Below, piece after piece: positions 1-39,768 of a stretch of DNA of 39,768 nucleotides; the stretch's first letter is position 1; every line of letters begins with the position of its first letter. Origin of the DNA: Candidatus Dormiibacterota bacterium (GTDB lineage Bacteria > Chloroflexota > Dormibacteria > Dormibacterales > Dormibacteraceae); NCBI GenBank assembly GCA_003151935.1, contig PLYZ01000051.1, forward strand, positions 1 through 39,768. Direction: 5' to 3'. The notes below the pieces were generated by a model. It did not search any database and was not told the origin of the DNA. It worked only from the letters and a program-made list of their open reading frames with translations. Both the position numbers and the translations under genes were made by a program.

Positions 1-1715
1 GGTCGAAGAAGGCGTTGGTTCCGGCGCCCGTGACCCACGGCTTGATCAGGAACGCGCCGACGCTGTAGTAGAGCGGGATGTAGGTGACGTCATCGATGAG
101 CATCTGGTTGAGTGACTTGTAGTCGGCCAGCGCAGCCGGCATCGGCTCGGCGTCAGCCTTTTTCAGCAAAGCGTCGTAGGCGGCCGTGTCGTAGCCGGTG
201 GTGCAGCCCGAGTCGGGGCAACCGACTACGTTGCCGTACAGGTTGTCGAACCAATCCTGCGGGTGGTTGTAGTCGGCCTGCCAGCCGTCGCGTGACAGGG
301 TGTATGCGCCCTTCAGGCGGGCCTGGATGAATTGCGAATGCGAGACTGGCGCAATGGCCACGTCAACACCCAGGTTGTCGTGCCACTGCGACTGCAGAAA
401 CTCCGCGGTCGGCAGGTTGAGCGCGTTCTCGGGGTCGTACGTGTAGGTCAGGCCCTTGGTCTTGCTGCCCGTCGGGTCGGCCGACTGGAGCAGCTGCTTG
501 GCCTGGGTGGCGTCGAACTTCGCAAGGGGATCCTGGTTGGCGCCCATGTAACCGATCAGGGTCGGAGGAATCAAACCTCCGGTGGCCGGCGTGCAGACGA
601 TGTTCAGGCAGACGACGGAGACCAGCTTGGTCTTGTCGATCGCCAGGTCGAACGCCAGGCGCAGGTCGTGCGCGCTCTGGCCGTCAGAAAGGAGGAATGG
701 TCCGCCGGCCTGGCGCTTCGCGTCGTGAACCATGTTGAAGCTGACCCAGTACGTGCGCACCTTCGCCTGCAGGGTCAGCTGCGCCTTTTCGTTGCTAGTG
801 CCCTGGATGCGCTGGATGTCGGCGACGGGGAGGTTGCTGTAGCCGCCGTATCCGACGATGTCATAACCGCCCTGCTCGTACTTCGTGATGGCGGTCGAGG
901 CGTCGGTGACCGAAACGTCAAGGTGAACCTTGGTCAGCGTTGGCTTCGGAGATCCCCACCAGTTGGGTACGGCTGCGAAATCGACCGACTGCTTCGGGAC
1001 GCGAGCCGTCATCTTGAAAGGCCCGGTGCCGATGGCGGTGGCCGGGTTGGTCCACCAGTTGTCGAAATCCTGTTTGACGGCGTTCTCGTCGACGATGTCG
1101 CCCGTCGTTCCGGCAAGTGCGATCGCGGTGAGGAACCAGCCGGCAGGGCTGGCCAGCTTGACCTGCACGGTGCTGGCGTCTGGAGCCGTGAGGCCCTTCA
1201 GGGTCACCGACGGGTCGTTCTTCTCGAGCAGAGCCTCGAGAGCGGCGCCGCTGGCGGTGTTGGTCGAGACGGTGCTGTAACCGTCGATCGCGGACAGGTT
1301 GGTCGCGTATGCGCCCTGCATCGCGGCCGCCCGGTTCCAGGAGTAGAGGACGTCTTTGGAGGTGAACTTGTCGCCGTTGGAGAACGTGACGTCGGTGCGC
1401 AGCTTGAACGTGTAGGTCAAGCCGTCGGCGGACGGGGTCGGGACGGCGGCGGCGAGGTCGGAAACGATGTTGAGGTTCTCGTCGAACTTGACGAGGCCGT
1501 CGAACATGTTCTGTGAGATCTCGGTATCGGTCTCGGCGTCTGCGAGGGCCGGGTCAAGGGTGCCGAAGTCGGCGAGGATCGGGAACGTCAGCGTCTGATT
1601 CGACGCGAGCGACGTGCCGGTGGTCCCACTTCCTCCACCACACGCGACCAGCACGAGGCTGGACACGCCGCCCACTGCAAGGGCTTTGAGGATCCGTAAC
1701 GAACCTGGAGTCATA
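1..1715 (-). CDS. ABC transporter substrate-binding lipoprotein, SBP family 5 (3' end beyond window)
   Basis: Translating the minus strand from ATG at 1715 gives about 571 open residues running off the left edge. The N-terminus is a lipoprotein signal ending in LVLVACGGG, so the mature protein should be lipid-anchored at Cys. The body has DppA/OppA family features: a stretch reading SNGDKFTSKDVLYSWNRA (typical of F-x-DG-x-x-x-TA-x-DV-x-x-S), then DLRLAFDLAIDK and IPLYYSVGA near the far end. Family members capture oligopeptides or other solutes outside the membrane for a permease/ATPase complex; the ligand cannot be read here. An AGGGGAAAG ribosome site precedes the ATG. The permease genes would lie left of the window. 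The plus-strand ORF at 332-1516 is a shadow of this gene. Confidence 0.9.
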
Positions 1716-1922
1716 GCTTTCCCCTAATCAAAAGCTTGAGGCGAGAGCCTCTTCCCCCCCGCCTTCTTCCCGGTGTCTTCGCGGGGACCACCGGGGCGAG
1801 AGCGCGCCGACGAGGGGTGGCGGGCCGAACGCCGCCACTTACTCCACCCACATTGTGGCCTTGCCGGCGGTGAATGTCCACCCAGGTACCCGAGCTGAGC
1901 TCGCTGGGCGTGGGATGATCGC

Positions 1923-4151
1923 TTGGTGGTGGTAGGCGCTCGAGGCTTGCGGCGGAAGGAAGGCCGGGGGAAGGTTGACGGTTCGACCAGGTTCACGGCC
2001 GATCTCGATCTGCCCGGGCTCATGCATGTTCAGCTGGTACTGAGCCACCTCCCGAGCGCCCGCATCCGAAGCATCGACGTCCGCGCCGCACTCGCTGCGC
2101 CGGGGGTGCTGGCGGTCGTCACCGGGGCTGATCTCCAGGACGTGGAGGCGGCCGGGCCGGACAAACCCCTGGCCGTCGAGCGCGTCTTCTATACGGGCCA
2201 GCCCGTCGTGGCCGTGATCGCCGAGAGCGAGGCGGCCGCGGCGGACGCGGCGGCCCTGGTGGAGATCGATTTCGAATCCCTCCCGTCCGTGGCCAATCCC
2301 CAGCAGGCCATGCTGGACGATGCGCCCGAGGTGCTGGAGGCAGACGCCGAAGGCTCCGAGGGTGATGCGTCCATGCACGGCGCCGCCACCGAGTCCGAGT
2401 CAGAGCCGGTTCAGCGGCCGCGCAACGTGAGCTCGGTGGCCACCTACAAACGCGGCGACGTCGCGGCAGGGATGGCCGAGGCCGAGGTCATCGTCAAAGA
2501 GACCTACGGCATTGCGGGCGTGCACCACTCGCCGATCGAGACGCACGTCTCGATGGTCCGGCCAGAGCCCGATGGCGGGGTCACGATCTGGGCCCCCACC
2601 CAGGGCCCGTTCGCGGTCCGGGACGAGATCGCCAAGGTGCTGGATGCGGCACCGCACGAGGTGCGCGTCATCTCGATGCCGGTCGGGGGCGGCTTCGGCG
2701 GAAAGGTCATGCTGCTCGAGACGCTGCTGGTCCTGCTGGCGCGAAAGGTCCGGCGCCCGCTTCGACTTGCACTGACTCGCCAGCAGGACTTCCTGGTGGG
2801 CCACCCGGCGCCCGCGGCCCGGTTCGACATCGAGCTCGGCGCGAAGCGCGACGGCACGCTGGTTGCGCTGCGCGCCCGCTACCACTACGACAACGGCGCC
2901 ACCGGCGGCTGGCACGCGGGGATCACGGGTTCATTCCTCGGCGGCACGTATCGCATCCCGAACTTCGATCTCACCGGCTACGAGGTCGCCACGAACAAGA
3001 CGCCCACAGACGCATATCGCGCGCCTGGGGGCGCGCAGGCTTACTTCGCGCTGGAGTCTGCAATGGACGAGCTCGCGTCCCAGCTGGGAATGGATCCGAT
3101 CGAGCTCCGCTTGCACAACGCCTCGCGCGAGGGTGACCCCACGGCCGACGAAACGCCCTGGCCGCGGATCGCGATGGTCGAGTGCCTGGAGGCAGCGCGC
3201 CGCCATCCCCTGTACACAGCCCCGACCGGCCCCGGCGAGGGCGTCGGTGTCGCGCTCGCATCTTGGGGCGGCGCCCGCTCGCCCGCCGCCGCAGGCTGCC
3301 GCGTCGAGCCCGACGGTTCGGTGTCGATCCTGATCGGGTCGCCCGACATCAGCGGCTCCTCGACCGGGCTCGCGATGATCGCGGCAGAGGCCTTCGGGGT
3401 CTCGGCCGAGAAGGTTCGCGTGGTCATCGGCGACACGTCATACGCACCGCAGGGTCCGATGGCGGCCGGCAGCCAGGTCACGTACAGCGTGGGCGGGGCA
3501 GTCTACGAAGCTGCGCTCGAAGCCAGGCGCCAGCTACTCGAGATCGCGACCGAGGAGCTGGAAGCCGCGCCCGAGGACCTCGACATCGTCGACGGCAGGG
3601 TCACCGTCAAAGGCGTTCCGGAGCGTTTCGTCGAAATCACGAAGCTCGTGGCGCTGAGCACGGAGTTTATGGGCCGCCACCGGCCCATCAACGCGACCGG
3701 CCGATCGGCCGTCCAGAGCGCATCGCCCGCGTTCACCGTCCACATCGCGCGCGTCCGCACCGACCCGGAGACCGGAGCGTTTCAGCTGACGGGCTACGCC
3801 GCGATCCAGGACGTGGGGCGGGCGATCAACCCGCCGGAGGCGGAAGGCCAGGTCCACGGCGGTTCGGTGCAGTCGCTCGGGCGGGCGCTCGGGGAGCAGC
3901 TCGTGTACGACGCCGAGGGCCAGCTCCGGAGCGGGAGCTTTCTTGACTACGAGCTCCCGACCGCGGACCAGCTGCCGCTGATCGACGTCGAGCTGGTCGA
4001 GGTCCCCTCGCCCGTCGGCCCTCTGGGCGCGAAGGGTGTCGGCGAGCCGCCGGCGATACCAGGAGCCGCTGCGCTGACCAACGCCCTGGCGCGAGCGACC
4101 GGCATCCGGGTTCGAGAGGTTCCGCTCGACCGCTCGGCCTTCATCCGGTAG
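1923..4151 (+). CDS. Xanthine dehydrogenase/aldehyde oxidase-type molybdopterin-binding (large) subunit
   Basis: This 742-residue protein matches the molybdenum hydroxylase large subunit. An N-terminal a/b hammerhead domain (about residues 10-125) is followed by two molybdopterin domains. Visible motifs are PVGGGFGGK at 253-261, AYRAPGGAQ from 364, and the GVGEP loop whose Glu708 corresponds to the catalytic Glu. The AYRAPGG motif differs from AYRCSFR of form I CO dehydrogenase, so a xanthine, aldehyde or nicotinate-type substrate is likelier; the substrate is not decidable. The usual partner subunits (2Fe-2S and FAD proteins) are not next to it: the left neighbour is an ABC binding protein on the other strand and the right one a glycosyltransferase. 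The start is TTG at 1923; GTG at 1926 or 1929 are alternatives. The N-terminal GRGKVDGSTRFTADL matches the family start. Confidence 0.9.
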   Translation: MVVVGARGLRRKEGRGKVDGSTRFTADLDLPGLMHVQLVLSHLPSARIRSIDVRAALAAPGVLAVVTGADLQDVEAAGPDKPLAVERVFYTGQPVVAVIAESEAAAADAAALVEIDFESLPSVANPQQAMLDDAPEVLEADAEGSEGDASMHGAATESESEPVQRPRNVSSVATYKRGDVAAGMAEAEVIVKETYGIAGVHHSPIETHVSMVRPEPDGGVTIWAPTQGPFAVRDEIAKVLDAAPHEVRVISMPVGGGFGGKVMLLETLLVLLARKVRRPLRLALTRQQDFLVGHPAPAARFDIELGAKRDGTLVALRARYHYDNGATGGWHAGITGSFLGGTYRIPNFDLTGYEVATNKTPTDAYRAPGGAQAYFALESAMDELASQLGMDPIELRLHNASREGDPTADETPWPRIAMVECLEAARRHPLYTAPTGPGEGVGVALASWGGARSPAAAGCRVEPDGSVSILIGSPDISGSSTGLAMIAAEAFGVSAEKVRVVIGDTSYAPQGPMAAGSQVTYSVGGAVYEAALEARRQLLEIATEELEAAPEDLDIVDGRVTVKGVPERFVEITKLVALSTEFMGRHRPINATGRSAVQSASPAFTVHIARVRTDPETGAFQLTGYAAIQDVGRAINPPEAEGQVHGGSVQSLGRALGEQLVYDAEGQLRSGSFLDYELPTADQLPLIDVELVEVPSPVGPLGAKGVGEPPAIPGAAALTNALARATGIRVREVPLDRSAFIR

Positions 4152-4162
4152 GCACGCCAGAC

Positions 4163-5713
4163 ATGCGTCGCCGTGAGGACGCGCCGGCATCCGCCGAGAG
4201 GGGAAGCCCCGGGTCGTCGATGCGCGCATACGTCGCGCGCACGCTGCCCGAGTGCTCGCCGATCCTGGTCTGCAACCGCGCGCCCCGAGAGCCGGACCCG
4301 GACGGCGGCGGCTTCAAGCGCGGAGCCGGTGGAGTCATCACCGCCCTGCTCACCCTCGCCGAGGCGACAGAGGCGGAGTGGGTCGCGTGCGCCCGCAACG
4401 ACGACGAGCGTCAGATGGCCGCCAGCCAGGGCTCGGCATTCACGGTCCCCCTTTTGAACTCCACCGGCCGCTTGCACTACGCGGTTCCGACGAGGGAGCA
4501 GTACGACATGTACTACGGGGTGTTCGCCAACCCCGTGCTGTGGTTCATCCAGCACTACCTCTGGGACCTCGGCAACGAGCCGGTGATCGACGACCGCATC
4601 CACCAGGCGTGGTCGGATGGCTACGTCAGCGTCAACCGACAGATGGCCGAGAAGGTCGTGAAGGTCGCACGCGACGCGCCGAGGAGGCCATTGGTCCTCG
4701 TGCACGACTACCAGCTCTACCTGGTTCCAGGCTTGGTGCGCAAGGCGCTGCCCGAAGCGATGCTTCAGCACTTCGTGCATGTGCCATGGCCGACGCCGCA
4801 GTACTGGAAGGTGCTTCCCAAGCCGATGCGCGACGCGATTCTCGAGGGACTTCTCGGATGCGACATCGTCGGCTTCCAGTCGAGCCTGGACGTGCGCAAC
4901 TTCCTCCTGACCTGTGAGGAGAACGCCGGCCTCCAGGTGGATGAGAAGGAGCGGGCCGTCTTCTTCGGCGGTCGCGTGGTTTACGCCCGCCACTACCCGA
5001 TCTCGATCGACGTCGCGACGACATCACGGCTCGCCGCTTCGCGCGGGGTCAAACGGCAGGAGCGCGACCTGAGCACATGGCGGCCTCGGCACCTGATCGC
5101 GCGCATCGACCGGACGGATCCGTCGAAGAACATCGTTCGCGGGTTCATCGCGTATGACAAGCTCCTCCGCTACCACCCCGAGCTGCGCGGCCGGGTTCAG
5201 TTCTGGGCCTTCCTCCAGCCGTCGCGCCAGGACGTGGCCGTCTACAGCCGGTACGTCCGGACGATCCGGCAGACAGTGGGTCGCATCAACAGCGAGTTCG
5301 GGACCGAGACGTGGCTTCCGATCCGGCTGGAGATCGGGGAGAGCGAGCGCAAGGCGATCGCCTCGCTGAAGAACTTCGACGTGCTCCTGGTCAATCCCGT
5401 CTACGACGGGCTGAACCTCGTGGTCAAGGAGGGCGCCCTCGTCAACGCGACCAACGGTGTGATCGTGCTTTCAGAAAACGCGGGCGCGCACGAAGAGCTG
5501 CATGAGCACGTGCTGTCGATCAACCCGTTCGACGTCGAGGCCACCGCGGCGGCCATGTATGCCGGTCTCACCATGGCTCCCGAGGAGCGGCGCCGCTTGA
5601 ACGAGGGGGCACGCGAGGTCGTCCGTAGCAACGACATCACGCGGTGGATCAGCCGTCAGGTGCAGGACCTGCGCGACCTGGTCGTTTCGCCCGTCCGCTC
5701 CTGGACACGCTAG
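4163..5713 (+). CDS. otsA: GT20 synthase: trehalose-6-phosphate synthase or glucosylglycerol-phosphate synthase
   Basis: This protein of about 516 residues has GT20 motifs in order: an N-terminal sugar-phosphate loop (ILVCNRAP, then GAGGVITAL), HDYQLYLVP, HVPWPTPQYW, a nucleotide-sugar R/K site written RIDRTDPSKNI, and the C-terminal DGLNLVVKEGAL and LSENAGAHEEL. E. coli OtsA has RLDYSKG at the R/K site, so three extra residues are present here; this points to the divergent branch often annotated either OtsA or GgpS. The reaction is transfer of glucose from a nucleotide sugar to glucose-6-phosphate (or glycerol-3-phosphate) in the cytosol. A matching trehalose-phosphatase lies at 6510-7289, supporting trehalose synthesis. 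The start is uncertain: ATG at 4163, or ATG at 4220, which drops a low-complexity N-terminus. Confidence 0.85.
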   Translation: MRRREDAPASAERGSPGSSMRAYVARTLPECSPILVCNRAPREPDPDGGGFKRGAGGVITALLTLAEATEAEWVACARNDDERQMAASQGSAFTVPLLNSTGRLHYAVPTREQYDMYYGVFANPVLWFIQHYLWDLGNEPVIDDRIHQAWSDGYVSVNRQMAEKVVKVARDAPRRPLVLVHDYQLYLVPGLVRKALPEAMLQHFVHVPWPTPQYWKVLPKPMRDAILEGLLGCDIVGFQSSLDVRNFLLTCEENAGLQVDEKERAVFFGGRVVYARHYPISIDVATTSRLAASRGVKRQERDLSTWRPRHLIARIDRTDPSKNIVRGFIAYDKLLRYHPELRGRVQFWAFLQPSRQDVAVYSRYVRTIRQTVGRINSEFGTETWLPIRLEIGESERKAIASLKNFDVLLVNPVYDGLNLVVKEGALVNATNGVIVLSENAGAHEELHEHVLSINPFDVEATAAAMYAGLTMAPEERRRLNEGAREVVRSNDITRWISRQVQDLRDLVVSPVRSWTR

Positions 5714-5940
5714 CGGCGGCCGCGTTCAGTCCTCGTCGCAACCGCCAGGAGCCCAGCGAGCACCCCGCCTTCGAACACCCCGTAGAAGGCCGAGCGCAGA
5801 ATCGGTTGGTTGAATGGCCCGAGGTTGAGCAAGAAGGTCAGAATCGCGCACACCGGGAATGAGAGCGCAAGCTGCTTCCAGGTGTCGAGTGCCTCCCACC
5901 ACAGGATGAGCCGGGGTGGTGGCTTGGGCGTTTGCCTCAT
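5710..5940 (-). CDS. Small two-helix membrane protein, function unknown
   Basis: This 76-residue ORF starts at ATG 5940 and faces the 3' end of the GT20 gene, overlapping it by 4 bp. After a basic N-terminus (MRQTPKPPPRLILWWEAL) it has two hydrophobic segments, about residues 25-43 (LALSFPVCAILTFLLNLG) and 53-68 (GVFEGGVLAGLLAVA), and a basic RTERGRR tail. The hydrophobic pattern is unlikely to be a shadow. I do not recognise a family. Its start codon lies inside the N-terminal coding part of the divergent cupredoxin-like gene if that one starts at 5903. Confidence 0.5.
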   Translation of the reverse strand: MRQTPKPPPRLILWWEALDTWKQLALSFPVCAILTFLLNLGPFNQPILRSAFYGVFEGGVLAGLLAVATRTERGRR

Positions 5941-6424
5941 GGCGACATTCTTCCTGCTGTGCGCCGCCGCGTGCGATCCTGTGACCGGGACCGGCTCCGG
6001 CACGCCTCCCGATCCCAAGGGCTTCATTCGCGTGGCCGAGGCGACACAAACGGCCGTCGTCACGTTGATCGCGGGACATCCGGCGACGGACAACCAGTTC
6101 AACTATGACGGCTACAGCGACGGGGCTCTGGTGCTCACAGTCCCGGTTGGTTGGCAGCTGACAATCCAGTGCGAGAACCACGGAACGGTGCCCAACTCAT
6201 GCGCCGTGGTCGGAGACGGCAAGGCAACGGCTGCAGTGCATGCCGACTGGTCCACCCCAAACCCTCAGCGTGGTCTGGACCCCGGACAGTCGGCCAGCTT
6301 CGCGTTCAATCCGGCGGCGGGCAGCTACCGCATCGCATCTCTGGTCGGCGGCAACGAAGCGAGCGGCATGTGGGCGGACCTGGAGGTAAAAGAGGGAGGC
6401 GTTCCGACTCTGACCGCTCCCTGA
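5903..6424 (+). CDS. Sulfocyanin-like cupredoxin-fold lipoprotein lacking most copper ligands
   Basis: This 173-residue protein has a signal peptide with lipobox LCAAAC (Cys23). The mature part follows the sulfocyanin pattern: NQFNYDGYSDGALVLTVPVG, then a TVPNS turn, and a C-terminal SLVGGNEASGMW loop. In sulfocyanins the turn is PHS and the loop is C-x4-H-x4-M, together giving the His, Cys, His, Met type 1 copper site. Here the positions are Asn98, Ser146, Asn151 and Met156, so spacing is intact but three of four ligands are gone. It is probably an exported protein that no longer binds copper, rather than an electron carrier. The start at 5903 gives a complete signal peptide; ATG 5939 would leave a very short one. 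A strong hairpin follows at 6468. Confidence 0.75.
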   Translation, partial: RMSRGGGLGVCLMATFFLLCAAACDPVTGTGSGTPPDPKGFIRVAEATQTAVVTLIAGHPATDNQFNYDGYSDGALVLTVPVGWQLTIQCENHGTVPNSCAVVGDGKATAAVHADWSTPNPQRGLDPGQSASFAFNPAAGSYRIASLVGGNEASGMWADLEVKEGGVPTLTAP

Positions 6425-6450
6425 GACGCTAGGGCACGTCCCCCCAATCA

Positions 6451-6487
6451 CCCGCTTTCGGCGGGAGCTTCCCCCTCGCGGGGGAAG
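6451..6487. terminator. Two hairpins between convergent genes (bidirectional terminator candidate)
   Basis: Two perfect stems lie between the cupredoxin-like gene and the end of otsB. The first is CCCGC-TTTCG-GCGGG at 6451-6465. The second is CTTCCCCC-TCGC-GGGGGAAG at 6468-6487, an 8-bp stem with a tetraloop. No long T run follows either. A third, weaker 7-bp stem (6501-6507 with 6516-6522) overlaps the otsB 3' end. Confidence 0.55.
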
Positions 6488-6509
6488 CGAGAGCTTCAGA
6501 CCTTCCCCG

Positions 6510-7289
6510 CTAACTGGGAAGGGAATAAGACTCAGCCCACTCCACGATCTCGTTCAGGAGGGCGGCCGCTTCCTCCGGCCCCGAGACCACGACATCGCAC
6601 CGGTCGAACAGGTGGGGCGGCGCCTCAGGGGAGCTGACCCCGACGCACATGTGCGGGATGTCCAGCGAGCCGATGTACTCGAACATCGAGCGGTCGTTTT
6701 CATCGTCGCCGAAGCAGACGACCCCGCCCGGGTCCTCGCCCGGCATCAGCGCCGCCAGCGCGCTGCCCTTTCCTGCCTTGGGCGCGTGAACCTCCATCAC
6801 CTTGCGTCCCAGGTAGCCGGCCAGGGGCCGTCCCTCGAGCAGCGGCTGTAGCAACGCCAGTATCTCCTCGCCGCTCATGTTCGTGCCGCGAAAGTGGATC
6901 GCGCTGCTCGCAGGCTTGACCTCGAGCCACGCGCCGGGGATGCCCTCGAGCAGCACCGCGACATCCCAGTTGAATTCCTCGAGCGCGTCCCGGTGGGCGT
7001 GTCGTGGGGCGGCCAGCCCGCTGTCGCCGATGAGCCTGACTCCGGAGATGGGCACCAGCGCCTCGAGCTGGGGGTTGGTACGGCTGCTCAGGACGATGAC
7101 GTCGGCGAGCAGCCGGACGAGCCGGCTCAGTGCCTGCAGGGCGTCGGGCCGCACCACGGTCTCCGCCGGGTCCGGGACGATCTCCGCCAGCGTGCCGTCG
7201 AAGTCGGTGACCAGGACGAGCTCGCCCGGAGGAACCTTTGACGCCGGGGAATTCCTCCAGGCGCCTACAAGCTCGTCAGTTTGGAGCAT
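6510..7289 (-). CDS. otsB: Trehalose-6-phosphate phosphatase (HAD superfamily)
   Basis: This 259-residue HAD hydrolase has all four motifs: DFDGTLAEI (nucleophile Asp29, acid/base Asp31), LSSRTN with the motif II Ser, a conserved Lys in HAPKAGKGSAL, and FGDDENDRSMF with the Mg-binding Asp residues. Within the HAD group, DFDGTLAEI and the GDDxxD region fit the OtsB family. It dephosphorylates trehalose-6-phosphate in the cytosol, completing the pathway begun by the GT20 enzyme. The start is ATG 7289, five bases after the aidB stop; AAGGAG lies directly against the ATG, so re-initiation by translational coupling is likely. It is the last gene of the LLM-aidB-otsB operon. Its location in that operon and not with otsA is unusual. 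Confidence 0.88.
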   Translation of the reverse strand: MLQTDELVGAWRNSPASKVPPGELVLVTDFDGTLAEIVPDPAETVVRPDALQALSRLVRLLADVIVLSSRTNPQLEALVPISGVRLIGDSGLAAPRHAHRDALEEFNWDVAVLLEGIPGAWLEVKPASSAIHFRGTNMSGEEILALLQPLLEGRPLAGYLGRKVMEVHAPKAGKGSALAALMPGEDPGGVVCFGDDENDRSMFEYIGSLDIPHMCVGVSSPEAPPHLFDRCDVVVSGPEEAAALLNEIVEWAESYSLPS

Positions 7290-7293
7290 CTCC

Positions 7294-8910
7294 TTAATTA
7301 GTAGCAGGGCGGTGACGCTCGACGATCGAGATGAACTTTGTGCTCGGCGGGAGCGTGCCGAACGAATGGCCCCAGTCACCACCCAGGCGCGAGGCGCAGA
7401 ACGCATCCGCCACGTCCGGATCGCCGTACCGCACCAACAGCGAGCCCTGGAGGACCATGGCCATGCGCTCGACCAACCGGCGGGCTCCCGATTCGGCAGC
7501 GGCCGCGTCCCTCAGCTCAAGCTTCAGGCCCGCGACAGCCCGGTCGAGCCGCACGTCTGAACCGCTTGCCCGTTCCACCTCGGTGAGCAAGGCTGCGATC
7601 GACTCCGGCTCGCGGCCCATCGCGCGAAGCACGTCGAGCGCGTTGACGTTCCCCGACCCCTCCCAGATCGAGTTGAGGGGCGCCTCGCGGTAAAGGCGCG
7701 GCAGGATCGACTCTTCGACGTAGCCATTTCCGCCGTGGCATTCCAGCGCCTCGGCCACGACCGCGATCGCGCGCTTGCATGTCCAGTACTTGGCGATCGC
7801 CAGTCCGAGGCGGCGGAAGTGCGACTCGTCCGCATGATCGGACTCGCGGTCGAAGGCTCCGGCGAGACGCATCATCAGGATCGTCGTGGCTTCAGATTCC
7901 ACCGCGATGTCCGCGAGCACGTTGACCATGAGCGGCTGCTCGCTGAGGAGCTTTCCGAACGCGCTGCGGTGCGCGGTGTGATGAGTGGCCTGGGCTACGG
8001 CCTGCCTCATCAGCGAGGCCGAGCCGATGACGCAATCCAGCCGGGTGTGGTTGACCATCTCGATGATGGTGCGAACCCCTCTTCCCTCTTCCCCGACCAT
8101 GACCGACCACGCGTCTAGAAGCTCGATCTCGACGGAAGCGTTCGATCGGTTGCCGAGCTTGTCCTTGAGACGCTCAATGTGGAAGCCGTTGCGTGTGCCA
8201 TCCGGAAGCACGCGCGGCAGCAGGAAACAAGTGAGCCCGCCGGGCGCTTGCGCAAGGATCAGGAACGCATCGCACATGGGCGCAGAGCAAAACCATTTCT
8301 GGCCGGTGATGAGGTGCTCGCCGCTGGTGCCCGTGGGCACTGCACGCGTCGTGTTGCTGCGAACGTCAGAGCCGCCCTGCCTCTCGGTCATCGCCATCCC
8401 GAAGAGAGCTCCCCGTTTGGTCGATGCCGGGCGAAGGCCAGGGTCGTAGTCGAGCGTGGTCATCAGGGGTTCCCATTGGCCGGCCAGGTCTTTCTGCTGC
8501 CGGAGCGCGGGCACCGCCGCGTAGGTCATCGACACCGGGCAACCGTGCCCGCCCTCCACCTGCGACCAGATGTAGAAGGAGGCGGCGCGCGCGGCATGCG
8601 CGCCGGGACGCGGCTCGCGCCAGGGCATCGCATGCAGCCCGTGGCCGACCGCCACCTCCATCAACCTGTGCCAGGCGGGATGAAACTCGACCTCGTCGAT
8701 CCGGTTGCCGAATCGATCGTGAGTGCGGAGTTGAGGTGGGTTGGCGTTGGCCTGGAATCCCCAGTCGATCGCCTCCTGCATTCCCGCGAGGCGGCCGAGG
8801 TCGTGCACCTGGTCCTGCGCCCACGCTGCGCCTTCGCGCTCGAGCGCCTCGCGCAGCGGCGCGTCGGCCTCGAAGAGGTTGTAGTCGACCAGCGGCGGCG
8901 GCTGATTCAT
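7294..8910 (-). CDS. aidB: AidB-type acyl-CoA dehydrogenase family protein
   Basis: At 538 residues the length is almost that of E. coli AidB (541). Family-diagnostic stretches are NPPQLRTHDRFGNRIDEVEF near the N-terminus, GMAMTERQGGSDVRSNTTRA (flavin/active-site loop), LKDKLGNRSNASVE, and LPRLYREAPLNSIWEGSGN near the C-terminus. AidB proteins are FAD-binding, have weak isovaleryl-CoA dehydrogenase activity and bind DNA; in E. coli they belong to the adaptive response to alkylation. The DNA-binding and protective role here is inference. ATG 8910 overlaps the stop of the upstream LLM oxidoreductase gene (ATGA), and otsB follows five bases after the stop, giving a three-gene operon. Confidence 0.93.
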   Translation of the reverse strand: MNQPPPLVDYNLFEADAPLREALEREGAAWAQDQVHDLGRLAGMQEAIDWGFQANANPPQLRTHDRFGNRIDEVEFHPAWHRLMEVAVGHGLHAMPWREPRPGAHAARAASFYIWSQVEGGHGCPVSMTYAAVPALRQQKDLAGQWEPLMTTLDYDPGLRPASTKRGALFGMAMTERQGGSDVRSNTTRAVPTGTSGEHLITGQKWFCSAPMCDAFLILAQAPGGLTCFLLPRVLPDGTRNGFHIERLKDKLGNRSNASVEIELLDAWSVMVGEEGRGVRTIIEMVNHTRLDCVIGSASLMRQAVAQATHHTAHRSAFGKLLSEQPLMVNVLADIAVESEATTILMMRLAGAFDRESDHADESHFRRLGLAIAKYWTCKRAIAVVAEALECHGGNGYVEESILPRLYREAPLNSIWEGSGNVNALDVLRAMGREPESIAALLTEVERASGSDVRLDRAVAGLKLELRDAAAAESGARRLVERMAMVLQGSLLVRYGDPDVADAFCASRLGGDWGHSFGTLPPSTKFISIVERHRPATN

Positions 8911-9962
8911 TGGATTTCCGATTGAATTTCTTGGGCCAGGTCTGCCACCAGCCGCAGCTGCTGCTTTCGCTCGTCGTTGTCGAACGCCATCGGCGAGACG
9001 ATGAGGGTTTCGACTCCCGCGTCGCGGAAAGCGCGGATGCGCTCCTTCGCGCGCTGCGGCGAGCCGGCGATGCTGACGGCGTCGATCAGGTCGTTCGGCA
9101 GGGCGAGCATCGCCTCGCTCTTCCGCCCGGCCAGGTAGAGCTCCTGGACCTCCTGCGCCTCGCGCTCGAACCCGTACGACGAGACAAGGCGGTTGTAGAA
9201 GTTCTGCTCGCGCGAACCCATCCCGCCGACGTAAAGGGCGAGGACCGGCCGCATGGCGTTGCGCGCGACCTCGGGATCGTCGCCGATCATGACGTTGACG
9301 CTGGGGCAGATGCGGAAACCATCGAGTGACCGCCCCCCCACCGCCGCGCCCTCCTCGAGTGGCACCCTGAGCGCCGCCGTGTGCTCGGGCGAGAAGAAGA
9401 CCGGCAGCCAACCGTCCGCGATCTCGCCCGCCAGGGCGACGTTCTTCGGTCCGAGCACCGCCAGGAAGATCGGGATGCGTTCCTGCGCCGGCCGGATCGT
9501 GAGCTTGAGCACCTTGCCAGGACCATCCGGCAGGGGCAGCTCCAGGGTCTCGCCGTGAAACTCCACCTTCTGGTGCGCGAGCGCCATCCGCACCACGGCG
9601 ACGTATTCGCGCGTGCGCTGCAGCTGCTTGGCGAATCGCACGCCGTGCCAGCCTTCGGAAACCTGCGGACCCGATGTACCGAGTCCGAGGAGGAACCGGC
9701 CGCCCGAGAGCTGGTCGATCGTGGCGGCGGTCATGGCCGTCATGGCGGCGCTGCGCGCGGGGATCTGGAAGATGCCCGCGCCCAGCTTGATCTTGCTCGT
9801 GCCCGCGGCCAGCCACGCCAGCACCGTCGCGGCGTCGGATCCGTATGCCTCGGCCGTCCAGACCGAGTCGTAGCCGAGCTCCTCGGCGGTACGCGCGATG
9901 TCGAGCTGGTCGGCAGCGGTCAGGCCAAAACCCCAGTAGCCGACGCTGACCCCGAGCTTCAC
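8907..9962 (-). CDS. LLM-class flavin/F420-dependent oxidoreductase
   Basis: This 351-residue TIM-barrel protein has the luciferase-like monooxygenase layout: N-terminal MKLGVSVGYWG, then LDIARTAEELGYDSVWTAEA, IPARSAAMTAMTAATIDQLS and GRFLLGLGTSGPQVSEGWHG. The last two are typical of F420-dependent LLM proteins of Actinomycetota and Chloroflexota. Whether F420H2 or FMN is used, and on what substrate, cannot be told from sequence. The start is GTG 9962 with GGAGGAG seven bases upstream. It is the first gene of the operon with aidB and otsB, and divergent from the SHOCT gene at 10052. Confidence 0.88.
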   Translation of the reverse strand: MKLGVSVGYWGFGLTAADQLDIARTAEELGYDSVWTAEAYGSDAATVLAWLAAGTSKIKLGAGIFQIPARSAAMTAMTAATIDQLSGGRFLLGLGTSGPQVSEGWHGVRFAKQLQRTREYVAVVRMALAHQKVEFHGETLELPLPDGPGKVLKLTIRPAQERIPIFLAVLGPKNVALAGEIADGWLPVFFSPEHTAALRVPLEEGAAVGGRSLDGFRICPSVNVMIGDDPEVARNAMRPVLALYVGGMGSREQNFYNRLVSSYGFEREAQEVQELYLAGRKSEAMLALPNDLIDAVSIAGSPQRAKERIRAFRDAGVETLIVSPMAFDNDERKQQLRLVADLAQEIQSEIQ

Positions 9963-10051
9963 AGACGCTCCTCCCTGGAGTTCAATCCCATCGCGCTGAA
10001 ACGAGTGTATTGTCGTCGTGGGTCGAGCCTCGACCTTGGAGGGATTTGAAC

Positions 10052-10354
10052 ATGAACGGACCTGGGCCTGGATTTATCCCGTTCGGCTCCCATTTGTTCA
10101 TTGTGTTACCGATGCTTTTCGTCATCACTGTGGTCGCGGTGGGCATGTTGGCTTTGATCGTTTGGGCCGTTCGGGCGTCTGGCAGAACTACATACCCGGT
10201 CGGCATTTCCCCCGCACACATGGTCGCGCCGCCCACACAGCCGGCACGTGAAACCCCTCTGGAGATCCTCGCCCGGCGGTTTGCATCGGGCGAGATCACC
10301 GCCGAAGAGTACCAACGCGCCCGGGATCTGTTGGGAGGCGGCGGCAAGTCTTAA
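10052..10354 (+). CDS. Small membrane protein with C-terminal SHOCT domain
   Basis: This 100-residue protein has one strong transmembrane helix (about residues 15-41, LFIVLPMLFVITVVAVGML onward), a proline-rich linker, and a C-terminal SHOCT motif: PLEILARRFASGEITAEEYQ followed by a short helix. SHOCT is a short oligomerisation-type motif found at protein ends; no enzyme activity is expected. GGAGGG at about 10038 sets the ATG at 10052. The gene stands alone, divergent from the LLM oxidoreductase and convergent with mntH. Confidence 0.85.
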   Translation: MNGPGPGFIPFGSHLFIVLPMLFVITVVAVGMLALIVWAVRASGRTTYPVGISPAHMVAPPTQPARETPLEILARRFASGEITAEEYQRARDLLGGGGKS

Positions 10355-10394
10355 TCGAGGCCCCTTAGGGACCTGATCACCCGGTAAGCCCGTT

Positions 10395-11768
10395 CTACCG
10401 GCCGCTCACCAGCAGCGTGATCAGGAAGACGTTCAGGGAGACGATTACGGCGACCACCCCGGTCGAGACCAGCGTCGTCGGCAGGTGGTTGACCAGCGAG
10501 CCCATCAGCCCGCGATCGCGGCAGAAAATTACCAGCGGGATCAGCGCAAACGGAATCCCGAACGACAGGACCACCTGGCTGAGGACCAGCGCTCGGGTGG
10601 GATCGAACCCGACTCCGATCACGATCAGCGCCGGCGCCATCGTGATCGCCCGGCGCAGGAACAGCGGGATCTGGCGATGAATGAATCCCTGCATCACGAC
10701 CTGGCCCGCAAGCGTGCCCACCGATGAGGAGGACAGGCCGGAGGCCAGCAGTCCGAGCCCGAAAAATATGTCCGCGCCGTTTCCAAGCTGGACACCAAGG
10801 CCTCGAAAGGCCTGGTCGAGAGTATCAATCGGGCCGATGCCCGGTCCGTGGAAAACTGCCGCCGCAATGGTGAGCATGGCGATGTTGATCAGCCCGGCGA
10901 GGCCCATCGCGATGATCACGTCCCATTTCTCGAAGCTGAAGATCTTCCGCTGCTCAGCGTCCGTGGCGCCAACCACGCGCCTCTGGGTCAGGGCCGAGTG
11001 CAGGTAGATGACGTGTGGCATGACGGTGGCGCCCAGAATGCCCGCTCCAAGGAGCACGCTTTCCGTGCCGTCGAACCTGGGCGTGATGAGCCCGGTCACC
11101 ACTCCTGAGACCGACGGCCTGGCGAGAATGACCTCGAAAGCGAACGCGACCACGATCACCCCGACGAGGCCGGTGATGACTGCTTCGAAGCCGCGGAAGC
11201 CGCGCGATTGGATCACGAGGATGCCAAAAGCGGCGAAAGCGGTGATGATGCCGGCGGCGAAGAGCGGCACTCCCGGGAAGAGGAGGTGGATGCCGATCGC
11301 GGCGCCGATGAACTCGGCCAGATCCGTCGCCATCGCGATGACCTCAGCCTGGATCCACAATCCGACCACGGCCGGAAACGGAAACTTCAACCGGCAGACC
11401 TCAGCGAGGTTGAGCCCGGTCGCGATGCCGAGCTTTGCGCTCATCGATTGGACGAGCATCGCCATGAGATTGGCGGCGAGGACGACCCAGAGCAGCATGT
11501 AGCCGTACTTCGCGCCACCCGCGACGTTGGTGGCGAAGTTGCCCGGATCCACGTACGCGACCGCGGCGACAAACGCCGGACCCAGGAAAGGAAGCAGCGC
11601 CCGAAGCCCTCGCGTCTGGCCGTTGAGAGCCTTCTCCGCGGCCCGAAGGACTCGCTCCTCGCCGGGGAGCGCGACCGCTACGGGGTCGGGGTTCGCCTTG
11701 ACCGGAAGCGGCGTGACAGGCGCCGGTGCGACGGGGCTGGGGGTCGGGGTTTCGACGGCTCCAGTCAA
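10395..11768 (-). CDS. mntH: NRAMP-family Mn2+/divalent metal transporter
   Basis: This 457-residue NRAMP transporter has a proline/valine-rich N-terminal tail of about 35 residues and then roughly 11 membrane helices. TM1 carries the metal-binding DPGNF motif (AYVDPGNFATNVAGG) and TM6 the MPHVIYLHSAL motif; both are signatures of proton-coupled Mn2+/Fe2+ importers. The start is TTG 11768, overlapping the mntR stop as TTGA with GGAGG upstream, so the two genes are translationally coupled. An upstream extension in frame is low-complexity shadow and was dropped. The pairing with a DtxR/MntR repressor makes Mn2+ the likely main substrate. Confidence 0.92.
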   Translation of the reverse strand: MTGAVETPTPSPVAPAPVTPLPVKANPDPVAVALPGEERVLRAAEKALNGQTRGLRALLPFLGPAFVAAVAYVDPGNFATNVAGGAKYGYMLLWVVLAANLMAMLVQSMSAKLGIATGLNLAEVCRLKFPFPAVVGLWIQAEVIAMATDLAEFIGAAIGIHLLFPGVPLFAAGIITAFAAFGILVIQSRGFRGFEAVITGLVGVIVVAFAFEVILARPSVSGVVTGLITPRFDGTESVLLGAGILGATVMPHVIYLHSALTQRRVVGATDAEQRKIFSFEKWDVIIAMGLAGLINIAMLTIAAAVFHGPGIGPIDTLDQAFRGLGVQLGNGADIFFGLGLLASGLSSSSVGTLAGQVVMQGFIHRQIPLFLRRAITMAPALIVIGVGFDPTRALVLSQVVLSFGIPFALIPLVIFCRDRGLMGSLVNHLPTTLVSTGVVAVIVSLNVFLITLLVSGR

Positions 11769-12448
11769 CGAACCTCCTCGACGAACACGGCGCGCGCCAG
11801 GCCGAGCGGCACGCTCGCCCGCCGGCCCTTGATGCGAACGGCGATCGGGCCTTCGAACTTGCTTTCGGCAATCACCTCGATCCTGGTGCCGGGCAGCAGG
11901 CCGCGGCGCTCCAGCTCGCGAAGCCGTCCAGCGTCGTCGTCCGACACCCCCTGGACGACCACCGTCTCCCCCACGCGGCACTGGCTCAGTGGGCGGTCGC
12001 TCAGCGGCCGCACCTTGCCGGCCAGCGTCGGGATGGCGTGGCCGTGGGGATCCAGTTCCGGGCGGCCCAGGAGCTCGAAGATCCGCTGCTCCATGCGTTC
12101 CGAGATGACGTGCTCCAGCCGTTCCGCCTCGTCGTGTACCTCATCCCAGCTGTAACCGAGCACCTGGACGAGGAACATCTCCAGCAGCCTGTGATGCCGC
12201 ACCAGCTCGAGCGCAACCTTGCGACCCTCGCGGGTCAGCTGCTGTCCGCGGTAGCGGTCGTGCTCGACGAGCCCCTGGGCGCTGAGACGCGTCACCATCT
12301 CGCTGACGCTGGGCGACGAGATGCCTAGCCGCTGGGCGAGCTCGCGAGTGGGTACCGGGCGCTGATCGCCGTGCAGCTGGTAAAGGGCTTTTAGGTAATC
12401 CTGCTGCGATCGGGTGAAGGTGCCCCGGTGCTCGAGCTGCTCGACCAT
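11765..12448 (-). CDS. mntR: DtxR/MntR-family metal-dependent transcriptional regulator
   Basis: This 227-residue protein has an N-terminal winged helix (TRSQQDYLKALYQL, then RELAQRLGISSPSVSEMVTR), a metal-binding dimerisation domain (HHRLLEMFLVQVLGYSWDEV, HDEAERLEHVIS, providing the usual His and Glu ligands), and a C-terminal FeoA/SH3-like domain ending LARAVFVEEVR. Family members repress metal uptake when loaded with Mn2+ or Fe2+. Coupling to mntH argues for Mn2+; iron cannot be excluded. Two IdeR-box-like palindromes lie directly upstream, suggesting autoregulation of the operon. Confidence 0.92.
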   Translation of the reverse strand: MVEQLEHRGTFTRSQQDYLKALYQLHGDQRPVPTRELAQRLGISSPSVSEMVTRLSAQGLVEHDRYRGQQLTREGRKVALELVRHHRLLEMFLVQVLGYSWDEVHDEAERLEHVISERMEQRIFELLGRPELDPHGHAIPTLAGKVRPLSDRPLSQCRVGETVVVQGVSDDDAGRLRELERRGLLPGTRIEVIAESKFEGPIAVRIKGRRASVPLGLARAVFVEEVR

Positions 12449-12453
12449 CGCGC

Positions 12454-12516
12454 CTAGGTGAGCCTAATCCCGCTTGCGGGCTTGCCTATCATCAAAGATA
12501 GGATAGCCTAATCTAG
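12454..12516 (-). promoter_or_regulatory. Tandem DtxR/IdeR-like operator boxes upstream of mntR
   Basis: Two sites resemble the IdeR/DtxR box (TTAGGTTAGSCTAACCTAA). Box 2 at 12498-12516, ATAGGATAGCCTAATCTAG, matches about 15 of 19 positions. Box 1 at 12454-12472, CTAGGTGAGCCTAATCCCG, is weaker and ends six bases before the mntR start codon. A further inverted repeat, CCTATC/GATAGG (12485-12490 and 12497-12502), overlaps box 2. Confidence 0.65.
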
Positions 12517-12550
12517 GGTCGAGCCGAGATTCTTAAGGGAAGAAGAGCGT

Positions 12551-13294
12551 CTAGGTGCAGGCGCCGGTCGCCGCCGAGGCCGGGTTGTAGGTGACGCTGA
12601 CGTCCGGGGTGATCGTGACAGGCCCGGCGGCCGTGATTATCGCGAGGTAGGCGGCACACCCCTCGGCAAGATTGAAGTCGTAGTTCACGCTGGTCACGCC
12701 AAGGACGCCGTAAGCGGCGCCGGAGTGGTTCATGCAGTAATCCGTATTGCCGCGCCCGTTGTAGACGCAAAGAAGCGCATCGCGGAACTGCGTGGTGGAC
12801 AGGATGCTGACCGACATCGGACCGCTCGAAGTGAGCTTCAGGTGATAGGTGAAGGTGTCGGGGACGGTCGACGACAGGTATTCGTTGGAGTTGTGCAGCT
12901 GCACCGGGACGTTCCAAACGCCGAGGGTCGGATGCTTCAGCTCAGTGCTCAGGCTGTCCACCTGGCCCTGGGATGCGGTCAGCTGGTTGTGAGTGATCGT
13001 GAGCGCGTCCTGGAGGTTCTGGTTGCGACCGGTGAGAGACTCGTTCGCAATGGTCAGGGAGCGGATCGCGGACTGGCTGTTGGTGTCGTCGACGGCGAGC
13101 AACCCAAGGCCGCCTGCCGTGACCAGCAAGGCTGCGGCCAGCGCGGCCGTCCAGAGCCGCCTCGCGCGCGGAACGTAGACAGAGGCTCGAACCGAGCTGA
13201 ACGGCGCGTTCGCAGCCGGTGGCGAGTATGGCTCGGGAGGTTGGAGCGTGCCTTCGTCAGTTGCGGGAGTGGTATTCACGTGGGTCGAGCTCAT
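12551..13294 (-). CDS. Single-pass membrane protein with coiled coil and extracytoplasmic domain, unknown
   Basis: This 247-residue protein has a cytoplasmic proline-rich N-terminus (about 45 residues), one transmembrane helix (LWTAALAAALLVTAGGLGLL), then a predicted coiled coil (IRSLTIANESLTGRNQNLQ, LTITHNQLTASQGQVDSL) and a C-terminal beta-rich domain with four cysteines (LLCVYNGRGNTDYCMNHSG, EGCAAYL, GACT) that could form two disulfides outside the cell. I do not recognise the domain. It lies alone between mntR and a lipoprotein gene, all on the minus strand. Confidence 0.7.
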   Translation of the reverse strand: MSSTHVNTTPATDEGTLQPPEPYSPPAANAPFSSVRASVYVPRARRLWTAALAAALLVTAGGLGLLAVDDTNSQSAIRSLTIANESLTGRNQNLQDALTITHNQLTASQGQVDSLSTELKHPTLGVWNVPVQLHNSNEYLSSTVPDTFTYHLKLTSSGPMSVSILSTTQFRDALLCVYNGRGNTDYCMNHSGAAYGVLGVTSVNYDFNLAEGCAAYLAIITAAGPVTITPDVSVTYNPASAATGACT

Positions 13295-13325
13295 GATCTC
13301 ACCGATTCGGCGGCTCTATCAAATG

Positions 13326-14552
13326 TCATGTCTGCCCAGCCCTCGGCCAGGCGCCCAGGACCTGGCTGATTCGCGAGGCCGTTTCAGCTTGCTGGCCGGT
13401 GTCGTAGGTGAATGTCTTCCCATCCGCCTGGGTGGCCGGTCCGATGCCGCAGGTGGACCCACACGGCGCCTCCTCGACATAGAAGAACGAGGTCGTGTTC
13501 AGCCACACCGGCGCAGAGCGGACATTGGGCAGCTGGCCGCCGCTGCGCCCCCCGTGGCCGTAGAGCCAGACATGCGGCGTTCCGGCCGAGTCCCGAACCG
13601 TGAACGCGATGTTGTCGTCTCCGGGGTCCGCATGCGGCCGGATCCAGGCGAGCTGCTGCCCGATCGCCTGCGTGACAACCCCGCTGGGGTCCCAAAGGCT
13701 GACCACCGAGCTGACTGGCTGGCGGAAGTACAGCACGCTGCCGATGCTTCCCCACGTCGCCATTGTGCCGAGCGCCTGCGAGTAAGCGAGGCTGCCGTCC
13801 TGCGTGTGGCGGACCTGGAGGTGGTCTCCGGATGAGCTGAAGGTCTGGACGAAAGCGAAGTACGCACCATCGGACGAGAAGCTGAGGTACGCGTCGTCCT
13901 CATTGGGATTGGCTCCTCTTCCGGGAACCGCGCCGAGCGTGGCCACGACCCGGTCGCCGCCACCGCTGAGCAGATGCAGGTTGACGGCGCTGGTGTCGGA
14001 GGTGACGTACGCGAGGGAGCCGCGGTCAGGGCTCCAGGCGTGCAGGCCGTCCATGAATGCGCCGCCCGTCCAGTTCGCGGCCGCCGTCGAATTGCCCGTG
14101 AACAGGTCGAGGAACCCGATCACGCTGTCACCGGAGGTGCTCCCATTTCCCTGCGTGGCCGACCACGAGATCGTCGTTTGGGTCACGAGCTGCGCCGTCC
14201 AGGGCCCCGTGATGGTGCAGATCGGACGCGGGTTGCGAGCGTCGGTGACGTCGGCAAGGATCGTTGCGGGCGAGCCCTGCATCACCACCAACGCCTCCTG
14301 GGTCGCCGGAGCGCCGGTACAGCTCGCGTGCATGGCGGCCCAGGCGGGCAGGGCCACAGCGCTCGGCGGCGCGGGCGGGGAGGGGCTTGGGGACGGGCTC
14401 GGAAACGGACTCGGCGAGGGCGTCGGTGACGGGCTGGGCGATGGGCTCGAAAAAGGGCTCGACGAAGGGCTGGAATGAGCCACCGCCGGGCCGTTCGCGG
14501 TGCAGCCGGCGACTGCGATCAGGGCGCATGCGAGTACCAACCCCCTCCTCAC
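13326..14552 (-). CDS. Lipoprotein with Ser/Pro-rich linker and TolB/WD40-like beta-propeller
   Basis: From GTG 14552 the protein has 408 residues: signal peptide RRGLVLACALIAVAGC with the lipid-acceptor Cys, a linker of about 45 residues made of repeated Ser-Pro units, then a domain with repeated strand patterns such as WSPDRGSLAYVTSD, LSFSSDGAYFAFVQ and DDNIAFTVRDSAGTPHVW. These resemble TolB/PD40-type propeller blades, which usually mediate binding, not catalysis. A TTG at 14609 would lengthen the N-region by 19 residues and is less convincing. It is probably cell-surface anchored. The linker DNA is repetitive, with purine-rich GGGCTCGG-like units on the plus strand. Confidence 0.72.
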   Translation of the reverse strand: MRRGLVLACALIAVAGCTANGPAVAHSSPSSSPFSSPSPSPSPTPSPSPFPSPSPSPSPPAPPSAVALPAWAAMHASCTGAPATQEALVVMQGSPATILADVTDARNPRPICTITGPWTAQLVTQTTISWSATQGNGSTSGDSVIGFLDLFTGNSTAAANWTGGAFMDGLHAWSPDRGSLAYVTSDTSAVNLHLLSGGGDRVVATLGAVPGRGANPNEDDAYLSFSSDGAYFAFVQTFSSSGDHLQVRHTQDGSLAYSQALGTMATWGSIGSVLYFRQPVSSVVSLWDPSGVVTQAIGQQLAWIRPHADPGDDNIAFTVRDSAGTPHVWLYGHGGRSGGQLPNVRSAPVWLNTTSFFYVEEAPCGSTCGIGPATQADGKTFTYDTGQQAETASRISQVLGAWPRAGQT

Positions 14553-14669
14553 ATGAGATTGAAACGACCGAAGTGGGACCGACGTTACGAACGTGATCTT
14601 GTGGCGCAAGGGGCCCAGAATATTCGCTTATCGATTTGAGGCAAGCGCATTAGGTCGTGACTAGAGGAT

Positions 14670-15140
14670 GTGTCTATCAAGAGGTTGAGGAGGCGGAAGA
14701 AGGCGGCCGGGCTGGTCGCGCTGGTGATGCTGACGGCCGGCTGCACCAACCCGGTTCCACTGACCGCGACAGTTGAAACGTCTGCCACCCAGAAAGTGGC
14801 GGTCGGCGGGCTGGCACAGCTGGTGGTCAAGCTGACCAACACCGGACCTGTCATCCCCCACCTCGGCCTGGTCTTCATGACCGCTGACAAGTGGTACGAG
14901 CATCACACGATCTCGGACCTTGGTGGCTGCACGCTGGCCGTCGACGCGTCGGCGTTCGACTGCGGCGACATCGCGGCGGGGGCGAGTGCATCGTTCTCGA
15001 TCGTGGGGGTTGCGAAAGACGCCAGCACCTTCCACTACCAGGTCGCTTTGCGGGAGCTCGTGCACCCGTTCGACTACGTCAACGACCACCCCGACGGCGC
15101 CGACCTCCAGGCGTGGGACGAGACGATCACCGCGAGCTGA
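14670..15140 (+). CDS. Small secreted lipoprotein, unknown
   Basis: This 156-residue protein starts at GTG with AGAGGA upstream. The basic N-region (IKRLRRRKKAAG) and hydrophobic stretch end in the lipobox LTAGC. The mature domain (TATVETSATQKVAVGGLAQL, VVKLTNTGPVIPHLGLVF, AAGASASFSIVGVAKDAS) has the alternating pattern of an immunoglobulin-like or DUF11-type beta domain with NTG-type turns. Two cysteines (GGCTLAVDASAFDC) may form a disulfide. No specific function is visible. It is divergent from the beta-propeller lipoprotein. Confidence 0.7.
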   Translation: MSIKRLRRRKKAAGLVALVMLTAGCTNPVPLTATVETSATQKVAVGGLAQLVVKLTNTGPVIPHLGLVFMTADKWYEHHTISDLGGCTLAVDASAFDCGDIAAGASASFSIVGVAKDASTFHYQVALRELVHPFDYVNDHPDGADLQAWDETITAS

Positions 15141-15174
15141 GCCGACCCTGCTTGGCGGACAATACCCGCGCTTG

Positions 15175-16332
15175 GTGACTCAGCCGGAATCGCATTCCGC
15201 GCGGCCACCCTTGTGGCTTGCCTCGGCTGCCGTTGTTGTCGCATGGGCCGCGCTGTACGACATCGGCGTCTGGTTCGTTCAGTTCGCCAACCAGCCGGTG
15301 CACCCGGACTTCAGGATCTTTTACGTCGCCGCCGAAGCCGGCCTGCGCTATGGGTGGTCGCGCATTTACGACCTGCCAACCCTGCGTTCGCTGTCGACGT
15401 CCTTTCCGGCCGGCCAGACGGACATCACCCCACAGCTGCCATTCATTCACCCACCTCTCCTGGCCTGGCTCATCGCGCCGCTCACGGCGCTGCCGCTGCC
15501 CGTCGCATACGCGCTCTGGTGTGCGGTGTTGCTCGGGGCGCTCATCTGGGTGTGGTACGTCGCGGCTCCTTACTCAGGCTTGCGCAAGCTCTCGCTGCTC
15601 CTGTTGGCCCTGGCCATCTGGCCGGTGCTGGACGCCTTTTACTTCGGGCAACCGTCCACTCTGCAGCTCGCGCTGGTGGCGGGGGCGTGGTGGCTCTGCA
15701 TGAAGGACCGGCCGCTGGCGGCCGGGGCGGCGCTGGCCTTGGCCACCGGTCTCAAGCCACACACCGTAATCCTGCTGCCTCTGGCGCTTGCGGCAAGCGG
15801 TCGCTATCGGGTGTTCCTGGGCTGGGCGGCCGGGTGCGCTCTGCTCGCCGTCGCCTTCGCTCTGACGCTTGGATCCTCGGGGATCAGCAGCTGGTGGCAA
15901 GCGCTCGTTTACGGCCAATCAGACCCCGGCCAATCCCTTTACACGCTCGCTTACGTCTTCGGAACCGGTCCGGCCACGTATGCCCTCGAGGCGCTGCAGG
16001 GAGCAGCCGCATTGGTGATCGCCTGGCGAAGACGGTCCGACCTGAACGTGGTTTTCGCCGTGGGCATCGTCGGGTCCGTTGCCTTCGCGTTCCACCTGCA
16101 CGACTACGACTACATCGAGCTGCTGCTCGCCGCGTGGCTGGTGCTGCGGAGCGCGCCGCCGCTGTGGCACCGCCTGTGGCTGCTGGCCGGCATCGGCGCA
16201 TTGATGGCGATCGCGCTCGCCCAGCCGATCCCGCAGCTCGTCTGGGACCTGGGCTGGCTGGCGATCCTCGGCGCCGGAGTCTACGGGAGGCGAACTGAGC
16301 CGTCGGCGGTCAGTGTCCAGGCGGGGTTGTGA
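15175..16332 (+). CDS. GT87-like polyprenol-phosphate-sugar mannosyltransferase, membrane protein
   Basis: This 385-residue polytopic protein has about ten hydrophobic helices. After the first helix it carries HPDFRIFYVAAEAGL, matching the Asp-containing first loop of GT-C enzymes of the GT87 (DUF2029) family, then FIHPPLLAWLIAPL and GLKPHTVILLPL, also typical. Such enzymes add mannose or related sugars from polyprenyl phosphate to cell-envelope lipids or glycans outside the membrane. The acceptor is unknown. The start is GTG 15175 (TTG 15172 is possible). Its last 52 bases overlap the convergent VOC gene. Confidence 0.8.
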   Translation: MTQPESHSARPPLWLASAAVVVAWAALYDIGVWFVQFANQPVHPDFRIFYVAAEAGLRYGWSRIYDLPTLRSLSTSFPAGQTDITPQLPFIHPPLLAWLIAPLTALPLPVAYALWCAVLLGALIWVWYVAAPYSGLRKLSLLLLALAIWPVLDAFYFGQPSTLQLALVAGAWWLCMKDRPLAAGAALALATGLKPHTVILLPLALAASGRYRVFLGWAAGCALLAVAFALTLGSSGISSWWQALVYGQSDPGQSLYTLAYVFGTGPATYALEALQGAAALVIAWRRRSDLNVVFAVGIVGSVAFAFHLHDYDYIELLLAAWLVLRSAPPLWHRLWLLAGIGALMAIALAQPIPQLVWDLGWLAILGAGVYGRRTEPSAVSVQAGL

Positions 16333-16673
16333 GCGACCTCCCACACGTACCCGTCGGGATCGGCAAAGGCGCCGGTATATCCGCCCCAGTCGGCGCGCGC
16401 GGCCGGACGCTGTATCGTCCCGCCGGCATGCTGTGCCGCCAGGAGCAACGTGTCGACCTCATCCTGCGATCGGACGTTGTGCGCGAGCTCGATCCCGGGC
16501 GCACCGTGGCCTCCGAGAGCTGTCCACAGCCCGAAGACCATTCCGCCGGCCTGGAAAAACACGATCTCGTCGTCGGGCTGCTGTGCGCCTCGCCATCCGA
16601 GCGCCTCATAGAATGCTCGAGCGCGGGCGAGGTCGTTGACTCCGAGGGTCACGAGACTGATGCGCTGTTCCAC
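16281..16673 (-). CDS. VOC-family (glyoxalase/bleomycin-resistance) protein
   Basis: This 130-residue protein shows the paired beta-alpha-beta-beta-beta modules of the VOC superfamily: VEQRISLVTLGVNDLARARA, FYEALGW, a central strand EIVFFQAGGMVFGLW, and a C-terminal YTGAFADPDGYVWEVAHNP ending with the usual metal-site Glu. The substrate is not predictable. The start is GTG 16673; longer in-frame extensions are shadows of the BNR gene. The 3' end overlaps the convergent GT87 gene by 52 bp. Confidence 0.88.
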   Translation of the reverse strand: MEQRISLVTLGVNDLARARAFYEALGWRGAQQPDDEIVFFQAGGMVFGLWTALGGHGAPGIELAHNVRSQDEVDTLLLAAQHAGGTIQRPAARADWGGYTGAFADPDGYVWEVAHNPAWTLTADGSVRLP

Positions 16674-16736
16674 GCGGCGAAGTATGTTTCTAACTGGTGT
16701 TTCGCGGATCCCCGATCCGCCTCGAGAGGAGGATAG

Positions 16737-17852
16737 ATGGTCAAGGTACGACTGCTCGTCGGAACCCACAAGGGCGCTTTCGTCCTGACGTCGGACGAAC
16801 GGCGCCGGGACTGGAAAGTCGATGGACCGCATTTCGCAGGATGGGACGTCTACCACGTCAAAGGCTCTCCAGCCGACCCGAATCGTCTGTATGCCGCGCA
16901 GTCGCGTGGTTGGTTCGGCCAGGTCGTCCAGCGCTCCGACGACGGGGGCGCCACGTGGGAGCCGGTCGGCAACCAGTTCCAGTACGAAGGCGCCACAAGC
17001 ACGCACAAGTGGTACGACAACACCGACCACCCCTACGAGCTTTTGCGCGTGTGGCATCTCGAGCCGTCTCTGACCGACCCCGACACGGTTTATGCCGGAG
17101 TCGAAGACGCGGCCTTGTTCCGCACGACTGACGCCGGGAAGAGCTGGGAGGAGCTGCCGGCTCTGCGCACCCACCCCACCGCGTCCACGTGGGCGCCGGG
17201 CGCGGGCGGCCTATGCCTGCACACCATCATCCTCGACAAGGACAACCCCAACCGGATCGTGACTGCGATCTCGTCTGCCGGCGCCTTTCGGAGCGACGAT
17301 GCCGGCAACACGTGGCGGACGATCACCAAAGGTTTGCACTCAAACTACATCCCCGACCCGGACGCGGAGGTCGGGCACTGCGTGCACCACATCGCGATGC
17401 ATCCGAGCCGGCCCAACGTGCTGTTCATGCAGAAGCACTGGGACGTGATGCGCAGCGACAACAGCGGTGACTCGTGGCACGAGGTCAGCGGCAACCTTCC
17501 ATCCGATTTTGGCTTCGTGATCGATGTGCATGCACACGAGCCGGAGACCATCTACGTCGTCCCGATCAAGAGCGACTCCGACCATTTCGTACCGGACGGC
17601 AAGCTCCGCGTCTACCGCAGCCGTACCGGTGGCAACGAGTGGGAGGCGCTCACCAAGGGCCTGCCTCAAGAGGACTGTTACGTGAACGTGCTGCGCGACG
17701 CTATGACCGTGGATTCGCTCGACTCATGCGGTGTGTATTTCGGCACCACTGGCGGCCAGGTGTATGGGTCCGCTGACGGGGGCGACAGCTGGAACGCGAT
17801 CGTGCACGACCTGCCGGCCGTGCTCTCGGTGGAGGTGCAGACTTTGTCGTGA
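16737..17852 (+). CDS. BNR/VPS10-type beta-propeller protein (sialidase-like repeats)
   Basis: This 371-residue protein is built of repeated Asp-box/BNR motifs: [60 protein letters not shown] and [11 protein letters not shown]. That makes a six-bladed or larger propeller without a signal peptide, so it is cytoplasmic. The repeat motif alone does not imply sialidase activity. A family with the same GTHKGAF start is often annotated exo-alpha-sialidase or glycosyl hydrolase, and is frequently coupled to a MoaD/ThiS-like gene, as here (GTGA overlap). GAGAGGAGG just upstream supports ATG 16737. Confidence 0.82.
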
Positions 17853-18154
17853 TCCGGGTCGAGCTCCCGGCGAACTTGCGGACGCTGGCAAACGTAGGCC
17901 GGGTGGTTGAGCTGGGTGTCGACGGCCCCGTCACGCAGCGCTCGGTGCTCGACGCCCTCGAAGCGGCCTATCCGATGCTGCGCGGCACGATTCGCGATGC
18001 CGTCACCCACAAGCGCCGGCCTATGCTCAGGTTCTTCGCCTGCGAGGAGGACCTCTCCGACCAACCACTCGACTCGCCGTTGCCCGAAGAGGTGGCGCAC
18101 GGCCGAGAGCCGTACCTGGTGGTGGGCGCGATCGCCGGCGGCTGTCTACGATAA
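17849..18154 (+). CDS. MoaD/ThiS-family ubiquitin-like sulfur carrier protein
   Basis: This 101-residue protein has a beta-grasp pattern ([45 protein letters not shown]). Sulfur carriers of this family are thiocarboxylated on a C-terminal Gly-Gly. Here Gly97-Gly98 is followed by three more residues, CLR, so the protein would need trimming first; QbsE, which ends GGCF and is cut by a JAMM protease, is a precedent. The GTG start overlaps the BNR gene stop by 4 bp (GTGA). No E1-like activating enzyme or JAMM protease lies nearby. A function in sulfur transfer is inference. Confidence 0.75.
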
Positions 18155-18157
18155 GCA

Positions 18158-18172
18158 GACCGACCGTCGGTC
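18158..18172 (+). promoter_or_regulatory. Palindromic operator, probable TetR site
   Basis: GACCGA-CCG-TCGGTC is a perfect 6-bp inverted repeat with a 3-bp centre, four bases after the MoaD-like stop and 17 bases before the TetR start at 18189. Its size, symmetry and position fit autoregulation of the TetR-ABC operon. Confidence 0.65.
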
Positions 18173-18188
18173 CGTTTATAGTCCGGGC

Positions 18189-18872
18189 ATGGCCCGGACG
18201 GTGAACTCGACCCTCTATTCCGTTCGCCGCGATGCCTTCCTGGATGTCGCCCAGCGCCTCGTCCAGACCAAGGGTTATGAGGCGATGAGCGTCCAGGACT
18301 TGCTGGACGAGCTCGATGCTTCAAAGGGGGCCTTCTACCATTACTTCGATTCGAAACAGGAGCTGCTCGAGGCCGTGGTAGAGCGCTTCGCCGACAGCGG
18401 AGTTGCCGCCCTGACGCCAGTCCTCGGGAACCCAGACCTGCCGGCCCTCCGGAAGCTGGAAGGCGTCTTCGCGGGGATCGCTAGCTTCAAGGCTGAGCAG
18501 AAGGATTTGGTGCTGGGAATCATGGAGGTCTGGAACTCGGACGGCAATGCGATCGTCCGGGAGAAGCTTCGCCGGCTGACCGAGCGAATCATGGTCCCCC
18601 TCCTCTCCGTGGTCATCAGGCAGGGCATCGACGAGGGAGTGATCAACGCTGACTCCCCCGACGAGACCGCGAGGGTCCTCGTCTCGCTCATGCAGGGCTT
18701 TGGCCAGCAGGCAAGCGATCAGTTCATCGCCCGCCAGGCGGGCACCATCAGCTTCGAGGTGGTGCAGCGATCCGTCGCGGCCAACACCCGGGCGTTCGAA
18801 CGGATCCTGGGGGTGGCTAAGGGATCTCTAACACTCACTGATGAGCCGACTCTGCGTTTCTGGTTCGGTTAA
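18189..18872 (+). CDS. TetR-family transcriptional regulator of the adjacent ABC exporter
   Basis: This 227-residue TetR protein has an N-terminal HTH (RRDAFLDVAQRLVQTKGYEA, VQDLLDELDASKGAFYHYF, SKQELLEAVVERF). The C-terminal ligand domain contains GIMEVWNSDGNAIVREKL and VVIRQGIDEGVINADSPDE, features of regulators that sense lipophilic drugs or fatty acids. It precedes an ABC ATPase by 14 bp and is preceded by a palindrome, so it likely represses itself and the exporter. The ligand is unknown. Confidence 0.9.
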   Translation: MARTVNSTLYSVRRDAFLDVAQRLVQTKGYEAMSVQDLLDELDASKGAFYHYFDSKQELLEAVVERFADSGVAALTPVLGNPDLPALRKLEGVFAGIASFKAEQKDLVLGIMEVWNSDGNAIVREKLRRLTERIMVPLLSVVIRQGIDEGVINADSPDETARVLVSLMQGFGQQASDQFIARQAGTISFEVVQRSVAANTRAFERILGVAKGSLTLTDEPTLRFWFG

Positions 18873-18886
18873 CGAAGGACAAACGA

Positions 18887-19813
18887 ATGGCAGCGATCAT
18901 CGAGGTGGAAAAGCTCACCAAGAGCTACGGTGGCAAGCGGGGCATCGCCGATGTCTCGTTGCAGGTCGAGGAGGGCGAGGTGTTCGGCTTCCTGGGCCCG
19001 AATGGCGCCGGCAAGACGACGACCATCCGGCTGCTGATGGCCCTTCTGCACGCCGACTCCGGAACCGCGCGGATCGCCGGCCTCGACTGCTGGAAGGAAT
19101 CCGTTGCGATCAAACGTCTTATTGGCTACATTCCAGGTGAGCCGGCGCTCGATCCCAACCTGACCGGTGGGCAGATCCTCGAGTACTTCGCGCACCTGCG
19201 CGGAGGCGTCGATCAGTCTTACCTCGAGCAGCTGATCCAGCGGTTCGACCTCGATACCAGCCGCAAGTTCCGCCAGTACTCGACCGGGAACAAGCGCAAG
19301 GTCGTTTTGATCCAGGCTTTCATGCACCGCCCGCGCCTGCTGATCCTCGACGAGCCGACCAGCGGCCTCGATCCGCTCAACCAACAGGAGTTCGATCGGA
19401 TGGTCAAGGATGTGCGGGACGAAGGGCGCACCGTCTTTCTCTCGTCACACGTATTGAGCGAGGTCGAGAAGACCTGCACCAGGGTCGGCATCATCCGCGA
19501 TGGCAGTCTTGTGCGTATCGGGGGCATGGCAGAGGTGAGTGCAATTAAGCGCTACGAAATCACGATCACGTTCGCCGATCCGGTTCCTGTCGAGACGTTC
19601 AAGACGCTGGACGGTGTGGCAGAGGTGGAGTCGTTGAACCATGGCCACGGCGTGCGGCTCGCGATGCAGGGCCCGGCGGACGCGGTGATCAAGGCGGCTG
19701 CGCGCTATCCGGTCGTCTCTCTGACGAGCCATGAGCCGAGCCTGGAGGACATCTTCCTTCGCTACTACCAGGCGGACGGCGCACCCGCGAAGGAGCCTCA
19801 AAGTGTGGCTTAG
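18887..19813 (+). CDS. ABC-2 type exporter ATP-binding protein
   Basis: This 308-residue ATPase has Walker A GPNGAGKTTT (about residues 43-52), a divergent signature YSTGNKRKV in place of LSGGQ-type, Walker B LLILDEPTSGLDP and the switch SSHVLSEVE. The C-terminal extension ending PSLEDIFLRYY is typical of drug/antibiotic exporter ATPases (CcmA/DrrA-like). It energises the permease that follows, whose GTG start overlaps this gene by 11 bp. It is co-regulated with the TetR gene upstream. Confidence 0.93.
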   Translation: MAAIIEVEKLTKSYGGKRGIADVSLQVEEGEVFGFLGPNGAGKTTTIRLLMALLHADSGTARIAGLDCWKESVAIKRLIGYIPGEPALDPNLTGGQILEYFAHLRGGVDQSYLEQLIQRFDLDTSRKFRQYSTGNKRKVVLIQAFMHRPRLLILDEPTSGLDPLNQQEFDRMVKDVRDEGRTVFLSSHVLSEVEKTCTRVGIIRDGSLVRIGGMAEVSAIKRYEITITFADPVPVETFKTLDGVAEVESLNHGHGVRLAMQGPADAVIKAAARYPVVSLTSHEPSLEDIFLRYYQADGAPAKEPQSVA

Positions 19814-21446
19814 GAGCATCTTTCTCAAGACCCTCCGCGACTATCGGGTCGCGATCCTGGGTTGGGGTATCGGCATGGGGTTGGTGGTGATTTCACCGAT
19901 GGCGAGCGTGGCGGCCCTGGTCACGACGCCCCAGGCGCGGCACCAGCTGATCAGCCTCGCGGCAACCTTCGCCTGGAACGCCGACCCGGTCGCGGTCGAC
20001 ACGATCGGTGGCTACGCGACGTTCAAGATCGGCATCTTCATCTTCCTGATCGCCCTTTGGCCGCTGCTGGCCGGCAGCCGGATGCTCCGCGGCGAGGAGG
20101 ATCGCGGCTCGCTCGACGTGCTGCTGTCGCTTCCGCGCCCCAGGCTGAGCGTGGCGCTGGAGAAGCTGGCGGCGATGTGGACTGCGCTTTTCGTCATGGG
20201 CGTGCTGATCGGGCTGCTGGCGTTCGCGGGCGGCAAGAAGTTCGGCGGCGATTTCGGACTCGGCGACGCCCTCTTCTACGGATTGAACCTCGCTTTGATC
20301 TGTGCTGTGATCGGCAGCCTGGCGCTGTTGATCTCACAGTTCACGCAGGAGCAAGGCCCGGCGGCGGGCTGGACGGCGGGCCTGCTCCTCGTCTTCATCG
20401 TCCTGGACATGGTCCATCGCGTCGTTCCCAACAGCGATTGGATCTCGCGCCTCTCCCCCATCTACTACTACAACCTCAGCAAGCCGCTGGTGCCGAGCTA
20501 TGGCGTCAATGCCGGTGCGATGGTCCTCCTGCTCGCCCTCGCCGCGGTTATCGCCGGGTCTGCGGTGTGGCTCTTCGTCCGCCGGGACGTTGGCGGGACG
20601 GTACCCCTGCCACGCTGGCTCCGGCTGCCGGAGCGCAATGTGAGCCGAGCCCTGCCCGTCGGAGACTGGTCGCTGGGTTCGGTCTACGCACGCAGCCTCG
20701 GCATGATCGCGATGCCGGCCTTCTGGTGGACGCTGGGCACCGCGGCGTTCGCGGGCTGGATGGTTTACGCCGTCCAGCTGATCGAGACGAAGCTGGCCAC
20801 CTTGCTGTCGGGATCGCCCGCCTTCACGAGCCTGATCAAGAACCTCGGCGGAGGTGACGTCAGCGTGAACGCCGGCTTCCTGAGCGCGATGTTCTTCTTC
20901 CTGCCGCTATTCGTGATGGCTTTCGCGGTCACCCAGGTCAACCGCTGGTCGGCCGACGAGCAGGACGGGCGCCTGGAGCTTGTGCTCGCGACCCCGCAAC
21001 CTCGGCCAGCCGTGCTGCTCGGTCGCTTCGCGGCACTCGCCACGGCGACCGTCGCGATCAGCGTGATCACCCTGATCGCGTCTGCCGGAGCCGCAGCCGC
21101 CGCGGGGCTCAACGTCGATTCGGGCCACCTGGCCGCGGCAACGCTGGGCGTGATCCCTCTTGGTCTGTTGATCGCCGCCATCGGCTACCTGGCGGCGGGC
21201 TGGCTGCGCACCGCGGCGGACACCGGGCTGTTGAGCTTCCTGCTGGCGGCGTGGTTCTTCATCAGCTTTATCGGTCCCGAACTGAAGTTGCCGGACGCGA
21301 CCCTCCGCCTGTCGGCCTTCTATTACTACGGCACTCCGCTGCTGCACGGGCTGCAGCTGACGTCGGTGCTGGGAGTCCTCGTGGTCACCGCGGTGGCCCT
21401 GGGCCTCGGCGCGCTGCGCTTCGCCAACAAAGACATCGGAGTCTAG
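19803..21446 (+). CDS. ABC-2 exporter permease with duplicated membrane domain
   Basis: This 547-residue polytopic protein has about twelve helices arranged as two related halves. Each half holds a block like SLDVLLSLPRPRLSVALEKL or RLELVLATPQPRPAVLLGRF, the coupling-loop motif of ABC-2 permeases fused in tandem. The first half starts FLKTLRDYRVAILGWGIG and the second LGMIAMPAFWWTLGTAAFAG. This layout matches two-domain exporters of the ABC-2/TipC-like class, often linked to antibiotic resistance. GTG 19803 lies inside the ATPase 3' end. The substrate is unknown. Confidence 0.88.
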   Translation: MWLRSIFLKTLRDYRVAILGWGIGMGLVVISPMASVAALVTTPQARHQLISLAATFAWNADPVAVDTIGGYATFKIGIFIFLIALWPLLAGSRMLRGEEDRGSLDVLLSLPRPRLSVALEKLAAMWTALFVMGVLIGLLAFAGGKKFGGDFGLGDALFYGLNLALICAVIGSLALLISQFTQEQGPAAGWTAGLLLVFIVLDMVHRVVPNSDWISRLSPIYYYNLSKPLVPSYGVNAGAMVLLLALAAVIAGSAVWLFVRRDVGGTVPLPRWLRLPERNVSRALPVGDWSLGSVYARSLGMIAMPAFWWTLGTAAFAGWMVYAVQLIETKLATLLSGSPAFTSLIKNLGGGDVSVNAGFLSAMFFFLPLFVMAFAVTQVNRWSADEQDGRLELVLATPQPRPAVLLGRFAALATATVAISVITLIASAGAAAAAGLNVDSGHLAAATLGVIPLGLLIAAIGYLAAGWLRTAADTGLLSFLLAAWFFISFIGPELKLPDATLRLSAFYYYGTPLLHGLQLTSVLGVLVVTAVALGLGALRFANKDIGV

Positions 21447-21449
21447 GTT

Positions 21450-22063
21450 CGAAAAACAGCTCCAATGAGCTCCCTTTACCCCCGAACACCACCCAACATC
21501 TCATCGAGGACATCCAGCGGCTTCGCGAGCACCTCGCCATCGAGCGCTGGCTCGTAGTCGGTGGCTCCTGGGGCTCGGCACTTGCCCTCGCCTACGTCGA
21601 GCGCTTACCCGAACGCGTTTCCGAGATGGTCCTTTTCAGCATTGCGACGACGTCGCACCGTGACGTCCGCTGGGTGACCCATGACATGGGCCGGTACTTC
21701 CCAGAGCAGTGGGCCCGGTTCCGTGAAGGCGTGCCGGCAGCCGAACGCGACCGTGAGCTGGTTGGCGCGTACTACCGGCTGCTGCACGATCCCGATCCCG
21801 CCGTCCGCGAGAAGGCCGCTCGCGACTGGTGCCGCTGGGAGGACACGCACGTGGCCGTTCGGTCCGATCATAGGCCGGACCCGCGATACGGAGACCCCCG
21901 CTTCCGGATGGCCTTCGCGCGGCTCGTGACGCATTACTGGCACCACGCCGCTTTCCTCGATGACGGCGCTCTACTGCGTGATGCAGGCCGGCTGGCCGGA
22001 ACACCGGGAGTCCTGATCCGCGGCCGGATCGACCTCAGCTCATTCGCCGGCCCTCAGCAATAA
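21450..22063 (+). pseudogene. pip: Prolyl aminopeptidase (alpha/beta hydrolase) remnant, truncated at both ends
   Basis: The frame reads NTTQHLIEDIQRLREHLAIE, RWLVVGGSWGSALALAYVER, then LPERVSEMVLFSIATTS and RMAFARLVTHYWHHAAFLDD. This matches the central part of proline iminopeptidase, including the GGSWGS nucleophile elbow and the following cap. The N-terminal third with the HGGPG oxyanion motif is absent: upstream DNA is the ABC permease. At the C-terminus the frame reads LIRGRIDLSSFAGPQQ and stops, before the catalytic Asp and His. With two catalytic residues missing and no good start codon, it is a dead fragment. A chimeric short ORF is possible but improbable. Confidence 0.8.
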
Positions 22064-22113
22064 GAGAACGCCAGCACTAATTTGAAGTTCGTCTCTTGGC
22101 ACAATGTGGCGCA

Positions 22114-22845
22114 GTGCCAAAGAACTACTTCGACGAACCGATAGCGAAGGGCTACGACGCCAGGTGGGCGGACCTGTTCGAGCCGGCGGTTGTTGAGCCG
22201 GCGGTAAGCTTCCTCGCCGATCTGGCTGGTACAGGCGCTGCTCTTGAACTCGGCATCGGTACCGGCCGCATCGCGTTACCGCTAAGCCGGCGCGGCGTTC
22301 GCGTGCATGGGATCGAGCTGTCGGCGGCGATGGTCGCGCAGCTGCAGGCAAAGCCCGGAGCGGACAACATCGCCGTGACGGTCGGTGACTTCGCGACGAC
22401 CAGGGTGGACGGTTCGTTCAAGGTCGCCTATCTCGTGCGCAACACGATCACCAACCTGACCACGCAAGACGAGCAGGTTGAATGCTTCCGCAACGTCGCC
22501 GCGCACCTGGAACCTGGCGGATGCTTCGTAATCGAGGTCTACATTCCGGAGCTTCAACGTCTCCCTCCCGGCGAGACCATCCATGCGTTCACCGTGACCC
22601 CAACGCATCTCGGCTTCGAGGAATATGACGTGGCAACGCAAATCGCTTTCTCCCATCACTACTGGATGGTGGACGGCCAGCTCGAGACCTTCTCGGCCCC
22701 CTTTCGCTATGTATGGCCGTCCGAGCTGGACCTGATGGCGCAACTGGCTGGAATGATCTTGCGCGAACGCTGGAGCAGCTGGGAGCGAGAGCCCTTCACG
22801 AGCGACAGCAGGAGCCACGTCTCGGTTTGGGAAAAGACGAGGTAG
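22114..22845 (+). CDS. SAM-dependent class I methyltransferase
   Basis: This 243-residue protein starts at GTG 22114 (PKNYFDEPIAKGYDARW). It shows Rossmann-type methyltransferase motifs: motif I ALELGIGTGRIALPLSRRG, acidic motif II VHGIELSAAMV, post-motif VGDFATTRVDGSF, then LVRNTITNLTTQDEQVECF and HLEPGGCFVIEVYIP. It belongs to the broad Methyltransf_25/11 group; the substrate cannot be assigned. TTG 22096 would add six residues. It stands alone between the pip remnant and a convergent hydrolase gene. Confidence 0.88.
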   Translation: MPKNYFDEPIAKGYDARWADLFEPAVVEPAVSFLADLAGTGAALELGIGTGRIALPLSRRGVRVHGIELSAAMVAQLQAKPGADNIAVTVGDFATTRVDGSFKVAYLVRNTITNLTTQDEQVECFRNVAAHLEPGGCFVIEVYIPELQRLPPGETIHAFTVTPTHLGFEEYDVATQIAFSHHYWMVDGQLETFSAPFRYVWPSELDLMAQLAGMILRERWSSWEREPFTSDSRSHVSVWEKTR

Positions 22846-22865
22846 CACCGTCGCTTTTGATCCGT

Positions 22866-23633
22866 TCAGGCTTTGACGTGCTCTTGCGACAGGTTTCGCT
22901 TCCAGAGGTCGAGCGTCCGCTCGAAGTGGCGCTCGGCCGCGTCACGGTTGTAAACGGGGAGGTCGGCCATCGCGAATCCGTGCGCGGTTCCTGGAAGCCG
23001 CTCCACAACTCCCCGAACTCGATTCCGGCCAAGCTCTTCGCGGAACCGGTCGACAAGCTCCGCTGTAACCGATCGATCGATCTCGGCAAACGCGAAGTAG
23101 AGCTCGCCGCGCACGCCCGCGAGGTCGTGATGGGGTGAGTCGGGCTTGTCGGTAAGCAGCGCCCCGGGATGGATTCCGGCGGCGGCGACGAATTCGTCCG
23201 CGAGTGCGGAAGCCACGCGCAACGCGACCCGTGCCCCCAGGCAATATCCGACGCACACTTTGGGTCCCGAGCCCGCCGCCGGGTCGGAGGCGATCGCAGC
23301 CAAGATGGCTTTCGTATCAGCGACCACGTGCTCCGGCGTGACGCTGGCGGCCGCGCTCATCATGCGCTCGGCCTCAGGACCCTTGAAGCCGTCTGTCGCA
23401 AGCCTCGACATGTCAAAGGACAGCCGCTCACCCGAACGGTAATAGAGGTCCGGCGCAACGCAGAAGTAGCCGTCTGCGGCAAACCTCCGCGCGTTCTTCT
23501 TCACCTGCTCGCGGTAGCCAACACCATCCATGTAGATCACTGCGACCGGAAACGGTCCGTCACCGTCGGGCCGCACGACGAAAGTCGTCATGTCGCCGTC
23601 GGCGGTGTGAATCCGGATCTCCTTCTCGACCAT
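22866..23633 (-). CDS. Dienelactone hydrolase family protein
   Basis: This 255-residue alpha/beta hydrolase has the cysteine nucleophile elbow CVGYCLGARVALR typical of dienelactone hydrolases, a later acidic segment ELYFAFAEIDRSV carrying the likely catalytic Asp, and the catalytic His in PGTAHGFAM. The N-terminal VIYMDGVGYREQ is family-like. It is a cytosolic hydrolase of lactones or related esters. The ATG shares its A with the TGA stop of the upstream nitroreductase gene (TGATG), so the two are co-translated. Confidence 0.9.
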   Translation of the reverse strand: MVEKEIRIHTADGDMTTFVVRPDGDGPFPVAVIYMDGVGYREQVKKNARRFAADGYFCVAPDLYYRSGERLSFDMSRLATDGFKGPEAERMMSAAASVTPEHVVADTKAILAAIASDPAAGSGPKVCVGYCLGARVALRVASALADEFVAAAGIHPGALLTDKPDSPHHDLAGVRGELYFAFAEIDRSVTAELVDRFREELGRNRVRGVVERLPGTAHGFAMADLPVYNRDAAERHFERTLDLWKRNLSQEHVKA

Positions 23634-24100
23634 CAGGCCTCCTTCACTGAATTGCCAGGCTCGCTATCCAATCGGAATGTAGGGTGATTCCCACTCGCTT
23701 TCGCGAAGTCGTCGTCTGACGCATCGGCCGCAACTGTTAGGAAAGCCCTGCCGCCGCGCACTTTGCGAGCGAACTCACGCAGGATCGGCAGTCGTTCGTC
23801 GACCGGTAACTCTGTGAGTCGGACCCGCTCGTTATGCCGACCGCGCCCAACGATGCCCCATCCTGCTGCGCGAGCGTTCCTGACCCAGTCCGAGGTCTCC
23901 CATCCCGCAACGATGTAGCGGTGGCCGTCAACTTCGACAGTGGCGACCGGGGTCGTCCGCAGAAGCCCGGTTCTGCGTCCCGGGACCGAAAGCAACCGCT
24001 CTACGCCGGGGCCAAACCCGCGCCGAAGCAAGGGAACATTGAGCCTGTTGGCGAGCGTCAACCAGGCCGGCGGGCGGCGAGCGGGCTGGCCAGTCACCAT
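23633..24100 (-). CDS. Deazaflavin (F420)-dependent nitroreductase family protein
   Basis: This 155-residue protein starts at ATG 24100. It has a split-barrel pattern: LLSVPGRRTGLLRTTPVATV, then EVDGHRYIVAGWETSDWVRN and ARAAGWGIVGRGRHNERV, as in the DUF385/Ddn family, whose members use F420H2 or bind heme or flavin. NARAAGWG is a near-universal family stretch. The substrate is unknown. It is co-translated with the dienelactone hydrolase downstream. A long in-frame extension toward 24601 is a shadow of the cupin gene. Confidence 0.87.
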   Translation of the reverse strand: MVTGQPARRPPAWLTLANRLNVPLLRRGFGPGVERLLSVPGRRTGLLRTTPVATVEVDGHRYIVAGWETSDWVRNARAAGWGIVGRGRHNERVRLTELPVDERLPILREFARKVRGGRAFLTVAADASDDDFAKASGNHPTFRLDSEPGNSVKEA

Positions 24101-24177
24101 CGTCAGTCTGATCGAAGGCCGCCCGACGGTTAAGGCGACGCCTGCAATACCTGCGATCTGGTTCGTTGATGCGGGGA

Positions 24178-24690
24178 CTAAGACTCGCCCAAGAGCTTCA
24201 GCCCGTAGCGCGCTTTGAGCTCGGGCACCCAGTCCATGAAGTGACTCTCGTTGTACCGGGCCGCGATCGCCTCGTGCTCCGTACCGCCCGGCCTGGCGCC
24301 TGTCGCGAAAAGCTCGGAAATCTCGACGAAATAATTTTCGAAGCCCGCCTTGCAGATGATTTCCAGCAGCCTGGCAGGCTGATCGGTCGGGTTCCAGAAC
24401 GTGTGTGGGACACCGCAGGGCTTGTAGACGTAGGTGCCGGGTCCCGCCTCGGCCTCCTCGTCCCCCACCCGCACCCCGACCCGGCCCTCGAGAACATAGG
24501 ACAGCTCGTCCTCCATCTTGTGCGTATGCGGAGGGATGAGGCATCTCGCTTCGATCGGGTGCTCGACGATCGCAAAGCGGCCACCCGTCTCGTGACCCCA
24601 CACCTTGAAGTCCACACCCAGCCCTCCCAGGTTCACCGACCTACCTTCACCTGGGCGAACGATCAGCAACCGCTGCTCTTGAACTCTCAT
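24178..24690 (-). CDS. Cupin-domain protein
   Basis: This 170-residue single cupin has motif 1 CLIPPHTHKMEDELSYVLEG (His, His and Glu metal ligands) and motif 2 PCGVPHTFWNPTD (His ligand), then a C-terminal helix with SELFATGARPGG. The fold binds a metal; function ranges from sugar epimerisation to dioxygenation, and none can be chosen here. GGAGG eight bases upstream fixes ATG 24690 over the in-frame ATG 24711. It is divergent from a TetR gene, its likely regulator. Confidence 0.87.
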   Translation of the reverse strand: MRVQEQRLLIVRPGEGRSVNLGGLGVDFKVWGHETGGRFAIVEHPIEARCLIPPHTHKMEDELSYVLEGRVGVRVGDEEAEAGPGTYVYKPCGVPHTFWNPTDQPARLLEIICKAGFENYFVEISELFATGARPGGTEHEAIAARYNESHFMDWVPELKARYGLKLLGES

Positions 24691-24740
24691 ATCAACTTGC
24701 CTCCATGGCATATTCGCGAAACACGGCTGTATACTGATCG

Positions 24741-24771
24741 TGACAATAACCTCAACCCCGGGGCCTTGTCA
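24741..24771. promoter_or_regulatory. Inverted repeat in the divergent cupin/tetR promoter region
   Basis: TGACAA at 24741-24746 and TTGTCA at 24766-24771 form a 6-bp inverted repeat in the 125-bp region between the cupin and TetR starts. Read on the minus strand, the right arm gives TTGACA, which could serve as a -35 element. It is a plausible operator for the adjacent TetR; no clear -10 was found. Confidence 0.35.
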
Positions 24772-24815
24772 ATAATCAAGTCACACTGGAGATCCCTGAA
24801 ATCACCAGGAAGTAC

Positions 24816-25406
24816 GTGCTCAACCGTCGCGCGGAGCGCCAGGATGAAACCCGCGAGCGCATCGTCGACGCCGCAGTCGCGCTCCACCACACGATCGGGC
24901 CGGCCCATACGACCGACGTGGCCATCGCCGAAAAGGCGGGTGTGACGCGCAGGACCTTCTATCGACACTTTCCTGACGAGCTCTCACTGTTCCGTGCGTG
25001 CACGAGCCATTCGTTCGAGAGGTGGCCACCCCCCCAGGCCGACAGATGGCGTCGGGTCGCCGACCCGAAAGCACGCCTCCGGCTGGCCCTGGGCGAGCTC
25101 TACGCCTACTATCGCGACGCTGGGGCCGGCCTGGTGGTGATCATGCACGATAGGACTCTCCTGCGGGCGGAGCTGCTCGCTCTGCCAGGTTTAGCCGACA
25201 GCCTGCGTGCAATGCCCGGTGTGTTGCTGGAGCCGTGGAAGGCGCGAGGGCGCAGGCGCCTTCTACTTACGGCCGCGCTCGTTCATGCCACCGCTGTGAC
25301 AACCTGGCAATCCCTCGTCGCACAGCAAGAACTGACCGACGAGGAGGCAGTCCGCATACTGACCGCCATGGTCTTAGCCGCGGCGACTAAGGCGAGCCGC
25401 GGCTAG
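24816..25406 (+). CDS. TetR-family transcriptional regulator
   Basis: This 196-residue protein starts at GTG. The HTH segment is RQDETRERIVDAAVALHHTI, VAIAEKAGVTRRTFYRHFPD, ELSLFRACTSHSFER; the C-terminal domain begins RLRLALGELYAYYRDAGAG. It resembles TetR proteins with a conserved YRHF HTH end and an aromatic-rich ligand pocket. It is divergent from the cupin gene and four bases ahead of the DinB-like gene, so it probably controls both. Start alternatives nearby are few. Confidence 0.88.
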   Translation: MLNRRAERQDETRERIVDAAVALHHTIGPAHTTDVAIAEKAGVTRRTFYRHFPDELSLFRACTSHSFERWPPPQADRWRRVADPKARLRLALGELYAYYRDAGAGLVVIMHDRTLLRAELLALPGLADSLRAMPGVLLEPWKARGRRRLLLTAALVHATAVTTWQSLVAQQELTDEEAVRILTAMVLAAATKASRG

Positions 25407-25410
25407 TCGG

Positions 25411-25974
25411 ATGGCCTCGCACCCGCGTTCTCTTGGCGAGACGCTCTTACGCTTCTACAGGCTCACGCATAAACGGTTGTTGACGGCGGCGGAGGAGCTG
25501 ACGCCCGAGCAATTTACGTGGAGCGCAGGTCCGAGCCTTCACTCGATCGCGTGGCAGCTGTGGCACGCCGCCCGCTGGGACGACGTGTTCGCGTCCTACT
25601 TTCACAAGGCCCTGGCCCGGGATCCTCGTTCCCAGGTGTGGGAGAGAGGGTCACTGGCGGACCAATGGTCACTGGCTTCCGGCGCAATGGGTCGGCGCGA
25701 CACCGGTACCGAGATGTCGGACGAGGCGGCGGAAGAGATTCGGTTCCCTGATCAGAAGGAAGTCATTGGCTATGCCAGGCTCGCCTTCGCATACGCCGAG
25801 GACGGGATCGCGCTCATCCCGGAAGATCAATTGCTGGCAGCTCCGCCGGTTGACCCGGATGGCGACACGAAGTTCGACAACGCTCTCATCTACCTCGAAC
25901 ACCTGAGCCGCCATCTCGGGATGATCGAGTCGATTCGCGGGCTTCAAGGATTGGTCGGCTCTTCCAACCGCTGA
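25411..25974 (+). CDS. DinB-superfamily protein (metal-dependent four-helix bundle)
   Basis: This 187-residue protein has a DinB/DUF664-type pattern: helix 1 LGETLLRFYRLTHKRLLTAA, the loop GPSLHSIAWQLWHAARWDD carrying the first His ligand, and the last helix ALIYLEHLSRHLGMIESIRG with two more His. Members are Zn/Ni-binding, and many are thiol-dependent transferases (mycothiol or bacillithiol). A detoxification role is inference. It starts four bases after the TetR stop, in the same operon. Confidence 0.85.
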   Translation: MASHPRSLGETLLRFYRLTHKRLLTAAEELTPEQFTWSAGPSLHSIAWQLWHAARWDDVFASYFHKALARDPRSQVWERGSLADQWSLASGAMGRRDTGTEMSDEAAEEIRFPDQKEVIGYARLAFAYAEDGIALIPEDQLLAAPPVDPDGDTKFDNALIYLEHLSRHLGMIESIRGLQGLVGSSNR

Positions 25975-26333
25975 CGCCTTACAGGAGAATCGTAGATTCT
26001 GCCCGGCCAATGTCTGTTGCCATTTGCCCGTCGGCGAGTGTGGCTCAACGGGGTAGGACCATCGCACCTTCCTGGTCGCGGCCGTGGTATCCGCCGTTCG
26101 ATTGATTCGCCTACACCGCAACCGTGCGATGTGGGATGCGAAGGTAGAGGCACCATTCGAGCCGGCGGCCTCGGCCTCACAGGAATTGCTTTCGCGATAC
26201 AGCAAGAACTGGTAGCCCAAGCGGGACGCTATTCGAACCGGCTCGACAAACTACTCGTAGCCCTTGCGGCGAAGTAAGAATCGCGCGGGGGGTGGGCCGC
26301 GCTGGCCGCCCGACTCCCCTGTTGAACCCCCGC
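25975..26333. other. Gene-free stretch at left edge of accessory region
   Basis: No convincing gene is seen in these 359 bp. An open plus-strand frame (26017-26277) has no recognisable domain except its tail, AQAGRYSNRLDKL, which is shared with two other places in the window and is the coded face of the tRNA-3'-like repeat at 26208-26247. The rest may be remnant DNA. Confidence 0.5.
26208..26247 (+). repeat. tRNA-3'-end-like repeat, copy A
   Basis: The 18-base core GCGGGACGCTATTCGAAC (26221-26238) is identical in copies B and C1. Read on the minus strand it resembles a tRNA end: TTCGAAT, five extra bases, then CCCGC and GGGCTACCA. Flanking bases encode VAQAGRYSNRLDKL on the plus strand. Confidence 0.75.
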
Positions 26334-26732
26334 CTACTGGGGTCTCACCTCGACGAACCCGGCGGCGTTGAAGTCGCCGTCGAACGCCAACGCCTCGCGG
26401 ATCCGGCGCCGCCGCATCACAGCGAAGCTTGTGGCATCAACAAATGAATACTCGCGCTCTGCACGTGATCGAAGCCAGCGCCAAGCTTCGGTTTCGGTGG
26501 TCTCATCAACGTGAACAACCTCGACGTCCTTGAGCGCCTCCAATCGGTCGACGAAACCAACCGCCGCAGCGTGCCCGGAGCGTCGACGAAGCAGCGTCCA
26601 TGTCTCACCGACGACGTGATTGGTCGTAACGACCCGGCCGACACCCCGCTCAACAAGCGCCTTCGCTTGCGCGTGGCGGCCGTCCCTGCGCTCCTGTAGG
26701 CCGAACCAGAAACTGGTGTCCGCGAACCTCAC
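26334..26732 (-). CDS. vapC: PIN-domain toxin VapC
   Basis: This 132-residue PIN RNase has the acidic catalytic set: Asp5 in FADTSFWFGL, Glu in NHVVGETWTLLRRR, Asp in YSFVDATSFAVMR, and Asp in ALAFDGDFNAAGF. VapC toxins cut specific RNAs (often tRNA or rRNA) when freed from VapB. GTG 26732 overlaps the antitoxin stop by 4 bp (GTGA), the classic vapBC order. It lies between tRNA-3'-like repeats A and B. Confidence 0.9.
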   Translation of the reverse strand: MRFADTSFWFGLQERRDGRHAQAKALVERGVGRVVTTNHVVGETWTLLRRRSGHAAAVGFVDRLEALKDVEVVHVDETTETEAWRWLRSRAEREYSFVDATSFAVMRRRRIREALAFDGDFNAAGFVEVRPQ

Positions 26733-26953
26733 CGGTCGCGGTCGTACACGACCGCATCGAGGTCCTCGACAGGACCATCGTCCAGCCATCCGGTGAGCGC
26801 CTTCCACGGATCCGTGGCGGGACGCTGGTCGACCACCAGCTCGCGCGCCAGTGAAGCCCTGATCAGTGCCGCCTTAGACAATCCTCGTCGCGCCGCCTCG
26901 GCCTCGGCGGCGTCGTCCAGCGCCTCATCGATGTGAATCTGAATCCGCCTCAC
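26729..26953 (-). CDS. vapB: Ribbon-helix-helix antitoxin VapB
   Basis: This 74-residue protein has an N-terminal ribbon-helix-helix (RRIQIHIDEALDDAAEAEAA, RRGLSKAALIRASLAREL) for operator binding and an acidic C-terminal tail (GWLDDGPVEDLDAVVYD) of the kind that occupies a PIN toxin. GTG 26953 was chosen; an in-frame GTG five codons upstream is possible, and no clear Shine-Dalgarno favours either. It is coupled to vapC by GTGA. Confidence 0.85.
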   Translation of the reverse strand: MRRIQIHIDEALDDAAEAEAARRGLSKAALIRASLARELVVDQRPATDPWKALTGWLDDGPVEDLDAVVYDRDR

Positions 26954-26990
26954 ACGACCAGCATACACACCATCGGCGCGTGAGGTATGT

Positions 26991-27030
26991 ACTGGTAGCC
27001 CTGGCGGGACGCTATTCGAACTACCTCGAC
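26991..27030 (+). repeat. tRNA-3'-end-like repeat, copy B
   Basis: The 18-base core at 27004-27021 is identical to copies A and C1. It is preceded by GGTAGCCCTG and encodes VALAGRYSNYLDQL before a stop. It lies just upstream of vapB and 60 bp from the 3' end of the lipocalin-like gene. Confidence 0.75.
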
Positions 27031-27093
27031 CAGCTTGGAGAGCTTGTGAACCGCTGAAGGACGAGGTTCTGAAGCCTAAACGCCTGTTGCCTA

Positions 27094-27516
27094 CTAATCC
27101 CGTTCCCAAACGATCCTGCGGACGTCAATCTTGCCTGGGGACACGATGCTTGGCGCCGGTGCCGACTCGATCAGCAGCCTGTCGCCCTCGATCGTAAAGT
27201 GGCGCCTCTGCTCGGTGCCGTTCCAGTCTTCGTTCCAGGAGACATCGACGGTCGTGATGAAGTCGTTACCTTCAATGCGGTAGCGGCCGCTGTACGCAAG
27301 CATCGACTTGTGCAGCGCGGCTCGTTCGGGGTCGCCCATCCCACCCTTGCGGTCGTCGGCGGTCGTCAGTGCCATGCTGCGACCCTCGCGGGTCAGGATC
27401 AGGAAGCCCTTTGGGTGTGCTCCAAAGACGTTCTGGGGCGCTTCGTTTTCGGCAACCACTTGCCAGGAAACGAGTCTCCAAGTGCCAACAAGGGCCTCTG
27501 AATCCTCCGCGCACAC
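27094..27516 (-). CDS. Lipocalin-like domain protein
   Basis: The protein has about 140 residues: ALVGTWRLVSWQVVAENEAP, then GFLILTREGRSMALTTADDR, SMLAYSGRYRIEGNDFITTV and LLIESAPAPS. This matches the lipocalin-like family PF13924, small beta-barrels of unclear ligand common in accessory DNA. The start is ambiguous: GTG 27516 (chosen, since conserved sequence begins soon after), GTG 27537 or ATG 27585. The longer versions run into the repeat C1 region and are rich in Arg and Cys, unlike the family. The gene is bracketed by repeats B and C1. Confidence 0.75.
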   Translation of the reverse strand: MCAEDSEALVGTWRLVSWQVVAENEAPQNVFGAHPKGFLILTREGRSMALTTADDRKGGMGDPERAALHKSMLAYSGRYRIEGNDFITTVDVSWNEDWNGTEQRRHFTIEGDRLLIESAPAPSIVSPGKIDVRRIVWERD

Positions 27517-27582
27517 GCTGCTGCATAGTTTGCACACGCGGGCGGATCGACACCGTCGAGTCGTGGCGCCAACGGAAGGAGG

Positions 27583-27622
27583 CATAGCCCAAGCGGGACG
27601 CTATTCGAACCGCCTGGATGAA
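27583..27622 (+). repeat. tRNA-3'-end-like repeat, copy C1
   Basis: The 18-base core at 27593-27610 matches copies A and B. It encodes IAQAGRYSNRLDEL and the frame stops in the adjoining attL. Compared with copy A, the codons for Arg, Leu and Asp after the core differ but the residues are kept. Confidence 0.75.
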
Positions 27623-27645
27623 CTCGAATTACTGGCGATTCAAGA

Positions 27646-27662
27646 TTGGTAGCCCCGGCGGG
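27646..27662 (+). repeat. attL: attL candidate, 17-bp direct repeat
   Basis: TTGGTAGCCCCGGCGGG is identical to 35270-35286, which is the 3' end of tRNA-Glu in antisense. The copies are in direct orientation 7.6 kb apart and bracket the recombinase-bearing segment. Confidence 0.75.
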
Positions 27663-27710
27663 ACTCGAGCCGACAGTTCCTGAGCCGACGCAGCCCGGAT
27701 CAGGGGCGAC

Positions 27711-29207
27711 TCAACCCGAATCGGGTGCGCGACCACGCTGTCCCGTGTGATCGGGGAGAGCGACGTCGAGGGCGGCCGGCGTTGCCTCGTCGGCGGCAGA
27801 GCCGAAGCCCATCTGCTCCAGTGCACCCCGCCAAGACTGGCGCCACTGCTCTCGGGCACCGGGGTCGATGAGTTGCGCGTCGACGTCGAAATGTCGACCC
27901 TTGCGCCCAGCGGGCCATCGCTCCAAGTCGAGGAGAAAGCCGCGTGCCAGGATCGCCCGCCGTAGCAGGTCGCGGGCCCGATCCAGCGCGAGAGCCCACT
28001 TCACCCCGCGCCAGGTAGTTCGTTCGGTGCTCGAGATCTTGTATGCCTGCGCCTCGAGCTCCTTGGTTGTGGGGTTGGAACCGTGCACGACGAGCGAGCG
28101 AAGCCCGTAGATGCATTTGATGTCTGAGTAGATCCTTGTTGGCGGGTCGGTCGGCGTGGCAAGCAGTGCGGCCGCCCGTGACCGCAAACGGAGACCGATC
28201 TCTTCCTGTTCCGAACCGCCCAGCAGGGCGGCTTCGATGCCGACCGCAATGTCGACCAGCATGTCGAACCAGGAACGCGTTACAAAGGACCGGCCGAATC
28301 GGCTCAGTGCAATGCCGAGGCTGTGTGGATTCTTGTCGTCGCCGCCCCAGGCGGCCAGTCGATCGCCCAGGGCCGCGATCGGAGCGGCATGCTCGGGCTG
28401 GACGTGCCCTATCCGCTGAACCAACTCCATGAATCCGAAGTCGTGTCGAACGATTTCAGGTCTGTAAAAACGGACGCGGCCAGGCGCAGCCGTAATGTCC
28501 ACGACAGCTTGCGATGTGGTCGCGGTGGCGAGTCGCAGCGCCGAGGTTAGAGTTTCTATTCGAGCGAGCGCCAGCCCTTTCGCGGCTGAATAGCCTTCCC
28601 CCATTCGGTCCCCGACCGCGGCCTCGGTGTGGGTAATCAAGGTGGCGAAGGTGAAGCTGGGGCCGGTTCGGTATCCAATTTCTGCGTCGAGCAGGCGCCC
28701 TGCTCCAGGAATGAAGCCATCGATGTCCCGATAGGCATCGGTTAGACCCCAGTTCCCGACAGGCCGCAGTTCCACACCACCGATGGAGAACGGAGCGTCG
28801 AGCGTGATGTCCGATATCACGCGCGCCGCGACGGCGCGGTCCCGGTCTCTCTGCACCAGGTCGAGCATCTCGTCAACCGCGGCCGCGAGGTCCGCCGGCC
28901 TGAGCTCAAATTCCAAATGCAGATCTGCAGCGCGGAGAACCACGCCATCGAGCACGGCCCAGATGTATTGCGACGGGAGCTCGTGCCTGCCGAGCGGGCC
29001 TGCGAAGCGATCCGGGAAAGCCGACTCCAGAGCCTCCTCGAGCTGGTGATACTCAGCGAGTGACAGCACGCTCTGGCCCCAATCAGGCATGAGTTCCATC
29101 CACTTCGAGGGTTGGAGTCGTACGGCGCGTTCCTGGGTGCGCAGGTGCTCAAATACAGCGATCACGAGCGCTCGCGCTGCCCCGCGGACCGAGGGAATAT
29201 CAGCCAT
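27711..29207 (-). CDS. HEPN-domain protein, ApeA-like, candidate abortive-infection RNase
   Basis: This 498-residue protein has a long N-terminal region without recognised motifs (residues 1 to about 290) and a C-terminal helical HEPN-like domain. There, RLRSRAAALLATPTDPPTRI leads to IYGLRSLVVHG, giving R370-x4-H375, the R-X4-6-H RNase motif of HEPN proteins, in the context (YxLRS-x-xVHG) seen in ApeA-type anti-phage proteins. Family members cut RNA after infection and halt growth. The N-terminal part would be the sensor; this is inference. The gene is next to attL, divergent from the 29316 ORF. If the element circularises, its 3' end overlaps the extended recombinase frame. Confidence 0.65.
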   Translation of the reverse strand: MADIPSVRGAARALVIAVFEHLRTQERAVRLQPSKWMELMPDWGQSVLSLAEYHQLEEALESAFPDRFAGPLGRHELPSQYIWAVLDGVVLRAADLHLEFELRPADLAAAVDEMLDLVQRDRDRAVAARVISDITLDAPFSIGGVELRPVGNWGLTDAYRDIDGFIPGAGRLLDAEIGYRTGPSFTFATLITHTEAAVGDRMGEGYSAAKGLALARIETLTSALRLATATTSQAVVDITAAPGRVRFYRPEIVRHDFGFMELVQRIGHVQPEHAAPIAALGDRLAAWGGDDKNPHSLGIALSRFGRSFVTRSWFDMLVDIAVGIEAALLGGSEQEEIGLRLRSRAAALLATPTDPPTRIYSDIKCIYGLRSLVVHGSNPTTKELEAQAYKISSTERTTWRGVKWALALDRARDLLRRAILARGFLLDLERWPAGRKGRHFDVDAQLIDPGAREQWRQSWRGALEQMGFGSAADEATPAALDVALPDHTGQRGRAPDSG

Positions 29208-29315
29208 CGCCTGGACCCGAAGCGTATGCCTACGGCGATAGTAACTGTCTTAAAGCTACCCTAGGTAAGAAGCACGCGAGCCCACCCTCTCCGATGACCG
29301 TAGGATGCCTCGGAG

Positions 29316-29411
29316 ATGAGCATTGGGATTGGCGCCAAGGACTTCCGAGTCGTACGCGCGATCGAGCGCGACATCATGGAAGGCCTCACCCGCGAACGGG
29401 ACGACCGCTGA
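29316..29411 (+). CDS. 31-residue ORF coupled to the downstream membrane protein
   Basis: ATG 29316 opens a 31-codon frame (MSIGIGAKDFRVVRAIERD, then MEGLTRERDDR) whose TGA shares its A with the ATG of the next gene (TGATG). Codon choice is coding-like, with G/C in most third positions, and CGGAG precedes the start. The sequence is charged and likely helical. I do not recognise it; it may be a leader peptide or a small functional protein. Confidence 0.45.
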   Translation: MSIGIGAKDFRVVRAIERDIMEGLTRERDDR

Positions 29412-30019
29412 TGGACACCGCAACGCAGACACTTGTCAGCTCGGTCGCCGCCGCGGTGGCCGCTATCGCCGCGGTGTTCGCGCTCGGCATCGCGGTCGTC
29501 GCCCTCTTCGTCGCTCGCAGCACTCTCCGCGAAGCACGCGCGACGACAGAGGCTCAGCGCGAAACGTTGCGAGCAACCGAGGCCGCCGCGACGGCGACCG
29601 AGGCAGTTGCGGGCAGGATCGAAACGTCGACTCGGGTGCTGCGTCTGATCTTCGCCGAAGCGCAGGCAACGCGCGAGCTCGAGCAGCTACGCCGAGTCGC
29701 CGACCAGGTCGCGCTGCTGATTCCGTTGCGCCGGGCCGTACGGAAAGCCAGTCTCCAGCCCGACCCGGACAACCTAGCGCCGTGGTTTGCGCACAACGAC
29801 GCGCAGGCTCTTCTGGCTGCGCAGGTCGAAGGGCTGCCGCCAGATGAGCTTCCGAAATGTCGTGAGATGGCGACGACGGCCGATCCGAGGTACACAGACG
29901 GTCTCGACGAACAGGCGACCCACGAAATCAAGGGAGCGATCACGACCGCCCGCCTCCGACTCGAGCAGCTCACGGCTGAGGCGACCACTGAACTGACTCG
30001 TTCTCAAAACGGAGCGTGA
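29411..30019 (+). CDS. Membrane-anchored coiled-coil protein, unknown
   Basis: This 202-residue protein has an N-terminal transmembrane helix (VAAAVAAIAAVFALGIAVVA, LFVAR), then a long heptad-like region (LREARATTEAQRETLRATEA, then ATATEAVAGRIETSTRVLRL) and a C-terminal charged helical part. This plan (one helix plus cytoplasmic coiled coil) is common among phage-defence and element-borne accessory proteins, but no specific family is evident. It is coupled by TGATG to the 31-residue ORF and divergent from the HEPN gene, so a joint function is possible. Confidence 0.68.
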   Translation: MDTATQTLVSSVAAAVAAIAAVFALGIAVVALFVARSTLREARATTEAQRETLRATEAAATATEAVAGRIETSTRVLRLIFAEAQATRELEQLRRVADQVALLIPLRRAVRKASLQPDPDNLAPWFAHNDAQALLAAQVEGLPPDELPKCREMATTADPRYTDGLDEQATHEIKGAITTARLRLEQLTAEATTELTRSQNGA

Positions 30020-30034
30020 GCAGCCAAGTCATGC

Positions 30035-30895
30035 TCACGGCGTAAGTACACGCACTATGTGGTTGGTAACAGCCTCGGCTCGCTTGCTGAACTCCTCTAC
30101 CCCAATGGCATACGGAGCGATCGACATTAGCGCATCAACATCGGTGTCGAACGAACCGACGTCGTCCCCGAGACTCTCTTCGAACCATTGGCCAGCATCC
30201 ATGAACCGCCTCCGCATTGGCCAATACTGATCTTTGAACTCGGCAACTCCAATGACACCACGCAGGAATCGCTGGATCAGCGACCAGTACTCGATACCGA
30301 TGCCGGCCACGCGCGCCGAGATTGATTCCAAAGCCATTCTGAAGGCACTCTCAAGCCCTGCGTCGTCGACAAGGTATTCTCCGCCGCCGGGGCTGTACGA
30401 GGCCAGGGTCGTTCCGAGTGAGGCGTTGAGCCAGTCGTCTGGCAACTCTTGCAGAAGGAGTCCCTCGATTCGTGACACCCGATCCTTCGATCGCTCGGAC
30501 GGTGCATTGACGTAGAGCCTCATCGAATTACCGAGGGCGGTGAGCTGCTCATCGAGTCTCGGCCGGCGGAGGCGATCGGCGAGGTCGGCCAAGAAGACCG
30601 CCATCGGCAAGCCTTTACTGCGCGGATCGAAGTTGAGGCTGTAGCGCGCCAACACGTAGTCGCTCAGCAGTGGCTCGTTAAGGCCACGGCCAACGAGTTC
30701 TGTGACGTCCTTGGCGACGGCTCCAGCGTCGGCGGGAGATAGCACCGCTTTTGCGTCGTCGACCGCCGCCGTGAAGGAGGATGAGTCCCCCTCCCAATCG
30801 GGGTGGAAGTAGGACAAGACGAAGTCCTGGAACGCGTACAGCCTGCGCACCAAGCGCCCGTCCGGCATGCGTTCCGTGCCCGGAGGATCGCTCAC
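30035..30895 (-). CDS. Immunity-like protein (CdiI_2-type N-terminus plus colicin-immunity-like C-terminus)
   Basis: This 286-residue protein appears to join two immunity-type domains. Residues of about 15-115 (LYAFQDFVLSYFHPDWEGDS, then SLNFDPRSKGLPMAVFLADL) resemble contact-dependent inhibition immunity proteins, which share the LxxFLxxYFHxDW pattern. The C-terminal part (IEYWSLIQRFLRGVIGVAEF, KDQYW) resembles self-protective colicin-like immunity proteins. Such proteins bind and neutralise a cognate toxin in the cytosol. No toxin gene lies in the window. GTG 30895 overlaps the preceding gene stop (GTGA). Assignments rest on recalled patterns, not a search. Confidence 0.5.
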   Translation of the reverse strand: MSDPPGTERMPDGRLVRRLYAFQDFVLSYFHPDWEGDSSSFTAAVDDAKAVLSPADAGAVAKDVTELVGRGLNEPLLSDYVLARYSLNFDPRSKGLPMAVFLADLADRLRRPRLDEQLTALGNSMRLYVNAPSERSKDRVSRIEGLLLQELPDDWLNASLGTTLASYSPGGGEYLVDDAGLESAFRMALESISARVAGIGIEYWSLIQRFLRGVIGVAEFKDQYWPMRRRFMDAGQWFEESLGDDVGSFDTDVDALMSIAPYAIGVEEFSKRAEAVTNHIVRVLTP

Positions 30896-31449
30896 GCCTC
30901 GAGCCTCGAGTCCAACCAATCGCGAAGCTTCACGTACCAGGCCGCGAGCTGCAGGTAGGAGCCATCGACGGGCGTCCCGTCCAGCTCAACGGAGTACCAG
31001 TCGTATCCGTAGCCTCCGCCGGCGAAGTTGAGCTCGATCGAGTACCAAGACCCGTCGAGACTGATCGACCTGGGCTGCAGTTTGGGGATGCCAGCCGATG
31101 TGGGAGCTGGAATGCGCGCCAGCCATTGCTCCACGTCTGCCACCGGGGCAGATGCCTCGACGGCCTCCATCGTTGGCTCCAAGGGGTGATCCAGATGGCC
31201 GATACGCCACATTGGATCTCCTCGCGGGCCATCAAGGTCTGCCCTCCACACGAGGCGACGCAGAGTGGCCGCCGTCTCTCCAGCAGTCGGCCCTATTACA
31301 GTCCACTGGCGATAGTTAGCGAGGGACGGCTTCTCGGTCAGCCGCAGGCGAGCTCTCCGATCGGAATCCGTCTCCGGGTCCTCCAAGGCAGCCTCGACCA
31401 TGCGCTGTAATTCTCGCCACTCCTCGATGCCGCGCTCTGCGTCATTCAT
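30892..31449 (-). CDS. Unknown 185-residue protein in the immunity-like operon
   Basis: I do not recognise this protein. The N-terminus is acidic and helical (ERGIEEWRELQRMVEAALED), the centre contains WTVIGPTAGETAATLRRLVW, and the C-terminal half is aromatic-rich (SISLDGSWYSIELNFAGGGY, GYDWYSVELDG) ending LAAWYVKLRDWLDSRLEA. The GGGYGYDWYS stretch gives it the look of a small globular immunity or nucleic-acid binding protein. It overlaps both neighbours by 4 bp (ATGA and GTGA), the middle of a three-gene operon. Confidence 0.6.
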   Translation of the reverse strand: MNDAERGIEEWRELQRMVEAALEDPETDSDRRARLRLTEKPSLANYRQWTVIGPTAGETAATLRRLVWRADLDGPRGDPMWRIGHLDHPLEPTMEAVEASAPVADVEQWLARIPAPTSAGIPKLQPRSISLDGSWYSIELNFAGGGYGYDWYSVELDGTPVDGSYLQLAAWYVKLRDWLDSRLEA

Positions 31450-31964
31450 TGCCGTGAGGGTTCGAGGGCGCTAGCCGCCTTTTCCATCCGCGTCAGGAGA
31501 CGCCTCAGGGCCATGTAGACGCGACGGTGGTAGAGACGCCGCGCGTGGCGGGCCGAAATTCCGAGCTCTTCGGCGATCTGGTCGAACGGGACCCCACCCT
31601 TTCGAAGACGATGGACTGAGATCAATCGGTGGATCGTCGGGCTGATCTCGGGGTGGCGGCAGATCTGCTCCGCGAGGGCGAGCTCTTGCTCCCTCCAGTG
31701 TCCCGACCGGAGCACGACCTGCGTCACGGGCGCCCATGCGTCGTTGAGCTGCGACCGCGAGAGTCGCTGCGCCAGCGCCTGACCGCGCCGCGGAGGCTCG
31801 AGCGCGAGCAGGTCCTGGCGCGCGATGAAGTAAGCGCCATGTGGTCCCCTGGTTGCCCCAAGCCTGCCATCGCGGACGCGAAGGCGAAGGGTCTCGACGT
31901 GACAGCCAAGCCCCCGTGCGGCGTCATCGAGTCTGACTAACTCGCCCTTCACCGCAACCGCCAT
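31446..31964 (-). CDS. Dual helix-turn-helix DNA-binding protein (MerR/excisionase-like plus sigma-region-4-like)
   Basis: This 172-residue protein has two DNA-binding parts. The N-terminal one (LVRLDDAARGLGCHVETLRL, then VRDGRLGATRGPHGAYFIAR) matches the MerR-type excisionase HTH_17 fold. The C-terminal one (VPFDQIAEELGISARHARRL, YHRRVYMALRRLL) resembles a sigma-70 region 4 HTH. It could be the element's transcription regulator or directionality factor. ATG 31964 was chosen over TTG 31967. It leads the minus-strand operon and is divergent from the Replic_Relax gene. Confidence 0.68.
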   Translation of the reverse strand: MAVAVKGELVRLDDAARGLGCHVETLRLRVRDGRLGATRGPHGAYFIARQDLLALEPPRRGQALAQRLSRSQLNDAWAPVTQVVLRSGHWREQELALAEQICRHPEISPTIHRLISVHRLRKGGVPFDQIAEELGISARHARRLYHRRVYMALRRLLTRMEKAASALEPSRQ

Positions 31965-32064
31965 CAACTCGATTCTCCCAGATTCAAGGTCCGATGGACA
32001 TGAGTTTTTGGAGATTGTTCTCTATAGAAATGGTTGCTGTTGCCGCGCGCGAGGGCGGCGTGCG

Positions 32065-33198
32065 ATGAGCGTGCGGTCGGCATGCGGCCGCCTTCCCAGC
32101 CCTGAGGTGGCCAGAAGGTGGGCGCTCTGGGGATCGCTCGAGGAAGCGAAGGCCCGCGCGAGTTCAGAGTGCCGAGGTTGGCAGGACGGACCGTATCAGC
32201 CGTATTCCCTCACGACGATCATCGCTCCCGACCGGCTGCCACCGGCCAACGCTCGGCTCAGTGCACGCGTCCGCAGTCAACTCCTCTCCAACATCACCGA
32301 CCGCGACCGCGCTCTGCTCATCGCACTTGCTAGCTTCCGCTACCTCGACATGCGTCAGATCCAATCGCTCATGTTCCCCAGCCAGCGCACCACCCAGATG
32401 AGAATCCACCACCTCCTCGAGCTCGGACTCGTCCACCGCTGGAAGATCTTCGAGACCAACTTCTACCGCTGGCCCTCCGTCATCCTCCTCGCGCCGCGGG
32501 GGGCGGCGCTCGTTGCCCAGCTGCTCGACTCGAACCGCACAGCAAACATCGAGCAGGCTCACCTCGCGGCTGATCGACGCGGCCGGTTCTGGCGCACGCT
32601 GAGCGCGAACTGGTTCTTCGTCCGGCTCGCCGAGGCCAGCCCCAGTGCCGGGCGGGTGGGATTCTACCGCTGGCTAGGACCCGCCGATCTCCGGCCCGAC
32701 GATGACGGCCGCAGCCTGGTCACCGAAGGCTGCGGCCTGTATTTGTTCCCGGACGGCGATGTCGCCTTCGACCTCGACTGGGCTCGCGCCGACCTAGAAC
32801 GCCATTGGCTCCGCCGCCGGCTCGACCTGTACTTCCGGTACTTCGTCTGCAACGTCGATCCCCCGATTCACCACGTCCTATTCGTCGCGCGCTCGGAGCG
32901 AGGCGAGCGCCGCTTGGTGAGCGCTGTCCGGCGGCAGCATCGCAGCTGGTTCAGGAGCTACCAACGGTCGTGGGTCACGACGATTGACCGCGTCGACCGT
33001 GAGGGACCGCTGGGCACGATCTGGCGTTATGCGTACTCATTCCCACACGAGCCAGAGGGTTGGGTCGCACCGGACGAGGGCGAGCGTCTCAGGCTCGAAG
33101 ACTTCCCGAAGGCGCCGCCCGAGCACGTCGACCCTCGCGGTTGCATTGGTCGGCCGCAATGGTGGCGGTTCCGACCGTTAGGAGCCGGCGGACCATGA
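32065..33198 (+). CDS. Replication-relaxation family protein (Replic_Relax)
   Basis: This 377-residue protein has the Replic_Relax winged-helix start (ITDRDRALLIALASFRYLDM, RQIQSLMFPS, MRIHHLLELGLVHRWKIF) followed by YRWPSVILLAPRGAALVAQL. This family (PF13814) is carried by plasmids and integrative elements and is thought to act in their replication or mobilisation. The C-terminal half (YRWLGPADLRPDDDGR, PDGDVAFDLDWARADLERH) resembles the usual nuclease-like second half, with acidic residues in DVAFDLDWARAD. A TTG at 32008 would add 19 residues rich in Cys/Arg, so ATG 32065 is preferred. ATGA coupling links it to the next small ORF. Confidence 0.8.
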   Translation: MSVRSACGRLPSPEVARRWALWGSLEEAKARASSECRGWQDGPYQPYSLTTIIAPDRLPPANARLSARVRSQLLSNITDRDRALLIALASFRYLDMRQIQSLMFPSQRTTQMRIHHLLELGLVHRWKIFETNFYRWPSVILLAPRGAALVAQLLDSNRTANIEQAHLAADRRGRFWRTLSANWFFVRLAEASPSAGRVGFYRWLGPADLRPDDDGRSLVTEGCGLYLFPDGDVAFDLDWARADLERHWLRRRLDLYFRYFVCNVDPPIHHVLFVARSERGERRLVSAVRRQHRSWFRSYQRSWVTTIDRVDREGPLGTIWRYAYSFPHEPEGWVAPDEGERLRLEDFPKAPPEHVDPRGCIGRPQWWRFRPLGAGGP

Positions 33199-33365
33199 AA
33201 CGACGCCAGATGAGGGGGGTCAGAATCCGACCCCCTCGACTGATCGACGGCGGCGGACGACGCGAGCTCACTCGAGACGACGTGCTGGCGCTGGTCAACG
33301 CGATCGTCGCGCAGGCAGTTCGCGAAGTCGAGGATGTGGCGCGGCGAGCCGCTGAAGCGGCGTGA
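33195..33365 (+). CDS. 56-residue basic small protein, unknown
   Basis: The ORF starts at ATG 33195, overlapping the Replic_Relax stop (ATGA). It has a basic N-terminus (KRRQMRGVRIRPPRL) and a helical C-terminus (DDVLALVNAIVAQAVREVED, VARRAAEAA) with heptad-like spacing. Coupling and coding-like codon use support it. It may help DNA binding or be a partner of Replic_Relax; this is inference. Confidence 0.5.
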   Translation: MKRRQMRGVRIRPPRLIDGGGRRELTRDDVLALVNAIVAQAVREVEDVARRAAEAA

Positions 33366-33422
33366 TCAGGCGGCACAACACGAAGTTGATTCGGCTGGAC
33401 ACGCGCGGTACGATTGCTGACG

Positions 33423-33797
33423 ATGCCGGCCAAACCACGGACGCCACCCGCGTCGGCGATCCGACTCGGCGAGATCATCCGCCGGGAACGCCTTCGACGC
33501 GACGTGCCAGCTCTGTATCTCGCGAAGAAGGCCGGCGTGGGCCGGTCGTACATCAGCTACCTGGAGAGCGGCGGATTTCAGCAAGTCCGCGTGGACAAGC
33601 TGCTCCGCATCCTCCAAGTCCTCGAGCTCGACATCGAGGCGATCCTCGAGGAGGCCGGATACCTGCCGAAGAAGATCCGCAGCCTGCCCGAGCCCGCCGC
33701 TTACCTGCGGCAGCGATACCGGCTCTCCGAGAGCTCGATCCAGCAGGCGCTCAGCTTTCTCGACTACCTCGTCAGCAGGGAGAAGCCGAAGAGGTGA
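33423..33797 (+). CDS. XRE-family HTH regulator
   Basis: This 124-residue protein has a HTH_3 domain (LGEIIRRERLRRDVPALYLA, KKAGVGRSYISYLESGG, VDKLLRILQVLELD) and a C-terminal helical tail. Such proteins repress element genes or control excision. Its TGA overlaps the recombinase GTG (GTGA), so the two are translationally coupled. ATG 33423 was preferred to a frame start nine bases earlier. Confidence 0.85.
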   Translation: MPAKPRTPPASAIRLGEIIRRERLRRDVPALYLAKKAGVGRSYISYLESGGFQQVRVDKLLRILQVLELDIEAILEEAGYLPKKIRSLPEPAAYLRQRYRLSESSIQQALSFLDYLVSREKPKR

Positions 33798-35383
33798 AGC
33801 GCGCGCTCATCTACCTGCGCGTCTCCACCAAGGAGCAGGCTGAGGGATTCAGCCTTGACGCCCAACGCGAGGCCTGCGTCCGCTTCGTCGCCGACAAGGG
33901 TTGGCTCATGGCAGGCGAGTACTCCGACCGCGGTGAGTCCGCGCGCACGGTGAACCGGCCGATGTTCCAGGAGATGCTGGAGAAGGTTGCGGCCGACAAC
34001 TCGATCTCCCATGTCGTCGTCCACAAACTCGACCGCCTCGCCCGGAATGTCGAGGATCACGTGGTCGTCCGGGGGCACATGCGGAAGCACGGCGTCACGC
34101 TCGTGTCCGTCAGCGAGGGCGTTGACGAATCGCCTTCAGGCCAGCTCGTCGAGAACATCATGGCTTCGATCGCCGCCTTCTACTCAGCCAATCTCGGCCA
34201 GGAGACGAAGAAGGGGATGGGTCAGAAGGCGCGCTCCGGTGGCTGGCCGCACAAAGCGCCGATCGGCTACCGAAACATCCGGCAGGACGGCCTGCGCCGC
34301 TCGATGGCTCAAATCGTCCATGACCCAATCCAGGCGTCGCTAGTTCGGGAGGCATTTCACGTCTTCAGCTGCGGCGAGTTGTCGATCCGCCAGCTCCGCG
34401 ACCTCATGGCCGACCACGGGCTCCGGACGACGGCGGGCACCATCCCCGCCATCTCGCAGATGCATCGCCTCCTCACTAACAAGCTCTACACGGGCGTCGT
34501 GAGCTGGCACGGCGAAGAGCACCAAGGCGAACACGAGCCGATCGTCGAGCCCGAGCTCTTCGACGCGGTTCAAGCAGTGATCCGAAAGCATCAGGGTGGG
34601 GCCGTCCGCGAGCGGCGCCACCACCACTACCTCCGCGGAAAGCTCTTCTGCGCGACCTGCGCGTCCCGTTGGACTGACATGCAGGTCAAGCGGCAGCAGT
34701 ACCGCTACTTCTTCTGCCTCGGCCGCCACCTCCGCAGGACCGCGTGCAAGCAGCCCTACATGCCGGCCGACGAGCTGGAGCGGCTCGTCGAGGCCCACTA
34801 CTTCCGAGTCTTCATCCCGGACGAGCGCAAGGCCGAGATCAGACGGTTCGTCACCGAGGAGGTCAACCGCCGTTTCGCCAACCTCGGCCCATCGAAGGCG
34901 GCTGCCCAGAAGCGCATCGCTCAGCTCGACAACGAAGGCCAGCGTCTCCTGCGCCTCTACCTCGCGGGCGGCCTCGAAATGAATGCCTTCCAGCGCGAGC
35001 AGGATCGCATCGCGACCGAGACCCAGGCCCTCAGCGCACCGGCCGAGCCCGAGGCGGACCTGCAGCTCGCGCCGACGGTGGTCGAGCGCGCCTTCGCGAT
35101 CATCGACAACATCGCCGAGGCCTACCTCCGCGCCAACGATCGCGAGCGGGCGATGTGGAATGAGGCCGTCTTCGCCGGCATCTGGGTCGGGGACCGCGAG
35201 ATCAAGCGGACCGAGTACCGTGACCTCTTCGCATCCATTCTTTCGGACACCAGTTCGAATTGGGTCAGTTTGGTAGCCCCGGCGGGGTTCGAACCCGCGA
35301 TCTCAGCCTTGAGAGGGCTGCGTCCTAGACCACTAGACGACGGGGCCACGTTCTGGTGGGCGGCATTGGGTTTGAACCAATGA
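33794..35383 (+). CDS. int: Large serine recombinase (integrase), C-terminus encoded across tRNA genes
   Basis: Starting at GTG 33794, the 529-residue frame has the resolvase N-terminus RALIYLRVSTKEQAEGFSLD with catalytic Ser11, a VVHKLDRLARNVEDH segment, the Recombinase domain (QKARSGGWPHKAPIGYRN, then LYTGVVSWHGEEH), and a zinc-ribbon pattern (LFCATCASRWTDM, RYFFCLGRHLRRTACKQ). Coiled-coil segments follow. It catalyses integration and excision between attP and attB. The last 38 residues (beginning VSLVAPAGFEPAISALRG) are antisense tRNA-Glu and tRNA-Val sequence; the first stop is at 35381-35383. Confidence 0.93.
   Translation: MKRALIYLRVSTKEQAEGFSLDAQREACVRFVADKGWLMAGEYSDRGESARTVNRPMFQEMLEKVAADNSISHVVVHKLDRLARNVEDHVVVRGHMRKHGVTLVSVSEGVDESPSGQLVENIMASIAAFYSANLGQETKKGMGQKARSGGWPHKAPIGYRNIRQDGLRRSMAQIVHDPIQASLVREAFHVFSCGELSIRQLRDLMADHGLRTTAGTIPAISQMHRLLTNKLYTGVVSWHGEEHQGEHEPIVEPELFDAVQAVIRKHQGGAVRERRHHHYLRGKLFCATCASRWTDMQVKRQQYRYFFCLGRHLRRTACKQPYMPADELERLVEAHYFRVFIPDERKAEIRRFVTEEVNRRFANLGPSKAAAQKRIAQLDNEGQRLLRLYLAGGLEMNAFQREQDRIATETQALSAPAEPEADLQLAPTVVERAFAIIDNIAEAYLRANDRERAMWNEAVFAGIWVGDREIKRTEYRDLFASILSDTSSNWVSLVAPAGFEPAISALRGLRPRPLDDGATFWWAALGLNQ
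35270..35286 (+). repeat. attR: attR candidate inside tRNA-Glu 3' end
   Basis: TTGGTAGCCCCGGCGGG is identical to the copy at 27646-27662. It covers the CCA end, acceptor 3' strand and part of the T arm of tRNA-Glu (minus strand), the classic integration site for serine and tyrosine integrases. Confidence 0.78.
35271..35347 (-). tRNA. tRNA-Glu (anticodon CTC)
   Basis: The minus strand from 35347 folds as a tRNA: acceptor GGCCCCG pairs with CGGGGCT (one G-T pair), D loop GTCTAGTGGTCTAGGAC, anticodon stem CAGCC/GGCTG with loop CTCTCAA giving anticodon CTC, T arm GCGGGTTCGAACCCCGC, discriminator A and encoded CCA. Its 3' end is the element's right att site, so the integrated element leaves it intact. 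Confidence 0.95.
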
Positions 35384-35428
35384 CCTCTCGCGTGTGAGGC
35401 GAGCGCTCTCCCACTGAGCTAGCCGCCC
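35354..35428 (-). tRNA. tRNA-Val (anticodon CAC)
   Basis: On the minus strand from 35428: acceptor GGGCGGC with GCCGCCC, D arm GCTCAGTGGGAGAGC, anticodon stem CTCGC/GCGAG with loop CTCACAC giving CAC, T arm with GGTTCAAACC, discriminator A, encoded CCA. Six bases separate it from tRNA-Glu, so both are likely cotranscribed. Confidence 0.95.
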
Positions 35429-35470
35429 ATGGGAGCAATCATTCTACCTACCCTCGTACGATCCTCTCCG

Positions 35471-35824
35471 ATGGCCAGCCCGCTGGCGGAGCGTCACTGC
35501 AAGGAGTGCAAGCCGGGCACCCCGCCGCTCCCCAGGGAGGAGATCGACCGCCTCCTCGAAGAGGTCACCGGCTGGGACGTCGAGGAGGCCGACGGCCACC
35601 TGCGCCTCAGCCGAATTGTCAAGTTCAAGGGATTCATTCCCGGGGTTGAGCTGATCAACCGGATCGCCCCGATCGCGGAGGCGGAGGGCCACCACCCCGA
35701 CCTGCTCCTCTCCTACGGCTCTCTCACGATCCAGCTCTGGACCCACGCCGCCGGAGGCCTGACTGAGAACGATTTCATCCTCGCCGCCCGCTTCGACCAG
35801 GTCATTCCGCAAAGTCTTAACTAA
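35471..35824 (+). CDS. phhB: 4a-hydroxytetrahydrobiopterin dehydratase (PCD/DCoH)
   Basis: This 117-residue protein has the pterin-4a-carbinolamine dehydratase signature AEGHHPDLLLSYGSLTIQLW, THAAGGLTENDFILAARFD. The His-His-Pro and the later Thr-His are the active-site residues. It dehydrates 4a-hydroxytetrahydrobiopterin for recycling; in bacteria lacking aromatic amino acid hydroxylases it can serve pterin (including molybdopterin) metabolism. A short CKECKPGTPP segment precedes the domain. ATG 35471 was chosen because the upstream extension is tRNA-leader sequence. It is divergent from the two tRNAs. Confidence 0.92.
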   Translation: MASPLAERHCKECKPGTPPLPREEIDRLLEEVTGWDVEEADGHLRLSRIVKFKGFIPGVELINRIAPIAEAEGHHPDLLLSYGSLTIQLWTHAAGGLTENDFILAARFDQVIPQSLN

Positions 35825-35871
35825 CTTTCCTTTGTTTTGTCGGCAACGCCGTGATAGCTTCTTCGGGCTTG

Positions 35872-36039
35872 ATGCACTTCTTCATCTGCTGGTTCTTCCA
35901 CCAAAAGGAGCGCGAGGTACTGCTGAAAGGAATCCTGCCCGGTGGCATCGACGCCGTCGTCTTCTGCTGGCGTTGCGACCGGATGCGCGGGCGCGCAGTG
36001 CGGGTCCTCAAGTTGACCCCGAACGGTCTGCGCGCCTAG
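35872..36039 (+). CDS. Small ORF of 55 residues with a CxxC pair, unknown
   Basis: From ATG 35872 (GTG 35851 also in frame) the frame reads MHFFICWFFHQKEREVLLKG, then AVVFCWRCDRMRGRAVRVLK. It has an aromatic N-terminus and a WCRC-like CWRC motif, but no recognised domain. It lies in the interval between phhB and the convergent GT39-like gene. It may be real or chance. Confidence 0.35.
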   Translation: MHFFICWFFHQKEREVLLKGILPGGIDAVVFCWRCDRMRGRAVRVLKLTPNGLRA

Positions 36040-36053
36040 CTCGACCTCCTGGC

Positions 36054-37373
36054 TCACCTCTCCAGGACAACGGCCGGATACGAGGCCTGAAGTAACGTCG
36101 CGCGCGGAAACTCCTGGGCGGCCAGGTCCCGCAGCTGCAGGTCGACCGCCCAGCTGACGACCACCACCGCGTCGCAGTCCGTGAGCTGCTCGGGCCTCGT
36201 AACGACCGCAAAGTCCGTGGTGTAGGCCGACAGCACCTGCTCGTCGCTGTGGATGACGCAGGCGCGGCCACCGGCAGAGTGAATTCGTTCCACCGCCGCA
36301 GCCGCCTGCGGAAGCGCAAGAGGATCGTGGGTCCAATCTGGAACGAGCGTGGTTACGGCCACCGCGGCGCCAACCACGACAAGCGGCGCAAGAACCCGCC
36401 AGCGAGCGATGGCCGCCGCCATCAAGTAGGCGCACGCGGGCACGAGGAAGACGAAGAAGCGTGGGTACAGATAGGCCGGCTGCAGGCCAAGCCACAGCAC
36501 CGCGACGACCACCGCCGCGACTGCGATCGCAGCCCAAAGCCACCGTTCTGAACGCAGCGTCCACAGTCCGAGCACCGCGGTCGACAGCCATAAGCCGAGG
36601 GCCAGCAGCACCGGCGCCCCGAGCAGGAAGAAGACGAGGTCTCGCGGAAAGGTCGGGTAGAAGACGCTCGGCGGATAGCCGTGCTGGAACAGCTCCATGA
36701 CCTGAATGTTCGCGTTGGCGGCGACCCCGATCGCAGCGGCCGCAATCCATGCGAGTGCGAGCTGGCGGAGCTGGGGCCACGATCCGCGGGTGGCGATCCA
36801 CGCGACGTGCATAAAGAGCACCACGATCGCGAAGAGCTGCGCCGAGATGGCGAGCCCCATCAGCAGTGCGTACGCGACCAGGCGCCAACGGGTCCATCTG
36901 GCCGCCAGGAGGACTGTCGCCAGCACGCAGCCGAGCGCCGCGAGGCTGTAGCCGCGGAGGTCGCGGCCGTTGTCGACGAAAAGGGGATCGGTGGCGATGA
37001 ACAGCCCGGCGCAGATCCCGGCGACTATGCCGAAACGCCGAATCAGTACTGCGGTGGTCAATCCAACGGTGCCTCCGGCCGCCAGCACCGGCACGAGGCG
37101 GTACACCGCCTCGGACCTGGACCCGGTCGCCGAATAGATCACATGGCTCAGAAACGACAGCAGCACGTGGTCGTTGGAGGCCACGCCTTTGATGGGGACG
37201 GTCGGCAGTACCGTATGGAGCGCGAACGCGTCCCAAAGCGATGGCGTGGCGACGAAGTTCGCGAACGTGGCCGCCTCGTCATAGCCGTAAGACCGGTTGG
37301 CTCCGATCAGGTAGACGGCGGCGGTCGCGACACCGAGAATCGCCCCGACGATCACCGGCGCCCGATGGTGCAC
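36054..37373 (-). CDS. GT39-like polytopic membrane glycosyltransferase (PMT/ArnT superfamily)
   Basis: This 439-residue protein has about ten transmembrane helices. Near the N-terminus it carries NRSYGYDEAATFANF, the DE motif in the first extracytoplasmic loop of GT-C enzymes, followed by SNDHVLLSFLSHVIY and NGRDLRGYSLAALG. These fit the glycosyltransferase 39/PMT_2 group, which use polyprenyl-phosphate sugars. The C-terminal portion (AGGRACVIHSDEQVLSAYTT) is soluble and extracytoplasmic. The start is GTG 37373. It is convergent with the 35872 ORF and adjacent to the ABC exporter on the same strand. Confidence 0.78.
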   Translation of the reverse strand: MHHRAPVIVGAILGVATAAVYLIGANRSYGYDEAATFANFVATPSLWDAFALHTVLPTVPIKGVASNDHVLLSFLSHVIYSATGSRSEAVYRLVPVLAAGGTVGLTTAVLIRRFGIVAGICAGLFIATDPLFVDNGRDLRGYSLAALGCVLATVLLAARWTRWRLVAYALLMGLAISAQLFAIVVLFMHVAWIATRGSWPQLRQLALAWIAAAAIGVAANANIQVMELFQHGYPPSVFYPTFPRDLVFFLLGAPVLLALGLWLSTAVLGLWTLRSERWLWAAIAVAAVVVAVLWLGLQPAYLYPRFFVFLVPACAYLMAAAIARWRVLAPLVVVGAAVAVTTLVPDWTHDPLALPQAAAAVERIHSAGGRACVIHSDEQVLSAYTTDFAVVTRPEQLTDCDAVVVVSWAVDLQLRDLAAQEFPRATLLQASYPAVVLER

Positions 37374-37451
37374 GGCGGAACCTTAGTGCTTTGGGTGGTG
37401 TCTGCACTAGGGTTCGCCCCCACCCGGCCGAGCCCCCACGGGGTGGGGAGG

Positions 37452-39542
37452 CTAGGGGAGGCGAGAGGCGATTTCCTCCGGGATTATGTCCTCGCCCGTG
37501 TACGCCGAGGCCTGCATCCTGAACAGGCGCGCGTAGCGCCCGTCCAGGCGCATCAGCTCTTCGTGAGTGCCCTCTTCCACAAGCCGGCCGTGCTCCAGGA
37601 AGATGATTCGATCGGCTCGGCGCACCGTCGAGAAGCGGTGCGAGATGTACACAGCAGTACGACCCTCGGTGAGCGAGCGCAGCCGCTCGAACAGGTCGTA
37701 CTCCGCCTGCGCGTCGAGCGCTGAGGTCGGCTCGTCCAGCAGCAGGATCTTGGCGTCACGCATGAATGCCCGCGCCAGCGCGACCTTCTGCCACTCGCCC
37801 CCGGACAGGTTCACTCCGGCGTCAAACCATTTGCCCAGCGCCGTGTCATAGCCTTCGGGGAGCTTCGAGATGAGGTCGTCGGCCCCCGCGTGCCGGCTTG
37901 CGTCAACGATTGCATCGCGGTCCGCGATCTGCGGCACGTTGCCCAGCCCGATGTTCTCCGACGCGGTCGCCTGGTAGTCCACGTAGTCCTGGAACATCGC
38001 TCCTATATGCTCGCGCAGATCGTTTGGGTCGAAATCGCGCAGGTCGATGCCGTCGATCAGGATCCGGCCCTCGACCGGGTCGTACAGCCTGCAGATGAGC
38101 TTGAACAGGGTCGTCTTGCCGGCGCCGTTGCGCCCGACCACGGCGAGGGTCTCGCCGGCCTTGATCGTGAAGCTCAGGTTGTTGAGCGCGGTCTTGTCGG
38201 CGCCCGTGTAAGCAAACGAGACGTTCTCGAACTTGATCTCTCCACGCACCGGGTCGGGCATCGGGCGCGGGGCCGGTGCCAATGGCATCGAAGGCTCGGC
38301 CGCCATCAGCTCGAACAGGTTGTTCAGGTACAGGTTGTGCTCGTACATGCCCGAGAAGCCGCTCAGGATGCCCTGGATCGAACTCTGTACCGACTGAGCA
38401 GCCACCGTGTACAGCGTCAGGTCGCCGAGCGTGAGCCTCCCCGCGATTGCCTGCAGCGCCACGTATAGATAAGTGAGCGACGTCGCTATCGTGCTCAGGT
38501 TGCCCCACGCAAATCCGGTCATATAGCGGCTGACCACCTGCGACCGCTGGCTGCCGTAGAACCTGTCGGCGATCAGCCGGTAGCGGTCGATGAAGTACCC
38601 GCCCAGACCGAAGAGCTTGACCTCCTTGGCGAACGAGTCGGTCGTGACCAGGCTCACCATGTAGTTCATCCGCCGCAACAGGCGTGAGCCCCACCGCGCG
38701 ATGTTGTAGCCGCGCCATCCATATCGCGTGTCAGCGATAAAAGCCGGGATCGGCGACACCAACGCGAGCAGCGCCAGCAGCGGACTCACGCCGATCAACA
38801 GCGCGATCATCGTCGCGAAAGTCAGGAGCGTCTGGACGAGTCCGAACGCGGTCGAGATCATAAGCACCGGCCGGTTGATCGAGTCGGTCTGTGCGCGACG
38901 GAGCAGGTCGTAGGAGGCAGGGTCCTCGTAAAACTGCAGGTCGAGCGATGCGGCCTTCTTCATCACCATCAGCTGGATTCGCATCGCCACCGCGTTCTGC
39001 AGCAGCTGTTGGGTGATGTTGCGAATCGTGCCCAGGAAGGCTGTGAGGGCGAACAGCGCGAGCTGGAGGATCGACAGAAAGACGATCGCGCCAACCGCCG
39101 TGAACACCGGGGTGTGCCATGGCCCGAGGGAACAGGCGGCGGCGGGCGGAGAGCACAGCGGCCACACCCGATCGGGTTGGTGGAAGCTGTGGATCGCGAT
39201 GCCTTGCACGACGGCATTGATCAGCAGCTTCGCCGTGTACGCGGCGGCGGCGGGGATGACGCCGGCAACCGCCGTCGTGACGAACAGCCCGAGGGTGGTC
39301 GCAGGACTCGCGTCCCAGACTAACCGCAGCACCCTCGGAAGGGCTGCGGAGGTGCCTGTGACCGACTGTTTCAGGCTCTGCCAGCGCCCGCGCAGGTCCT
39401 TCGGGCCTTCCGGGAGCGGCGGCGCCTCCTCCGTCGGATCGCCGGTCAGGCCGCTGTTGGCCTGCCCGGTGTCAGGCTTCTTGCGGCGGCCGCCCCACCA
39501 GTGGATCATCGGCGGCCCGGCGCCGGGCGGCATCATCCCCAT
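37452..39542 (-). CDS. MsbA/BmrA-type ABC exporter, fused permease and ATPase
   Basis: This 696-residue protein has an N-terminal extension of about 70 residues rich in Gly/Pro/Arg (MGMMPPGAGPPMIHWWGG), six transmembrane helices (about residues 75-370), then an ATPase domain with Walker A VVGRNGAGKTTLFKL, Q-loop region GAMFQDY, signature NLSGGEWQKVALARAF, Walker B AKILLLDEPTSALDA and the switch ISHRFSTV. Loop sequences such as ASLDLQFYEDPASYDLL resemble multidrug or peptide exporters of Gram-positive type. It works as a homodimer or heterodimer; no partner lies beside it within the window. The substrate is unknown. Confidence 0.93.
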   Translation of the reverse strand: MGMMPPGAGPPMIHWWGGRRKKPDTGQANSGLTGDPTEEAPPLPEGPKDLRGRWQSLKQSVTGTSAALPRVLRLVWDASPATTLGLFVTTAVAGVIPAAAAYTAKLLINAVVQGIAIHSFHQPDRVWPLCSPPAAACSLGPWHTPVFTAVGAIVFLSILQLALFALTAFLGTIRNITQQLLQNAVAMRIQLMVMKKAASLDLQFYEDPASYDLLRRAQTDSINRPVLMISTAFGLVQTLLTFATMIALLIGVSPLLALLALVSPIPAFIADTRYGWRGYNIARWGSRLLRRMNYMVSLVTTDSFAKEVKLFGLGGYFIDRYRLIADRFYGSQRSQVVSRYMTGFAWGNLSTIATSLTYLYVALQAIAGRLTLGDLTLYTVAAQSVQSSIQGILSGFSGMYEHNLYLNNLFELMAAEPSMPLAPAPRPMPDPVRGEIKFENVSFAYTGADKTALNNLSFTIKAGETLAVVGRNGAGKTTLFKLICRLYDPVEGRILIDGIDLRDFDPNDLREHIGAMFQDYVDYQATASENIGLGNVPQIADRDAIVDASRHAGADDLISKLPEGYDTALGKWFDAGVNLSGGEWQKVALARAFMRDAKILLLDEPTSALDAQAEYDLFERLRSLTEGRTAVYISHRFSTVRRADRIIFLEHGRLVEEGTHEELMRLDGRYARLFRMQASAYTGEDIIPEEIASRLP

Positions 39543-39593
39543 CTGAAAAGCAGCTTAGTCAAAGCGCCGTGCCCCCACCCACCCTGGAGGCCA

Positions 39594-39614
39594 CCTCCCC
39601 GGCAAGCGGGGAGG
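39594..39614. terminator. GC-rich hairpin upstream of the exporter start
   Basis: CCTCCCC-GGCAAGC-GGGGAGG is a 7-bp stem with a 7-base loop in the intergenic region. It has no T run and resembles the 6501-6522 palindrome (CCTTCCC/GGGAAGG), so it could be a dispersed palindrome and not a terminator. Confidence 0.35.
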
Positions 39615-39619
39615 ACGAG

Positions 39620-39648
39620 TTGACAGCGGATCTGTTGCATCGTAATGT
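39620..39648 (+). promoter_or_regulatory. Strong sigma-70-type promoter, leaderless transcript likely
   Basis: TTGACA (39620-39625) is a perfect -35, a 17-base spacer follows, then TAATGT (39643-39648) as -10. The start codon at 39656 lies 8 bases past the -10, so transcription should begin at or just before the ATG. Confidence 0.7.
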
Positions 39649-39655
39649 TGTAATT

Positions 39656-39768
39656 ATGGATGAAAAAGAGTTCGGATCGATCAAAGGTTGGTTTGCCGGT
39701 AGGCTCCCGGACGGCTGGTTCACGGGAACAGAGGTGACGCTCGAGGACGACCAGATCGTGGTCCTCGG
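39656..39768 (+). CDS. Unknown protein, N-terminal part (3' end beyond window)
   Basis: Thirty-seven codons are visible: MDEKEFGSIKGWFAGRLPDG, WFTGTEVTLEDDQIVVL. There is an aromatic-rich start with WFAGRLP and a beta-like EVTLEDDQIVVL. I recognise no family. There is no Shine-Dalgarno sequence; the promoter directly upstream suggests leaderless expression. Confidence 0.6.
   Translation, partial: MDEKEFGSIKGWFAGRLPDGWFTGTEVTLEDDQIVVL

Follow-up and report, generated by a model that had tools for sequence, protein, structure and literature searches.

The window, by which we mean the whole 39,768-nucleotide stretch of Candidatus Dormiibacterota DNA analysed here, carries a gene that probably encodes a stand-alone, two-module defence protein, its ribonuclease held by the N-terminal half, as cargo of an element that targets tRNA-Glu. 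This reading rests on motif conservation, the predicted fold, mobility and genomic context. The family to which the protein belongs is unnamed; HEPN RNases as such are already known. They recur in prokaryotic immunity, where the trigger is what differs among them, so a family whose N-terminal half has no match, and whose carrier elements pass from one species to another, offers a new trigger to work out. The gene, the parts of its product and the element are listed in Table 1.

Table 1. Features of the HEPN-type gene and of the element that carries it (window coordinates)
Feature	Position	Strand	Basis
Left copy of 17-bp direct repeat (attachment-site remnant)	27646..27662	.	Exact repeat of tRNA-Glu 3' end
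HEPN-type protein gene	27711..29207	-	ORF, 498 aa, ATG start; 17 homologous loci; alignment A5
HEPN core, approximately residues 293-427	27927..28331	-	Range aligned to HepT chains; domain model pLDDT 88.1
Predicted catalytic motif R370-S-L-V-V-H375	28083..28100	-	R, S and H invariant in 18/18 rows
N-terminal half, residues 1-262	28422..29207	-	AlphaFold2 secondary structure; proposed regulatory or sensor module
Hypothetical protein with hydrophobic stretch, divergent from HEPN gene	29294..30019	+	No significant Pfam match
CdiI_2 immunity-like domain protein	30035..30919	-	CdiI_2 5.9e-9
Hypothetical protein	30892..31449	-	No Pfam family
HTH_17 protein (excisionase-like)	31446..31967	-	HTH_17 4.2e-8
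Replication-relaxation family protein	32008..33198	+	Replic_Relax 1.4e-6, above Pfam cut-off
Large serine recombinase	33362..35383	+	Resolvase 1.3e-35, Recombinase 2.3e-11, Zn_ribbon_recom 2.1e-9
Right copy of 17-bp repeat	35270..35286	.	At 3' end of tRNA-Glu(CTC)

Conserved motif and predicted fold

The preliminary description had singled out R370 and H375 as a HEPN motif, and the numbering is correct, as the translation reads IYGLRSLVVHG at residues 366-376. A bare R-x4-H motif has little evidential value because a shuffled protein yields it by chance. Shuffled versions of the window protein (2000 shuffles) contain 1.2 such motifs on average, with one or more in 72% of them, and the native protein has a second one at R92. 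The motif was counted as real because its position is conserved among homologues. Alignment A5 comprises the window protein and 17 homologues that are 24 to 37% identical to it; 14 rows are left after dropping those more than 80% identical. R344, Y367, R370, S371, H375 and G376 are invariant in 18/18 rows, E325 is kept in 17/17 rows, and position 315 is D or E in 17/17. H375 ranks third by information content among the scored columns, behind two tryptophans. A second block, D409-R410..D413..R416-R417, is conserved in all 17 of the 17 rows having residues there. Set A2, which is more divergent, has D315, E325, R344, Y367, R370 and H375 as its sole invariant columns (9/9 rows), all within the HEPN part of the protein. 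Two loci had been excluded from A2 beforehand, L009 for in-frame stops and L002 (genome G011) for matching outside the motif region. The L002 match is confined to residues 123-212, and we take this protein to resemble MurB. Lack of conservation among homologues had been named as a finding that would speak against the HEPN reading, and neither alignment has a row without R370 and H375. Two other remarks in the preliminary description hold in part. The motif, placed there at the end of the protein, lies in the C-terminal half, but about 120 residues still come after it. The protein was also said to contain no other recognised motif, which is true for Pfam, NCBIfam and PADLOC but overlooks the second conserved block.

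An AlphaFold2 model of the full-length protein, built from A5, has a pLDDT of 83.2 and a pTM of 0.84. It is helical over residues 4-119 and 271-427 and alpha/beta over 122-254. Folded alone, the C-terminal domain gave a pLDDT of 88.1 and a pTM of 0.88. The HEPN part consists of helices 296-306, 313-329 (with D315 and E325), 356-375 and 400-427, and R370-H375 terminates the core helix 356-375. Residues 337-349 were taken as an insert between helices 2 and 3, following the HEPN definition in the accessible text of PMC3710099.

HepT structures fill the top three rows of the structural comparison with the full model (6m6u, Z 6.9, 3.4 A over 104 residues; 5yep, Z 6.8; 7bxo, Z 6.8), and the nucleotidyltransferase-like 3c18 is fourth (Z 6.0). 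All four cover residues 289-425, and the next row (Z 4.5) covers another part of the protein. For the domain alone the first five rows are 3c18 (Z 5.8), 5yep (5.6), 9oij HepS (5.3), 8pe3 Csm6' (3.8) and 3jrt (3.5), with unrelated proteins from Z 3.3 down. Every one of these leading rows, four for the full model and five for the domain, is a HEPN or HEPN-bearing protein, 3c18 and 5yep presumably as HEPN-domain carriers. The Z values are modest, at most 6.9, and the best of them, 5.8 to 6.9, lie below 8, the level that the structural comparison tool treats as safer. Foldseek found no match at E <= 0.001. In the accessible text of PMC3710099, 3jrt (an integron cassette protein) and Csm6 are among the HEPN families, the HEPN motif stands at the end of helix 3, and an acidic residue stands in helix 2. 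We read the domain as HEPN because varied HEPN families top the lists, the motif is at the expected place, and those residues are invariant. A predicted structure lacking the HEPN fold had also been named as evidence to the contrary; prediction gave a helical domain with HEPN-type best neighbours. The fold, its structural neighbours and conservation all support a HEPN fold and active site, and the protein is likely to be a HEPN RNase.

The N-terminal half fits its earlier portrayal as undescribed, with no sequence match and weak fold matches only. Profile A8, built from this half, has no significant PDB sequence match, and no match to CBS or another known sensor was found. The structural tables list no CBS, ABC-ATPase or other sensors either, an absence that excludes nothing. 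Fold matches of this half to TetR-like proteins (Z 4.5) and eIF2-alpha (Z 4.3) in the full model were treated as noise. In L022 (2284-3024), L024 and L028 (9047-9901), the HEPN protein is preceded by a fused additional domain some 250 residues long. Pfam gave no match for it in L022 and L028, nor did the PDB in L022; by eye it looks helix-hairpin-helix-like.

The element at tRNA-Glu and carriage of relatives

The gene adjoins the edge of an island, as first described, with 48 bp between its stop codon and one copy of the flanking repeat. The element measures 7,624 bp from one 17-bp repeat copy to the next, and this 17-bp word is expected about 6e-6 times per window. The HEPN gene is at one end; the serine recombinase and the Replic_Relax protein are at the other. 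No CdiA-like toxin was recognised among the element genes to accompany the CdiI_2 protein (30035-30919). Just outside the left repeat (window 26334-27109) are PIN-domain and ribbon-helix-helix genes resembling a VapBC pair.

The tRNA-Glu region of a genome of the same genus, G002, matches the window at about 90% from 35273 rightward, and the fetched region has no counterpart of window 25980-35272. Because the left flank is rearranged there, G002 shows that the element is absent but does not offer an empty site resolved to the base. A 96% identical recombinase adjoins this tRNA in G001, where the contig ends within the recombinase, and in G041 the tRNA-Glu 3' end occurs in three tandem 40-bp copies. 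This tRNA-Glu has thus been used for integration.

Distribution of the family is patchy. Relatives occur in 9/400 genomes of the phylum, profile A3 has matches in 2/110 genomes of the class (the window's own genome included in both counts), and profile A4 has matches in 2/177 genomes of the class of G326. Against genome contigs, profile A4 found 17 loci (L021-L037) in Actinomycetota, Chloroflexota and Dormibacterota; three of the proteins also bear a second label (L027 = L017, L032 = L003, L034 = L011). Of these, L017 comes from a genome of the window's class (G450) and L003 from one of its phylum (G326). In the tree a long branch (1.63) leads from an open fork to the window protein. L027, a Dormibacterota protein, is placed with good support among proteins that otherwise all come from actinomycetes, as expected for transfer, and a Phage_integrase gene is about 0.3 kb from it.

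The loci of Nocardia coubleae (L031) and N. neocaledoniensis (L033), compared in 250-base steps, are mostly 76-92% identical over roughly the first 8.5 kb. Starting at tRNA-Ala (8599-8672), every step is 98 to 100% identical until the alignment ends at about 16.5 kb. Within this shared stretch of about 8 kb lie the family member and a Phage_integrase gene; the flank next to it is about 88% identical. The stretch is a very recent island transfer, and a second, independent case of tRNA-linked carriage with another integrase class. The element at tRNA-Glu, the Nocardia island and the neighbours of the relatives support the defence-like mobile context that the preliminary description had seen.

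Comparison with described HEPN systems

The window protein is unrecognised by Pfam and PADLOC at E <= 1, and none of the 18 family members has a convincing Pfam, NCBIfam or PADLOC model or matches a HEPN Pfam model at E <= 1. Since the group is invisible to the searched copies of these databases, surveys relying on them would probably miss it. A PHROGs family of unknown function, phrog_28161, is matched by 16/18 members at E <= 1 (best E 2e-5), and by the window member over the motif (E 0.034). Searched in genomes, phrog_28161 matched 0/121, and the controls gave no signal either. Plasmid and phage records had no match to the window protein and two relatives as queries, viral-contig scans found no relative, and PDB sequence searches with the whole protein gave nothing meaningful. 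No description of this family was found in the literature, which is weak evidence, as most subscription papers lie outside the coverage.

Kinship with ApeA, proposed in the preliminary description, had to be abandoned. None of the 18 family members matches PF18739 at E <= 1, hhalign against four PF18739 proteins gave 0.7% probability, and a further profile comparison gave 0.4%. The four proteins are the matches found in 3/101 genomes of the window organism's relatives. Three of them have RN-x3-H (the fourth is without the H there in the frame read), and close to the N-terminus all four carry G-x-W/F-W-L/I-P. The two groups are alike in length (about 450-500 aa) and in having a large N-terminal half followed by a HEPN domain. 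However, the window family has RS-x3-H where ApeA-type proteins have RN, and it lacks the G-x-W/F-W-L/I-P region. Its N-terminal half is helical plus alpha/beta, whereas that of ApeA is mostly beta; the accessible text of PMC3710099 describes ApeA-NTD1 as mostly beta strands. Alignments A5 and A6 showed no N-terminal similarity. ApeA membership was therefore rejected, given no PF18739 match, no profile similarity, RS instead of RN and a different N-terminal half. Elsewhere in its genome, G002, the close relative without the element, has two PF18739 (ApeA-type) matches (L013, L015).

With the HEPN superfamily as set out in the accessible text of PMC3710099, the window family shares R-x4-H, a predicted helical fold, the acidic residue in helix 2, and a mobile and defence context. 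It differs in having S, itself polar, after R in 18/18 rows, where that text gives a polar residue that is mostly N, D or H, and in having its own N-terminal half and its own DR..D..RR block. HepS of the Gifsy-1 prophage (PDB 9oij) is, by its PDB title, a prophage-borne HEPN protein, and the accessible text of PMC9879122 treats a Gifsy-1 prophage HEPN gene as a candidate RNase. Csm6 and Csx1 (CARF-HEPN) combine a regulatory N-terminal half with a C-terminal HEPN domain, the layout proposed for the window protein, and Csm6' is among its structural neighbours (Z 3.8). The window family has no convincing CARF match; PADLOC CARF2--CARF_HEPN was hit in 3/18 members with a best E of 0.029. DS-11 is a CBS-HEPN system in which one protein with a regulatory domain provides defence and the HEPN catalytic residues are required for it, according to the accessible text of PMC13092281. 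That system sets a functional precedent for the architecture that we propose, although the N-terminal half of the window protein has no CBS match.

Neighbouring genes and alternative functions

HepT proteins (6m6u, 5yep, 7bxo) are the closest solved folds for approximately residues 293-425 and the best structural neighbours of the window protein, and its gene is located on a mobile element. Both points suit a toxin-antitoxin pair that keeps the element stable, this protein being the toxin, with a separate antitoxin nearby and phage defence secondary or absent. HepT, however, is the small partner of the MntA nucleotidyltransferase, and none is encoded at the window element. No MNT nucleotidyltransferase antitoxin was found among the element genes or flanking genes scanned, nor any other recognised antitoxin among the element genes. 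Its length of about 500 aa and its large N-terminal half also set the protein apart from a small type II toxin. No neighbouring gene is shared between lineages, except for two distantly similar integrases (L027, L034), which argues against an obligate partner and fits a one-protein system. A toxin-antitoxin function is thus unlikely.

The neighbour survey covered a selection of 30 proteins, including two fused N-terminal extensions, rather than every neighbour. L021 is near an Eco57I methylase and a ResIII/RAMA protein, L034 near N6_N4_Mtase and ResIII genes (a Mod/Res-like pair), and L028 near DUF3644 and UvrD and DEAD helicases; in the accessible text of PMC3710099, DUF3644 overlaps a HEPN family. 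SIR2_2 is directly downstream of L023, and L032 has SIR2_2 and a D5-type primase as neighbours. R-M, SIR2 or DUF3644 genes are near at least 5/17 loci, and at least 8/17 when integrase genes (L027, L031, L033) are counted. At the other 9/17 loci no defence or recombinase gene was seen among the neighbours scanned, the scan being selective and several contigs short. As a rough control, SIR2_2 occurs in 37/151 genomes of the window's phylum. Two SIR2_2 in 226 kb of loci is more than expected, in a post hoc comparison whose baseline phylum differs from that of most loci. The five loci with such genes (L021, L023, L028, L032, L034) would suit a HEPN RNase effector that fires upon failure of a neighbouring R-M, SIR2 or helicase module, as PrrC does with its R-M system (accessible text of PMC3710099). 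Since the companion systems vary by locus, none is shared, and the window's element has no such system, this function is more doubtful again than that of a toxin.

Least probable is a non-defence regulatory or RNA-processing protein merely travelling on mobile elements, or a non-catalytic HEPN-like fold, with which the low structural Z values agree. R, H and the helix-2 acidic residues remain invariant across proteins about 30% identical, which loss of catalysis would not lead one to expect, and the patchy distribution (2/110 genomes with profile A3) also speaks against this reading.

For the two-module defence protein that we favour, we infer RNase activity, a dimer, autoinhibition, a trigger and phage defence. 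The gene would be cargo of a tRNA-Glu-targeting integrative element and the C-terminal half a HEPN ribonuclease, whose active site, metal-independent and probably part of a dimer, may be formed by R370 and H375 together with E325 and the acidic position 315. The helical plus alpha/beta N-terminal half would hold the RNase inactive until an infection signal reaches this half. Once released, the RNase would cut host or phage RNA, and the cell would be stopped before phage release. From context, phage defence is plausible, at somewhat better than even chances. A broader proposal, which we put forward tentatively and at somewhat below even chances, is that this HEPN family of at least two phyla (Actinomycetota; Chloroflexota including Dormibacteria) constitutes an undescribed one-protein abortive-infection system. 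Its N-terminal half would be a new sensor wired to the RNase, its spread would be due to unrelated integrases at different tRNA genes, and one lineage would have a further unmatched front domain of 250 residues. Cultured Nocardia and Leifsonia supply candidates that can be cloned. In Streptomyces cellostaticus (L035) only the C-terminal HEPN part is in frame, with the motif intact, and this is probably a decaying copy.
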